Source: Candidatus Peribacteria bacterium
GTDB taxonomy: Bacteria > Patescibacteriota > Gracilibacteria > Peribacterales > Peribacteraceae
Direction of reading: 5' to 3'
Length of the DNA stretch: 48,340 nt
Assembly (NCBI GenBank): GCA_943354555.1
Contig: CALRCM010000004.1
Coordinates: 1-48,340, forward strand
Shown: one piece after another, positions 1 to 48,340 of the stretch
Layout of the letters: each line of letters begins with the position of its first letter
Position numbering within the stretch: the stretch's first letter is position 1
Notes under the pieces: generated by a model
What the model was told of the DNA's origin: nothing
Databases searched by the model: none
Seen by the model: only the letters and a program-made list of their open reading frames with translations
Program-made: the position numbers and the translations under genes

Positions 1-839
1 TTACCCCGAAAGGGTGATGCGCCTTTAGCGATGCGCCGAACAATAACGATCATACTATCAAGCAGCGGTACTCCGAGAACCAGAAATCCCGTTGCCACTT
101 TTCCGCCAGAATAAATCGTAAGGACGCCCAGCATGAGACCAAAAAACATCGAGCCGGTATCACCCATCACCACCTTTGCCGGAGGGAAATCAAAGAGCAG
201 GCCTGCCGCAGCGATACCTGCAAGCGTGAATGCCAGTGTCGCCAAATGCATATCTCCGACACGGTCACTCAAGGAAAGTGCTCCGATTGTGAGAAATCCG
301 AGAAAAGAAACGACGCTCACTTGCCCGCGTATTCCGTCGAACCAATTGAGCGCGTTCATCGTGAGACCCAGCCAAAGCATTGTGAAGAGGGCGCCAACCA
401 CGGAGGGGTTTTTGAACATTGGCGCAACAATCACCCACGTATCGAGTGGAATGATGCCGCCCAGAGGATTGGTAATCGTGAAGATTCGCGTTCCCGTGAG
501 GAAAATCAGAAGTGCACAGAAAAGCTGAACCGTAAGTCGTAGCGAGAAGGGGAGCGGGCGGCGGTCGTCGATGAAGCAGACGGCGGCAAGCGAAAGAATT
601 GCGACTGTCAGCCCCAGCAATGCTTCTGTGTGTTTCTCCAGAACAAGAAATACGGCAAGAAATGTCAGGACACTGATGATGCCCGTGGGGTAGGGGAGTC
701 GCTGACGCTTCAGTCCGTAACGTTCGGGAAAATCGAGCAAACCAAGCTTCGGAAATACACGAAGCGCGGTTGCGTGCAATGCAGTACATGCAGCAAACGC
801 CGCAAGGGGGAAAAGAATGACGGGATCATGCACGGTCAT
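1..839 (-). CDS. WecA/MraY-family glycosyl-1-phosphate transferase (partial)
   Basis: This membrane enzyme of the polyprenyl-phosphate GlcNAc/MurNAc-pentapeptide-1-phosphate transferase family probably loads a sugar phosphate onto undecaprenyl phosphate for envelope glycan synthesis. The minus-strand frame is open from ATG at 839 to the left edge, so the C-terminus is missing. It encodes a chain of hydrophobic helices with family motifs: FIDDRRPLP (Asp-Asp), LNWFDGIRG, and VVMGDTGSMFFG near the cut end. NWFDG and the lack of MraY-specific sequence fit WecA/TagO better than MraY; a separate mraY lies at 29630. It is transcribed divergently from the gene at 870, with a TATGCT hexamer 10 nt before the start. 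The exact sugar substrate cannot be told. Confidence 0.8.
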   Translation of the reverse strand, partial: MTVHDPVILFPLAAFAACTALHATALRVFPKLGLLDFPERYGLKRQRLPYPTGIISVLTFLAVFLVLEKHTEALLGLTVAILSLAAVCFIDDRRPLPFSLRLTVQLFCALLIFLTGTRIFTITNPLGGIIPLDTWVIVAPMFKNPSVVGALFTMLWLGLTMNALNWFDGIRGQVSVVSFLGFLTIGALSLSDRVGDMHLATLAFTLAGIAAAGLLFDFPPAKVVMGDTGSMFFGLMLGVLTIYSGGKVATGFLVLGVPLLDSMIVIVRRIAKGASPFRG

Positions 840-869
840 AGTGATAAGGAGCATACTGCGCATTGTCCC

Positions 870-1241
870 ATGACGAAATCCCGCATTTCTGCCGATCGTG
901 TGCTCCTTGGCATTCTGGGGAAATTACCGGATTCCGGCACCGTTTTGAGTGAATGGAACAGATACATGCGTGCCGCAGGTATGGACGGCTCTATGGACCG
1001 GTATCCTTGTACAGAAAAGACCATTCCCGAGCGGCTCTCGCAGATGATGCACTTTGATCGCCGCGGATACATCGTCGCACCTTTTCTCCAGAAGGCATTG
1101 ATTTCTTTCATGGATGCTCTCGATGTTTCTGCAAAAGAAAAACAAATAGTGGACACGATTGTGAACAATGGTGGAATTCTCACTGGCTATTGGTTTGATG
1201 GAGATGACGGGTCACGCCGAAAACTTTGGGCAATACCGTAG
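870..1241 (+). CDS. Stand-alone shikimate-dehydrogenase-like N-terminal domain
   Basis: This short protein (123 aa) resembles only the substrate-binding domain of AroE. The order of motifs fits: a start like LGILGKLP (AroE: FGNPI), then RYMRAAGMDG, then a segment VAPFLQKALISFMDALD that parallels the VTxPxK...DELD region, then IVDTIVNNGGILTGYWFDG that parallels AVNTxxxxDGxLxGxNTDG. A Lys and an Asp sit near the expected catalytic places, but the loops are altered and the NADP-binding domain is absent, so shikimate dehydrogenase activity is unlikely. The ATG at 870 follows CATACT by 9 nt. pgk starts 39 nt downstream. It may be a decayed gene or a repurposed binding domain. The family call is my reading of weak similarity. 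Confidence 0.45.
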   Translation: MTKSRISADRVLLGILGKLPDSGTVLSEWNRYMRAAGMDGSMDRYPCTEKTIPERLSQMMHFDRRGYIVAPFLQKALISFMDALDVSAKEKQIVDTIVNNGGILTGYWFDGDDGSRRKLWAIP

Positions 1242-1280
1242 GCTCTTTAATCACCGCTTTTCCTTTGTTACACTTCCGGC

Positions 1281-2489
1281 ATGAAACAATCCACACTGCC
1301 GTACCCGTTCCTCAGCGAAGCACATCTTTTCGGAAAGCGCGTCTTGCTGCGTGCGGGTTTCGATGTGCCGATGGAGGATGGAAAAGTTGTGGATACTTCC
1401 CGCATCGAGGCAGTACTGCCTACGATGAACGCGATTCTCAAGGGTGGTGCGTCGCTCATTCTTATGGCGCATCAGGGACGTCCGAAGGACAAGCCCGATC
1501 CTGTATTTAGTCAGAAGCCTCTGGTTCCTGTTCTCGAAAAGCTTCTCAAAACCAAGGTTATATTCGCGGACTCCTGCACCGGTGAATCTACAAGGAAGGC
1601 AGCACTAGCTCTAAAACCCGGAGAAATACTTCTTCTCGAAAACCTTCGCTTCGATCCAAGAGAGAAGAAGAATGATCCAGTATTTGCAAAGGAGCTAGCC
1701 TCACTTGCAGATGTGTATGTCAATGATGCATTTACCAACTGCCACCGCACGCATGCGAGTATGGTCGGCGTTCCCGAGCTGCTTCCGTGCTACATGGGAT
1801 TACAGCTGGAAGAGGAGATCACGCATCTTTTCAAAGCGACGCAAAGCCCTGAGCAGCCGGTCGTCCTCATTATTAGTGGAGCAAAAATGGAGACGAAGAT
1901 TCCCGTTATTGAGCATTTTTTGGACAAAGGTGACGATGTGCTGGTCGGCGGCTGTATTGCAAATACGTTCATTGCAGCGCGTGGATTCGATGTTGGCACA
2001 AGTAAATACGAAGAGGAGTGGGTGGAAAAATGTCAGGAGCTGATGCTGCAAAGCGAACTAGCTGGTAAGGCAAAAATACATGTCCCTCGCGATGTCGTCC
2101 TCGCGAGCGAGGCGACAGAAACCGCGGAGAAAATTGATCTTCCCATAGAGGACATCGAAGGGGACATGGCCATTTACGATATTGGGAAAGTGAGTATCGA
2201 ACGATTCATTGCAGTTATTGCTAAAGCAAAAACCATTATTTGGAACGGTCCTCTGGGGCTCTATGAGCTCAACCACTTCTCCCACGCGACCAAGCGCATC
2301 GCCGAAGCGGTTGCGGCTTCCTGCAAAAATGGAGCTACGGCGATCCTCGGAGGAGGGGACACGATCGATTTCCACACCCGTTACGGGTATCCGCTGGATG
2401 CCTACACCTACGTGAGCACCGGCGGCGGCGCAATGCTCGAGTTCATCGGAGGAGGGGAGTTGCCCGCACTCAAGGCGCTTCGGAAATAG
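1281..2489 (+). CDS. pgk: Phosphoglycerate kinase
   Basis: It transfers phosphate between 1,3-bisphosphoglycerate and ADP in cytoplasmic glycolysis/gluconeogenesis. Length is 402 aa, as in bacterial Pgk. Visible family motifs are VLLRAGFDVPM near the N-terminus (usual RxDxNVP), LLLENLRFDPREKKND, a YVNDAFTNCHRTHASMVG segment, IISGAKMETKIPVI, WNGPLGLYE and ILGGGDT near the C-terminus, followed by YVSTGGGAMLEF. The start ATG lies 6 nt after TACACT (1269-1274), with no Shine-Dalgarno sequence, so it is probably leaderless. Together with gapdh and fbp in this window it shows a working lower glycolytic/gluconeogenic path. Confidence 0.97.
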   Translation: MKQSTLPYPFLSEAHLFGKRVLLRAGFDVPMEDGKVVDTSRIEAVLPTMNAILKGGASLILMAHQGRPKDKPDPVFSQKPLVPVLEKLLKTKVIFADSCTGESTRKAALALKPGEILLLENLRFDPREKKNDPVFAKELASLADVYVNDAFTNCHRTHASMVGVPELLPCYMGLQLEEEITHLFKATQSPEQPVVLIISGAKMETKIPVIEHFLDKGDDVLVGGCIANTFIAARGFDVGTSKYEEEWVEKCQELMLQSELAGKAKIHVPRDVVLASEATETAEKIDLPIEDIEGDMAIYDIGKVSIERFIAVIAKAKTIIWNGPLGLYELNHFSHATKRIAEAVAASCKNGATAILGGGDTIDFHTRYGYPLDAYTYVSTGGGAMLEFIGGGELPALKALRK

Positions 2490-2522
2490 TGTCGGGGTGG
2501 TCCAGCAGGTATGATGCAGTCC

Positions 2523-4124
2523 ATGTCCGACCTGGTCGTCGTCATACCGCAGGAAGGGGAGTCTTGGTCTGCCTATATGCGCAGAGCTGAGGCGCTGCCC
2601 TCGGAACTTTTACTGATCGTCACGGGATTTGCCGATGTTTTCGATGCGTACCCTGAGCAGCGCAACCCTTTCCTTGACGCATGTGCATCTATGGGGTCGC
2701 GTTCGCGATTTGCTGTTCGGGAGCGATCCCTTGTCAAGCTGCTGCGCTCCCGTGGGCTTCGTGTCGTGGATCGTGTTATGGATCTTAGGGTACTTCTCGC
2801 AGCGCACCCTATGCTCCCAGAAGCACTTCGTGCGTACTCTCCTCGTGTCTGGCAGCAGCACATCCGCTCGCGACTGCAGACCATGGGGCTTCTTACGGTG
2901 CCGAAGCTCCGCATCTGGGCTCTTTGCATTTTGAGTTCCGCTTTGTTTCTCTTCGTGCTGTTCTGGCTTTTGCCTTCTGCAACGATCACCATCTGGCCGC
3001 GTGAAGACAGTGTCAGCCAGACGGCGAATGTTTGGCTTGTACAGTCGGGGAGTGCCGTCGATGTACCGCCACGGGTACGCACGATGGAACTCCTGCCCAT
3101 TCGCGTCGAAGTGCGCCGAAACCTGACATTTGACCAGGTGAGCAAGGATTTTGTAGGAAAGAGTGCGCACGGTGAGATGACCGTCATCAATCACTCTGAC
3201 GAGCAGTATTCCCTGCGGGAAAAGACGCGCGTCATCAACAATGCAGGGATGGTTTTTCATCTACTCGATCCGGTGAATATCGATCCCCGTGAGGAAATTA
3301 CCGTCCGTGTCGAGTCTGCAGATATGGATTTGTACGGAGAAATCATTGGTGAACGGGGTAATTTGTCTGCGCAGCTGCGATGGGATTTTCCTGGTCTGAC
3401 TTCTGAAGAACAGGTGTTGGTCTATGCAGAAAACCGTAAGCCATTGCAGGGCGGGGAGACATCGTTTCGCACCGTGCTCCACCAGAAGGACCTGGATGTG
3501 GCCAGAAAGCAGCTCGAGCAAGAACTTCTGGCAACTGCCAAGCAGCTTGTCGAAGAGGAGAAGCTACTGCATAACTCCCAGCATAAGGACTCGAGCCTGG
3601 AGATTCTGTACTATGACGAGCTCACCACAAGCACCTTTCATGATTTGAAGCTGCCGGAAGAATTTCTGGGTCAGCCGGTCACATCGGTTCCTCTGGAAGA
3701 GGCGCTTACCTACACTGCATATGCTTATGACGCACAGAGGATTTTGGAATTGCTCAGAAGTGAGCTTCTGAGCCATGTCAGCGAAGGAAAGAGGCTACTC
3801 ATCGATACGATCGGTCTTGACCGCCTTGTTGCTCACGTCATCGATTACGCTGACGATCTTTCATGGATCAAGCTTACGGTCGACCTCTCGGGAACAGAGC
3901 AGTACATTCTCGATCCGCTTTCTCCGGCTGGTGCTCGTTTTTCCAAGCGTGCGCGGGAGCTTGTGACAGGTTTGAACCGTACCGATGCATTGCGTATCCT
4001 CCGTAATCTTCCGGAGGTGGACAATGCGCAAATTCACATCTGGCCTCCATGGAGCAAGGCCCTTCCGCATATTCCGTCACACATTTCTATCGAAGCACTT
4101 CTACGCTCTTCCGCCGCTCTATGA
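2523..4124 (+). CDS. Large single-pass membrane protein, CPR type, unknown function
   Basis: I do not recognise an enzyme here. The 533-residue product has a ~120-residue cytoplasmic N-terminal part, one strongly hydrophobic helix (LCILSSALFLFVLFWLLP, about residues 132-152), and a long extracytoplasmic part that begins ATITIWPRE and contains beta-rich segments and a charged, probably coiled-coil stretch (ARKQLEQELLATAKQLVEEE). This layout recalls the baseplate-J-like membrane proteins common in CPR genomes, but that is inference. The start is placed at ATG 2523 because TATGAT (2510-2515) ends 7 nt before it; an upstream in-frame ATG at 2511 lies inside that hexamer. Its stop overlaps the next ATG (ATGA), so the two genes are translationally coupled. 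Confidence 0.75.
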   Translation: MSDLVVVIPQEGESWSAYMRRAEALPSELLLIVTGFADVFDAYPEQRNPFLDACASMGSRSRFAVRERSLVKLLRSRGLRVVDRVMDLRVLLAAHPMLPEALRAYSPRVWQQHIRSRLQTMGLLTVPKLRIWALCILSSALFLFVLFWLLPSATITIWPREDSVSQTANVWLVQSGSAVDVPPRVRTMELLPIRVEVRRNLTFDQVSKDFVGKSAHGEMTVINHSDEQYSLREKTRVINNAGMVFHLLDPVNIDPREEITVRVESADMDLYGEIIGERGNLSAQLRWDFPGLTSEEQVLVYAENRKPLQGGETSFRTVLHQKDLDVARKQLEQELLATAKQLVEEEKLLHNSQHKDSSLEILYYDELTTSTFHDLKLPEEFLGQPVTSVPLEEALTYTAYAYDAQRILELLRSELLSHVSEGKRLLIDTIGLDRLVAHVIDYADDLSWIKLTVDLSGTEQYILDPLSPAGARFSKRARELVTGLNRTDALRILRNLPEVDNAQIHIWPPWSKALPHIPSHISIEALLRSSAAL

Positions 4125-4750
4125 ACGTACGTTGTTTTTTGAAGGTTTTTGGATTGATCCTGCTTACCGGGTGCACAGTGCTTTTGGCTCTGACGTACCG
4201 TGTGCTGAGCGAGTCGCTAGGGTCTGCTCACTTTCCCGTGGAGTGCGGACTCGTCTTTGGTGCGGCAGTACACAGGACAGATGATCCCGGCCCGGGAATA
4301 ATCCGACGTACCGCTACAGCTGCACGTCTTCTGCGGGAAGGGAGTGTGGAGCGCCTGATCTTTACCGGCGGCAAGGGTGATGCGTCCAATGATTCCGAAG
4401 CTGAAGTGATGCGTGCGGTAGCCATGCGCCAAGGCATCGATCCTGATTTGATTACACTTGAAGAGCAGTCCACATCGACATGGGAGAACCTGGTGTACAG
4501 TCGCCCACTCGTTGCGGACTGCCAGTCCATTGTGGGTATTAGTGATGGCTACCACCTCGCCCGCATCCGCTACCTGGCGGATCTGCAGGGGTGGGGGACT
4601 CTTCCTACCTTTCCTGCTGATAATCCGCCAAACGGTGAATTTCTTTTTCGTAGCGTGATTCGTGAGATAGCAGCAATGCTGTATTACATGGTTCTTATAC
4701 CAAAATCCGAGTTATCCACATTTCCCATACACAGAGATATATTATCTTGA
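4121..4750 (+). CDS. YdcF-like (DUF218) envelope protein
   Basis: The 209-aa protein has an N-terminal membrane segment (VFGLILLTGCTVLLALTY) with a Cys that could serve as a lipobox, followed by a DUF218/YdcF domain: CGLVFGAAVH, the RTATAARLLREG helix, LIFTGGKGD, the SEAEVM helix, LEEQSTSTWENLVYSRPL, and ISDGYHLARI. Proteins of this family (YdcF, SanA, ElyC) act in envelope homeostasis with unclear chemistry. The ATG overlaps the previous stop in ATGA, so co-translation with the 533-aa membrane protein is likely. A perfect TTATCCACA (4712-4720) lies in its 3' end. Confidence 0.8.
   Translation: MNVRCFLKVFGLILLTGCTVLLALTYRVLSESLGSAHFPVECGLVFGAAVHRTDDPGPGIIRRTATAARLLREGSVERLIFTGGKGDASNDSEAEVMRAVAMRQGIDPDLITLEEQSTSTWENLVYSRPLVADCQSIVGISDGYHLARIRYLADLQGWGTLPTFPADNPPNGEFLFRSVIREIAAMLYYMVLIPKSELSTFPIHRDILS
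4712..4720 (+). other. Consensus DnaA-box sequence
   Basis: TTATCCACA occurs inside the 3' end of the YdcF-like gene, about 20 bp before the dif-like repeat. A single box in coding sequence may be chance. Confidence 0.3.
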
Positions 4751-4790
4751 ATATTACTTTACATTCAAGATAAAATGCATTATCTTGAAT
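4742..4790. repeat. dif-like inverted repeat plus a third arm over the recombinase promoter
   Basis: Two perfect 11-bp arms, TTATCTTGAAT (4742-4752) and its reverse complement (4763-4773), flank a 10-bp centre ATTACTTTAC. A third identical arm in direct orientation follows at 4780-4790. The array lies directly before and across the start of the tyrosine recombinase gene. Arms of 11 bp around a short centre are the layout of Xer dif sites, and in streptococci/lactococci difSL lies just upstream of xerS. The array could be the recombination site, an autoregulatory operator, or both. Confidence 0.6.
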
Positions 4791-5734
4791 TCGGTCATAT
4801 GACCTCTTCACTCTCCCCCATTGATCAGGCAGTCGAAAGATATCTTTTGTTCTTACGTGCAGAGGAGAATAAATCTCCGCTGACATTAAAGAGTTATCGG
4901 GAGTCATTGACGTTATTTTTGACTCTTTTCCCGCTTTCGGATCTGAAAGACATTAGTAAAGAATCTGTACGTAACTATAAGGGGAAGTTGCAGGAGTATC
5001 GGACAAAGATCGGAAAGGAGACATCTCTACGGACTAAAAATCACCATCTTACAATTCTAAGAGCATTCCTGCGGTATCTCGTGCAAGAGGAAGAACTTGA
5101 CGTTTATCCTCCTGATCGAGTGAAAAGATTCAAGGAAGAGCAGAGAAAGGTAAAAGTGCTTTTTTTGGAGGATATCCAGCGGCTTTTAGAGGCGCCCAAT
5201 CGTGCCACAAAGGAAGGAAAGAGAGATGCAGCAATCTTGCAATTATTCTTCTCTACGGGCTTGCGTTTAGCTGAATTACGGTCACTTAACAGAAGAGATT
5301 TGAATTACTCCACTCGTGAGATCAGCGTCCGTGGCAAGAGAAATAAGTTACGCGTGGTATTCCTATCGGATACATGCGTGGAATATCTCAGGGAATATCT
5401 TGATGCACGATTGGATCATCTGGATCCTCTCTTTATCACCTATTTTAATAAGGCATTGAATGAATTGCCTCCTGGTGAAAAATTTAGGATGTCTGCAAAT
5501 ATGATCTATCGTGTAGTGAAGAAATATGCCCTCCTTGCTGGGATAGTTTCAAACCCTTCTCCTCATACCCTTCGCCATTCCTTTGCGACAGATTTGCTGA
5601 GAAACGGCGCGGATCTTCGCTCAGTACAGGAGCTTTTAGGGCATAAAGATCTCTCTACGACACAGATTTACACCCATGTGACGAATCCTCAGTTGAAAGA
5701 AGTGCACAAAAAGTTTCATGGGAAAGCTATATAG
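4775..5734 (+). CDS. Tyrosine recombinase, XerC/XerD-like
   Basis: This 319-aa site-specific recombinase probably resolves chromosome dimers or moves a mobile element. The N-terminal SAM-like DNA-binding domain (AVERYLLFLRAEENKSPLT) is followed by the catalytic domain with all key residues visible: Arg in STGLRLAELRSL, Lys in VRGKRNKLR, HTLRHSFATDLL, LLGHKDLSTTQIY with the His and the Tyr nucleophile. ATG 4775 is used; it follows TACATT by 9 nt, and ATG 4799 is an alternative. The gene and the two following genes are AT-richer than the surroundings. The promoter overlaps a dif-like repeat, so the protein may control its own expression. I see no partner Xer gene in the window. Confidence 0.93.
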   Translation: MHYLEFGHMTSSLSPIDQAVERYLLFLRAEENKSPLTLKSYRESLTLFLTLFPLSDLKDISKESVRNYKGKLQEYRTKIGKETSLRTKNHHLTILRAFLRYLVQEEELDVYPPDRVKRFKEEQRKVKVLFLEDIQRLLEAPNRATKEGKRDAAILQLFFSTGLRLAELRSLNRRDLNYSTREISVRGKRNKLRVVFLSDTCVEYLREYLDARLDHLDPLFITYFNKALNELPPGEKFRMSANMIYRVVKKYALLAGIVSNPSPHTLRHSFATDLLRNGADLRSVQELLGHKDLSTTQIYTHVTNPQLKEVHKKFHGKAI

Positions 5735-5750
5735 TTTGTATACTACTAAA

Positions 5751-6197
5751 ATGGAAAATGCCCGACGTGGACTCATAGGCATTTATGTAATCAGATGCAA
5801 TGCATCATCAAAATCATTTATAGGTGGCTCTGTAAGTATTGCAAATAGGATTTTGACACATATTGTATCCCTTAAAAAAGGTGCACATAAAAATGCCTCA
5901 CTTCAGTCTGAATGGAATATTCATGGACCGACAGCCTTTAGTTTTTCAATTTTAGAATTAACATCAAACAAATATCATATCTCCTCCTATCTGCACTCTT
6001 GGGTAAATAAAATTTCAAACTGTGAAAATATCGATGATAACGCAGATGTCAATGATAGGAGGATGCTAAGAATCAAAACGGGCATTGGAGTTAATGCAAG
6101 TGTAAAAAGGAACTTAAAGTCACTGCAACTAGGAACCATGGATCAATCGATCCATCACCTAATTGAATTCTACAAAACCATTCGTACCTATGAATAG
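5751..6197 (+). CDS. GIY-YIG-like protein, probably catalytically impaired
   Basis: The 148-aa product starts with a GIY-YIG nuclease-like fold: GIYVIRCNASSKSFIGGS, then an Arg/His segment NRILTHIVSL, then KNASLQSEWNIHG as in phage-type and homing GIY-YIG enzymes. The second motif reads FIG, not YIG. The position of the catalytic Glu, seen in the next gene as QREIYW, is here SYLHSW, so cleavage activity is doubtful. The C-terminal tail LKSLQLGTMDQSIHHLIEFY is shared with the next gene. ATG 5751 follows TATACT by 6 nt. The gene lies 16 nt after the recombinase and overlaps the next gene by 8 nt. Base composition is AT-rich. Confidence 0.75.
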   Translation: MENARRGLIGIYVIRCNASSKSFIGGSVSIANRILTHIVSLKKGAHKNASLQSEWNIHGPTAFSFSILELTSNKYHISSYLHSWVNKISNCENIDDNADVNDRRMLRIKTGIGVNASVKRNLKSLQLGTMDQSIHHLIEFYKTIRTYE

Positions 6198-6621
6198 CAG
6201 CTTAGACTTTGCTGGTATATATGAAATTCGGAACACCTCGACTCTGGAGTCGTACATCGGTTCATCGAAGCATGTTTTTCGTCGTTTGCATGATCATTTG
6301 GTACAGCTAACAGCAGATAATCATATAAATAAGTTGTTACAGCATTCATGGAATACACATCCACACTCAGATATTACATTTAGCATCCTTGAGCTAATTG
6401 ATGACGTGTCAGTTTTATTGCAGCGAGAAATTTATTGGATTAAAAAGAAATTTACAATAGAAAAGGGATTCAATACGCGGTCAGATCAATTTAAAGATCG
6501 CACATTGATTCCGCTATCAATGGAAAGAAAGGTAGAGATGGAAAATCTGCAAATGGGATCCATGAACGAGACTTTACTGCAGCTGATTAAAATATATGAA
6601 AAATTTCATCAAAATCAGTAA
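6190..6621 (+). CDS. GIY-YIG endonuclease domain protein
   Basis: This 143-aa paralogue of the preceding gene keeps the family's key positions: GIYEIRN, SYIGSS, the catalytic-Arg region FRRLHDHL, LLQHSWNTH, and a Glu in QREIYWIKKKF. The C-terminal segment MENLQMGSMNETLLQLIKIY matches the paralogue's tail and may be a short helical DNA-binding or dimerisation element. The ATG at 6190 overlaps the upstream stop (ATGAATAG), so the pair looks co-translated and arose by tandem duplication. The target is unknown; similar domains act as homing, restriction or phage endonucleases. Confidence 0.78.
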   Translation: MNSSLDFAGIYEIRNTSTLESYIGSSKHVFRRLHDHLVQLTADNHINKLLQHSWNTHPHSDITFSILELIDDVSVLLQREIYWIKKKFTIEKGFNTRSDQFKDRTLIPLSMERKVEMENLQMGSMNETLLQLIKIYEKFHQNQ

Positions 6622-6658
6622 ATGTATACGGTAGCTTTCGAAGCGACATTCTTGCTAA

Positions 6659-6693
6659 AGAATTGGCTCTCACAATTTGTGATTTCCAATTCT
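6659..6693. terminator. Nested hairpin after the GIY-YIG pair
   Basis: AGAATTGG (6659-6666) pairs with CCAATTCT (6686-6693), and CACAA (6671-6675) pairs with TTGTG (6677-6681) inside it. It lies about 40 nt after the second GIY-YIG stop. No clean T-run follows, so its role as a terminator is only plausible. Confidence 0.45.
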
Positions 6694-6829
6694 GAAACTC
6701 TTTTGGAAAAAAAGAATCCCCTGCTCTATGCGTTCTGCGTGAATGGCCAGTGATGCCGAAGATGAAGGGGGAGTCATAGCATCAGACGGAAAAGTGGTGA
6801 GCTAGGCGAGGGAATATACCACCGAACTC

Positions 6830-6864
6830 TTGCTTTTATGGGTGTACGATCGTACACTCTACCC
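6830..6864 (+). promoter_or_regulatory. Promoter covered by a LexA-like palindromic operator
   Basis: TTGCTT (6830-6835), a 17-nt spacer and TACACT (6853-6858) form a promoter that ends 6 nt before ATG 6865. The palindrome GGTGTACGATCGTACACT (6841-6858) covers the spacer and the -10. The same palindrome occurs twice before recA, which argues for one DNA-damage repressor acting at both loci. Confidence 0.65.
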
Positions 6865-7098
6865 ATGCAGCAATCGGTCACCACACTCGGGCAGCACGCG
6901 AATGTGGTGATCGATTGCGCATCGTCCGATGGCCTCGAACCGCTGATTGCCTGGGTTAGGAGCTTCCCGAAGGGCGGTACGGTTGCCGTGCGCCTTCCCA
7001 GCGACAACTCGAACCACTCCCCTGCTATGCGCAAGGTCACGGGGGAGTTGCTCTCCATGGGCTGTACCGTCACTCTCCGGCGTCAGGGGTGCGTGTAG
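6865..7098 (+). CDS. Small unknown protein, predicted DNA-damage regulon member
   Basis: I do not recognise this 77-aa protein. It has a compact alpha/beta look: strands ANVVIDCA and GGTVAVRLP, helices LEPLIAWVRSF and MRKVTGELLSMG, and a final strand CTVTLRR with a Cys near the end. Its start is ATG 6865, 6 nt after a TACACT that is part of a palindromic operator identical in core to those before recA. This places it in a likely SOS regulon, where small proteins often act as cell-division inhibitors or RecA modulators; that role is inference only. Confidence 0.6.
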   Translation: MQQSVTTLGQHANVVIDCASSDGLEPLIAWVRSFPKGGTVAVRLPSDNSNHSPAMRKVTGELLSMGCTVTLRRQGCV

Positions 7099-7110
7099 CA
7101 CCGCGGCGCA

Positions 7111-7134
7111 GTCCGCCAGCCTAGGCTGGCGGAC
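7111..7134. repeat. 24-bp perfect palindrome, GTCCGCC family
   Basis: The arms GTCCGCCAGCCT and AGGCTGGCGGAC make a perfect palindrome just after the 77-aa gene. Shorter relatives with the same GTCCGCC/GGCGGA ends occur at 43498, 47864 and 48253. There is no T-run, so it is a repeat, not a classical terminator. Confidence 0.75.
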
Positions 7135-7179
7135 GAAGCCGGGTAAGAGTTCCATCATTTCTTCGTCTCATCCACTGTC

Positions 7180-7284
7180 ATGTCCCACGATACGCGTTCC
7201 GCCGGCCTGGCATTCATTGTCTCGGTGTTACTCGTCAGTGCGGCTGCGAGTGTGCCGTACTTTCTCGGAGTGAATACCTTCTGA
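7180..7284 (+). CDS. 34-residue membrane peptide
   Basis: The ORF begins ATGTCCCACGATACG and encodes a single hydrophobic helix: AGLAFIVSVLLVSAAASVPY, ending GVNTF. It is supported by a second, degenerate copy of its core (VSVLLVSAAANVPY) at 7601-7657. The stop lies one base before the end of the convergent gene at 7285-7557. No Shine-Dalgarno sequence is visible. Function unknown; single-helix peptides include toxins and regulators of membrane complexes. Confidence 0.4.
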   Translation: MSHDTRSAGLAFIVSVLLVSAAASVPYFLGVNTF

Positions 7285-7557
7285 TCAATGAGGCTTCTTG
7301 TGTTTGAGCTCTTCGTATTTGCGATAATAGGATTCGCCGGCTACACCAAGAAATCGTAGAGTGCCTCTTCCTGCATTCTTCGCAGTACGAAGCCATGCCG
7401 TACCTTCAGGCTTCACAGGGGAGTCTTTTGTCTGCGTTCCCGCCTTCTTCAGTGCACGAAATCCTGCGTCTGCCATGCCATCAATGGCGTGCTGGAGATG
7501 CGCGAATCCTGAGCCGATCATGCGGGCAAAGGAACTGGATTGCTTCATTGCCTGCAT
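7285..7557 (-). CDS. Small basic protein, unknown
   Basis: This 90-aa Lys/Arg-rich product is not recognised. It has an amphipathic N-terminal region (FARMIGSGFAHLQHAIDGMADAGFRALKKAG), a Pro/Thr linker, and a basic C-terminus ending KYEELKHKKPH. TACGAT ends 9 nt before its ATG. The gene is flanked by two related copies of a 34-codon membrane-peptide ORF in direct orientation (7219 and 7601), so the segment may have been inserted or created by duplication. Confidence 0.5.
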   Translation of the reverse strand: MQAMKQSSSFARMIGSGFAHLQHAIDGMADAGFRALKKAGTQTKDSPVKPEGTAWLRTAKNAGRGTLRFLGVAGESYYRKYEELKHKKPH

Positions 7558-7579
7558 TGTCTCTCTATCGTAGAGCTAG

Positions 7580-7657
7580 CACAACCGGTCAGGGGAACTT
7601 GTCTCGGTGCTTCTTGTGAGTGCCGCCGCAAATGTGCCGTATTGGGTGGGAATGTAA
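7580..7657 (+). pseudogene. Degenerate copy of the 34-residue membrane peptide gene
   Basis: The reading frame VSVLLVSAAANVPYWVGM (7601-7654, stop TAA at 7655) matches the core of the ORF at 7180-7284, but its 5' part is missing: an in-frame TAG precedes it with no start codon between. The two copies share about three quarters of their bases over 45 nt. Confidence 0.5.
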
Positions 7658-7665
7658 CAATGGAA

Positions 7666-7687
7666 GTGCGGCCAGGAATGGCCGCAC
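7666..7687. repeat. Hairpin repeat, copy 1 (core GCCAGGAATGGC)
   Basis: Arms GTGCGGCCA and TGGCCGCAC enclose the loop GGAA. It pairs with a second, inverted copy at 7710-7731. Confidence 0.75.
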
Positions 7688-7709
7688 TGGTGAATCAGAA
7701 TGTATTGCA

Positions 7710-7731
7710 GCGCAGCCATTCCTGGCTGCGC
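7710..7731. repeat. Hairpin repeat, copy 2 (inverted)
   Basis: Arms GCGCAGCCA and TGGCTGCGC enclose TTCC. Read on the minus strand it is the same element as copy 1, differing at two stem pairs, both with compensating changes. It lies just after the msrB stop and could also end that operon. Confidence 0.75.
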
Positions 7732-7740
7732 GTACGAGGA

Positions 7741-8316
7741 TTATTTTACAAATATTTCCGCGTACTGCCCGTACCCTTCCGCCCCCAGTTGGTCCTTGGG
7801 AATAAACCGCATTGCTGCTGAATTCATGCAGTAGCGCAGCCCCAGCGGCTCGGGGCCGTCATCAAAGACGTGTCCGAGGTGACTATCTCCCAGGCGGCTA
7901 CGAACCTCCGTTCGGGGGAAAATCAGCTGATAATCTGTCTGTTCGACAATGTTTTCCGGCTCCAGTGGACGCGTAAAACTTGGCCAGCCGGTGCCGGATT
8001 CATACTTGTCCTCGGAGCTAAAAAGCGGCTCACCCGAAACAATGTCGACGTAGATTCCCTCATCGTGGTTGTCCCAATATACGTTTTCATAGGGCGGCTC
8101 GGTACCTTCGTGTTGGGTGATGTCGTACTGGAGAGGCGTGAGGCGGGAGCGGAGTTCGGCGTCGGAGGGTTTAACGAAAAAAGATGATGCATGTGAAGAT
8201 CGGATAAGTTCCTCAGAATATGAACTAGATGATGCGAACTGCTCCGTGACAATTGGCATCACTGGCTGGCAGGCAATAAGGAAGAGGCACAAAAATATGA
8301 AAAACGGGTAGTACAT
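7741..8316 (-). CDS. msrB: Peptide-methionine (R)-S-oxide reductase, lipoprotein form
   Basis: It reduces methionine-R-sulfoxide in proteins, here probably outside the membrane. A lipoprotein signal ([12 protein letters not shown], lipobox Cys at about residue 16) precedes the MsrB domain. Domain motifs are [61 protein letters not shown] and [11 protein letters not shown] with the catalytic Cys. The usual pairs of zinc Cys are not seen, as in many exported MsrB. The start lies 3 nt after the stop of the upstream gene (8319), so it is the last gene of the tyrS operon. A secreted MsrB suggests defence of surface proteins against oxidation. Confidence 0.93.
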
Positions 8317-8318
8317 AG

Positions 8319-9026
8319 TTATTGCGCATTTCCAGAATAAATAAATTTCCCAATGCGTATTGCAATTTGGATGGCCTTATAAGCTATAGGAAAAGCTAAA
8401 ATGTAAATTAATATAGCAGCCGCATTTCCACCAGTTAGTCTCCTCTCTATAAGTATTTTCCAATGGAGCATGTTCAATTGTTCGTCAGACATTCCACATA
8501 AGCTTTTTTGTTGCACAGGAGTTACAGCTATATCTAGCTGAACTTGACCTGCTATTTTTGTGTCTAAAAAAATCTTTTCCTTGATGTTTTCCTGTACACA
8601 TATTTCTTCTCCCGATCCTAGTATTTCAATAATTGCTCCAGTTCCACTATTAATGCGAAAAACCATTTTTTCGATAAGTTCAGAAGCACCACTTATTTTT
8701 CCGCAATATTCTTGGGATACTATGCTTTGAGGAATAACGTTAAGTAGGGGGCCGATTTTTTTATCAATTGTTAGTCTAAATACCCCATTCTTGTAATCTA
8801 TGGATTTTGGATCCAATTGACCCCGACCTTCATATAAAAATTCACACGAACAATTTTGATCGCATTTTGATCCATAAAAATTAAGATCATAAGCAATAAG
8901 CTTTCGAGATGATTTAAATGACCCACCAATGAAAATCCAAGAGAATATCAACCAAACAACAAGCAATAAAATTACTCTTGAAATGAGATTTCTATTCTTT
9001 CTCCAAAAAAATACGTGGTAATACAT
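8319..9026 (-). CDS. Two-helix membrane protein, unknown
   Basis: I do not recognise this 235-aa protein. One helix lies near the N-terminus ([18 protein letters not shown]), a beta-rich outer domain with six or so Cys ([28 protein letters not shown]) follows, and a second helix lies near the C-terminus ([18 protein letters not shown]). The Cys content suggests disulfides outside the cell. Its ATG overlaps the tyrS stop (TAATG). It is clearly AT-richer than tyrS and msrB, like the insertion inside tyrS, and may be a recent arrival. Confidence 0.7.
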
Positions 9027-10423
9027 TAAATAATTATACGAAGAAACTTCCTCTTCCCCACTTTATACGTCCCCGAAGCGGACGGTGCATTGTTGTTAGA
9101 AATTACAACATCGCCCAAGTGAATCCCCCCTTGTTCCAAAAGTCTTCGTCCGTCGGATTTGGACGTAATCATCTCTGCACGGAGCAGAACATCAAGAAGT
9201 GACTCCCCTTCTTGGGCTTTCACTTCGGGGATGTCCTCCGGTAACTCCCCTTTTGCAAAGACATTGGAAAACCCCTCTGCAGCTTGCGTTGCAGCTGCAT
9301 CGCCGTGATAGATGCGAACGATCTCCTCAGCAAGCTGCTTTTTAAACTGCATCGGGTTCTCCTCCTGGATCATCTTTTTCTCGATGATGATGATTTCGTC
9401 CATGGGTATATCCGTGCAGCACTCCATGTAGTTCGTGATCAGCTTGTCTTCGATGCTCATGATTTTCCCGTACATGTCTGCGGCACTGTCTTCGAGCCAG
9501 ATGCAGTTGTCGTACGTCTTACTCATTTTGCGGCCGTCCGTCCCCCCAATGAGCTTTGTCGTGAGGACGAACTTGTCGCGCTTACCGAGCTTCTGCTGAA
9601 GCGTACGACCGGCAAGCATGTTGAAGAGCTGGTCACTGCCTCCAAGCTCGCAGTCGACATCGAGCATCACAGAGTCGTAGCCAACCATGACAGGGTAGAA
9701 GAACTCGTGAAGGCCTATGGGTTCGGGGGAACTAATATCGGATGCCTTCAATCTAAAATATTCAATTATAAAATTACAACTATCACACATTTGTCCTCTC
9801 AGATTTTGCGGATCTCTGGTAACGAAAGCCGCCTCATTTGTAAGAATTTGATTTACATAATAACTCCAGTCGCTCAGCCGCGCATTATCTTTTATTGTAA
9901 TTCCAGCCAAAGGATTATGTCTGTAAATAATTTTCTTGTGGCAATTTGGGCATTCGATTTTAACGCTCCTTCGCAATTGAAACATATCGCGCTCTAGCAT
10001 TTGCTGGACTGTGAAGTTATTGGCGAGATTAACAATCTCGTCGAATTTCAGCTTCTCCAACCACTCGTGGTTATAGACAATCTTCACTTTGGCGAAATCC
10101 AATACTTTTGCCGCTTGCTGCTTGTAGGTCTCGAAGTTCTTGATCACCTGCTCTTTGGTAAGGGGTTCACGAAGTGCGTCTCGTCCGGAAGGGTCACCAA
10201 TCATCGCCGTGAAGCTCCCCACAAGAAAAATCACTTCGTGCCCTGCAGCAGCAAATGCCTGAAGCTTGCGCAGTGGCACACTATGACCGAGATGAAGTTT
10301 GCTTCCAGTCGGGTCGATGCCGAGGTAGATGCGTATCTTCTTTCCCGATAGCAATTTTTTTTCCGCAAGATCCCTTGGGACGACTTCTTCGATGCCACGG
10401 GTGAGAAGGTCGGATGCAGTCAT
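9026..10423 (-). CDS. tyrS: Tyrosyl-tRNA synthetase with a zinc-ribbon insertion
   Basis: It charges tRNA-Tyr in the cytoplasm. The class I motifs are HLGH (residues 44-47) and GRKMSKT (297-303); LHEFFYPVMVGYDSVML, GGSDQLFNMLAGR and a C-terminal S4-like domain (LLRAEMITSKSDGRRLLEQGG) complete the TyrRS. Length is 465 aa, longer than usual, because about 80 residues are inserted between MLERDMFQLRR and PIGLHEFFYP. The insert holds CPNC (158-161) and CDSC (213-216), a likely zinc ribbon, and its DNA (about 9722-9967) is much AT-richer than the flanks. ATG 10423 is 7 nt after TAGAAT, so the message is probably leaderless. It leads an operon with the membrane protein and msrB. Confidence 0.95.
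   Translation of the reverse strand: MTASDLLTRGIEEVVPRDLAEKKLLSGKKIRIYLGIDPTGSKLHLGHSVPLRKLQAFAAAGHEVIFLVGSFTAMIGDPSGRDALREPLTKEQVIKNFETYKQQAAKVLDFAKVKIVYNHEWLEKLKFDEIVNLANNFTVQQMLERDMFQLRRSVKIECPNCHKKIIYRHNPLAGITIKDNARLSDWSYYVNQILTNEAAFVTRDPQNLRGQMCDSCNFIIEYFRLKASDISSPEPIGLHEFFYPVMVGYDSVMLDVDCELGGSDQLFNMLAGRTLQQKLGKRDKFVLTTKLIGGTDGRKMSKTYDNCIWLEDSAADMYGKIMSIEDKLITNYMECCTDIPMDEIIIIEKKMIQEENPMQFKKQLAEEIVRIYHGDAAATQAAEGFSNVFAKGELPEDIPEVKAQEGESLLDVLLRAEMITSKSDGRRLLEQGGIHLGDVVISNNNAPSASGTYKVGKRKFLRIII
9722..9967 (-). other. AT-rich zinc-ribbon insertion inside tyrS
   Basis: About 82 codons (residues 153-234) with two CxxC pairs interrupt the TyrRS catalytic domain in frame. The composition change is abrupt on both sides. 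Confidence 0.65.
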
Positions 10424-10489
10424 TGCTGTGATTCTAGCGAATGTTTGTTTGTGAAACCACGTTGTCTTGTCATGCGGATTTCTTGATTG

Positions 10490-10565
10490 GGGTCGGAGGA
10501 GACGAAACTCCTCCGACCCGCCCTCTTTTCACCCGGTTAGAGGGAGGCTGAGCCCGAAAAGAGGG
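10490..10565. repeat. Two adjacent hairpins in the tyrS/rluA divergent region
   Basis: A perfect 12-bp stem (GGGTCGGAGGAG with CTCCTCCGACCC, loop ACGAAA, 10490-10519) is followed at once by a 10-bp stem (CCCTCTTTTC 10521-10530 with GAAAAGAGGG 10556-10565) around a 25-nt loop. Both lie outside the two predicted start-proximal promoters, so they look like intergenic repeat elements. Confidence 0.6.
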
Positions 10566-10650
10566 TGATCCCTACATCTACAGCAAGAAACATGCAGGAG
10601 ATCGCGAAGAGAATACTCGGTAAATCTCCGCATTCCAGTACTATGTCGGC

Positions 10651-11601
10651 ATGTTTACGGTCGAAACCTCCATGCGGCTGGATGCCTTTCTCGCAAAGAA
10701 CGCATCATTTGTCAGTCGCGTGAAGGCGACGGATGCCGTTCGCGCAGGGCTTGTTACGGTGAATGGCCGCATCGCCCGTAAGGGTGCATTGGTATTGGAA
10801 ATCGGTGATATTGTCGTGGTGTCGGACTCGGGTATTCCTCTTACAGAGACCCTCCTTACTCCTGTCGATTTGCATCTCCCCGTTCTTTTTGAAGATGCTG
10901 CTTGCATCGTGATCAATAAGCCTGCGGGCATTTCCGTGCATCCTGCAGCAGGTATTCCCAGAGCCGCACCGACGATTCTCCATGGTGCCGCATTTCTGCT
11001 GCAGGAGCGCGGACTCCCCTTCTCTCAAAGTGCTGTTCTTGCGCATCGACTCGATAAAGATACGACAGGCTGTCTGCTTCTGGCCAAGAATGCCGACGCT
11101 CACGCGCTTCTCCAAAAACAGTTTGCGGACCGAACCATCGATAAGCGGTACCTCGCACTCGTTGCCGGAGTCCCCTCCCCGCCAGCTGCCATGATCGATG
11201 CACCGATTGGGAGACACAGCGGCGATCGCAAGAAAATGGCAGTTCTTCATGCTGTGCAAAACCGCCGGGAGGCACAGACGACGTATCGAACGCTTCACGT
11301 ATCTACAGATCACGATGCGGCCTTACTTGAATGCGAGCTCCACACAGGTCGTACACATCAGCTGCGGGTCCACCTTAAGAGCATCGGGTATCCGATTCTC
11401 GGTGACAGCACGTATTTTTCTCACACCAGTGAAGATGTGTCGAACAAATATGCGATGCATGCTCTGATGCTGCATGCGATGTCATTGCAATTTGCATCTC
11501 CGGCAGACGGCAAGAAGCAGAAGATTCAGTGTCCGCCTCCAGATCTGTTTTGCGCTGCACTGAATGTATTGAACATTACTTTTGCGACACCGATCGTATA
11601 G
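10651..11601 (+). CDS. RluA-family 23S rRNA/tRNA pseudouridine synthase
   Basis: This cytoplasmic RNA-modifying enzyme isomerises uridine to pseudouridine. The 316-aa protein has an N-terminal S4 RNA-binding domain (MRLDAFLAKNASFVSRVKATDAVRAGLVTVNG), then the synthase domain with VINKPAGISVHPA, the catalytic Asp motif AHRLDKDTTGCLLLAKN, KRYLALVAG and HTGRTHQLRVHL. This arrangement is the RluD/RluC/RluA type; the exact target cannot be read from sequence. ATG 10651 follows TACTAT by 6 nt, hence probably leaderless. It overlaps the convergent gene at 11576 by 26 bp. Confidence 0.93.
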   Translation: MFTVETSMRLDAFLAKNASFVSRVKATDAVRAGLVTVNGRIARKGALVLEIGDIVVVSDSGIPLTETLLTPVDLHLPVLFEDAACIVINKPAGISVHPAAGIPRAAPTILHGAAFLLQERGLPFSQSAVLAHRLDKDTTGCLLLAKNADAHALLQKQFADRTIDKRYLALVAGVPSPPAAMIDAPIGRHSGDRKKMAVLHAVQNRREAQTTYRTLHVSTDHDAALLECELHTGRTHQLRVHLKSIGYPILGDSTYFSHTSEDVSNKYAMHALMLHAMSLQFASPADGKKQKIQCPPPDLFCAALNVLNITFATPIV

Positions 11602-11959
11602 TTTCCCTCGCATTCTGAGCAGCGCGAAAGGCAACGGATGCAAGCCACAGTCCAACGGTTTCCTGCGTAGCAATTTCATGGACATGCCCTTTCTCATCGC
11701 CATTCATTTTGGGCATCCCCCGGAAGCGCCGATGAAATCTCTGGTAGAGTCTGCGGATGCCCTGAGGCATATCACGAATGCCATCATCAATATGCACGAG
11801 CATCTCTTCTGGCGTTATAGATACGCCATCCTGCCTAGCGAGAACCAAAGCACACCGGTATGCGGTTTCCCTGATCATACCGAAGAACATTTCCATAGAC
11901 CGCTCTACCGTCATGGGTGAGATTGTTCGAATGCGTTCAGAAGCGGATGTTTTCGACAT
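11576..11959 (-). CDS. Small helical protein, unknown
   Basis: The 127-aa product is predicted to be mostly alpha-helical (MEMFFGMIRETAYRCALVLARQ; EEMLVHIDDGIRDMPQGIRRLYQRFHRRFRG; LWLASVAFRAAQNARETIRS). No family is recognised. The start at 11959 is chosen because a good promoter, TTGACG (11995-11990), 16 nt, TACCCT (11973-11968), ends 8 nt before it; upstream in-frame ATGs would lie beyond the promoter. It is convergent and slightly overlapping with the pseudouridine synthase. Confidence 0.6.
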   Translation of the reverse strand: MSKTSASERIRTISPMTVERSMEMFFGMIRETAYRCALVLARQDGVSITPEEMLVHIDDGIRDMPQGIRRLYQRFHRRFRGMPKMNGDEKGHVHEIATQETVGLWLASVAFRAAQNARETIRSVSQK

Positions 11960-11967
11960 GGCAAGCA

Positions 11968-11995
11968 AGGGTAATCCGATCCGCTGCGTCGTCAA
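11968..11995 (-). promoter_or_regulatory. Promoter of the small helical protein gene
   Basis: TTGACG, 16-nt spacer, TACCCT, then 8 nt to ATG 11959. It fixes that gene's start. Confidence 0.6.
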
Positions 11996-12055
11996 GAACA
12001 TGCGTATACTCTTGGTTGGGTATACTCTGTTGTTGGTTGGTCTTCCCCTACGTTT

Positions 12056-12643
12056 ATGGAACTGCCCCGCAAGCCCGCTACAAGCCCGCATCCGATTCTC
12101 CCCGCAATCACCGAGCGCTGGTCACCTTTGGCATTCAGCGACACCTTTGTCGAGCCGGGTAAAATTCATACATTTCTGGAGGCGGCCCGCTGGGCACCAA
12201 GTTCTTATAACGAGCAACCCTGGCGCTACATTTATGCATGCAAGGGGGATAACGGCCGTACGACTCTTGAGGGGCTGTTGCTTCCTGGTAATAGCTGGGC
12301 CAAGCATGCCGGCGTGCTCGTCATCAGTTTTGCGAAGAGGACGTTTGCGAGAAATGGCCAGGAAAACCGCCATGCGCTCCATGATCTGGGATGCGCTTCG
12401 GGTTACCTTGCTCTGCAGCTTGCCGAACTCGGTCTCATAGGACACCAGATGGCGGGATTCGATACCGAGCGCGCACATACAGCGCTCCATGTACCTGACG
12501 ATTACCTTCCGGGCACCATGATGGCGATCGGATACCCCAGCGATCCGGGTCACCTTCCGGATGAATTGCGCCAACGTCAGGAAGCTGCGAGAACACGCAT
12601 GCCTCGTGAGAACTTTGCGTACCGTGGGAAGTGGAAAGCTTGA
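12056..12643 (+). CDS. Nitroreductase-family FMN oxidoreductase
   Basis: The 195-aa protein belongs to the FMN-dependent nitroreductase family, which uses NAD(P)H to reduce nitroaromatics, quinones or flavins. Motifs: ITERWSPLAF, FLEAARWAPSSYNEQPWRYI with the FMN-binding Arg/Ser/Asn cluster, DLGCASGYLALQLAELGLIGHQMAGF, and MAIGYPSD. The last part is short. Two TATACT hexamers (12005, 12021) lie upstream, and no Shine-Dalgarno sequence is visible; the ATG at 12056 is the first good start. The physiological substrate is unknown. Confidence 0.9.
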   Translation: MELPRKPATSPHPILPAITERWSPLAFSDTFVEPGKIHTFLEAARWAPSSYNEQPWRYIYACKGDNGRTTLEGLLLPGNSWAKHAGVLVISFAKRTFARNGQENRHALHDLGCASGYLALQLAELGLIGHQMAGFDTERAHTALHVPDDYLPGTMMAIGYPSDPGHLPDELRQRQEAARTRMPRENFAYRGKWKA

Positions 12644-12649
12644 TGCCTC

Positions 12650-14362
12650 TTACTCCCGTGTCACGGTGATCGTATAGAGGAGTCGATCGAGAATCTTGCC
12701 GTCCTTGTCGCGGGTGATGATTTCGTAAGGATTCTCACCACGCTTGAGTGTAGAGAGGCTAGTGCTTGCGATGTAGTTGAAGAATGTCTTTCCGGCCTTA
12801 AAGAGCTTGAGTTGGTAGTTGTTCACCCAGACGGAGGTAGTACCGCTAGGAACGGTTCCCTCGATGAGGAGCTCCAGTCCTGTGCCCGAGAGTATTGTGC
12901 GGTGCGCGGTACCGGGGGAAGGAGAAGTTATCTGCAGCATTCCAGGCATAAGAGGATCATTTTTTGGCAGTGACATCGGTAGAGTCTCTCCGGCTGACGA
13001 CACAGAGGATCCTGCAGATCCAGCATGGATCACTCCCTCCTCGCCTTCCCCGAGAATGATAACGAGTACGGCTGGATCACTGCGATACCCCGCGGCGTTT
13101 ACCGCAACCACTCTGTACACGTTTTCTCCCTGAGAGAAGTTTTGCAGCTTTGTTGAGGCGAGGTAGCTCCACTCCTCCTCTCCTTCCGTAAAGAGCTGCA
13201 GCCGGTAGTCATTGACGATGATGCCCGTAGTTCCCTTCGGTGCCGTTCCTCGGATTTCCACTTCCTCACGTCCTGTCTGATATGTGGACCCGTTTCCTGA
13301 TGGTGCCAGAATTTCCGGTGAAGCAGGCGGCGTGCGATCTCTGTGCACTGTGCGAGTGAGCTTGATGAGAATGGTACCGTCCTTTCCCAGTGCCTCGACA
13401 GTTATAGTGATCTCCTGCGCGTCTGGCGGGACGATCTCGATATCGTAGCTGTGTGTTTTTTCATCAAGTACTGCTTTGTAGCCATTCACACGCACCATGT
13501 CTACTCCAGCTCCTACTGCCCCTCGTACGCGCAGCGTCGCCGTCCGCATTGTTGTATCATCTTTTGGCTCTGTAATGGTCAGGAGCGCCTCTGGCTCTGC
13601 GCTGACTGTCTGAGGTTGCGATCCCGGAATACTCTTCAGTCGACTTTCTACTACAAAGTTTCCGGGTGCGGCTGTGATCGGTGACCGATGCTGATAGGGA
13701 TCATTTGTCGCTTCATTTTCCTGCGGCACTGTATAGCTCTGCCCCTCTCCAATGATCACAGAATCAGCAATGCCTTTTATAGAGACCATCACGCCAACAC
13801 CATCAGCGCTGTACACATCGACGTGGTCTTGTGCAAGAAGTACCTCTGCCCCAGATGGAATAGATGCACTGTAGGCAGAGGCGACGACCATACGCATGAT
13901 CGTTCCAGAATAGGATGAATGCTCGGGAGTACGCATCCACAGAGTTCCGCTTTTCAGGGATACGGTAATCTTCGATTTCTTTACACCCTTTGCGCTTTCC
14001 GTGATAACGAGACTGCCTCCCTTTTCTAGACGTATGTCGGATCCATCGAAAAATGACAAGGCCGCCGGCGCCCCCTTATCCGTTATAATGCTGTCTTCCG
14101 GATAGAGTTTCAGATCCGCGTCAGCTATGCGAGGGTCTTCACCGCTGAGAGAGACGCGTACGCTACCCCGATTTTCCATGGAAAGGATGACCGCCTCCCG
14201 TTCAATGGCATTACCTATGTCAAAAACCGACATCAGGGCTCTTAGGGCCCAGATAAGCAGAAAAACCGCACAGGCAACTGCAGCAAGCGAGATGACGGGG
14301 ATCAGCGGACTTTTCGTCTGTGCCAGAGCATAGGGGCCGGTGCGATGTCTTTTGCGAAGCAT
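12650..14362 (-). CDS. FecR-domain surface protein with Ig-like repeats
   Basis: This 570-aa protein is anchored by one N-terminal helix (VISLAAVACAVFLLIWALRAL) and exposed outside. A FecR-like domain follows (YPEDSIITDKGAPAALSFFDGSDIRLEKGGSLVI). Three related beta-sandwich repeats make up the C-terminal half; the last two share the pattern GTxPxGTTxxxVN(D/N)YxLxLFxxGxxxxxYxASTxL. Such repeats suggest adhesion or wall interaction. ATG 14362 is chosen (TACTAT 10 nt upstream); the longer open frame overlaps the ATPase gene before it. It follows the GspE/PilT-like gene by 89 nt and may share its transcript, so it could be pilus-associated. Confidence 0.75.
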   Translation of the reverse strand: MLRKRHRTGPYALAQTKSPLIPVISLAAVACAVFLLIWALRALMSVFDIGNAIEREAVILSMENRGSVRVSLSGEDPRIADADLKLYPEDSIITDKGAPAALSFFDGSDIRLEKGGSLVITESAKGVKKSKITVSLKSGTLWMRTPEHSSYSGTIMRMVVASAYSASIPSGAEVLLAQDHVDVYSADGVGVMVSIKGIADSVIIGEGQSYTVPQENEATNDPYQHRSPITAAPGNFVVESRLKSIPGSQPQTVSAEPEALLTITEPKDDTTMRTATLRVRGAVGAGVDMVRVNGYKAVLDEKTHSYDIEIVPPDAQEITITVEALGKDGTILIKLTRTVHRDRTPPASPEILAPSGNGSTYQTGREEVEIRGTAPKGTTGIIVNDYRLQLFTEGEEEWSYLASTKLQNFSQGENVYRVVAVNAAGYRSDPAVLVIILGEGEEGVIHAGSAGSSVSSAGETLPMSLPKNDPLMPGMLQITSPSPGTAHRTILSGTGLELLIEGTVPSGTTSVWVNNYQLKLFKAGKTFFNYIASTSLSTLKRGENPYEIITRDKDGKILDRLLYTITVTRE

Positions 14363-14451
14363 GGAGTTCACCATAGTAGTGGAAAGTTGATCGCTCTGGA
14401 AAGAGCAAAGACTTGCCAATCTATTGTCTCTATGACGTTGCTTGCTCTGCA

Positions 14452-15555
14452 CTATGAAGTCACCCGCTCCACTTCCGAGCGTGTCGTTCTCCGGTCTGCA
14501 ATGATGATCTCTCCCCACTCCTTTAAACTTTTAAAGCCCTCTTTCTTTGCCTGCGTGACAATACTCTCCGAGGTTTCTCCTGCCAAAATCATATTTTGTA
14601 TTGCGGATGTTCCGATGATGATTTCGGGGAGAGCCATTCGTCCATTGTAGGAATCATTGGATGCAGGGTCGCACGTTGCGCCGTCTGCGCGGCACGCATC
14701 ACTCAACGTGCGTACAAGACGCTGTGCCAGAATTGCGCGGAGTGAAGGGGCGAATGTATAGGGACTCACACCCATGGAGAGGAGTCTGGGGATTGCTTCT
14801 ATAGCGGAGTTGGTATGAAGAGTGGCGAGAACGAGGTGCCCTGTGAGCGATGCATCTACTGCTGTTTGTGCTGTCTCGAGGTCACGGATTTCCCCTAGGA
14901 GAATGATATTTGGGTCGTGACGTAGGATCGACCGTAGTCCGGAGGAGAATGTGTAGTCGTGCTCTGTGTCGACTTGGCTCTGCACGATGCCACTGAGTTC
15001 ATACTCGATCGGGTCTTCGAGCGTGATGATGTTACGCTGCGTTCCCACAACGGAGTTTAGGAGAGCATAGAGTGTCGTGGTTTTACCCGATCCTGTCGGT
15101 CCTGTTACAAGGATCAGACCGTTTGGAAGCTTTACAAGTTCCGATAGTTTTTCGTGGATTTCCTTTGGAAATCCGAGTTCAGCAAGAGAGACGATTCCAC
15201 GCTGGGGATCTAGTAATCGAAGTGTGTAGGTCTCTCCAAATCTTGAGGGAATGCTTGCAACACGCACGTTCACGACGCGCCCCGGTGCCTCGAAGGTATA
15301 CTGTCCATCTTGGGGGACATTCGTGAGATTGAGTTTGAGTTTGCTGAAAAATTTTACGCGACGTACTAAATCCACGTAAATGTCATGTGGTATGTCGGTA
15401 ATTTTCTGCAACATACCATGCAAACGCACTTCGATGCGCACACTCTCTTTTTCAGGACTTGTGTGGATGTCCGATACGCCCGCTTCCGTGGCCCATTGCT
15501 CGAGCGCGTGCAGGAGTTCTGTGCCGTCGAGGGAATTCCAGTTCGGTGTGGGCAT
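14452..15555 (-). CDS. GspE/PilB/PilT-family secretion ATPase
   Basis: The 367-aa ATPase powers assembly or retraction of a type IV pilus or related secretion machine at the inner face of the membrane. Motifs: SDIHTSPEKESVRIEVRLHG, Walker A GPTGSGKTT, Asp box ITLEDPIE, Walker B ILLGEIRDLETAQTAVDAS, His box ATLHTNSA, and QRLVRTLSDACR. The length is like PilT, but the C-terminal part (GRMALPEIIIG) recalls GspE/PilB. ATG 15555 lies exactly 6 nt after a perfect TATAAT, so the message is leaderless. No other pilus biogenesis gene is adjacent apart from the pilin-like gene at 40846. Confidence 0.9.
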   Translation of the reverse strand: MPTPNWNSLDGTELLHALEQWATEAGVSDIHTSPEKESVRIEVRLHGMLQKITDIPHDIYVDLVRRVKFFSKLKLNLTNVPQDGQYTFEAPGRVVNVRVASIPSRFGETYTLRLLDPQRGIVSLAELGFPKEIHEKLSELVKLPNGLILVTGPTGSGKTTTLYALLNSVVGTQRNIITLEDPIEYELSGIVQSQVDTEHDYTFSSGLRSILRHDPNIILLGEIRDLETAQTAVDASLTGHLVLATLHTNSAIEAIPRLLSMGVSPYTFAPSLRAILAQRLVRTLSDACRADGATCDPASNDSYNGRMALPEIIIGTSAIQNMILAGETSESIVTQAKKEGFKSLKEWGEIIIADRRTTRSEVERVTS

Positions 15556-15608
15556 CCGCTTATTATACCACACAATTGTATTGTTGTTGAGTTCTTCTCC
15601 GAGGATAA

Positions 15609-15665
15609 GCGCAGTAGCGCGGTAGGAGCCTAGGAATGCTACTGCGCTACTGCGCTACTGCGCTA
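15609..15665. repeat. Inverted plus tandem GCTACTGC repeat
   Basis: GCTACTGC occurs three times in tandem (15638-15661), and its reverse complement GCAGTAGC lies at 15611-15618, so the region can fold in several registers. It ends in the -10 hexamer TACACT (15664) of the next gene. Confidence 0.7.
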
Positions 15666-15676
15666 CACTGTCCCCC

Positions 15677-18205
15677 GTGTCCCCCGCCCGATCTGCGGCT
15701 GTTTTTGAGGCTCATCGCAAGCGTTCCCTAGAGCGCAGGATGATGATTGTGCACCTTGTCCTTGGTGTATGCGCCCTTATTATTGTTGCCAGGCTTTTGG
15801 AGTTGCAGGTGGTGAAGGGCACGGACTATCTGGATCTTGCTCAGTCGCAGCACTTCGGTGGTGTACGTCTCCCAGCCAAACGCGGCGAGGTACTTTCGAG
15901 AAATTCCAAAAACGGAGAAACGAGCATCCTCGCAACAAATGCCACGCTCGATATGGTCTACGTAGATCCGGTCATTACCGAGCAACCGACACTCGTTGCG
16001 GAGACCCTTGCGGATGTACTGCTTACGGAAGACATCCATAGTGCGTGTAGCGCAGGAGAGCAATCCTGCCCGCGTGAACTCTTTACCTTTTATGGATCCG
16101 CATTCGATCCACTGCTGCGCATTCGAGCACTTTTTACCGGAGCACTTCTTGAGCCAGTTCCCGAAAATTTTGCACTTCCCCCTTCACTCGCAGCGTCGGA
16201 CATTACGGAGATACGCCGTCAGTTTGCGCGGGCCATAGAGACACGCATCAGTGAAAAACGTGTCACCTTCGTCCCTCTTCTCTACGGGGCGACCAAGGTG
16301 CAGATGCAACAGGTGCAAGCACTTGGCATCCAGGGAGTAGACGTCGTCTTCGACGCGAAGCTCATTTATGCGAATCCTGAGAGTGTGTCACAGCTGCAGG
16401 TACCCGCAATCGCACGAAGACTTTCAGGCCCCTTAGAGCTCGATGAAGAAGTCATTCGGGGGTATCTCCGTAGTCGCCCACTACGCTATGTATCGGTGAT
16501 GCATAAGCTTCCTCCGGAAGTTTCCGGCAAACTTCGGGAAGTGATGCTGCGCTCATTGGAACGTACGCGGGAGATGCGCAAAGGTGCGGTGTCACGTGAA
16601 GCGGCGCAGCAAATCGAAGACCCACTGCGCAGTATCGCTCTTATTCCTGAACACTGGCGATTTTATCCGGATGGGACTGTCGGGTCGCATGTGGTGGGAT
16701 TTTTGAACTCGGTCGGAGAGGCTCAGTACGGCATCGAACGAACATTTAACCCCGTGCTTCGTGGTCAGGAAGGACTCATCGCTACAGTGAGCGATCCACA
16801 GGGAGGGCAAATTCTCACAGCAGACCAGCGCATTGTGAATCCCAAGGACGGCTCGACGATCGTGCTTACCATAGACCGATACGTGCAGGAGAGCGTGGAA
16901 AAGATTCTTGATGCTGCCGTAGAGAGGTTTGATGCCGAAAGCGCACAGGTTATCGTCATGGATCCCTACACCGGCAGGATCATCGCCATGGCGAGCGCCC
17001 CCCTCTTTGACAGCAATAATTACGGTGATGTGTATGAGAAGGAGCCCATCCTCATTGATGAAGGAAAGCGCAAGCAAATCATTGTCGAACTCTATCATCC
17101 AGATACACGGTCGTTTGTGGTGCGCTGCTATCTCGATGATCTCTTTACTGAGCAGGGCAAAACGGGTTTCAGCGAGGAAAAGCAGAAGGAGATTGCCGCT
17201 CTCGAAGCACTCTATGACCTTGAAGACATTGTTCGCTATTACGTCCTTGTTGGTGAGCATCATCGCAGCGAGATCTTTCCCACGGAGCGTTCAGATATCT
17301 GGCTGAAGTACCGCAATACCATCGGTGTGGGTGCCTATATCAACCGGTCGATTCAGGAAATCTACGAGCCGGGATCCGTGATGAAGCCGGTGACCCTAGC
17401 CATCGCGATTGATCAGGGGGAAATTACTCCGAGCGACGAATACAACGACGAGGGGCCGGTGAAGGTTGACGAGTACACCATTAAAAATGCCCTCAACCGC
17501 TACTACGGAAAGATGACGATGACCGGTTGTCTTGAGTTTTCCATCAACACCTGCATGACCTCGGTGTCGGCGAAGCTGGGGCGTAAACTCTTCCACCGCA
17601 ACCTTGAGCGCTTCGGTTTCGGTCACGTGACAGGTATAGAGCTTGAAGATGAACTCCCTGGTGAAATACTTCCGTGGAGGAAGTGGAGCAATGCCCTCCT
17701 TGCAACTGCAGCGTACGGACAGGGAATCTCCTCGACTCCTCTACAGATGATCACGGCGTACACGGCCCTCGCAAACGGCGGCAAGCTCATGCGACCCACG
17801 ATTATCGACAGCATTATCCTCAGTGACGGCACTGCTGAAAAGGTATCACCGCGGGTGGTCGATCAGGTGATAACCGCGGAAACGAGTGACACCATCACCG
17901 CCATGCTCGTGAGCTCCATGAATCTCGGGTATGCGAAAGTTGCGAAAGTGAAGGGGTACCGCATGGCGGGAAAAACTGGTACGTCGCAGATCGCCGGTCC
18001 GGGAGGAAAGTACGAAACGGGTACAGGTTCCACGATTACGACATTCGCAGGGTATGCCCCAGTCCCCCACCCCAAGTTTCTCATTCTCGTGAAGTTCGAC
18101 CGTCCTAGAAGAGATATCTACGGAGCGCAGACTGCAGGACCGGTGTTTCGGGATATTGCGGCGTTCCTCTTTAAGTATTATGGGATTCCGCCGAATGAGA
18201 CGTAG
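15677..18205 (+). CDS. Class B penicillin-binding protein (FtsI/PBP2-type transpeptidase)
   Basis: It cross-links peptidoglycan in the cell envelope, for division or elongation. The 842-aa protein has one N-terminal membrane helix (VLGVCALIIVARLLELQVV), a dimerisation/pedestal domain starting VRLPAKRGEVL, and a transpeptidase domain with the catalytic triad motifs S567-V-M-K570, S622-I-N624 and K766-T-G768. Between PLFDSNNYG and NRSIQEIYEPGS there is a charged insertion of about 100 residues (about 17025-17340), where most class B PBPs have a short loop. The start is GTG 15677, 7 nt after TACACT (15664-15669). It ends 5 bp from the end of the convergent MutS-like gene. Confidence 0.93.
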   Translation: MSPARSAAVFEAHRKRSLERRMMIVHLVLGVCALIIVARLLELQVVKGTDYLDLAQSQHFGGVRLPAKRGEVLSRNSKNGETSILATNATLDMVYVDPVITEQPTLVAETLADVLLTEDIHSACSAGEQSCPRELFTFYGSAFDPLLRIRALFTGALLEPVPENFALPPSLAASDITEIRRQFARAIETRISEKRVTFVPLLYGATKVQMQQVQALGIQGVDVVFDAKLIYANPESVSQLQVPAIARRLSGPLELDEEVIRGYLRSRPLRYVSVMHKLPPEVSGKLREVMLRSLERTREMRKGAVSREAAQQIEDPLRSIALIPEHWRFYPDGTVGSHVVGFLNSVGEAQYGIERTFNPVLRGQEGLIATVSDPQGGQILTADQRIVNPKDGSTIVLTIDRYVQESVEKILDAAVERFDAESAQVIVMDPYTGRIIAMASAPLFDSNNYGDVYEKEPILIDEGKRKQIIVELYHPDTRSFVVRCYLDDLFTEQGKTGFSEEKQKEIAALEALYDLEDIVRYYVLVGEHHRSEIFPTERSDIWLKYRNTIGVGAYINRSIQEIYEPGSVMKPVTLAIAIDQGEITPSDEYNDEGPVKVDEYTIKNALNRYYGKMTMTGCLEFSINTCMTSVSAKLGRKLFHRNLERFGFGHVTGIELEDELPGEILPWRKWSNALLATAAYGQGISSTPLQMITAYTALANGGKLMRPTIIDSIILSDGTAEKVSPRVVDQVITAETSDTITAMLVSSMNLGYAKVAKVKGYRMAGKTGTSQIAGPGGKYETGTGSTITTFAGYAPVPHPKFLILVKFDRPRRDIYGAQTAGPVFRDIAAFLFKYYGIPPNET

Positions 18206-18227
18206 AGACATTACGCTATAACGTCTC
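18197..18227. terminator. Hairpin between convergent PBP and MutS-like genes
   Basis: GAGACGT (18197-18203) and ACGTCTC (18221-18227) can pair across the two stop codons. There is no T-run; a weak bidirectional terminator is possible. Confidence 0.35.
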
Positions 18228-21200
18228 CCGTGTGATCTGCACCCGCAATCACCGGTTCCAGTGCCCGCGCTCTCGCAATAATTCTTGCAGGGAACTTCTG
18301 TTGCTCGGCGACATCGATTGCTTGTGATCGCGCTATGCCTTCGGTCTTTGAGTATGTGTACTTCAATCCTTCGTCGTCTTTCCGGATCGGGAAGTGGTAC
18401 AGCTTTGTGATACCCGGATAGTCAGTCTTGAATCGTTCCGTGGAGTCATGATGGTGTGTCGTAAGGAAGACGGTATGACCGTCTTCGACGAGCATCTGGA
18501 GAAGTCCATATTGCAGATGACCCTGATACTTCGGCGAAGTCGTTGAACCAAATTCGTCGATGCAGAGTGTTGCGTGCTTTCCTTTGATGGAAGCGAGAAA
18601 CTGTCCCCATACGGCCATCTCCGTTCCGAAGGCGCTCAGTCCGCTGCTGCTTTCCGCGTTGATGCGGTCGATGTAGCAGTGTGCATCGCGCACGGGAACT
18701 ATTGCCTCTGCGGCGGGAACCATACCGACGGACTGTGCACAGAGATGCGCCGTAAATCCCGCTTTCATGTGATACGTTTTTCCCGACATATTCGCTCCGG
18801 TAAAAATCTGCACCTGAGCACTGGGACCAAGCAGGATGGAATTGCGCACCTGTCCTTCTACTGGTTTTGCGATATTCCATACGTCTGTGAGGTGCCCTTC
18901 CTGATTCGCGGAATATTCTGCAGTGGCGAATGGCTGCGTCTTGAGGGCCTTACTGATTTCCTGAAGGGACATGAGATTACGCATTTCATCTGCAAGCGGC
19001 GAAAAGTTTTCAAGGTGGTGGCTAGCTTCGGCGTATTTCCAGCGGTCTTCCCTCCGTTCAACCATGTTCGCGAGAAGATCCCGACCCGTAACTTTTCCGT
19101 CGAGGTATGCCTGGAACAGTGAAGAGAAATATCCGCCGAGACGATGCAGATGGACGCTATCTACTTTTCTGAGTTCATCAGGCAGTGACGCCAGTGGCTC
19201 TTTATCGCTGAGCATTGTCATCGCCTTCATCTGCATGACGATGGGTGGAGGAAAAAGCAAATCTAGCTTTGCCGTGAGTTCGTGTGTTCCGTTTAGCGCG
19301 CTAAAAAGCAAGTCGGGGTCCATAGCGGCAAGATCTTTCGGTTCTATAGGGGGTAGCTGTGCTGTGCAGCGATCGACAAGCGGGAGAAGATGCTTGCCGA
19401 TAAATTCGTACTGAGAAAGTTTCGCATCATCCGGAGCGCCGACCATTGTGGCTAATTCATTGTGAATTTCCAGGATGCGTTCTGAGTCTCTGCGGTGCTC
19501 AGGTCCATCCCGCTGTTTATCATACAAACCATTCAGGAGATCATGCCACTCCACGCTGAGTGCGAAAAATCGACGTATGGGCTGCAGAATCGGTTCAAGA
19601 AAATCCGCCCCCCACCCTTCGGTCACCGAGAGCGTCTGCAGGATTTTTTCAAAGACTGGCAACGATCCCGCACGTACTCGGTCGGATCCGGCCATGTGTG
19701 CATTGTGCATGAGATGAGTTGCTCCTTCTTTCAGTCGTTCATTGAATCCTGTCAGGAGGTCTGGGTAGGCACAGGTAGCTGATGCGAGGTTCGCCCATGT
19801 CGATGTAATAGCGGACTCGACACCCTTTTCTGTTCCGGGTGATCGCAATGCAGCCCACATGCGCTGTCGTTCCAGTAGCTCGGCAACATCATTGGTTACG
19901 CCACTACGCAAAAACGTCTGCGCCATACCGATTTGGCTGTGCTCTGTTCCGGGAATGCGCAGGTGGTAATGCAGATCGTTGTCTTTGCTTGCGATATGTA
20001 CAAGGCCTTCAGGCGCGAATGCATTTTTTTCCTCAGGTTTTATGATGCGTGTTGTCCCCTTTTCTCTGCGGCTTCGCTGAATCTGTACATCCAGCTGATC
20101 CGGAAAGAGCTGTGAGAATCCTTTGGGTTCGCTTATGAGTCTTTCGCGGTCTTCATCAGAATAAGGTGTGAGTGTGCGGCCAGGCCATGCTGCTTCCTGA
20201 TTCTGCAATGGAGCAACATGCACGGGGTTTCCTTCGAGAGATGCCTTTGCATAGCGAATCACCCGCGGGTCGAGAAACTTCGCAGCAACTTCCAGAGCGC
20301 GTGAGTCATCTCTTCCCGGCTCCAGTTTATGTGTGAAGACCAAATCTTTCGCTCCAACTTCGGTACGAAAATGGGAAATACACTGTCCCCTCTCCTTCTC
20401 CAGATGATCCATCAGGCGTTCATTGTGTGTCGCAAAAACAATGTGATGTCCTCGCTCAGTTAAGTCATCGGACACGGCTGCAGCGAGTGAAGCCTGATCG
20501 ATGTCTCCTGTGGTCGAAAATGGCTCATCGCTCCATATTCGCGTAGGTCCTTTTTCTGAGGTTTCCAGAGTCTTCTTCCACCAGTCAATCTCTGTACCAA
20601 ACGCGCTCAGGTTTCTTTCCGCATCCGTAGACGCACGATCGATGAAGACGAGTTGCTCATGTTGCGGAATATTCACATCGAGTCCCGGTGCATAGCCGAA
20701 AGACTGCGCACATGCCTGCAGGTAAAGGTCTTGGAGTAGGTACCAGGACTTTCCGGACATGTTTGCACTGGCAAGCGCATGAACGGGATCATCGGGGATA
20801 CTCGGGTTACGAGTCTGATCTGGTGGTACACCGTCTCCCTGCCATTTGTATGACCGTTGTAATTTCCCTGTTTTGGAGTGCAGCATGTTCCATCCTTTTC
20901 TATATTCGCGGGGCTTTTGTTCATCGAAAGTCACTTTCGAGTACCTGTCTTCTTTCATGACGTTTGCCGTTTCCAGAAGGCAACCGATGCGGGAGATGTC
21001 GCTCATGCATTCACTGAGTGCATGTTCTATGGTTGTCAGGATATCCGGTGATGCAAATGTCGCTCGGATCGTCTCCCATGATCCTGTGAGGTGCTTGGTA
21101 AAGAGGGGCCGCAGTGTTGCTGCATGTACGCGTAATTTTGCTCCCGTAGCAATGAGTGACGGATGCCACATTTTATCCAGTACTGCTGCAAATGTATCAA

Positions 21201-21840
21201 TACTGTCCGGTGCCTCAGGTAATTTCCACAGCGTAAGCAGCGTCTCTGCTATCCAGCGTGTTTCATCATCAGCTTCATTGGTGGAAATTGTTTTTAAGGC
21301 TTTATTCACTGCTTTTTCTAAAGGTAATGTCGCAAAATCACTCTTGAGCAGCTGCACAATCAGGGTATCCGGAGATTGCTTTTCCCCTTTTTCAACGCGT
21401 TCTCGTTCTATGTTTGTAATCATCGAAAGACTTTCCCAGTACGAAGATGAAGCAGTAGAAGAATTCTTCGTTCGTAGTGTCTCCTCATGTGTTTTATCGA
21501 TAAGGGTTTCCATGATGTCCTGGCGCTCCAGTGTTTGACTGCGTTCAAGTGGGACACGATGGAGAAGTGAACCCAGAAGAGTTTTTGCATTGAGAATATT
21601 TGCCATATCCATATCTTCGAGAGACCGGTCATCTCTGTGCTTTTCCGTGAGCATCATGAGCTCTGTCGTTCCCTCTGCTTTGAAAAAAATATCAATCGCA
21701 TCGGTAACCTGCAGCACTTCTTTTGCTTCATTGGAGACGCCCAGAGCAGCATCGGACACTGTTGCAGGTGATACAGTCTCAGGGGCTACAGCTTGCTCCT
21801 CTCCAAGTGCCGATAGTTTTCGACCGAATTCTGAAACCAT
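18211..21840 (-). CDS. Tandem MutS-like protein with two fused ATPase modules
   Basis: This 1209-aa protein carries two MutS-type core/ATPase units in one chain. Unit 1: Walker A ANMSGKS (K364), LSAFGTE (E417), Walker B DEPFSTT (D438/E439), FATH (H472). Unit 2: GANMSGKT (K1021), LSAFGTE (E1074), DEFGSTT (D1095/E1096), LTTH (H1129). Each equivalent residue is exactly 657 positions apart, so the second unit repeats the first without gaps across the ATPase. The helical cores before each ATPase have diverged. The mismatch-reading domain with Phe-x-Glu is not visible. MutS works as a dimer with composite ATP sites, so this looks like a covalent pseudo-dimer. The role could be mismatch repair-like, recombination control or ribosome/DNA junction handling. 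ATG 21840 follows TGTAAT by 8 nt. Confidence 0.85.
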   Translation of the reverse strand: MVSEFGRKLSALGEEQAVAPETVSPATVSDAALGVSNEAKEVLQVTDAIDIFFKAEGTTELMMLTEKHRDDRSLEDMDMANILNAKTLLGSLLHRVPLERSQTLERQDIMETLIDKTHEETLRTKNSSTASSSYWESLSMITNIERERVEKGEKQSPDTLIVQLLKSDFATLPLEKAVNKALKTISTNEADDETRWIAETLLTLWKLPEAPDSIDTFAAVLDKMWHPSLIATGAKLRVHAATLRPLFTKHLTGSWETIRATFASPDILTTIEHALSECMSDISRIGCLLETANVMKEDRYSKVTFDEQKPREYRKGWNMLHSKTGKLQRSYKWQGDGVPPDQTRNPSIPDDPVHALASANMSGKSWYLLQDLYLQACAQSFGYAPGLDVNIPQHEQLVFIDRASTDAERNLSAFGTEIDWWKKTLETSEKGPTRIWSDEPFSTTGDIDQASLAAAVSDDLTERGHHIVFATHNERLMDHLEKERGQCISHFRTEVGAKDLVFTHKLEPGRDDSRALEVAAKFLDPRVIRYAKASLEGNPVHVAPLQNQEAAWPGRTLTPYSDEDRERLISEPKGFSQLFPDQLDVQIQRSRREKGTTRIIKPEEKNAFAPEGLVHIASKDNDLHYHLRIPGTEHSQIGMAQTFLRSGVTNDVAELLERQRMWAALRSPGTEKGVESAITSTWANLASATCAYPDLLTGFNERLKEGATHLMHNAHMAGSDRVRAGSLPVFEKILQTLSVTEGWGADFLEPILQPIRRFFALSVEWHDLLNGLYDKQRDGPEHRRDSERILEIHNELATMVGAPDDAKLSQYEFIGKHLLPLVDRCTAQLPPIEPKDLAAMDPDLLFSALNGTHELTAKLDLLFPPPIVMQMKAMTMLSDKEPLASLPDELRKVDSVHLHRLGGYFSSLFQAYLDGKVTGRDLLANMVERREDRWKYAEASHHLENFSPLADEMRNLMSLQEISKALKTQPFATAEYSANQEGHLTDVWNIAKPVEGQVRNSILLGPSAQVQIFTGANMSGKTYHMKAGFTAHLCAQSVGMVPAAEAIVPVRDAHCYIDRINAESSSGLSAFGTEMAVWGQFLASIKGKHATLCIDEFGSTTSPKYQGHLQYGLLQMLVEDGHTVFLTTHHHDSTERFKTDYPGITKLYHFPIRKDDEGLKYTYSKTEGIARSQAIDVAEQQKFPARIIARARALEPVIAGADHTGDVIA

Positions 21841-21903
21841 AGCGAGGCATTACACAAGAATGCGGGGGCTTCGACAAGGGTGATTCCTGTGATTGTGCTC
21901 TCG

Positions 21904-21926
21904 GAGACGCAACAGCGTTGCGTCTC
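21904..21926. repeat. Hairpin of the GAGACGC palindrome family
   Basis: Arms GAGACGCAAC and GTTGCGTCTC enclose AGC, followed by TAC. It lies after the glmS stop and before the MutS-like promoter, so it may end the glmS transcript. A relative at 25804 works as a terminator with a T-run. Confidence 0.7.
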
Positions 21927-21938
21927 TACGGAACCACA

Positions 21939-23711
21939 TTATTTAACTGTGACGCTTTTAGCCAAATTCCTCGGCATGTCCGGATCTTTCCCCCTCTGTA
22001 CTGCCAGTTCATACGCTAGGATCTGCATGGGAATAACGGTAACAATCGGCTGTGCTGCGCCCGCATCTGGTGTCTTCAGCCATTCGTCGAAAATAGCATT
22101 TCTCTCCGGAGCAATGCCGATGAGCATTGCGCCACGAGCTTTGAGCTCCGTTGCATTATTGATCATGTCGCCGGTGACTTCGTCGTTTCCCAGAAGTGCG
22201 ATGCACGGCGTTCCTGTTTCGATGAGGGCGATGGGGCCGTGCTTGAGCTCGCCGCCGGCGAATCCTTCCGCGTGCACGTAGCTGACTTCCTGAATCTTGA
22301 TCGCGCTTTCGAGGGCCATCGGGTAGTGCCAGCTTTTACCGATGATGTAGAGATCTTCGTGAGACTTAATTTTCGCAGCAATCGCAGCAATGCGTTCGAC
22401 GTAGCGGGGGTTGAGCATATCGTTAATGAGCGCGCTGGTTTCCAGAAGCAAAGTCTTTCCATCGTGCAGTGCGTGCTTGAGGGCATACGCAATAAGAAGC
22501 ATCACGGACATCTGACCGGTGAGAGCCTTGGTGCTCGCAACCGCGCGCTCGGGACCGGCATTGATGAGCAGTGTGTAGTCCGCCGCGCGACTCACACTCG
22601 ATCCTTCGACGTTTACAATAGCGAGCACTTTTGCGCCTTTGGCCTTCGCAACACTGATGGCCTCAAGGACGTCTGCAGTCTCCCCGCTTTGACTTACTAC
22701 GATGAGCAAGCTTTCAGGCTGCAGGAAGTGATGGTAGAGCTTAAACTCCCCTGCTGAGCAGACGTTGACGTGGTGCTCTGCGACGACTGAGAAGAAGTAC
22801 TCCGCCGCCATGCAGGCCTTGTGTGCTGTACCGCAGCCGACGAGGAAGGTGCCCTTGGCACTTCTGATTGCTTCTGCAACGGCGCGGATGGCGTCATCGT
22901 CCTGATTCACTGCTCTGGCGATGCTCTCTTTCTGGTCCATGATTTCCTTGAGCATGAAGTGCGGGAAATCCCCTTTTTGTCCCTGCTCGACGGTCCACGT
23001 GATGCGTACTTCTCTCTTCTGACGCTCTGTTCCCGTTAAGATATCCCTAAACTGAATGGAGTTTCCGTCTGTTTCCACCATCTCTCCATCATCGATGTAC
23101 TGCACGGTGCGGGTGTGCTCGATGAACGCGGGAATATCCGATGCAATGTAGTACCCGTCCTCCCCTACTCCGACGATGAGCGGACTCCCCGTACGCGTAG
23201 CCACCAGCATGCCGGAGGCCTCGTGCATGGCGAGGATGGCATAGCGTCCATGAAAGCGCAGGCAGGCCCTGCGTACGGCTTCCGGAAATGCGTGCCCAGC
23301 CTTCATCTCTTCCTCTATACAATAGGGAATAACTTCTGTGTCGGTTTGCGAGACGAATGTATATCCCTTGGTGAGAAGTTCCAATCTCAGCGCTTCGTGG
23401 TTCTCCACGATGCCGTTATGGACAACGGCGATTGTGCCGTCCTTGGAGAGATGCGGATGTGCATTTTCCGGTGTGACTCCTCCATGCGTTGCCCAACGGG
23501 TGTGTGCGAGAGCGAGACAACAGGAATAGGAAAATTGCTTCGTATCTACAGAGCTGATTTTGCCGATGTCCTTACTGACAGAAATTCCCGATGGTGTTTT
23601 ACAGGCAACTCCCCAAGAATCGTAGCCGCGGTACTCCAGATTCTTGAGTCCATCGACAACGACGCTTCCTCCATCACTCCGCTTGCCTGTGTATCCGAAG
23701 ATGCCGCACAT
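21939..23711 (-). CDS. glmS: Glutamine-fructose-6-phosphate aminotransferase
   Basis: It makes glucosamine-6-phosphate from fructose-6-phosphate and glutamine, the first step to UDP-GlcNAc for peptidoglycan. The 590-aa protein starts MCGIFGYTG, so the catalytic Cys becomes residue 1 after Met removal. The glutaminase domain contains ALAHTRWATHGG and NAHPH. Two SIS domains follow, with VGCGTAHKACMAAEYFF and VSQSGETADVLEAI in the first and the C-terminal segment ending LAKSVTVK as in GlmS. TAAAAT lies 9 nt upstream of the ATG. No glmS ribozyme is visible in the short upstream space shared with rpsT. Confidence 0.97.
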   Translation of the reverse strand: MCGIFGYTGKRSDGGSVVVDGLKNLEYRGYDSWGVACKTPSGISVSKDIGKISSVDTKQFSYSCCLALAHTRWATHGGVTPENAHPHLSKDGTIAVVHNGIVENHEALRLELLTKGYTFVSQTDTEVIPYCIEEEMKAGHAFPEAVRRACLRFHGRYAILAMHEASGMLVATRTGSPLIVGVGEDGYYIASDIPAFIEHTRTVQYIDDGEMVETDGNSIQFRDILTGTERQKREVRITWTVEQGQKGDFPHFMLKEIMDQKESIARAVNQDDDAIRAVAEAIRSAKGTFLVGCGTAHKACMAAEYFFSVVAEHHVNVCSAGEFKLYHHFLQPESLLIVVSQSGETADVLEAISVAKAKGAKVLAIVNVEGSSVSRAADYTLLINAGPERAVASTKALTGQMSVMLLIAYALKHALHDGKTLLLETSALINDMLNPRYVERIAAIAAKIKSHEDLYIIGKSWHYPMALESAIKIQEVSYVHAEGFAGGELKHGPIALIETGTPCIALLGNDEVTGDMINNATELKARGAMLIGIAPERNAIFDEWLKTPDAGAAQPIVTVIPMQILAYELAVQRGKDPDMPRNLAKSVTVK

Positions 23712-23795
23712 AGCTGAGGTATTTTAAGTATTTTCGGGCTTTTTGCAATGCTTTACGGCTCCTTAGCATCCTAAACGTCTAATCAAAGGATTTCC

Positions 23796-23824
23796 TTGCA
23801 AGCAGCCTGCTGCACCCTTAAGCT
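23796..23824 (+). promoter_or_regulatory. rpsT promoter
   Basis: TTGCAA (23796-23801), 17-nt spacer, TAAGCT (23819-23824), then 7 nt to the ATG. It shows that the longer frame beginning at TTG 23796 is promoter, not coding. Confidence 0.65.
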
Positions 23825-23831
23825 GGCGCCC

Positions 23832-24095
23832 ATGCCTCTCACATCTTCTGCCATCAAAGCCTCCCGTCAGTCCCGTGTTCGCCGTGAGCGGCGTCAGCCA
23901 GTGAAGACGACGATGAAGACCATGATCCGCAAGATTACCGTTGCCGCGAAGGCCGGTGATAAGGTTGAAGCAAGCAAGCTCCTTCCTAGTGCCTATAAGG
24001 CCATCGATATGGCGTCGAAGAAGCACATCATTCACCCGAAGAATGCCGCAAGAAAGAAGTCCGGTATCGCAAAAATGGTAGGAGCGATGAAGTGA
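23832..24095 (+). CDS. rpsT: 30S ribosomal protein S20
   Basis: This small basic protein binds 16S rRNA in the 30S subunit. The 87-aa product has the typical S20 helical pattern: SSAIKASRQSRVRRERRQPVK at the start, TMKTMIRKITVAAKAGD, then SAYKAIDMASKKHIIHPKNAARKKSGIAK, which matches the conserved K(G)xIHKNxAxRxKSRL-type C-terminal helix. ATG 23832 is 7 nt behind a TTGCAA-17-TAAGCT promoter. ruvX follows 44 nt later in the same direction. Confidence 0.92.
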   Translation: MPLTSSAIKASRQSRVRRERRQPVKTTMKTMIRKITVAAKAGDKVEASKLLPSAYKAIDMASKKHIIHPKNAARKKSGIAKMVGAMK

Positions 24096-24139
24096 GCGGC
24101 GGGGTATGCTTCGTAGGTACTTCCTTCCGATATTTTTCC

Positions 24140-24526
24140 ATGCCTTCCATTCTCGCATTTGACGTCGGATTGCGTAGAACAGGAGTGGCGATAGCCTTCG
24201 GCGGGACAGATATGGCCGTCACAAAGGACACCATTCATCACAAAGATATGGCCGTTTTAACGGTGGAGATTCAGGCTCTTTGCTCTCACTATCAGGTCAA
24301 AACGATGGTTTTAGGACTGCCACTTCTTGCCTCAGGGGACGAGGGGTCTCAGGTGGTGATTGTCCGTTCTTTGGCAAAAAATCTTGAGAAGTTGGGATTT
24401 GAGGTTCTTTTCATCGACGAACGCTATACAACAGCGAGAAATGTCCAATACGATGGCGATGCAGCCTCTGCTTGTCAGATTCTCTCAACGTATCTTGAGA
24501 GAAAAAAGAATTTGACACAGCCCTAA
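24140..24526 (+). CDS. ruvX: RuvX/YqgF, putative pre-16S rRNA nuclease
   Basis: This RNase H-fold nuclease is implicated in 16S rRNA 5' end maturation and was earlier called a Holliday-junction resolvase. The 128-aa protein shows the first acidic motif ILAFDVGLRRTGVAI, VLGLPLL, and the FIDERYTTARN motif with the second acidic residue pair. The start is set at ATG 24140 (MPSILAFDVG), as in the family, although the frame extends upstream; GATATT lies 5 nt before it. It is placed after rpsT, which fits a ribosome-related role. Confidence 0.9.
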   Translation: MPSILAFDVGLRRTGVAIAFGGTDMAVTKDTIHHKDMAVLTVEIQALCSHYQVKTMVLGLPLLASGDEGSQVVIVRSLAKNLEKLGFEVLFIDERYTTARNVQYDGDAASACQILSTYLERKKNLTQP

Positions 24527-24542
24527 AACTATATAATATAGT
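24512..24542 (+). promoter_or_regulatory. Promoter of the sigma4-HARE gene
   Basis: TTGACA (24512-24517) is followed by a very AT-rich stretch with TATAAT (24532-24537) and TATAGT (24537-24542); the spacers are 14 and 19 nt, so neither is ideal. It would leave a leader of about 145 nt, which includes a 7-bp hairpin (ACGCTAC with GTAGCGT, about 24590-24612). Confidence 0.45.
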
Positions 24543-24690
24543 ATCCTTTACCTGCTCATTGAACAACTTCGTGGTACCAATGGATATAACGCTACATATG
24601 ATACGTAGCGTCTAGCCAAATCTGAATCTGATCTTTTGCTTCTGTCAAATATTTGGTAAAACGAGGGTTGTTCTTTCCCCAGCTTCTCCT

Positions 24691-25782
24691 ATGGCAGATT
24701 CTGCCGCTACAACAACGACCAAGTCCGGTGCTCCTCTTAGCATCAATCTTCAGGAGCTCTTGAGCTCTCTTTTCCTTGTCCTTACGGACAAAGAAGCACA
24801 GGTCATCCGCAGGCGGTTTGCCCTTCAGGGCAGCCAGAAGCAGACGCTGGAGAAGATTGGTAAGCAGTTCAATGTAACAAGGGAGCGCATCCGCCAGATT
24901 GAGAGTATCGCTCTTGGAAAACTACGCCGCACCGTTCGTACGACACGCCTTGATGAAGTGAACGAAGCTGCACGTTCCATACTTCGGTCCCATGGGGGCC
25001 TGCAGTGTGAGGACCTTCTTATCAGCGCGGTACTCCAGCAGATTGCCGACAGTTCGGATCTTGATGGTGCAGTACTCCGCCTCTCTTTTAGCATCGATAC
25101 CGACCTTCATGAAGGTAGCCGAAGCAACACGTTTGTACCGTTCTGGAGACTCGAATCTCTTTCCATGGAAGACATTGCTACGGTTGTCGGTGCGATGGTA
25201 AAAACCCTCAAGAAGCGCAAGTCCTGTATGGCTCTCCCTGAAATGGTCACAACGATCCAATCACTCAATCTCTTCTCCGGCCGCGTCCCAAGCCCCGAAC
25301 TTATCGAGAGCTGCTTAACCGTCGACGAGCGCTTCCGCGCTATTCCCGAAGGTTGGGGACTCACCGAGTGGCGCTTCGTCCGCCCGAGAAGCATCCGCGA
25401 CAAAGTGGAGATTATTCTTAAGAAATCCGGTCAGCCTTTGCACTTCATGGAGATTGCCAACCGCATCCGCGAGGCAAAGTTCGATCATAAAAACGTCACG
25501 GTGCAGGCCGTCCATAACGAGCTCATCCGCTATCCGCAGTTTGTGTTGGTCGGCCGTGGCCTCTATGCCCTTCGCGAGTGGGGCTATGAGCCGGGGACCG
25601 TCGCCGACGTCATTGAGCGCATTCTGAAAGACAAAGGTCCACTCAGCAAAAAAGAAATCATTGTGGAAGTCGGCAAGCAGCGCACCGTCAAGGTGGGCAC
25701 GATTTCCTTAAACCTCCAGAAGATGCCCTACTTCAAGCGTGTGGGTCGCGCGGTGTACGCGTTTGATTCTACGAAGAAGTAA
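24691..25782 (+). CDS. Sigma-region-4-like / HARE-HTH DNA-binding regulator
   Basis: The 363-aa protein starts with a sigma-70 region 4 domain (LTDKEAQVIRRRFALQGSQKQTLEKIGKQF, then VTRERIRQIESIALGKLRR, the -35-recognising helix-turn-helix). Regions 1-3 are absent, so it cannot act as a normal sigma factor. The C-terminal ~130 residues hold two winged-helix HARE-HTH-like segments (IRDKVEIILKKSGQPLHFMEIANRIRE and VADVIERILKDKGPLSKKEIIVEVG), the fold found in RNA polymerase delta subunit RpoE of Firmicutes. The protein may modulate RNA polymerase at -35 elements. A strong terminator follows. Confidence 0.85.
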   Translation: MADSAATTTTKSGAPLSINLQELLSSLFLVLTDKEAQVIRRRFALQGSQKQTLEKIGKQFNVTRERIRQIESIALGKLRRTVRTTRLDEVNEAARSILRSHGGLQCEDLLISAVLQQIADSSDLDGAVLRLSFSIDTDLHEGSRSNTFVPFWRLESLSMEDIATVVGAMVKTLKKRKSCMALPEMVTTIQSLNLFSGRVPSPELIESCLTVDERFRAIPEGWGLTEWRFVRPRSIRDKVEIILKKSGQPLHFMEIANRIREAKFDHKNVTVQAVHNELIRYPQFVLVGRGLYALREWGYEPGTVADVIERILKDKGPLSKKEIIVEVGKQRTVKVGTISLNLQKMPYFKRVGRAVYAFDSTKK

Positions 25783-25803
25783 GACCTTCAAATTGCAACG
25801 TAG

Positions 25804-25830
25804 AGACGCACCGTTGGTGCGTCTTTTTTT
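25804..25830 (+). terminator. Intrinsic terminator
   Basis: AGACGCACC and GGTGCGTCT enclose GTT (stem 25804-25824), followed by a run of seven or more T. It is the clearest intrinsic terminator in the window and belongs to the GAGACGC palindrome family. Confidence 0.85.
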
Positions 25831-25873
25831 AGAATTATGATGAGATGTCTGTCTTCCTGCTGTATCCTTCTCT

Positions 25874-26722
25874 ATGAACATGCAACGGAACAGATTTTCT
25901 TTTACGGCTCTCGCTCTTCTCTTTCTTGCTGCATGTACTTCACTCACTCCCCTTCCCCCTCTTCCTGAGGGAGTACAAACCCTTACAGGAACCATTGTCC
26001 CGACGACGATGAGCACAGCCCGTCGTGGTACGCATTTGCTCAGACAATCCGGCAGCGATCATGCGTATCTGGAGAGCTCTACGGTACTTCTCCGTGAGTT
26101 TCAGGGGCGTACGACTGCTCTTCGTGGTCATTTTGAGCGCAATATCGATGCGCGTGATCTTCCGGTATTTGTCGTGAAAAGCGTGGTTTCCTCCGATGAG
26201 ACGTTCCGGTCATGGTCCAGTACCGATCTTGGTATCGACGCAAACATTCCTACCCGATGGGGTATTTCTCCTACTGAAGACGGAGGTATCCGATTCATTC
26301 CGGCAGGATCCCTTGCCCCCGTCGTTGCTATCAGCCGTTTCACAGAGCGTCCGCTACCCAGCGGAATCGCACTTTCCATAGACGGCGGTCGTGCAATTCG
26401 TTTCCTCGATGACATTTCCGGCGAGCAGCGTATAGCCATCGAGCAGTATTCCGGATATCTGGAGCTCAGCTTCACTCCCCAGCACGAAACAGATCCTGTG
26501 GCAGCGCGCGCGGAGTGGATGGCATTTCTACGTTCTGTCCGCGTGAAGGGAAATATTCCCTTGAATGCATCTGGCTCATCGCGCGCTGCAACTTCCGGTA
26601 TATCGTCTCTGCGCGACCGTCAGCCGTGCGGTGGGGTTGCCGGCGTGCTTTGTCCCTCCGGTCAGTACTGTGAGATTACGGATCTCGATCAGAATATTGG
26701 TATATGTAGGGCTGTAGAGTAG
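25874..26722 (+). CDS. Lipoprotein, unknown
   Basis: The 282-aa product has a lipoprotein signal peptide ([15 protein letters not shown], lipobox LAAC) and is probably anchored on the outer face of the membrane. The mature part is beta-rich with a central segment [27 protein letters not shown] that could be an OB-like fold, and a C-terminal Cys-rich tail ([28 protein letters not shown]), likely two or more disulfides. No family is recognised with confidence; the C-terminal Cys pattern recalls small protease-inhibitor-like repeats. TATCCT lies 5 nt before ATG 25874. It precedes recA, and the first recA operator begins 4 nt after its stop. Confidence 0.7.
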
Positions 26723-26725
26723 AAG

Positions 26726-26743
26726 GGTGTACATTCATACACC
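26726..26743. promoter_or_regulatory. LexA-like operator 1 of recA
   Basis: GGTGTACATTCATACACC has arms GGTGTA/TACACC around CATTCA. It lies upstream of the presumed recA -35 (TTGATT, 26778-26783). Confidence 0.65.
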
Positions 26744-26807
26744 ACAATGCATTCATTCACTCAGCAAGTACACTTTCTTGATTCTATACGCGACTCAAGG
26801 AATTATG

Positions 26808-26825
26808 GGTGTACGTTCTTACACC
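26808..26825. promoter_or_regulatory. LexA-like operator 2 of recA
   Basis: GGTGTACGTTCTTACACC has the same arms as operator 1, 82 bp downstream of it. It directly follows a possible -10 (AATTAT, 26801-26806, 17 nt after TTGATT), where a repressor would block transcription. The preceding TTATG context is shared with the operator at 6841. Confidence 0.65.
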
Positions 26826-26852
26826 TTTACAAATCCTTTCCCCAAAGAGACT

Positions 26853-27971
26853 ATGGCCAAGTCTTCCCCCACACGTTCTATGGTATCTCCACCAAAAGCC
26901 GACGGCGCTGTATCAGTAATTGTATCACCTCAGAAATCCGCGACAGCGAAAGCGGCAGTGTCTGCAAAATCGGATCCGAAAACGGATGCGATTACCCTCG
27001 CTCTCGCACAAATCGAGAAGCAGTACGGGCAGGGTGCCGTGATGCGCATGGGTGACGAGCAGATTGTCGCCGTGGAGAAGTTCAGTAGTGGATCACTGAC
27101 ACTGGATGTTGCGCTCGGCGGCGGTATTCCTAAAGGACGCATTATCGAGATCTTCGGTCCGGAGTCCTCAGGAAAAACCACTCTTGCACTCCATGCCATA
27201 GCGGAAGCACAGAAGAAGGGAGGGCGTGCAGCATTCATCGATGCAGAGCACGCACTGGATATTACCTATGCAAAGAAAATCGGCGTCGATGTCGATAACC
27301 TTCTCGTTTCACAGCCCAATGACGGTGAGGAAGCACTGGAGATCACGGAAACCCTCGTTCGTTCCGGTGCGATCGACGTCATTGTCATCGATTCCGTTGC
27401 GGCACTTACCCCGCGTGCAGAGATCGAAGGCATGATGGGAGATAGCCACATGGGACTCCATGCTCGACTCATGAGTCAGGCGCTTCGCAAACTCACATCC
27501 ATTGTCAGCAAAACACATTGCTCGGTAATTTTTATCAACCAGATGCGTATGAAGATCGGCGTGATGTTCGGCAACCCCGAAACGACAACTGGCGGCAATG
27601 CACTGAAGTTCTATGCAACCATTCGTCTCGATGTTCGCAGAATCGACAAGATTATGGAAAAAGTCGCAACGGGAGAGGATCAGGTGATCATTGGAAGCCG
27701 TACACGGGTGAAGGTTGTCAAAAATAAAATCGCACCACCGTTTCGCCAGGCGGAGTTTGATATTCTCTATGCTCGCGGCATCAGCCGTTCCGGAGATATT
27801 CTTGAGCTTGGTGTAAAGCACGGTGTGATCGAAAAATCCGGAAACTATTATCGCTTCGGCGAGGAAACACTGGGAAACGGGAAGGAACCCGCCCGAACAT
27901 TTCTTGATGAACATCAGGATCTCAGTACAAAGATTGAGAAAGCCATCAGAGCGATTGCACTTGTTGTGTAG
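26853..27971 (+). CDS. recA: RecA recombinase
   Basis: It forms the ATP-dependent DNA strand-exchange filament and is expected to trigger repressor self-cleavage. The RecA core shows [15 protein letters not shown], Walker [35 protein letters not shown], loop 1 [44 protein letters not shown]. From ATG 26853 the protein is 372 aa, with an N-terminal extension of about 45 low-complexity residues (Ser/Ala/Lys-rich) before the usual RecA start. ATG 26806 is in frame but sits in operator 2, so it is not chosen. Two palindromic operators precede the gene. Confidence 0.97.
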
Positions 27972-28083
27972 TCATACGGCTTCGCTTTGTTGAATCTTTA
28001 TATCGGCGTAGCGATATCGCTACGCCGATATATGAGCAGCAGTGAGAAACGTTCATAGCATTTCCATCGCGAAGCCGTATCAC
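27971..28083. repeat. 113-bp nested palindromic element (MITE-like)
   Basis: Outer inverted repeats of 15 bp with one mismatch (GTCATACGGCTTCGC 27971-27985; GCGAAGCCGTATCAC 28069-28083) enclose a perfect 34-bp palindrome (27999-28032; each arm TATATCGGCGTAGC around GATATC). It starts one base after the recA stop codon. No ORF lies inside. The form fits a small non-autonomous mobile element. Confidence 0.7.
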
Positions 28084-28114
28084 TATCCAGAAACGCGTCG
28101 AGTATCCTTGACGC

Positions 28115-28123
28115 GTTATCCAC
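28115..28123 (+). other. Consensus DnaA-box sequence before dnaB
   Basis: TTATCCACA lies about 100 bp before the helicase start. It is a single box, so a control function is only possible. Confidence 0.3.
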
Positions 28124-28185
28124 ATGTTCTCCACTTCAGGCTCACAGACGGGGGCACAAGCGTTTGAAAGGGCAATCACAGATCA

Positions 28186-28213
28186 TTGCAGGAGAACCTT
28201 CGTCCCGTACAAT
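28186..28213 (+). promoter_or_regulatory. dnaB promoter
   Basis: TTGCAG (28186-28191), 16 nt, TACAAT (28208-28213), then 8 nt to GTG 28222. The TTG that opens the longer frame is the -35 box itself. Confidence 0.6.
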
Positions 28214-28221
28214 TGCCGCCT

Positions 28222-29592
28222 GTGTCCGCAGCTACCGCCAACATGATCGGCATACAGCCGCATTCTCTGGATGCAGAAAAAACCGTTCTTGGTGCGCTTC
28301 TTCTCGATCCGGATGGGATTATCAAAGTAAGCGACTTTCTCACGCCGGAGGATTTCTACGATCCTGTCTATCGCTCTATTTATCAGTCTGTCTACGCACT
28401 GTATCAGCAGCACCAGCCGATCGACTTTGTCACCGTCAGTGAGAAACTAAAATCCGATGCCCGTGTGCAAGAGCTTGGAGGCTCTGCATACCTTGCGCAG
28501 CTTGCAGCCGAGGTTCCAACAGCATCCCACGTGTATCAGTACGGACAGATCGTGAAGGTAAAAGCCGTACACCGTCGCATTATCTCATCCGGACAAAAAA
28601 TTACAGCACTCGGATATGAGGAAACGAGATCTGTGCCGGAAATCCTCGAAGAAGTCGAGAAAACGGTATTTGCCATCAGTAACACGTTTTTGAAGGAAAA
28701 GTTTGTGCATATCCGCGATGTGCTCACCATGCGCTACGAACGCTTTGCCGAGTTGCATGAGTCCAAGGAGGAAGACTATGTGAAGGGTGTGCCTACAGGG
28801 TTTAAAGGGTTGGACATGAAGCTTTCCGGCCTTCAGCCCAGCGACCTTATCATCATTGCGGCTCGCCCGAGTATGGGAAAGACAAGTTTTGCTCTAAACG
28901 TGGCCCAAAATGCAGCTATCCGGCATCATAAGAGTGTCGGAATCTTCTCTCTGGAAATGAGTAAAGAGCAGCTTGTGGATCGCCTGTTTGCTTCGCTCCT
29001 CGGAGTGGACTCTTGGAAATTGCAGCGCGGCAAACTCGACGACAGCGATTTTCAGAATATGGGGCCAATTATGGATGAATTGAATAAAGCAAATATCTTC
29101 ATCGACGATTCCGTCGGATCCTCCATACCGGAACTTCGTGCAAAAGCTCGTCGTCTGCAGATGGAGCATGGGCTCGATCTGCTCATCATCGATTATCTCC
29201 AGCTTATGAGTACGGGAAATATGAGTTATGCAGGAAACCGTGTGCAGGAAATTTCCGAAATTTCCCGATCACTGAAGCAGCTTGGCAGAGAGCTACACAT
29301 TCCTATCGTTGCTCTCTCGCAGCTTTCCCGCGCAGTAGAGAGTCGTCCGGGAAACATTCCACAGCTCTCGGACCTGCGTGACTCTGGAAGTATTGAGCAG
29401 GATGCCGACGTGGTGATTATGATGTACCGGGAGGACTACTACGAAGAAGACAGTGATCGTCAGGGCATTACGGATATGTATATCAAAAAGCATCGTAATG
29501 GTCCGATTGGTAGAGTGGAGCTCCTCTTCAAAAAAGAGCAAATGCGCTTCTACGATATCGACAAAGCGCACTCGAATCAGTCGGATGAGTAA
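28222..29592 (+). CDS. dnaB: Replicative DNA helicase DnaB
   Basis: This hexameric helicase unwinds DNA at the replication fork. The 456-aa protein has the N-terminal DnaB domain (PHSLDAEKTVLGALLLDPDG, FYDPVYRSIYQSVYALYQQ) and a RecA-like C-terminal domain with GFKGLDMKLSGLQPSDLIIIAARPSMGKTSFALN (Walker A), FSLEMSKEQLVDRLFASLLGVD, LLIIDYLQLM (Walker B), VALSQLSRAVESRP, LSDLRDSGSIEQDADVVIMMYR. No intein is present. GTG 28222 is chosen because a TTGCAG-16-TACAAT promoter ends 8 nt upstream. mraY follows after 37 nt with its own -10. Confidence 0.96.
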   Translation: MSAATANMIGIQPHSLDAEKTVLGALLLDPDGIIKVSDFLTPEDFYDPVYRSIYQSVYALYQQHQPIDFVTVSEKLKSDARVQELGGSAYLAQLAAEVPTASHVYQYGQIVKVKAVHRRIISSGQKITALGYEETRSVPEILEEVEKTVFAISNTFLKEKFVHIRDVLTMRYERFAELHESKEEDYVKGVPTGFKGLDMKLSGLQPSDLIIIAARPSMGKTSFALNVAQNAAIRHHKSVGIFSLEMSKEQLVDRLFASLLGVDSWKLQRGKLDDSDFQNMGPIMDELNKANIFIDDSVGSSIPELRAKARRLQMEHGLDLLIIDYLQLMSTGNMSYAGNRVQEISEISRSLKQLGRELHIPIVALSQLSRAVESRPGNIPQLSDLRDSGSIEQDADVVIMMYREDYYEEDSDRQGITDMYIKKHRNGPIGRVELLFKKEQMRFYDIDKAHSNQSDE

Positions 29593-29629
29593 TGTTTCCT
29601 TTTACGATGGTAGCCCGTATGCTCCCCTC

Positions 29630-30688
29630 ATGTTGGATGCTGTTATTTTACGCCCTGATGTGCCGCTCATGCACATCCTCCTCTACGCTTGTTTTGCTTT
29701 TGCGGTGGGTCTTTTACTCACACCGTCGTTTATCCGTTTTCTCATAAGAAATCGTGTGGGAAAGCAGCTGCGCGTTGAGACTGTAGATGGTCAGGATCCT
29801 TCAGTGTTTCGCAAGTATCACCAGCATAAATTCGGCACCCCGACGATGGGGGGGATTCTTGTATGGGCATCTATTTTGCTGACAGTTCTCTTCTCCCGTC
29901 TTCTCTCCTATGGTGGATTTGCAGAGAGTTCCCTTCTGCAACGCGGGCAAGTCTACTTGCCACTCGGTACGATGGTGGCTCTTGGCCTTCTAGGGGGGCT
30001 TGATGACTATTTGAATATCATCGGCGTTGGTAAGAAAAGAGGCTTGGACGTCCTTCCAAAGATTCTTACGCTCATTGTTATCGGCACGATGGGGGCGCTG
30101 TGGTTTTACTTTAAGCTCGGCTACGACTCTATCTACGTTCCCTACTATGGGACGCTTTCTGTGGGGCTATGGTACATACCTATCTTTCTCTTCGTCCTTG
30201 TTGGAACCGCTAATGCCGTCAATGTTACGGACGGTCTCGATGGACTTGCAGGAGGGCTTCTTGTCATCGCATTTGGCTCTTTTAGCGTACTTGCCTATCT
30301 TGAAGGCCTGACAGTGCTTTCCGCATTCTGCGCGGTGTGCGTTGGAGCCGTAGCCGCATTTCTTTGGCACAATGTCCCTCCAGCGCGCTTTATCATGGGA
30401 GACACAGGATCGCTCGCTCTGGGAGGTGGACTTGCAGTCATTGCGATGATGATTGATCAAGTCCTCGTACTCCCTCTCATTGGCTTTGTCTTTGTCGTGG
30501 AAATGCTTTCCGTCATCATCCAACTTCTTAGTAAGAAGTACCGCGGGGGAAAGAAGGTCTTTCGTGCAGCGCCCATTCACCATCATTTCGAAGCGCTCGA
30601 TTGGGGCGAAAGTAAAGTGACCATGCGTCTATGGATTGTCGGTGGATTTGCGGCGATGCTCGGGGTGATTGTGGGGGTATTTGGATAA
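29630..30688 (+). CDS. mraY: Phospho-N-acetylmuramoyl-pentapeptide transferase
   Basis: It makes lipid I from UDP-MurNAc-pentapeptide and undecaprenyl phosphate in the inner membrane. The 352-aa protein has about ten hydrophobic helices and the MraY hallmarks: HQHKFGTPTMGGILVW (x-GTPTMGG), LGLLGGLDDYLNIIG (Asp-Asp), ANAVNVTDGLDGLAGGLL, FLWHNVPPARFIMGDTGSLALGG, and PIHHHFEALDWGESKVTMR. ATG 29630 follows TATGCT by 6 nt; the frame extends upstream into dnaB but is not coding there. The stop TAA is the first base triplet of a long inverted repeat. Confidence 0.97.
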   Translation: MLDAVILRPDVPLMHILLYACFAFAVGLLLTPSFIRFLIRNRVGKQLRVETVDGQDPSVFRKYHQHKFGTPTMGGILVWASILLTVLFSRLLSYGGFAESSLLQRGQVYLPLGTMVALGLLGGLDDYLNIIGVGKKRGLDVLPKILTLIVIGTMGALWFYFKLGYDSIYVPYYGTLSVGLWYIPIFLFVLVGTANAVNVTDGLDGLAGGLLVIAFGSFSVLAYLEGLTVLSAFCAVCVGAVAAFLWHNVPPARFIMGDTGSLALGGGLAVIAMMIDQVLVLPLIGFVFVVEMLSVIIQLLSKKYRGGKKVFRAAPIHHHFEALDWGESKVTMRLWIVGGFAAMLGVIVGVFG

Positions 30689-30763
30689 GAATACAAATGC
30701 CAAAAACCAAAGACCAAATGGCAAAGCTCGTTTCGGCATTTGGCTTTTGGCATTTGGTTCTTA
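30686..30763. repeat. AAATGCCAAAA-type imperfect hairpin
   Basis: TAAGAA...AAATGCCAAAA on the left is matched by TTTTGGCATTT...TTCTTA on the right, with further TTTGGC/GCCAAA units between. The stem of about 30 bp starts with the mraY stop and ends 6 nt before the gapdh -10. It may act as a terminator or be a dispersed repeat. Confidence 0.6.
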
Positions 30764-30781
30764 TGCCCGTACAATACATCC

Positions 30782-31795
30782 ATGATCCGCATCGCAATCA
30801 ATGGATATGGTCGAATCGGTCGCGTCGTACACCGTCAACTGGTTCAGCGCTTTCCGGATGAGGTTTCCGTTGTTGCGATCAATGCATCGAGTGACGCCTC
30901 CATGCGAGCGTATTTACTGAAGTATGATTCACTCCATGGACGATTTGGAGGAGATGTACAGGTCGTAGGAGAAAACATCACGGTAAACGGTTTGCCTGTG
31001 AGGGTTATCAAAGAAAGAGATCCTGCCATGTGTCCATGGAAGGAATTGAATATCGACATTGTTATAGAGGCTTCGGGAAAATTCCGCAGTCGCGACAAGG
31101 CAGGTGAGCACCTGCAGGCGGGAGCGAAAGCCGTGCTCGTTACAGCTCCGCCAAAAGACGATATTCCCATGATCGTCATTGGTATTAATGATACAGAACT
31201 CAAAGCGAGTCTCCCTATCGTCAGTGCAGCTTCGTGTACGACAAATTGCATAGCCCCTGTGATTAAAGTCCTCGATGAACTTGTGGGAATTGAAAGCGGT
31301 CTTATGTGCACGACGCATGCCTATACATCGTCCCAAAATTTATTGGATAATTCCTCCGACAGTTCCAAGGTACGTATAGCGCGAGCCGCCGGGCTCAACA
31401 TCATTCCGTCGACCACCGGTGCCGTAAAATCCTGTGCCAAACTCTTTCCGCATCTCAAAGGCAAAATGGATGGCATGGCGCTGCGTATCCCCCTCCCCGA
31501 TGTTTCCGCTGCCTATCTCGCACTCAATGTGAAGAAAGCTACGACAGCCCAGGAGGTGAATGCCGCCATGACAAAGGCCTCTCAAGGATCTCTCAAGGGT
31601 ATTCTTGCAGTAGAGGAAGGACAGCTGGTTTCCTCGGATTATGTTTCCGATACGCACTCGAGTACTGTCGATCTAGAGTCGACAACAGTGGTCAATGGAA
31701 CACTCGTGCAAATCCTGGCGTGGTACGACAATGAGTGGGGATACGGCATGCGCGTAACGGAAATGGCAAAGATGATTGGTTCGCTTCTTTCTTAG
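30782..31795 (+). CDS. gap: Glyceraldehyde-3-phosphate dehydrogenase, type I
   Basis: It interconverts glyceraldehyde-3-phosphate and 1,3-bisphosphoglycerate with NAD(P). The 337-aa protein starts IRIAINGYGRIGRVVHRQL (Rossmann), contains the active-site motif SAASCTTNCIAPVIKVL, the HAYTSSQNLLD segment, RAAGLNIIPSTTGAVKS, MDGMALRIPLPDVS and WYDNEWGYGMRV. ATG 30782 follows TACAAT by 6 nt; the frame upstream is a repeat. fbp starts 4 nt after its stop, so the two form an operon suited to gluconeogenesis. Confidence 0.97.
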   Translation: MIRIAINGYGRIGRVVHRQLVQRFPDEVSVVAINASSDASMRAYLLKYDSLHGRFGGDVQVVGENITVNGLPVRVIKERDPAMCPWKELNIDIVIEASGKFRSRDKAGEHLQAGAKAVLVTAPPKDDIPMIVIGINDTELKASLPIVSAASCTTNCIAPVIKVLDELVGIESGLMCTTHAYTSSQNLLDNSSDSSKVRIARAAGLNIIPSTTGAVKSCAKLFPHLKGKMDGMALRIPLPDVSAAYLALNVKKATTAQEVNAAMTKASQGSLKGILAVEEGQLVSSDYVSDTHSSTVDLESTTVVNGTLVQILAWYDNEWGYGMRVTEMAKMIGSLLS

Positions 31796-31799
31796 TTCC

Positions 31800-32729
31800 A
31801 TGACACTTGTTCATCTACCGAAGCGTTCAACGCTCAATTGGCATCTACGTACGAAAGCAAAGGTTCCCGATGCCCTTCGTCATCTCCTTGTGGATATCTC
31901 CCGCGCAGGACGTGATATCCGTTACGCCATCCAGACATCTGCAGGAGGTCTTTCTGGCGGGAGTAATCAGTTTGGTGAGGCGCAGCTCAAGCTCGATATC
32001 CTTGCAGACGAGCTCATGGAGAACTATCTGCGCGAGAGCGGGACTGTTGCCTGTTATTGCTCCGAGGAGCATGACGGCATTGTAGAAATGGATACTTCAG
32101 CACCCTATAGTGTTGTCTTCGATCCTCTCGACGGCTCATCCCTTGTCGACGCAAACTTCGCCATCGGATCGATCTTCGGGATTTATGCTGGTTCAGAAAT
32201 TATCGGCAAGACACCTCGGGAGCACGTTGCCGCCGGTTACATTCTTTACGGACCACGAACGCTCTTTGTCTATAGCACGGGAGACGGTGTCCATGCATTT
32301 CTCCTCAGCGACATTGGAGAATTTATTGTCATGCAGGAATACTTGGGAATTGCAGATGTCGCAAAAAACTTCAGTCCTGGAAATCTCTCGGCTATCCATG
32401 ACAATCCCGGTTACAGGAAGGCGCTCGATCATTGGCTGGAAACGATGACACTACGGTATTCGGGGTGCATGGTTGCCGATATTCACCATATCCTGACCAA
32501 AGGACAGGGAATATTTGCAAATGTTGGTGGTAAGAAGTATCCGCAGGGAAAACTTCGTATGGTCTTTGAATGCGGACCGTTTGCCTACCTTGTCGAGCAA
32601 GCAGGAGGTGCTTCGTCAGATGGGTCGATCTCTCTTCTCGATAAAAAACTTACTGCATGTGATCAGCGATCGCCGATGATTGTGGGATCGAAGGAGGAAG
32701 TGGAGGTTGTTGTGAAGTTATTGAAATAA
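31800..32729 (+). CDS. fbp: Fructose-1,6-bisphosphatase, class I
   Basis: It removes the 1-phosphate from fructose-1,6-bisphosphate, the committed gluconeogenic step. The 309-aa protein carries the class I metal-binding motifs: SEEHDGIVEMD, YSVVFDPLDGSSLVDANFAIGSIFGIY, a YSGCMVADIHHILTKGQGIF segment with the substrate-binding Tyr, and KLRMVFECGPFAYLVEQAGG. The ATG lies 4 nt after gap, so the two are co-transcribed. The presence of fbp beside gap and pgk suggests the cell can run the pathway towards hexose for wall sugars. Confidence 0.95.
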   Translation: MTLVHLPKRSTLNWHLRTKAKVPDALRHLLVDISRAGRDIRYAIQTSAGGLSGGSNQFGEAQLKLDILADELMENYLRESGTVACYCSEEHDGIVEMDTSAPYSVVFDPLDGSSLVDANFAIGSIFGIYAGSEIIGKTPREHVAAGYILYGPRTLFVYSTGDGVHAFLLSDIGEFIVMQEYLGIADVAKNFSPGNLSAIHDNPGYRKALDHWLETMTLRYSGCMVADIHHILTKGQGIFANVGGKKYPQGKLRMVFECGPFAYLVEQAGGASSDGSISLLDKKLTACDQRSPMIVGSKEEVEVVVKLLK

Positions 32730-32767
32730 TGGATGCATATCATACATCTCACCATTCAAACATACAC

Positions 32768-33073
32768 CTAGTTCCAAAACGGTTCCTTCGATGACTTCTC
32801 CATGGCATCATCCAGAGGTATCCGCCGATCATCCTCTGTTATTCCTCCATCTATTTTATAGAGCTTGCGCATAGAGCGGTATGTACCCCATGGGTAGTAC
32901 CGCTTCCTTGGTATGCGTGGGCGCCTGCCCTCTTTCGCTTCTGTAACCTCTTCTTCAGGCATAAGCAAAGCCTTCGCGTTGCCATTCTTTGCAAATTCCA
33001 CACGCCCAATGACCATCCGCTTTTTCGGATCCACATAGACAAGGTCTTCGTCGGCGTAGGGAGAGTCAGACAT
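32768..33073 (-). CDS. Small hypothetical protein
   Basis: This 101-aa charged, soluble protein is not recognised. It has a likely beta N-terminal half (DLVYVDPKKRMVIGRVEF), a basic patch (KEGRRPRIPRKRYYPWGTYRSMRK), and an acidic tail. The ATG at 33073 lies 8 nt behind a perfect TATAAT, which supports a real, expressed leaderless gene. It is convergent with fbp. Confidence 0.6.
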   Translation of the reverse strand: MSDSPYADEDLVYVDPKKRMVIGRVEFAKNGNAKALLMPEEEVTEAKEGRRPRIPRKRYYPWGTYRSMRKLYKIDGGITEDDRRIPLDDAMEKSSKEPFWN

Positions 33074-33133
33074 ACACAGAAATTATATCATGAATAGAGA
33101 GTCTCTGATTGCAGGATTGTAACGTGCTTCAGT

Positions 33134-33715
33134 CTACCTGAATAATCGGTGCTCCTCCGGAGCGGGAGCTGGTGGAGGGGGAGGAGGTGGCGGTGGTGCA
33201 ACAATCTCCTTGCGTATTTCAGGAGTCGGCACATCTTCGGGGTGATGAAAGAGCTCCTGTACAAGTCCCCTTCTCTGCTCCTGATAGCGCATAAATGCAT
33301 AGAGCGTTGCGACAAGACTTCCAACGATAGCTACGTAGATACCGAATCGTATTTCCATCCGGGAAAACTCGAAGGTGACTTTAGCAAGAACGGAGAGTGC
33401 CGAGAGAATCATGACCGACGAAAGTGCAGTGAGGCATAGGCGTACCGTCTCGCGGTAGCGCTTACGGATAATGACTACGCCCCCAAGAAGGGGAGCTGCG
33501 GTGATGGTGAGAACAAAGAGCTCCAGCAGTAATGTACTGAAGCCGATGAATGATGTGTAAAATCCTAAACCAGAGTACGTGACGCTTTCACCTCCCAACC
33601 ACTCTCCACCCATCCACGGTAGAAAAATGCCAATGACGGTAACCAGTGTCCCGCCATTGAGGATTTGTTCCTCAAGCTCAAGGGAGGAGATCTTGCGAAT
33701 AAGAGACGAAGCCAT
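33134..33715 (-). CDS. Four-helix membrane protein with proline-rich tail
   Basis: The 193-aa product has four predicted membrane helices (GTLVTVIGIFLPWMGG; FIGFSTLLLELFVLTI; LTALSSVMILSALSVLA; IYVAIVGSLVATLYAFM) and a cytoplasmic tail with a run of nine prolines before APAPEEHRLFR. The function is unknown; the helix pattern is common in CPR hypothetical proteins. ATG 33715 is chosen since TACGAT ends 6 nt upstream. Confidence 0.65.
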   Translation of the reverse strand: MASSLIRKISSLELEEQILNGGTLVTVIGIFLPWMGGEWLGGESVTYSGLGFYTSFIGFSTLLLELFVLTITAAPLLGGVVIIRKRYRETVRLCLTALSSVMILSALSVLAKVTFEFSRMEIRFGIYVAIVGSLVATLYAFMRYQEQRRGLVQELFHHPEDVPTPEIRKEIVAPPPPPPPPPAPAPEEHRLFR

Positions 33716-33839
33716 ATGAGGATCGTAGCATGCCGCACAGACTCCGGCCATAATCCATTCATAGCAATGTCATGATATATTTACTTTGCAAGTACCGCTG
33801 AACGTCCTTTGTTTCATGAAAAGTCGGTACACTATTTCT

Positions 33840-34907
33840 ATGATGATTTGGATAGATGGCAGGAGTGCAACTGCAGCGCAAAAAACCGGTAAGGGGCAAT
33901 GGACCCTGCGCCTCATCGAGCATCTGCTTCCTCATATACCTCTCGTCGTGTGCATAGCGGACGGGGAAATCCCTTCGCAGTGGAAGTCCTATGAGAACTG
34001 TATTCGACGATTTCCTTCGGGCGTGATGTGGCACTGCTCTGTAGCGAAGGCACTTCCGAGAAAAGATGCGATCTATATTTCTCCCACAAGCTTTCTTGTT
34101 CCACTCATCGTCGGGACATCCATCCCCTGCATTCCCATAATTCATGATCTCATTGCATTTCGACCTGAACCTCATGAGTGGAAAGCAAAACTGATCGAGC
34201 GATGCACACTCCCCCGTGTCCTTCGGTGTGCGCGCCATATTCTCGTACTGAGCTCATCGACGCGTAGCGATCTCCTTGCACGTTTTTCCCGGGAAATAGG
34301 GACGACGCCAATGACGACGGTCTACTCCGGACCTCTGGAAGATGCCCCCCGCTCTACAGAAGACGACGGCCGTACCATCCTCTGCCCCGCAACTCTTTGC
34401 CCCCGTAAAAACCAGCTCCGACTCATTCGTGCGTATGCAGCTCTTCCAAAAGATGTGCGTGAACAGTATCGATTGCTGCTCATAGGAGCACGAGGATGGC
34501 ACGACGGTGAAATTTTGAAAGCTATGCAAAGTACGCCCGGAGTGGAGTGGAAAGGATATGTATCGGACAGAGAGTATGCTCGCATTCTCCATACGGCATC
34601 CATCCTCGCCTATCCCTCGTTATACGAGGGATTCGGCCTCCCGGTACTCGATGCCATGCAGCGGGGAATTCCCGTCTTCACATCGTCGCGGGGAAGTCTC
34701 AGTGAAGTTGCCGGAAATAGTGCTTTGCTCATCGATCCGGAAAATATTGAGGATATGACCCGTGGACTTCTGCAATTAACGACAGATGATGCTACGCGCA
34801 AGCGCCTGCGCGCCAGTGGGCCTGTGCAAGCTGCGCAGTTTTCATGGGAAAGAACTGCCAATCTGGTACTTTCGGCGCTTCAGAGCATTCAAAGGACGAT
34901 ATCATGA
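33840..34907 (+). CDS. GT4-family glycosyltransferase
   Basis: This cytoplasmic or membrane-associated enzyme transfers a sugar from a nucleotide donor, probably to an envelope glycan. The 355-aa protein has a GT-B layout: N-terminal WIDGRSATAAQKTGKGQWTLRL, a middle FISPTSFLVP/IIHDLIAFR segment, and a C-terminal donor-binding domain with ILCPATLCPRKNQLRLIRAY and the GT4 motif YPSLYEGFGLPVLDAMQRG (E-x7-E type). ATG 33840 is 6 nt after TACACT; an in-frame ATG at 33816 lies upstream of that hexamer. nadK follows. A second GT4 enzyme lies at 38971. Confidence 0.9.
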   Translation: MMIWIDGRSATAAQKTGKGQWTLRLIEHLLPHIPLVVCIADGEIPSQWKSYENCIRRFPSGVMWHCSVAKALPRKDAIYISPTSFLVPLIVGTSIPCIPIIHDLIAFRPEPHEWKAKLIERCTLPRVLRCARHILVLSSSTRSDLLARFSREIGTTPMTTVYSGPLEDAPRSTEDDGRTILCPATLCPRKNQLRLIRAYAALPKDVREQYRLLLIGARGWHDGEILKAMQSTPGVEWKGYVSDREYARILHTASILAYPSLYEGFGLPVLDAMQRGIPVFTSSRGSLSEVAGNSALLIDPENIEDMTRGLLQLTTDDATRKRLRASGPVQAAQFSWERTANLVLSALQSIQRTIS

Positions 34908-34958
34908 GAAATGGGGATTTCGTTTCATGGAATTTCACCCACACACTACACTGAGGTC

Positions 34959-35834
34959 ATGCTTCGGTACCCTCGCATCGGCATTACGGTAAAGTCGAAT
35001 CTGGAAAGAAAAGAGGAATCCGTACTATGCATTACCGATATTCTTCTCGCACAAGGTGTAGAGATTTTCTTCGATCCCGAACGGAGAAGTGACGCAACTG
35101 CATGGAGTATCTTTCCGGAATTTCATGCAGAGAGCGACATTGATCTGCTGGTGATCATCGGCGGTGACGGGACTATTTTGCGTACCATTCGGACATTTTC
35201 GGATTTCTCCGTACCCATTCTCAGCATCAACCGCGGGACGATTGGCTTTCTTGCCGAACTCGAAATGCACGAAGCGGCGAAAGAAATTCCTCGCATGCTT
35301 GCGAGTAATGGCGTCATAGAGTCACGCAGCCTCATTCATGTTCTCATTGAGCGCGAAGGTGCAGAATTTTTTCAGGGGTATGCCCTCAATGAAGCCGTGA
35401 TTGCTCAGGGAACTATTGCCCGGCTTGTCGATCTAAAGGTCTCTGTGCAGGGTGAGCCTCTGACAACGTTCCATGCGGACGGTCTCATCATCGCCACCCC
35501 AACAGGGTCTACGGCTTATTCCCTTGCCGCCGGCGGACCTATCGTCCACCCCACCCTTGCCGCAACGATTCTCACACCGATCAATCCCCATAGCTTCAGT
35601 CAGAAACCTGTGGTGATCCCGAGCGATCAAACGATAGATGTGGAGATTTTAACAAAGCAGAATAAATTTCAGGATGCCAATGTCGTTCTTACCCTCGACG
35701 GTCAGGTGTACCAGACACTGCAAAGCCGTGACCGTATACGCATCTGCGGATGTGCAAAAAGCGTCCGATTTCTTCGCAAAGCCCAAGATACGTTCTTCCA
35801 CACGCTGCGGCAGAAGCTGAAGTGGGGGGAGTAA
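34959..35834 (+). CDS. nadK: NAD kinase
   Basis: It phosphorylates NAD to NADP in the cytoplasm. The 291-aa protein shows LLVIIGGDGTILRTIR, ILSINRGTIGFLAEL, the ALNEAVIAQG region, FHADGLIIATPTGSTAYSLAAGGPIVHP and a C-terminal LTLDGQ motif. ATG 34959 (MLRYPRIGITV) is chosen: it fits family N-termini and lies 6 nt after TACACT (34947-34952), whereas the frame upstream to 34911 has no such signal. It is transcribed in line with the preceding glycosyltransferase. Confidence 0.95.
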   Translation: MLRYPRIGITVKSNLERKEESVLCITDILLAQGVEIFFDPERRSDATAWSIFPEFHAESDIDLLVIIGGDGTILRTIRTFSDFSVPILSINRGTIGFLAELEMHEAAKEIPRMLASNGVIESRSLIHVLIEREGAEFFQGYALNEAVIAQGTIARLVDLKVSVQGEPLTTFHADGLIIATPTGSTAYSLAAGGPIVHPTLAATILTPINPHSFSQKPVVIPSDQTIDVEILTKQNKFQDANVVLTLDGQVYQTLQSRDRIRICGCAKSVRFLRKAQDTFFHTLRQKLKWGE

Positions 35835-36434
35835 CTACGCTTTTCCGACTTTTCGTAAATGTGCTAATTCTAGAAAGTCCGCCGGATGTTTTTTATCCAA
35901 AGAAGATTGGTCGTGAAAACTTAGGTAACCACCTGCTCGTGCAGACGTAACTCTCTGATCAACAGGTGATTCGTTCATAACCGGCTCCAAAAGCATCCCT
36001 CTTTGTCTTACTACCAGAGGAATGTCAAGAGTAGTTGCCACCCTTTGCTGTTTGCGAGAAAGCGGCTTTACCGTAATCACAAAAACGTGATGCAGCTTTC
36101 CTCGCTGCCGGAAGAGCAGGTGTGGAACTGCTGCGTCCACATCCCGAAGTTCTGAGACGAGAAAGACCGCAACGTCACTGAGAAACCTGAAACCTTTCAG
36201 ATGCTCATATGCTTCAGGATCCGATGCATCGGTATGCTCACTCGAGATAAATCGGCTTGTTGCAGGAGCGCATGGCATCGGCCACTTGCGTTCCACCCAA
36301 TCGAGTACGAGATTTCTTTGAAATGCTATCTCATCAAGAATTTTCATTGCAGTTTCTGCAAAAACATCGAGAGCGCCATCTGCATCTGTCACATTTTGCT
36401 TACAGTACAATGCAGAACTGAGGGCATGATGCAT
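35835..36434 (-). CDS. Unknown protein downstream of purA
   Basis: I do not recognise this 199-aa protein. A central segment (FLSDVAVFLVSELRDVDAAVPHLLFRQRGKLHHVFVITV) has the strand-helix-strand look of a von Willebrand A-type fold, with a conserved-looking SELRD, so a DUF58-like relation is possible but weak. The C-terminal part is polar (FHDQSSLDKKHPADFLELAHLR). ATG 36434 lies 6 nt after GATAAT; a GTG at 36461 is an alternative. Its gene follows purA by 57 nt and ends one base after the convergent nadK stop. Confidence 0.6.
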   Translation of the reverse strand: MHHALSSALYCKQNVTDADGALDVFAETAMKILDEIAFQRNLVLDWVERKWPMPCAPATSRFISSEHTDASDPEAYEHLKGFRFLSDVAVFLVSELRDVDAAVPHLLFRQRGKLHHVFVITVKPLSRKQQRVATTLDIPLVVRQRGMLLEPVMNESPVDQRVTSARAGGYLSFHDQSSLDKKHPADFLELAHLRKVGKA

Positions 36435-36491
36435 GGAAGGATTATCCAATCTCCGATCCACAAGTCCAGAGAAATGGACCTTCTTTAGTCC

Positions 36492-37721
36492 TTAGCGCAC
36501 AATCATCTCCCCCCTCCCCTGACCCGTGCCGATATAACGCACCGGAATACCGGTTTCCTGTTCTATAAAGAGAATCAGTTTTTGCGCTTCCATCGGAAGA
36601 TCGTCAAAAGCGGTCATGCCAGCTGTAGAGCACTTCCAGCCTGAAAACTCCTTGTAGGTAGCTTTTCCCTGATACTCCCCCACTCCGACGAAGATCATTT
36701 CCTCCGTATCGAGTACATCGAGCTTGGTAATGTTCCAACATGTACAGCCGTTGATCATGGCAGATCGCTTCAGATCCGGAAGATGCAGCCATCCGCAGCG
36801 GCGCGGACGCTTCGTGACAGAGCCATACTCCCCTCCCCGCTCGCGAAGTCGGTCACCAGTCGCCCCTGAAACTTCCGTAAGAAAATCACCGGAACCTACA
36901 CGCGTGCAGTAGGCTTTGGCTACTCCGATCACTTGCGATACGCATTGCGGCGGAAGGCCGAGTCCCTGCAGTGCTCCGGCGACGGTTGTCGCGCTGCTCG
37001 TCACATACGGGTAGGTTCCATGATCGATATCCAACATCGTTGCCTGCGCGCCCTCAATGAGAACTTTTTTATCGGATTTCCTACGATCTGCAAGGAGTGT
37101 GACGGTATCCGTCACACAAGACCCAATGAGTTTTGCAGCGTGCGTCACAGACTGCAGCTCGGCCTCGATATCGACGTCGATGCCATGCGTGCGCTTCAGA
37201 AGCGCAGCTCTCTCGGAAAGATCTCCGCGCAAATCTTCGGAAACACGTTCCATACGGATCCCTGTTCGCGCAGCCTTGTCACAGTATGCAGGCCCTATAC
37301 CTCGGCGAGTGGTGCCAATCCCCTTTCCAGTCTTAGTCTTATCATCCTCATTTGCACCATCGATCAGCTTGTGAAAATCAAAGAGAATATGTGCTTCGTG
37401 CGAGATGCGAAGTCTCGGAATGATATCGATCCCTGCCGCTTTGAGAAGTTCAATTTCCTCGAGGAGCGTAGGGAGATGAATGACCATTCCCGATCCGAGA
37501 ACAATTTCCGCATGAGCATGCAGGCAGCCACTTGGGAGGAGTCGAAAGACATGCTTTACACCATTCACCACAATCGTGTGGCCTGCGTTTGCACCGCCGC
37601 ATGCGCGCGCGATGACATCAAACTTCTCTGCAAGCATATCGATGATCTTCCCCTTTCCTTCATCACCCCACTGCGTACCGATGACTGCTACCGCCGATGA
37701 AGCTAGGGATGTGCCGGACAC
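36492..37721 (-). CDS. purA: Adenylosuccinate synthetase
   Basis: It joins IMP and aspartate with GTP in AMP synthesis. The 409-aa protein has the N-terminal phosphate loop GTQWGDEGKGKIIDMLAE, GGANAGHTIVVNGVKHVFRLLPSG, the KTGKGIGTTRRGIGPAYCDKAART segment, EGAQATMLDIDHGTYPYVTSS, and near the C-terminus a GWLHLPDLKRS stretch. The start codon is GTG 37721, 6 nt after TATGAT. Only this purine step is seen in the window; it may serve salvage of IMP. Confidence 0.96.
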   Translation of the reverse strand: MSGTSLASSAVAVIGTQWGDEGKGKIIDMLAEKFDVIARACGGANAGHTIVVNGVKHVFRLLPSGCLHAHAEIVLGSGMVIHLPTLLEEIELLKAAGIDIIPRLRISHEAHILFDFHKLIDGANEDDKTKTGKGIGTTRRGIGPAYCDKAARTGIRMERVSEDLRGDLSERAALLKRTHGIDVDIEAELQSVTHAAKLIGSCVTDTVTLLADRRKSDKKVLIEGAQATMLDIDHGTYPYVTSSATTVAGALQGLGLPPQCVSQVIGVAKAYCTRVGSGDFLTEVSGATGDRLRERGGEYGSVTKRPRRCGWLHLPDLKRSAMINGCTCWNITKLDVLDTEEMIFVGVGEYQGKATYKEFSGWKCSTAGMTAFDDLPMEAQKLILFIEQETGIPVRYIGTGQGRGEMIVR

Positions 37722-37884
37722 AAATGCATCATACCATGGAGTGATCGCCGCACGATTCTTCTGTTTCTTTTTTGAACAACTATCCGTATTTTGGCTTTAT
37801 ATTAGCCATTTTATTCGATTTCACTTTCAGTATTTACATGGAATTGCCTCTTGCAACTTTCAGGAATTTTCTGACAATGCAGCT

Positions 37885-38175
37885 ATGACAGTCGAAGAAC
37901 TATCCAAAGGTACCGAGCATGGGGACAGTCAGCTAATGATTCCCAGAACCTTGATTATGAAGCTCCAGCAGAAGGATGATTTCCATCGATGGGTGAAATT
38001 TGCAGAACCCAGAGGTGACCATCTTCAATTGCAACTTCGTGAGTTTGTCGATGGTCAAAGACTTCCTGTTAAGATTACTATGGAGGATTTTCGGAGGAAA
38101 TTTCAGATTCCCTTGGATGATGGAGTGTCGGACAATACCGTCGTGTCAGACGGTTCGATTGAACCTGTGAATTGA
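37885..38175 (+). CDS. Small hypothetical protein
   Basis: This 96-aa charged protein (MTVEELSKGTEHGDSQLMIP..., then EDFRRKFQIPLDDGVSDNT) is not recognised; it may be a small beta-rich protein. The start is defined by TTGCAA (37851-37856), 16 nt, GACAAT (37873-37878) and 6 nt to ATG. The open frame continues upstream over the purA promoter and is not coding there. Its 3' end overlaps the convergent prmC by 30 bp. Confidence 0.55.
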   Translation: MTVEELSKGTEHGDSQLMIPRTLIMKLQQKDDFHRWVKFAEPRGDHLQLQLREFVDGQRLPVKITMEDFRRKFQIPLDDGVSDNTVVSDGSIEPVN

Positions 38176-38961
38176 TGAGAAGACATTCTGTTGTGTTAGA
38201 CATTCGATAATCACTCCTACACATAAAGGATTTTTTTCAGCATGTTGCAGTAGCATTATCGGAACATCGGCACCATCTTTGCCGCCATCGAGTGCTATAC
38301 GTGGTTCGAAGTGGATATCCGGATATGCTGCGATCATTACCTTCGAAAGGTATGGCGGATTACTGACGGCGACAAAAGGCTCTGCAAGCAAGCTGATAGG
38401 CTCGAGGAGGTTTCCGCAAAGAAATCTGATACGAGATTCGACTCCGTATTTTTGTGCATTGTTGCGAGCAACCTCCAGTGCTTCTGGCGAAATATCAATG
38501 GCAATAATCTGCAGATTCGGTCGCTCGAGAGCAAGAGTGATCGCTATGCAACCTGAACCCGTCCCCACATCAACAACGGTTTTAACAATGGAAGACTTAT
38601 GTATGACACGAGCAACTCCAATAATCCCCGTTTCCAGTTCCCGTACTTCATCCTTTGGATTTTGCAGAAAATCGAGCGTCATCGTCACAAGATTTTCTGT
38701 GGACGGGCGGGGAATATGCACTCGCCGGTCTACAGAAAACACACGACCATAGAATTCGCGCTGGCCGATGATGTATGCGACGGGCTCCCCTTCTCTTCTG
38801 CGTTTCACGAATTGCTCCCACTGATCCTGTTGCTCCTTCGTGAGTAATTTCTCAGGATGCGCAAGGATGTACGCACGATCGCACTGCAGGACAAATGCCA
38901 CGAGCACTTCTATGTCCGTGCGTCCAATTCCAGCCAAGTCGAGTGCTGTTCGTATATCCAT
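38146..38961 (-). CDS. prmC: Peptide chain release factor N5-glutamine methyltransferase
   Basis: It methylates the GGQ glutamine of release factors with SAM. The 271-aa protein has a PrmC N-terminal helical domain (GIGRTDIEVLVAFVLQ, LLTKEQQDQWEQFVKRRREGEPVAYIIGQREFYG), then a Rossmann methyltransferase core with VVDVGTGSGCIAITLALERP, AIDISPEALEVARNNAQ and the catalytic motif VSNPPYLS. About 20 extra residues (PKDEVRELETGIIGVARVIHKSS) lie between the domains, and the C-terminus after VGVIIECL is shorter and less conserved than usual. The start is 9 bp from the start of the divergent glycosyltransferase. Confidence 0.92.
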   Translation of the reverse strand: MDIRTALDLAGIGRTDIEVLVAFVLQCDRAYILAHPEKLLTKEQQDQWEQFVKRRREGEPVAYIIGQREFYGRVFSVDRRVHIPRPSTENLVTMTLDFLQNPKDEVRELETGIIGVARVIHKSSIVKTVVDVGTGSGCIAITLALERPNLQIIAIDISPEALEVARNNAQKYGVESRIRFLCGNLLEPISLLAEPFVAVSNPPYLSKVMIAAYPDIHFEPRIALDGGKDGADVPIMLLQHAEKNPLCVGVIIECLTQQNVFSSIHRFNRTV

Positions 38962-38970
38962 GTTTTCAAT

Positions 38971-40041
38971 ATGTCAGAACAATGGAACAATGCGCCCGTG
39001 AAGACAATAGGAATCGATTGTCGGTTTGCTTCTGGTACAAGCGGTCTTGGGCGCTACACACGGTCGATGGTGTATGGATTACTACGTAGAAACGACTCCA
39101 TACACTACACGCTCTTTGTTCGATCTGCGCAGGAGGAGTGGCTAAAACATATTCCAGAACAGGCACACTACACACTGCACATTGCAGATATTTCCCATTA
39201 TTCACTATCGGAACAAATCCGGTTCCCCGTGATCATCGGTCAAAGCGGCATCGAACTATTTTTCTCTCCGCATTTCAATGTGCCGCTGCTTTGCCCTGTT
39301 CCCTTTATTGCGACAGTGCATGATCTTATTCTTCACCGATTTCCCACTCGGTCAGTCCTGAAGCAGTGGGCCTATAGGACCCAAATGTTTTTCACCGTTC
39401 GCAAGGCAAGGTCACTCTGCGCCGTAAGCTCGTTTACGGCTTTGGAAATCGGCGGTAGGTACGGCCCTCAAGCCATTGCAAAGTGCTGTGTGACCGGAGA
39501 GGGTGTCGAAGCTTCCTTCGCGCCAGTCCCTGCTGATCTGGTGACATCTATTCTCAAAAAGTATGGATTGCGTCAACCGTTTTTCCTGTATGTGGGCACA
39601 GAGAAGAAGCACAAGAATGTCTCTCTATTGATCCAATCTTTTCTCGATCTTCATGATGACCGAAGGCAACTGGTACTCGTCACTCCTCACACAAAGCAGC
39701 AATACCCCCTTGAGCATACTGTTATTCGTCTTTCAGACATTCAAGAGGAAGATCTGCCTGCACTCTACTGCGCAGCCGAGTGCTTTGTCAGTGCATCGCT
39801 CTACGAAGGATATGGTCTTCCTATTGCCGAAGCGCTTTCCTGCGGATGTCCAGTTATTGCAGGCCAACATACAGGTATACCGGAGGCTTCTCGAGGGGCT
39901 GCGATGCTTATCGAGCCGACGGTAGCAGCTTTCACAGATGCTCTGCGTCATCCTCCAAAGCGCCCTGTAGCATATTCCCGTCCGGATTGGTCTGAGGCAT
40001 CCGCACGTACTGCACATGTTCTGCTGCAGGCTTTGGCGTGA
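38971..40041 (+). CDS. GT4-family glycosyltransferase
   Basis: The 356-aa protein is a GT-B glycosyltransferase: N-terminal TIGIDCRFASGTSGLGRYTRSMVYGLL, the acceptor-side segment FFSPHFNVPLLCPVPFIATVHDLILHRFP, and the C-terminal donor site with FLYVGTEKKHKNVSLLIQSF and ASLYEGYGLPIAEALSCGCPVIAG. This is the mannosyltransferase-like GT4 pattern, likely for surface polysaccharide. ATG 38971 is used; GTG 38998 (VKTIGIDC), 6 nt after AACAAT, is a good alternative and would leave room for the divergent prmC promoter. Confidence 0.9.
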   Translation: MSEQWNNAPVKTIGIDCRFASGTSGLGRYTRSMVYGLLRRNDSIHYTLFVRSAQEEWLKHIPEQAHYTLHIADISHYSLSEQIRFPVIIGQSGIELFFSPHFNVPLLCPVPFIATVHDLILHRFPTRSVLKQWAYRTQMFFTVRKARSLCAVSSFTALEIGGRYGPQAIAKCCVTGEGVEASFAPVPADLVTSILKKYGLRQPFFLYVGTEKKHKNVSLLIQSFLDLHDDRRQLVLVTPHTKQQYPLEHTVIRLSDIQEEDLPALYCAAECFVSASLYEGYGLPIAEALSCGCPVIAGQHTGIPEASRGAAMLIEPTVAAFTDALRHPPKRPVAYSRPDWSEASARTAHVLLQALA

Positions 40042-40128
40042 TGCACTAGGAGAACTTGTACGATTTCGCTTGCGTAGAACTTGGCAATTGCTACACTCTC
40101 GTGGCGTTTTCGTGTCCTTCTAGCTTAT

Positions 40129-40506
40129 ATGCTCATCATTCGTCTCCAGCGCACCGGCCGGGAAAATCTCCCCACGTACCGTATCGTCGTTGCCGAGAAA
40201 GCACGTCCGGTGAAGGGCGGCATCCTCGAACTTCTCGGACATTACCTTCCTGCAGCCAATCCTCCTATCGTGGAGCTCAAGAAAGAGCGTATCGCTCATT
40301 GGATTTCGAAGGGTTCGTCCGTTAGCAATACTACGGCACGACTTTTTTCCAAAAACGGCATAAAGGGTATGGAGAAGTACATCGCACGCTATACGAAGAA
40401 GCGGTCAAAAAATGAGCAGCCTGTAGAAACTCCAGCCGCAGCTCCTGCGACTCCTGTTGGTGAATCTCCTGCGGTTCCAGTTGCAGAGGCCCCTTCTGCC
40501 TCATAG
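40129..40506 (+). CDS. rpsP: 30S ribosomal protein S16
   Basis: This 30S assembly protein starts MLIIRLQRTGRENLPTYRIVVAEKA, as in the family, and continues with ILELLGHYLP and ERIAHWISKGSSVSNTTARLF. The 125-aa length exceeds the usual 80-90 because of a C-terminal tail rich in Ala, Pro and Glu (VETPAAAPATP...), likely disordered. A TTGCGT-16-TACACT promoter (TACACT 40092-40097) lies about 30 nt upstream, so this message has a short leader. khpA follows after 60 nt, an order known from Firmicutes. Confidence 0.95.
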   Translation: MLIIRLQRTGRENLPTYRIVVAEKARPVKGGILELLGHYLPAANPPIVELKKERIAHWISKGSSVSNTTARLFSKNGIKGMEKYIARYTKKRSKNEQPVETPAAAPATPVGESPAVPVAEAPSAS

Positions 40507-40566
40507 ATGTACGGAAGGAGAAATTGCCTTTCCTGTGGTCTACTTTTTGGTATAGCATAACACAGC

Positions 40567-40830
40567 ATGACGACTGAAGCAGACCAACCCGGCCTTTCCT
40601 TTCTCCGTTACGTACTAGAAAGTATTGTTGAAGATAGGGACCAGTTAGAAATCACATCAGTCATTGATGATTTGGGTGTTCTTCATACAGTAAAAGTGAG
40701 TGAGCGCGATATGGGGAAACTCATCGGAAAAGGCGGCCAAACGGTGAAGGCACTGCGCACGCTCCTCAGGATTATTGGAGGGAACGCTAAGCAACGGATC
40801 AATCTCAAGATTCTCGAACCGGTTTCATAG
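40567..40830 (+). CDS. khpA: KH-domain RNA-binding protein KhpA
   Basis: The 87-aa protein is a single KH domain with the GxxG motif in MGKLIGKGGQTVKALRTLLR, followed by GGNAKQRINLKIL. KhpA (YlqC) binds RNA and, with KhpB, affects cell size and small-RNA regulation in Firmicutes. The position behind rpsP matches the conserved rpsP-ylqC order, which supports the assignment. The next gene starts 15 nt later. Confidence 0.92.
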   Translation: MTTEADQPGLSFLRYVLESIVEDRDQLEITSVIDDLGVLHTVKVSERDMGKLIGKGGQTVKALRTLLRIIGGNAKQRINLKILEPVS

Positions 40831-40845
40831 TCTCCCCCCCTTTTT

Positions 40846-41163
40846 ATGCTGAGAGAACTCCTCGAAAATGCCAGCCTTGTTGAAGTAGTAGCGACATTCG
40901 TCGCAATTGCTCTCATCTTTGCAACGATACTTTCTCTCATCTTCATCATTGTTGGTGGTATCACCTTCATTCTTTCTGCAGGGAACGAAGAAAAGATCCG
41001 CAAGGCGGTACACACGATCCGTTATTCCATCATTGGTTTGTTTGTCTCATTTATTGCGTATTTTATTGTGTCCTTCCTCGCTCGACTTCTCGATATCCCC
41101 TTTGAGCTGAATTTTTCAACAATCATCGATATCATGGGTCAAATTTTTGATTCCATGAAATAA
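40846..41163 (+). CDS. T4SS-pilin-like two-helix membrane protein
   Basis: The 105-aa protein has two long hydrophobic helices (VVATFVAIALIFATILSLIFIIVGGITFIL and IGLFVSFIAYFIVSFLARLL) joined by a short charged turn SAGNEEKIRKAVHTIRYS. This is the pattern of the TrbC/VirB2-like pilin family that is frequent in CPR bacteria, where several copies often occur. No other type IV secretion component is nearby. It follows khpA by 15 nt and ends in a hairpin. Confidence 0.75.
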   Translation: MLRELLENASLVEVVATFVAIALIFATILSLIFIIVGGITFILSAGNEEKIRKAVHTIRYSIIGLFVSFIAYFIVSFLARLLDIPFELNFSTIIDIMGQIFDSMK

Positions 41164-41185
41164 CAGACGCCGGTAATGGCGTCTG
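41164..41185. terminator. Bidirectional hairpin between pilin-like and DUF11 genes
   Basis: CAGACGCC and GGCGTCTG enclose GGTAAT immediately after the stop codon of the pilin-like gene. The DUF11 gene ends 17 bp away on the other strand, so it can serve both. Confidence 0.6.
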
Positions 41186-41201
41186 TATAGATATCTGCTC
41201 C

Positions 41202-42650
41202 TTAGAATGCCTTGCGGCGAAGTGCAACGGGTGCTGCTGCTGCGAGTGCACTCATCGTCAAGAAGATGAGATCGAGGAGAGGGGCTCCAGTTGGTGGCAT
41301 GCGGCGTACAACGTTGATATGATTCGTGATGACTCGTTGCGTGAGGGAAATGTCTTCCATGCCCTCGCCGCTGACACTTACAACGTTTTGGAGTGTTTCA
41401 CCGTGAGGAGTGTTCTCCGCAATGGAAACAGTGTATATAGCCTCCCAGCTTTGTCCTGCGGCAAGAAGCGGTAGCGTCCATACGATGCGATCACCCTGCA
41501 GCGCACCTGCGTCAGCGGAAACCATGCGCATATAGCGCTGGTCCAGACGGTCTTCTATGCGAACATTGCGGATATCACCTCCTGTTGTATTGCGAAGGTA
41601 CACAGTGTACCTCACTGTCTCGCCTGGGCGTACCTCTGTACGGTCGGCGCTTTTGCGAAGCACCACTTGTGATCCACGGACTTCCTTGGGCTTGGTATCA
41701 GACTCTGTTCCGATATCCGTACGATCAATACCCTGATGACCCTTTGTGGAAGCTACGAATTGAATGGACGTCCCGAGAGGGGCATCACTGCGAATGCGCA
41801 AGCGGACATGGAGCGTGCGCTCCCCTTTCGGGCTGACCGTGAGTCCTGTCCAGTAGATACTTTTGCCGGTCCAGCTTCCACCTTCATCTGCTGCAACAAA
41901 TTCCGTGTACTGGGGAAGGGCAGCATGGACATCGACTTCCGTTGCAAGCTTGGTCTCCTGATTGGAGATGACGATGGTGTAATCCAGCTCTTCACCAGGA
42001 ACCGCCATGCCGATGCCGTCGGATGCGGTAATGCCGAATGCTGCAGGAACAACGCCACGGTAAATGCTTGTGGTGTCTGTTCCCAGTGCCTCTCCGGCAT
42101 AGGCGCGTACTCTGATCGGCTGAAGATCCGGGGTGCCTCCGGCAATGCGTGCGGCGAGACCGAAGGTCTGAGACTCCCCTGCCGCCACAAGTACTTCTGG
42201 CCAGAGGATGGAACGTGCATCAATAACGGGATTATCCGTTGCAGCCTCAAGAGTAAGCTCTGCTGGAATCATGGCACGTAGTGCTATCGCGCGGTCAATA
42301 TTCGTAGGATTGCTAACAGTAATGTCATAGTGGAGAACCTCTTGCGGCTCGGCAAATTCTCGACCGTCGGTCACAGAGATAGTGATAGGTGGGAAAATAG
42401 TCTCTGGGTGATTCTTCGGATCACGATCTGCATAAATGCCAGGCCCCTCGTTTTCGTCCAGAGCGGCCTCACATCCCCCATCATTTGGGAAGTCCTTTGC
42501 TCCATCACTGTCGTTGTCGATACCGTCACTACAGGCAACTGCAGAAGCGATCGAGGGTTCAGCCCCAATGGAGATGACCTGCAGTGAGGATACAGTAGCT
42601 GAAGCAACTGCGAGAATCGCCAGTGTGCGTATACGAAGGGAGAGGGTCAT
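41202..42650 (-). CDS. DUF11-repeat surface protein with PTG-like C-terminal anchor
   Basis: The 482-aa secreted protein begins with a signal peptide (LAILAVASATVSSLQVISIGA), then CSDGIDNDSDGAKDFPNDGGC, an Asp-rich calcium-binding-like motif. Three DUF11-type beta domains follow; each has a pattern like (E/G)EVLHYDITVSNPT or GETVRYTVYLRNTTGG and WT(L/G)...GE. The C-terminus is MPPTGAPLL, a hydrophobic helix, then RRKAF, like a sortase sorting signal or a similar membrane anchor. It is probably displayed on the cell surface as an adhesin or envelope layer component. No sortase is seen in the window. Confidence 0.85.
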   Translation of the reverse strand: MTLSLRIRTLAILAVASATVSSLQVISIGAEPSIASAVACSDGIDNDSDGAKDFPNDGGCEAALDENEGPGIYADRDPKNHPETIFPPITISVTDGREFAEPQEVLHYDITVSNPTNIDRAIALRAMIPAELTLEAATDNPVIDARSILWPEVLVAAGESQTFGLAARIAGGTPDLQPIRVRAYAGEALGTDTTSIYRGVVPAAFGITASDGIGMAVPGEELDYTIVISNQETKLATEVDVHAALPQYTEFVAADEGGSWTGKSIYWTGLTVSPKGERTLHVRLRIRSDAPLGTSIQFVASTKGHQGIDRTDIGTESDTKPKEVRGSQVVLRKSADRTEVRPGETVRYTVYLRNTTGGDIRNVRIEDRLDQRYMRMVSADAGALQGDRIVWTLPLLAAGQSWEAIYTVSIAENTPHGETLQNVVSVSGEGMEDISLTQRVITNHINVVRRMPPTGAPLLDLIFLTMSALAAAAPVALRRKAF

Positions 42651-42786
42651 CCGTGTGTGGGGAATACGAATTGGAAAGTGAATATACGTGTAGAATTAGA
42701 ATATGTCAAGTTAATCTAAACTAAAGGAGATTGGCGATTTCAGCTATATATTATGAATTATATGACTTGCCAATCTTGATGCTTAC

Positions 42787-43278
42787 TTATCGCAGAGAAG
42801 CACCTTCCAATTCTTCAGCACTCTCTATACTTGCATCTATAATACTCAGCAGTGTGTTGCCGATCGTCCTGAGAATCTCCACATTTGGTGCCTGCTTTAC
42901 TTGTACAATAGGTAACCAGACTTCCACTGGCTTGTCTGTTTGAGCGAGTGTACGAGCGTGCATATCTACATAACTGATTTTTAGAGCAATATTGAATCTC
43001 CAATTGTCCCAACTCACAGCATCGAGAATACGGCTTTCACAGAGAAAATCTATTTCTTGAGCATACGGATCAGGCTGTAAATGTTCGGCAACATGCGCGC
43101 AATTTGGATTATTCATTCTTGTATCCTCTGCACAAAGAATTTCTACAGGGTCATCATCCGTTGTTAAGTGCACAGCAGAAGCTTCATGAGGACATCCACA
43201 GGCACATAGCGCTGCAAGCTGTTCAACGATTCTATCGCGCACATTTCGCAGATCATTCTTACCCCCGTTGTACAGCAC
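42787..43278 (-). CDS. Cys-containing hypothetical protein, start uncertain
   Basis: The 163-aa product from GTG 43278 has a Cys/His cluster (CACGCPHEAS, ILCAEDT, NCAHVAEHL) that might bind metal, and a polar alpha/beta remainder. I do not recognise it. The frame is open for another 17 codons upstream with protein-like sequence (ALRFNINGKALDTTPL), and a perfect TATAAT (43341-43336) lies 6 nt before an in-frame ATA at 43329; by the rule seen at other genes, that ATA would be the start. The gene lies directly after tRNA-Val on the minus strand. Confidence 0.6.
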   Translation of the reverse strand: MLYNGGKNDLRNVRDRIVEQLAALCACGCPHEASAVHLTTDDDPVEILCAEDTRMNNPNCAHVAEHLQPDPYAQEIDFLCESRILDAVSWDNWRFNIALKISYVDMHARTLAQTDKPVEVWLPIVQVKQAPNVEILRTIGNTLLSIIDASIESAEELEGASLR

Positions 43279-43363
43279 AAGCGGTGTCGTATCGAGCGCT
43301 TTGCCATTAATGTTGAATCTAAGGGCTATGTATATATTATATAATTAAATTTATATTGTGCAA

Positions 43364-43440
43364 TGGTGGGCGCCGGGGGATTCGAACCCTCGACCCTCTC
43401 GGTGTAAACGAGATGCTCTAACCAACTGAGCTAGGCGCCC
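43364..43440 (-). tRNA. tRNA-Val (UAC)
   Basis: The minus strand reads a full cloverleaf: acceptor GGGCGCC with GGCGCCC, D-arm GCTC...GAGC, anticodon stem TCTCG/CGAGA with loop TTTACAC (anticodon TAC), T-arm with GGTTCGAACC. The 3' CCA is encoded (43366-43364). Confidence 0.96.
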
Positions 43441-43497
43441 ATAGTACGGTGATTCTACGAGTGAATAATGAGCGAGCAAGTATTTATCTGATGGCTC

Positions 43498-43559
43498 GTC
43501 CGCCGAGGCGGACTCGACCCAACTGCTTGTCCACCATAGCTCCTCAGAGCGAAGGTGGA
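43498..43559. repeat. Two neighbouring palindromic repeats
   Basis: GTCCGCCGAGGCGGAC (43498-43513) is followed by a hairpin with arms TCCACC (43530-43535) and GGTGGA (43554-43559) around an inner AGCTC/AGAGC pairing. The first belongs to the GTCCGCC family also found at 7111 and 47864. Confidence 0.7.
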
Positions 43560-43629
43560 AGCTAGGCACCCTTAGGACTATTCTCTCTTTTCTCTGGCTG
43601 AATATCCAATGATTTGGTACAACTATCGT

Positions 43630-43842
43630 ATGAACGCAGTCACCATCATCCACGTCGCAGTCGCCATCACCCTTTCCATCAGCATTCTTCTGCAGCACAG
43701 GGCTTCCGGACTTTCCGCAACATTTGGAGGTTCTGGCTCCACCTATGTCCAGCGCAGAGGTGCGGAAAAGCTCCTGTACCACGCTAGCGTGTGGCTTTCC
43801 GTCGCATTTTTTGCCTTAGCTATCGTTCGCTGGTTTATCTAG
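43630..43842 (+). CDS. secG: Preprotein translocase subunit SecG
   Basis: This small membrane protein supports SecYEG export. The 70-aa product has two hydrophobic helices (TIIHVAVAITLSISILL and LSVAFFALAIVRWF) flanking the SecG loop: LLQHRASGLSATFGGSGSTYVQRRGAEKLLY, which matches the conserved LLQxxxGxGL...FGG...RRGxEK pattern. ATG 43630 follows TACAAC by 6 nt. The gene encoding a large substrate-binding protein lies just downstream. Confidence 0.92.
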   Translation: MNAVTIIHVAVAITLSISILLQHRASGLSATFGGSGSTYVQRRGAEKLLYHASVWLSVAFFALAIVRWFI

Positions 43843-43907
43843 CCAAAGCAGTGCAACACTCTTCGCGGTTACCATGAGATCGCGTATACTTTCGCGGCCT
43901 TTCCTCT

Positions 43908-46121
43908 GTGGAACACCTCTATCGATTCTATTCTCTGGCACGACGACACGAACGCATGGTTCTCGCAGCGCTCGGTATTCTCTTTTTCCTCAGCTTTCTC
44001 CTACTGGCTCGAAAGTTTTCCATCGCACATTCAGAGCTCGCTCCAACAAAGGGGGGGACATACATCGAGGGATCCATCGGGGAATTTCAGCCACTCAATC
44101 CCTGGTTTACTGTCCAAAATGATGTTAATCGCGACATGGTATCACTCGTCTTTTCCGGACTCCTTCGCTATAATCCCGAGACAAAACTCATCGAACCTGA
44201 TCTTGCAACCATGCGCGTCAGCCCAGATTCACGCATCTACACACTGACATTACGTGAAGGGCTTTTATGGCATGACTCTACTCCGGAGAATCCGCATCCT
44301 GTTACACCCGAGGACGTGCTCTTCACCTTTAAGACTATTCAGGATCCGGATTTTCCAAACCCCATTCTCCGCCAGAACTTTGAAGGAGTGACTGTAGAAA
44401 AGATAGACGCACGCACCGTGCGATTTCATCTGGAACAATCGTATAGTTTCTTTCCAAGCAATTTGACCATCGGCATTCTTCCTAAGCGGTCATTTGAAGG
44501 TATTCCCGTACGCAAGCTGCGTGAGACAACAGACTTCGGATTTCAGCCCATCGGCGCTGGTCCATACGCATTCAAGAGCTTTGCGCAGACGGAGAGAAGT
44601 TCTGAAGTCACGTTGCAGCGATTTGTACGTCCGGGAGACCGCGAGTACTTCCTTGAGCGCATCATTCTCCGGATCTTTCCGGACTACAGCACGCTCCTCA
44701 CGGATGTACGCAATCTCGACGGAGTACGCAGTGTCCCGCGCAATGACCAGGGTGCCCCCATCATTCCCCAGAAATTTGTTCTCCATCGCTATACCCTACC
44801 TCAGTATGTCGCGCTGTTTTTCAACTTGGACAAACCCATGTTGCAGGATCGCAATCTGCGCCTTGGACTGCAACTCGGTACCAACAAGCAGATTCTCGCA
44901 GAAACTGGGAAGGAAAGCGTGATCGTAGATACCCCGCTACTGCAGATTGATACATCGGACTGGCGGTATCATTTCGATGCATCCGCGGCACAGGGCGCTC
45001 TGTTTGAGTCCAATTGGAATCTCCCAGAGAAGGTCCGTCTGCAGCGCCTTCTCGAACAGCGTGAAGCAAATGCTGTGGGATCCCTCCACATCGCACCTGT
45101 CGTCTTGCTCGATACAGGCGCTGTCCTTACGGTCACCGGGTCCCTTTCGATTGCGGGTACGGGTGCTCTTCTGAATGGAGTGGAGCTTGTGAAGCATGCT
45201 ACGCAGACGGGAACATGGATCGTCTCCTTGCATACAGATAGCTCAACAGGATCTCTATCTATGGGTACGAACCTCGTGCGACTTATGAAGAAGAATAACG
45301 GAAGCGTGATCGACTCGACGTACGTCTGGCGAACATCCAATGTCTCGCTCTATCGCAGAGCGGTGGAGGAGCAGCGGTTGGTTGATCAATTTTTGAAATC
45401 GAAATCTTCGGATGTTCCGGCTGATATGCGTCTTGGTATCCATGATCTCACCCTTGATCAAGGGATGCTGCGACGCAGGATGCCCACGGATGCGCGCGAT
45501 ATTCGCGTCAACGATAGTGGAGATCAACTTTCTCTTCGGCTCCTCACAAGCCCGAGCCCTCCGTCCTACCAGAAAGTCGCGGAAGACATCGCCGAGCAAT
45601 GGCACGATCTCGGCGTCCTTGTTTCCATCGATATCCCTTCAACCGCCGGCGAGTTTGAACAGCGAATGCTACGGCGGGATTATGACGTGCTGCTCTTTGG
45701 TCAATCATTACTGGATAATCTCGATAGCTACCCATACTGGCACAGCTCGGGCGTGCAACGCTTGAAGGGCGGTACAGTGAACCTGCGGCTGGATGCTTAT
45801 AACCTTTCGCAATATGCATCACAGCAGAGTGATAGTCTTCTCGAAACGATCCGCGAGACAACGAGCGATAAGGAACGGCAGCATGCATTGCAGGAGCTTC
45901 GCAGTGCTCTTGCAACCGATGTTCCGGCGATATTTCTCTACTCCCCTCTCTACACCTTTGCCGTCAGTCCTGAAGTATCCGGAGTCTCCCTTGGGGTGTT
46001 GTCCCTACACTCAGATCGCTTCCTTACACTCCAACGATGGTTTGTCCGGAAAGAGCGGCGGTTACGGGACTCCGTTTCATGGTGGTCGTTTATCCCCTGG
46101 CTTCTTCACGGAGCCCGATAG
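43908..46121 (+). CDS. Extracellular solute-binding protein, family 5 (peptide-type), membrane-anchored
   Basis: The 737-aa protein resembles OppA/DppA binding proteins: GGTYIEGSIGEFQPLNPWF, MVSLVFSGLLRYNPETKLIEPDLA, YTLTLREGLLWHDSTPENPHPVTPEDVLFTFK, and the closing AEDIAEQWHDLGVLVSIDIP and YDVLLFGQSL segments. It is longer than usual owing to an inserted beta-rich block (about 45090-45310). An N-terminal helix (MVLAALGILFFLSFLLLARKF) anchors it in place of a lipobox. The start is GTG 43908. No permease or ATPase gene is adjacent, so it may work with components elsewhere or have another role. Confidence 0.88.
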   Translation: MEHLYRFYSLARRHERMVLAALGILFFLSFLLLARKFSIAHSELAPTKGGTYIEGSIGEFQPLNPWFTVQNDVNRDMVSLVFSGLLRYNPETKLIEPDLATMRVSPDSRIYTLTLREGLLWHDSTPENPHPVTPEDVLFTFKTIQDPDFPNPILRQNFEGVTVEKIDARTVRFHLEQSYSFFPSNLTIGILPKRSFEGIPVRKLRETTDFGFQPIGAGPYAFKSFAQTERSSEVTLQRFVRPGDREYFLERIILRIFPDYSTLLTDVRNLDGVRSVPRNDQGAPIIPQKFVLHRYTLPQYVALFFNLDKPMLQDRNLRLGLQLGTNKQILAETGKESVIVDTPLLQIDTSDWRYHFDASAAQGALFESNWNLPEKVRLQRLLEQREANAVGSLHIAPVVLLDTGAVLTVTGSLSIAGTGALLNGVELVKHATQTGTWIVSLHTDSSTGSLSMGTNLVRLMKKNNGSVIDSTYVWRTSNVSLYRRAVEEQRLVDQFLKSKSSDVPADMRLGIHDLTLDQGMLRRRMPTDARDIRVNDSGDQLSLRLLTSPSPPSYQKVAEDIAEQWHDLGVLVSIDIPSTAGEFEQRMLRRDYDVLLFGQSLLDNLDSYPYWHSSGVQRLKGGTVNLRLDAYNLSQYASQQSDSLLETIRETTSDKERQHALQELRSALATDVPAIFLYSPLYTFAVSPEVSGVSLGVLSLHSDRFLTLQRWFVRKERRLRDSVSWWSFIPWLLHGAR

Positions 46122-46181
46122 AGTCAGAAACGGTGTTCTTTCATTCAATAGAGAGCAAATTCTGCATTAGGTAAAGTGGGG

Positions 46182-46210
46182 TTGACGGAAGGCAATTCAC
46201 CGTCTAAACT
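46182..46210 (+). promoter_or_regulatory. rplI promoter
   Basis: TTGACG (46182-46187), 17-nt spacer, TAAACT (46205-46210), then 21 nt to the ATG; this is one of the few genes here with a short leader. Confidence 0.7.
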
Positions 46211-46231
46211 CTCTCGGCTTTTTACTTGACC

Positions 46232-46678
46232 ATGGAAGTTATCCTCCTCCAAGACATCCCCGGCATCGGAAAGAAGAACGACGTCCTCGTTGTGGGGGAT
46301 GGATATGCGCTTAACTGCCTGCTTCCGCACAGGAAAGCACTGGTAGCAACGCCCACTGTTCGTAAGCGCTATGCAGAGGTCATTCGTCGCCGCGCAGAGG
46401 AGAAGGCTATCGAGCGTGCTGTTGCGACTTCGGCAGCTTCTGTCCTTATGGGCAAGAAGATTTCCCTCCTTCGCAAAACAACGAAAACAGGCAAGCTGTA
46501 TGCAGCCATCACTGAGAAGCAGATTGTGGAAGCGATGCTGGAGCAGCTGAAGATTGAAGCAAAGGACTCTGCAATTACCATTGCCTTGCCGATCAAGGCA
46601 CTTGGTGCATTCACCGTGCAAGTCGATCTCGCGGGCGTGAGCGCAGATCTTGCCGTGGAGGTTGGCGCGGAGAAGTAG
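46232..46678 (+). CDS. rplI: 50S ribosomal protein L9
   Basis: L9 binds 23S rRNA near the L1 stalk. The 148-aa protein has the N-terminal domain MEVILLQDIPGIGKKNDVLVV, GDGYALNCLLPHRKALVAT, a long connecting helix with AEEKAIERA, and the C-terminal domain KLYAAITEKQIVEAMLEQLKI...IKALGAFTVQVDL. It fits standard L9 in length and order. ATG 46232 agrees with the family start. It is followed by a CNNM-type gene after 34 nt. Confidence 0.96.
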   Translation: MEVILLQDIPGIGKKNDVLVVGDGYALNCLLPHRKALVATPTVRKRYAEVIRRRAEEKAIERAVATSAASVLMGKKISLLRKTTKTGKLYAAITEKQIVEAMLEQLKIEAKDSAITIALPIKALGAFTVQVDLAGVSADLAVEVGAEK

Positions 46679-46712
46679 GCAATACCATTTATGTCATCTA
46701 TCATCCCTGTTC

Positions 46713-47681
46713 ATGCTGGATCTTCTTTTTCTGGTTACAGCGTTTATCGTCATTTCAGGGTCGCTAGCCATGATCGATGCGGCGGTACTCAATGTGACGC
46801 CTGCAGAAGTGGAAGTGCTCATTGCCAAAAAGAAATGGGGGGCAAGAGAGCTGAAAAAGCTTCTGCAGCACACAACGAGAGCGATCATCGTCATTGTCAT
46901 CCTCACAAATGTCACCAATATTCTGGGGCCGATTCTTGCGGCAAAGAAAGCAATTGAGCTCTATGGAAGCGAAGCGATTGGCTACGTAACAGCGGTGCTC
47001 ACATTCGCCACGATTATTTTCTCGGAAATTATTCCAAAGTCTCTCGGCGCGCACAACGCCCCCAGGATCAGCCGTAGAGTCGCTCAATTTCTTCTCCTTC
47101 TCATTACGCTGCTATATCCACTTGTGATTGCTCTGGAGCGGTTTGTGCGATTATTCAAGTCCGGTAAACGCAAGGTGGGAACAGAGGATCAGATCCGGGC
47201 TCTTGCAAATATTGGCGGCGGCGAAGGGCACATAGATGTGGATGAACGTGAATGGATTCACCGTGCATTTAAATTAAACGACAAAAAAGCTCAGGAGATT
47301 ATGACGCCTGCAGAAAAGATCGTCTCCATCGGAAGCGACTCTTCCATTCGCCTTGCATCAGCGTTGATCTTCGAGAACCACTATTCTCGCTTTCCTATCA
47401 TGGGTACGTCACTGGATGATATCCGTGGATATGTCCTAAGTATGGATCTTCTGGAAGCTCTCGCAGGGGGAAAAGGTGAGCAGCCGGTCACAACGCTGCT
47501 TCGCAAGCTGCTTACTGTGGACGGTGCATTTCCCTGCGATGAATTACTCAATGTTCTGCGAAAGAGCACTGCGCAAATCGCAATTGTGACCAATCAGAAC
47601 AAGACCATCGGTCTCGTAACGCTGGAGGATGTCCTCTCTGAGCTTGTTGGTGAGTTTGCAGATGGTGAGGCGGATCGTTAG
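46713..47681 (+). CDS. CNNM/CorC (HlyC)-family membrane protein with CBS pair
   Basis: The 322-aa protein has an N-terminal DUF21 membrane domain of about four helices (LDLLFLVTAFIVISGSLAMIDAAVL; TTRAIIVIVILTNVTNILG; SEAIGYVTAVLTFATIIFSEIIPKSLG with the family EIIPK motif) and a cytoplasmic CBS-pair (IMTPAEKIVSIGSDSSIRLA, FPIMGTSLDDIRGYVLSMDLL, LVTLEDVLSELVGE). Proteins of this type transport or sense Mg2+/Co2+. The C-terminal CorC_HlyC domain is missing, so it is a short form. ATG 46713 follows TATCAT by 8 nt. Confidence 0.92.
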   Translation: MLDLLFLVTAFIVISGSLAMIDAAVLNVTPAEVEVLIAKKKWGARELKKLLQHTTRAIIVIVILTNVTNILGPILAAKKAIELYGSEAIGYVTAVLTFATIIFSEIIPKSLGAHNAPRISRRVAQFLLLLITLLYPLVIALERFVRLFKSGKRKVGTEDQIRALANIGGGEGHIDVDEREWIHRAFKLNDKKAQEIMTPAEKIVSIGSDSSIRLASALIFENHYSRFPIMGTSLDDIRGYVLSMDLLEALAGGKGEQPVTTLLRKLLTVDGAFPCDELLNVLRKSTAQIAIVTNQNKTIGLVTLEDVLSELVGEFADGEADR

Positions 47682-47735
47682 CATTTCGCTACAATCCTAT
47701 TGTTAACTTTGTTTTTTCTTGGTCATTCTCAGATT

Positions 47736-47803
47736 GGGCCGGTAGCTCAGTTGGTTACCCGCCCGTACCGAACGTCGGTACGTTCGGGCGGGGAGCGCGG
47801 GAC
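47736..47803 (+). pseudogene. tRNA 5'-half, copy A, with a hairpin inserted in the D-loop
   Basis: GGGCCGGTAGCTCAGTTGGTTA (47736-47757) is the acceptor strand and D-arm start of a tRNA; GAGCGCGGGAC (47793-47803) continues it. Between them sits a 35-nt palindromic insert (inner arms CCGAACGT/ACGTTCGG, outer CCCGC/GCGGG). The 3' half of the tRNA is absent. Confidence 0.75.
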
Positions 47804-47824
47804 ATTCAGGTATACTTAAATCGT

Positions 47825-47863
47825 GGGCCGGTAGCTCAGTTGGTTAGAGCGCGGGACTTATAA
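47825..47863 (+). pseudogene. tRNA 5'-half, copy B (looks like tRNA-Ile UAU)
   Basis: It matches a tRNA from the acceptor strand GGGCCGG through D-arm to the anticodon loop CTTATAA (anticodon would be TAT). The next bases are the palindrome GTCCGCCTAGGCGGAT (47864-47879), not a tRNA 3' half; no CCGGCCC acceptor complement follows within 390 bp. Confidence 0.75.
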
Positions 47864-47879
47864 GTCCGCCTAGGCGGAT
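47864..47879. repeat. GTCCGCC palindrome at the tRNA-half junction
   Basis: GTCCGCC and GGCGGAT flank TA. It is fused to the broken anticodon arm; the second copy is at 48253-48268. Confidence 0.75.
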
Positions 47880-47920
47880 CGATGGTTCATCCTATCTTCA
47901 TTCACACTTCTTCTCGCACG

Positions 47921-48190
47921 ATGTTCTTCACCTACGTTATGAAAAATCCCAAAGGCATTCTCTACAAAGGCCACACAGCAAACCTGAAGAAGCGTATTGT
48001 TCAGCATACAGCTGATGATGGTTTTTCCTCATATACGAAGAAAAGAGGGCCATGGACTCTTGTATACTTTGAAAGGTTTGTAACAAGGAAAGAAGCCGAG
48101 GAGCGAGAGAAATTTTTCAAGACGGGAAAGGGGCGTGATTTTCTGAAAAGCAAAGTGGATGGAAAATCTGTAATAGATGAGAACAAATGA
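47921..48190 (+). CDS. Small GIY-YIG nuclease-domain protein (URI family)
   Basis: The 89-aa protein is a UvrC-like stand-alone GIY-YIG domain: FFTYVMKNPKGILYKGHTANLKKRIVQH, SYTKKRGPWTLVYFERFVTRKEAEEREKFFKTGKGRDFL. This closely follows the family pattern YVYxLxxxxGxxYxGxTxxLxxRxxxHxxG...WxLVYxExxxxxxxAxxREKxxKxGxGR. Such small proteins are common and scattered in bacteria, and their role is not settled. ATG 47921 fits the family start; an ATG at 47882 inside the repeat gives 13 extra residues. The gene is part of a 389-bp direct-repeat unit with a tRNA 5' half. Confidence 0.85.
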   Translation: MFFTYVMKNPKGILYKGHTANLKKRIVQHTADDGFSSYTKKRGPWTLVYFERFVTRKEAEEREKFFKTGKGRDFLKSKVDGKSVIDENK

Positions 48191-48213
48191 AAAACACGGT
48201 AAACTTCTTCTGT

Positions 48214-48252
48214 GGGCCGGTAGCTCAGTTGGTTAGAGCGCGGGACTTATAA
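48214..48252 (+). pseudogene. tRNA 5'-half, copy C
   Basis: It is identical to copy B at 47825-47863, again followed by the GTCCGCC palindrome. Confidence 0.7.
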
Positions 48253-48309
48253 GTCCGCCTAGGCGGATCGATGGTTCATCCTATCTTCATTCACACTTCT
48301 TCTCGCACG

Positions 48310-48340
48310 ATGTTCTTCACCTACGTTATGAAAAATCCCA
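48310..48340 (+). CDS. Start of a second GIY-YIG gene (partial)
   Basis: The first ten codons (MFFTYVMKNP) are identical to those of the gene at 47921; the rest lies beyond the window. Whether this is a second gene or an assembly loop cannot be told. Confidence 0.5.
   Translation, partial: MFFTYVMKNP

Follow-up and report, generated by a model that had tools for sequence, protein, structure and literature searches.

A single-chain tandem MutS protein with two lever-ATPase units in Patescibacteria

A gene encoding two MutS units in a single chain was found in the window, the 48,340-nucleotide stretch of Candidatus Peribacteria DNA analyzed here. Each half of the encoded protein is a MutS lever (domain III) joined to an ATPase (domain V), and 10 other tandem proteins are its orthologs along the entire chain. 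To our knowledge, all known MutS proteins act as dimers of separate chains. The single-chain tandem form appears to be undescribed: no description of a tandem or single-chain MutS was found in the open-access literature, including that on KamB/KamC and on CPR MutS. With moderate confidence, we regard these proteins as mobile, MutL-independent, ATP-gated pseudo-dimer clamps acting on a putative nucleic-acid substrate.

One chain with two MutS units

The gene, its domains and its flanking genes are listed in Table 1. The Pfam family MutS_V (PF00488) matches the window protein twice (E=2e-31 for the whole protein), at 18262-18807 in unit 2 (71.4 bits) and at 20239-20772 in unit 1 (47.3 bits), both exceeding the cut-off of 30.2 bits. 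The two units also match each other, by BLASTP (E=6e-20 across 197 residues) and by profile comparison (probability 100, E=1.6e-55, 318 columns including the lever helices). Taken together, these matches put the two-unit architecture far beyond chance, and they bear out the proposal of a sequence-only reading that two MutS units are fused here, since each half, and not just one, matches the MutS ATPase profile. That reading also described an exact 657-residue register between the halves. It holds in the window protein, where K364/K1021, E417/E1074, D438/D1095 and H472/H1129 are each 657 residues apart, but not for the family: the spacing between the Walker A motifs is 682 in G067, 693 in G047, 705 in G112 and 974 in G291 because the second lever differs in length, and the lack of large indels in the ATPases is the constant part.

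Table 1 Features of the tandem MutS locus in the window
Feature	Position	Strand	Details
Penicillin-binding protein/FtsI-type transpeptidase	15677..18205	plus	Convergent with tandem gene; PF00905, E=3.8e-64; one edge of insertion site
Tandem (single-chain) MutS gene	18211..21840	minus	ATG start; 1209 aa
Unit 2 ATPase, MutS domain V	18244..18897	minus	Residues about 982-1199
Unit 2 motifs			Walker A GANMSGKT 1015-1022; LSAFGTE 1068-1074; Walker B DE 1095-1096; His 1129
Unit 2 lever/core, domain III-like	18937..19941	minus	Residues about 634-968; longer than unit 1 lever
Inter-unit linker	19942..20226	minus	Residues about 539-633; conserved motif Y560 S-D-E-D-R-E-R-L
Unit 1 ATPase, MutS domain V	20227..20823	minus	Residues about 340-538
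Unit 1 motifs			Walker A SANMSGKS 358-365; signature LSAFGTE 411-417; Walker B DE 438-439; His 472
Unit 1 lever/core, domain III-like	20950..21675	minus	Residues about 56-297; all-helical in AlphaFold model
GlmS (glucosamine-fructose-6-phosphate aminotransferase)	21939..23711	minus	SIS and GATase domains; other edge of insertion site

Upstream of the ATPase, the lever/core domain III of both units aligns structurally to MSH2, MSH3 and MutS domains III-V; MutS_III was found by Pfam sequence search in just one of the 11 members. The second lever carries the conserved motifs ELLERQ and LRxxDSVHxH. The linker motif has the consensus YTxEERExLK in the family alignment, and the linker is modeled as short strands, in part with low confidence. 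Domains I (mismatch-reading) and II (connector), a recognizable domain IV (clamp), Smr and nuclease domains are absent from tandem MutS. In agreement with the earlier remark that no mismatch-reading domain is seen, Pfam found PF01624 neither in the window protein nor in the other members.

A subfamily with a single origin

The 11 tandem proteins (1164-1472 aa, one reaching a contig end) can be aligned end to end, and every one has two MutS units in its ORF. They come from four families of the window organism's class, under two genetic codes, and from a Buchananbacteria contig. An assembly artefact or chance fusion is ruled out by the 11 proteins, the different assemblies, the two genetic codes and purifying selection. 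Only fused forms turned up in the survey of related genomes, with no split two-gene form seen among 353 genomes of the class and 380 of the phylum; in family f15, ORFs with a single unit (440-495 aa) group within MutS1 in the tree and with neither tandem half. A collection-wide genome scan recovered only 5 of the tandem loci, a low sensitivity that leaves room for members outside Patescibacteria.

In the ATPase tree, first units form one clade (93/87) and second units another (91/81), the two being sisters (100/100) and standing apart from MutS1/MSH and MutS2. Both clades held after the longest branches were removed (96/88 and 94/88), and MutS2 was separated from the tandem units at 100/99 in this tree, which contains only three MutS2 sequences. 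This topology indicates that one duplication and fusion gave rise to a distinct MutS subfamily. At the level of sequence, the tandem order, the common ancestry of the halves, the intact catalytic motifs, the single origin and purifying selection on both halves are all apparent: the Walker A Lys, the Walker B Asp-Glu and the His are kept in 22 of 22 units, and dN/dS between G067 and G020 is about 0.10, with its minimum in the two ATPases. In G213, ATPase 2 has lost its final part, and the signature loop of unit 1 is degenerate in G278.

It had been suggested that fusion allowed the halves to specialize, with SANMSGKS and DEPFSTT in unit 1 against GANMSGKT and DEFGSTT in unit 2. These residues do not carry the idea, as the pattern is reversed in G067 (DEFGSTT in unit 1, DEAFSTT in unit 2); the DEPF/DEFG and SAN/GAN motifs swap between halves among relatives and were rejected as a family trait. 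Some family-wide asymmetry does exist, with SPEDQ...HNE in most first units and SPKYQ...H-x-H in most second units. The asymmetry between the halves is therefore real to some degree, yet with the catalytic set intact throughout it does not arise through loss of one site.

Genomic context and mobility

At the window locus, the tandem gene lies inside a variable gap between ftsI and glmS, a hot spot for cargo. The ftsI-type flank is 80-82% identical in four genomes of the same genus without the tandem gene, and glmS follows at 17-77 bp from ftsI in G001, G003 and G004. In G047, the tandem gene sits at another site with synteny otherwise intact, and the tandem proteins share 30% identity versus 66-72% for the neighboring ftsI and glmS products. 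Together with its presence in just 4 of 74 Peribacteraceae genomes, these observations suggest that the tandem gene behaves as an accessory gene, moving between genomes.

The immediate neighbors differ in every genome (glmS/ftsI, mazEF with an OLD-like ATPase, TyrRS, a sigma factor, cytochrome b561, lexA and a phosphoesterase), and an operon or partner gene was rejected, no neighbor being conserved. A viral origin was rejected as well, on the basis of two scans of viral contigs that found no tandem MutS and of phage and plasmid matches that were ordinary MutS with coverage of at most 37%. The BFVD structure matches were giant-virus MutS7/8-type proteins, two of them (from pithoviruses, about 1100 aa) being set aside. 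PADLOC models of known anti-phage defence gave weak matches only (mad8, E=9e-6 and partial in G067, E 0.03 in the window protein), and identity with a known defence system was rejected.

Predicted structure and predicted ATPase pairing

The AlphaFold model of the window protein (pLDDT 80, pTM 0.67) was built from 11 sequences, and the pairing described below rests on that one model. Its unit 1 lever and ATPase align to MSH2 297-851 (Z 16.8) and E. coli MutS 264-798, and model residues 562-1169 (unit 2) align to MSH2 with a Z of 22.6 and an rmsd of 4.2 Å. The unit 2 profile aligns to domains III and V of MSH3 over 688-1213, and unit 2 alone matches structures of MSH2, MSH3 and MutS2 (cores 9a5o, 7qv3 and 7vuf). 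Both ATPases together superpose on the ABC-F protein VgaL (model 270-1128, 318 residues, 3.8 Å, Z 17.0), UvrA (343 residues, 4.0 Å, Z 16.3), CFTR (317 residues, 3.5 Å, Z 15.6) and EttA (Z 14.7). The two ATPases of one chain are thus predicted by the model to face head to tail, an arrangement also seen in ABC proteins that carry twin ATPases in a single chain. The earlier idea of an intramolecular dimer is consistent with this model, whereas that of the Buchananbacteria member (pLDDT 77, pTM 0.65), which matched single MutS chains only among the 50 matches listed, speaks neither way. In the model, tandem MutS resembles ABC-F proteins (VgaL/EttA), UvrA and CFTR in having two ABC-class ATPases per chain and two composite sites, but its ATPases are of the MutS branch, it carries MutS levers, and it lacks the ABC-F linker as well as zinc modules and membrane domains. 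The resemblance is an analogy of working, not membership.

These superpositions, together with the match of unit 2 to MutS2 cores, would also suit a MutS2- or ABC-F-like machine with a role in translation, its twin ATPases acting on ribosomes instead of DNA. Like tandem MutS, MutS2 lacks domains I and II and has a lever and ATPase core, and it is independent of MutL, as tandem MutS appears to be. MutS2 splits stalled ribosomes by its ATPase activity (PMC10897456). However, MutS2 recruitment depends on its KOW and Smr domains (PMC10897456), and the tandem chain ends at domain V, with neither domain found by Pfam in any of the 11 members. Tandem MutS further differs in its single-chain arrangement, in the position of both halves outside MutS2 in the tree and in scoring 69 bits against a 400-bit model cut-off. 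Its patchy, mobile presence, in 4 of 74 Peribacteraceae genomes, would be unusual for a core translation factor, and we consider this role rather unlikely.

A pairing between chains, in which one molecule would supply half-sites to two MutS-type dimers in a head-to-tail multimer, is less likely still. In classical MutS and MutS2, separate chains dimerize, E. coli MutS assembles into tetramers, and a linker of about 95 residues is long enough for such an arrangement. Nevertheless, the single-chain model already sets the ATPases as a closed twin-ATPase pair, and the fusion is universal in the family, with none split in the genomes surveyed, as expected if the partner of each half is the other half.

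Relation to KamC, MutS1 and mismatch repair

Among NCBIfam models, the window protein scores highest (115 bits, E=3.2e-33) against KamC, an ATPase reactivating B12-dependent lysine 5,6-aminomutase, and each of the 11 members matches this model; with its single lever and ATPase (508 positions, ATPase at about 307-505), KamC is close to one unit in size. A KamC-like protein-directed remodeller is nevertheless very improbable, because the NF052383 score (115.3 bits) is far under the 300-bit cut-off, the match covers the ATPase and, taken half by half, scores near the MutS1 and MutS2 models, and six of the ten host genomes have no B12-binding domain at E<=0.001. KamC, moreover, is not tandem and is linked with the aminomutase; PF09043 (lysine 5,6-aminomutase) had no match in the ten hosts, and the controls gave none either.

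Tandem MutS shares with MutS1/MSH the fold of domains III and V in both halves, the Walker A and Walker B motifs, the signature Ser loop and the His, and, as predicted by the model, a composite two-site ATPase. Asymmetric pairing, there of two chains, is also found in MSH2-MSH3 and MSH2-MSH6. Unlike MutS1/MSH, tandem MutS holds both protomers in one chain without domains I, II or a recognizable IV, its units form a separate deep clade (100/100), and it scores 87 bits against the 642-bit cut-off of the mutS1 model.

The host genomes also set it apart. MutL (PF01119) is absent from G000, G067, G047, G020 and G202, which also lack canonical MutS, whereas the other five hosts carry both as separate genes. 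PF01624 is absent throughout G000 (completeness 93%), and in four Peribacteraceae genomes the tandem protein is the sole MutS_V protein. This distribution suggests that tandem MutS probably does not serve mismatch repair, and the early surmise that its substrate may not be a mismatch is probably right, with no MutL and no MutS_I in half of the hosts. A stripped-down repair protein replacing MutS where MutS and MutL were lost would fit the four genomes without any other MutS_V protein and the missing partners there and in G202, but is most improbable, given that it has no mismatch-reading domain, that MutL is missing from those very genomes, that it coexists with complete MutS and MutL in five others, and that 70 of 74 Peribacteraceae genomes lack MutS_V genes altogether and so show no sign of pressure for a replacement.

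Proposed mechanism and significance

For the clamp that we favor, the model predicts that the signature loop of one half closes over the ATP held by the other, within one chain. Binding and hydrolysis of ATP at the two non-equivalent composite sites would open and close the paired levers around the substrate, most likely a nucleic-acid structure such as branched or invading DNA, and the clamp would operate without MutL. The levers have an acidic net charge in all members, which is uninformative as a hint of DNA binding. The gene itself would travel between lineages as accessory cargo. More tentatively, such a mobile clamp may conceivably serve Patescibacteria in genome conflict or defence by surveying branched DNA or DNA entering the cell. 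It may also be a naturally asymmetric MutS with two ATP sites that could be mutated singly within one polypeptide.

The division of labor between the two composite ATP sites of MutS has been debated for decades, since a mutation in a homodimer always alters both sides. A bacterial MutS that naturally carries both sites in a single chain would allow each of them to be changed independently. In summary, a scattered group of bacteria with very small genomes carries both MutS-type halves in one protein. This suggests a MutS branch that is detached from mismatch repair and has been passed horizontally between ultra-small bacteria, of which several are without MutS and MutL, raising the question of what purpose such a clamp would serve.

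Architecture of the tandem MutS

The observation of two MutS units in one ORF stands. MutS domain V (PF00488), the ATPase, is the sole Pfam domain type in the protein, and both copies score above the 30.2-bit cut-off (C-terminal copy 71.4 bits, N-terminal copy 47.3 bits). Every residue named in the sequence-only reading, with the 657-residue offset, was found at its number. The ATPases of units 1 and 2 (N- and C-terminal lever plus ATPase) are homologous by BLASTP (E=6e-20), and a profile comparison (E=1.6e-55) covers 318 columns, extending into the lever helices.

All 22 units from the 11 tandem proteins keep the Gly-Lys of Walker A, the Asp-Glu of Walker B and the His; unit 1 of genome G278 has a degenerate signature loop, and in unit 2 of G112, G247 and G213 this loop lacks its Phe. 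By these residues, both ATPase sites look active. Comparison of the tandem genes of G067 and G020 gives a dN of 0.137 against a dS of about 1.39, the ATPases being under the strongest constraint. The motifs earlier proposed as specialisations of the halves are swapped between halves in relatives; the marks that do distinguish the halves are SPEDQ and HNE, carried by most first units, and SPKYQ and H-x-H, carried by most second units.

An AlphaFold model of the window protein (residues 41-1209, 11-row alignment) reached pLDDT 80 and pTM 0.67. Unit 1, lever and ATPase, aligns with MSH2, MutS2 and MutS (Z 15-17), and unit 2 with MSH2/MSH3, MutS and MutS2 (Z 20-24). The telling matches, which extend over both ATPases, are to the single-chain ABC proteins VgaL (ABC-F; model residues 270-1128, 318 residues, 3.8 A), UvrA (343 residues, 4.0 A), CFTR (317 residues, 3.5 A) and EttA. 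Since more than 300 aligned residues exceed one ATPase module (about 220), both ATPases are placed as a pair in the model. Judged from these alignment ranges, the chain is predicted to form the suggested intramolecular dimer, its halves pairing through ATPases arranged much like a single-chain ABC sandwich. A model of the Buchananbacteria protein (pLDDT 77) recovered a MutS fold for unit 1 (Z 25), and all 50 structural matches listed are MutS chains.

Coordinates of tandem MutS genes and associated features
Feature	Location	Strand	Remark
Tandem MutS ORF	window 18211-21840	minus	1209 residues
ftsI-glmS gap	window 18205-21939		holds tandem MutS
AGACGC..GCGTCT palindrome	window 21905-21925		
AGACGC..GCGTCT palindrome	window 25804-25824		
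AGACGC..GCGTCT palindrome	window 41165-41184		
Island with tandem MutS	L045:690-14361		G067
Tandem MutS and flanking genes	L082:5326-12848		G247
Tandem MutS	L083:7382-11797		family f18
Tandem MutS	L084:1471-5265		family f18
lexA region	L084:712-1470		G278

Distribution and ancestry

Tandem MutS is present in 4 of 74 genomes of the window's family (G000, the window's own, G067, G047 and G020); it is the only MutS_V gene of G000, and no other MutS_V gene was found in any of the 74. A class-wide profile search of 353 genomes added G112, G213 and G247 (family f14), G202 (f22), and G291 and G278 (f18); in the f14 and f22 members TGA is read as Gly. A genome-collection scan yielded a Buchananbacteria contig, and 380 genomes sampled evenly over the phylum contained no additional full tandem. 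These counts rest mainly on profile searches within Patescibacteria, phyla beyond it having been scanned with short peptide patterns, a method of low sensitivity. Complete ORFs encode 1164-1472 aa; in G213 the end of ATPase 2 is missing, and the G020 ORF runs off its contig, with the C-terminus on another. The proteins can be aligned end to end and have common motifs (linker YTxEERExLK, ELLERQ, LRxxDSVHxH). In the f18 members, the unit 2 lever is interrupted by large insertions, roughly at a possible position of a MutS clamp.

A maximum-likelihood tree built from the ATPase domains (about 200 columns, with MutS2 represented by three sequences) groups the 11 first units in one clade (93/87) and the 11 second units in another (91/81), joined at 100/100 apart from 29 MutS1/MSH sequences and MutS2. 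Removing the longest branches strengthened support for the unit clades (96/88 and 94/88). The simplest history suggested by the tree is a single duplication and fusion predating the present spread. Because of this distinct clade and NCBIfam scores under the cut-offs of MutS1, MutS2 and KamC (KamC slightly ahead), the tandem proteins are treated as a separate MutS subfamily. Short one-unit MutS_V proteins (ORFs 442-495 aa) of f15 genomes (L012, L015, L017, L024, L031) fall inside the MutS1 clade and may be reduced or split MutS.

Relation to mismatch repair and MutS2

As the sequence-only reading had claimed, mismatch-reading domain I is absent, here from every tandem member. MutL (PF01119) and MutS_I (PF01624) were missing from G000, G067, G047, G020 and G202 in searches whose controls were positive for 11 of 14 genomes, absences that are strong only in aggregate because the assemblies are draft metagenomes (G000 93% complete). 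Both occur as separate genes in G112, G213, G247, G291 and G278. Tandem MutS is thus found both in genomes that have mismatch repair and in genomes that lack it, and is independent of MutL; its role is most likely not mismatch repair, in line with the non-mismatch substrate suggested earlier. MutS2 is recruited through KOW and Smr domains (PMC10897456). Unlike MutS2, the tandem proteins have no Smr or KOW domain, so they are not standard MutS2.

Genomic setting and mobility

In the window, tandem MutS lies between converging ftsI and glmS, which are spaced 17-77 bp apart in three same-genus genomes (G001, G003, G004). The gap holds a 281-aa gene in a fourth (G002) and, as read from sequence, sigma-factor-like genes in G067 and G020; it is a cargo hot spot in the window's family. 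G047 shares the entire syntenic block glmS-ftsI-T2SSE-RluD-TyrRS with the window but has tandem MutS between RluD and TyrRS instead. Between G000 and G047, identity is 66% for FtsI and 72% for GlmS but 30% for the tandem proteins, so that the G000 protein is no closer to G047 than to Buchananbacteria (29%). Similarly, tandem identity is only 28% between G112 and G213 of one genus and 51% between G112 and G247 of different genera. Only the G067/G020 pair looks vertical (tandem 78%, FtsI 77%). Fast evolution rather than transfer could partly account for the low identities; repeated horizontal transfer fits best. Tandem MutS is a mobile, accessory gene. In G067 it adjoins mazEF, an OLD-like AAA_15 ATPase and a Terminase_2 small subunit, a mobile or defence-like island, with a recombinase-like gene further off.

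In G278, tandem MutS is divergent from lexA (about 120 bp between), a layout that could provide damage-inducible control. In G247 it is flanked by two similar, unclassified genes of 395 and 615 aa that have a common N-terminus, MNQYFKLLTKNTDIKI. The AGACGC..GCGTCT palindrome pattern has 6 matches in the window against 1.3 expected, and G003 has one at the same ftsI-glmS site; these are possibly a REP-like element.

Proposed mode of action

Beyond the established architecture, ancestry and conservation of tandem MutS, its working may be outlined from general MutS mechanics and the AlphaFold model. Each half would bind ATP in a site completed by the other half's signature loop; binding would lock the two levers in a closed ring, which hydrolysis would open. 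MSH2-MSH6 has two ATP sites that differ, and the two sites here could likewise be permanently unlike because both are in one chain. We infer that tandem MutS acts by clamping, the levers probably holding nucleic acid, the default for the fold, with ribosomes as the main alternative.
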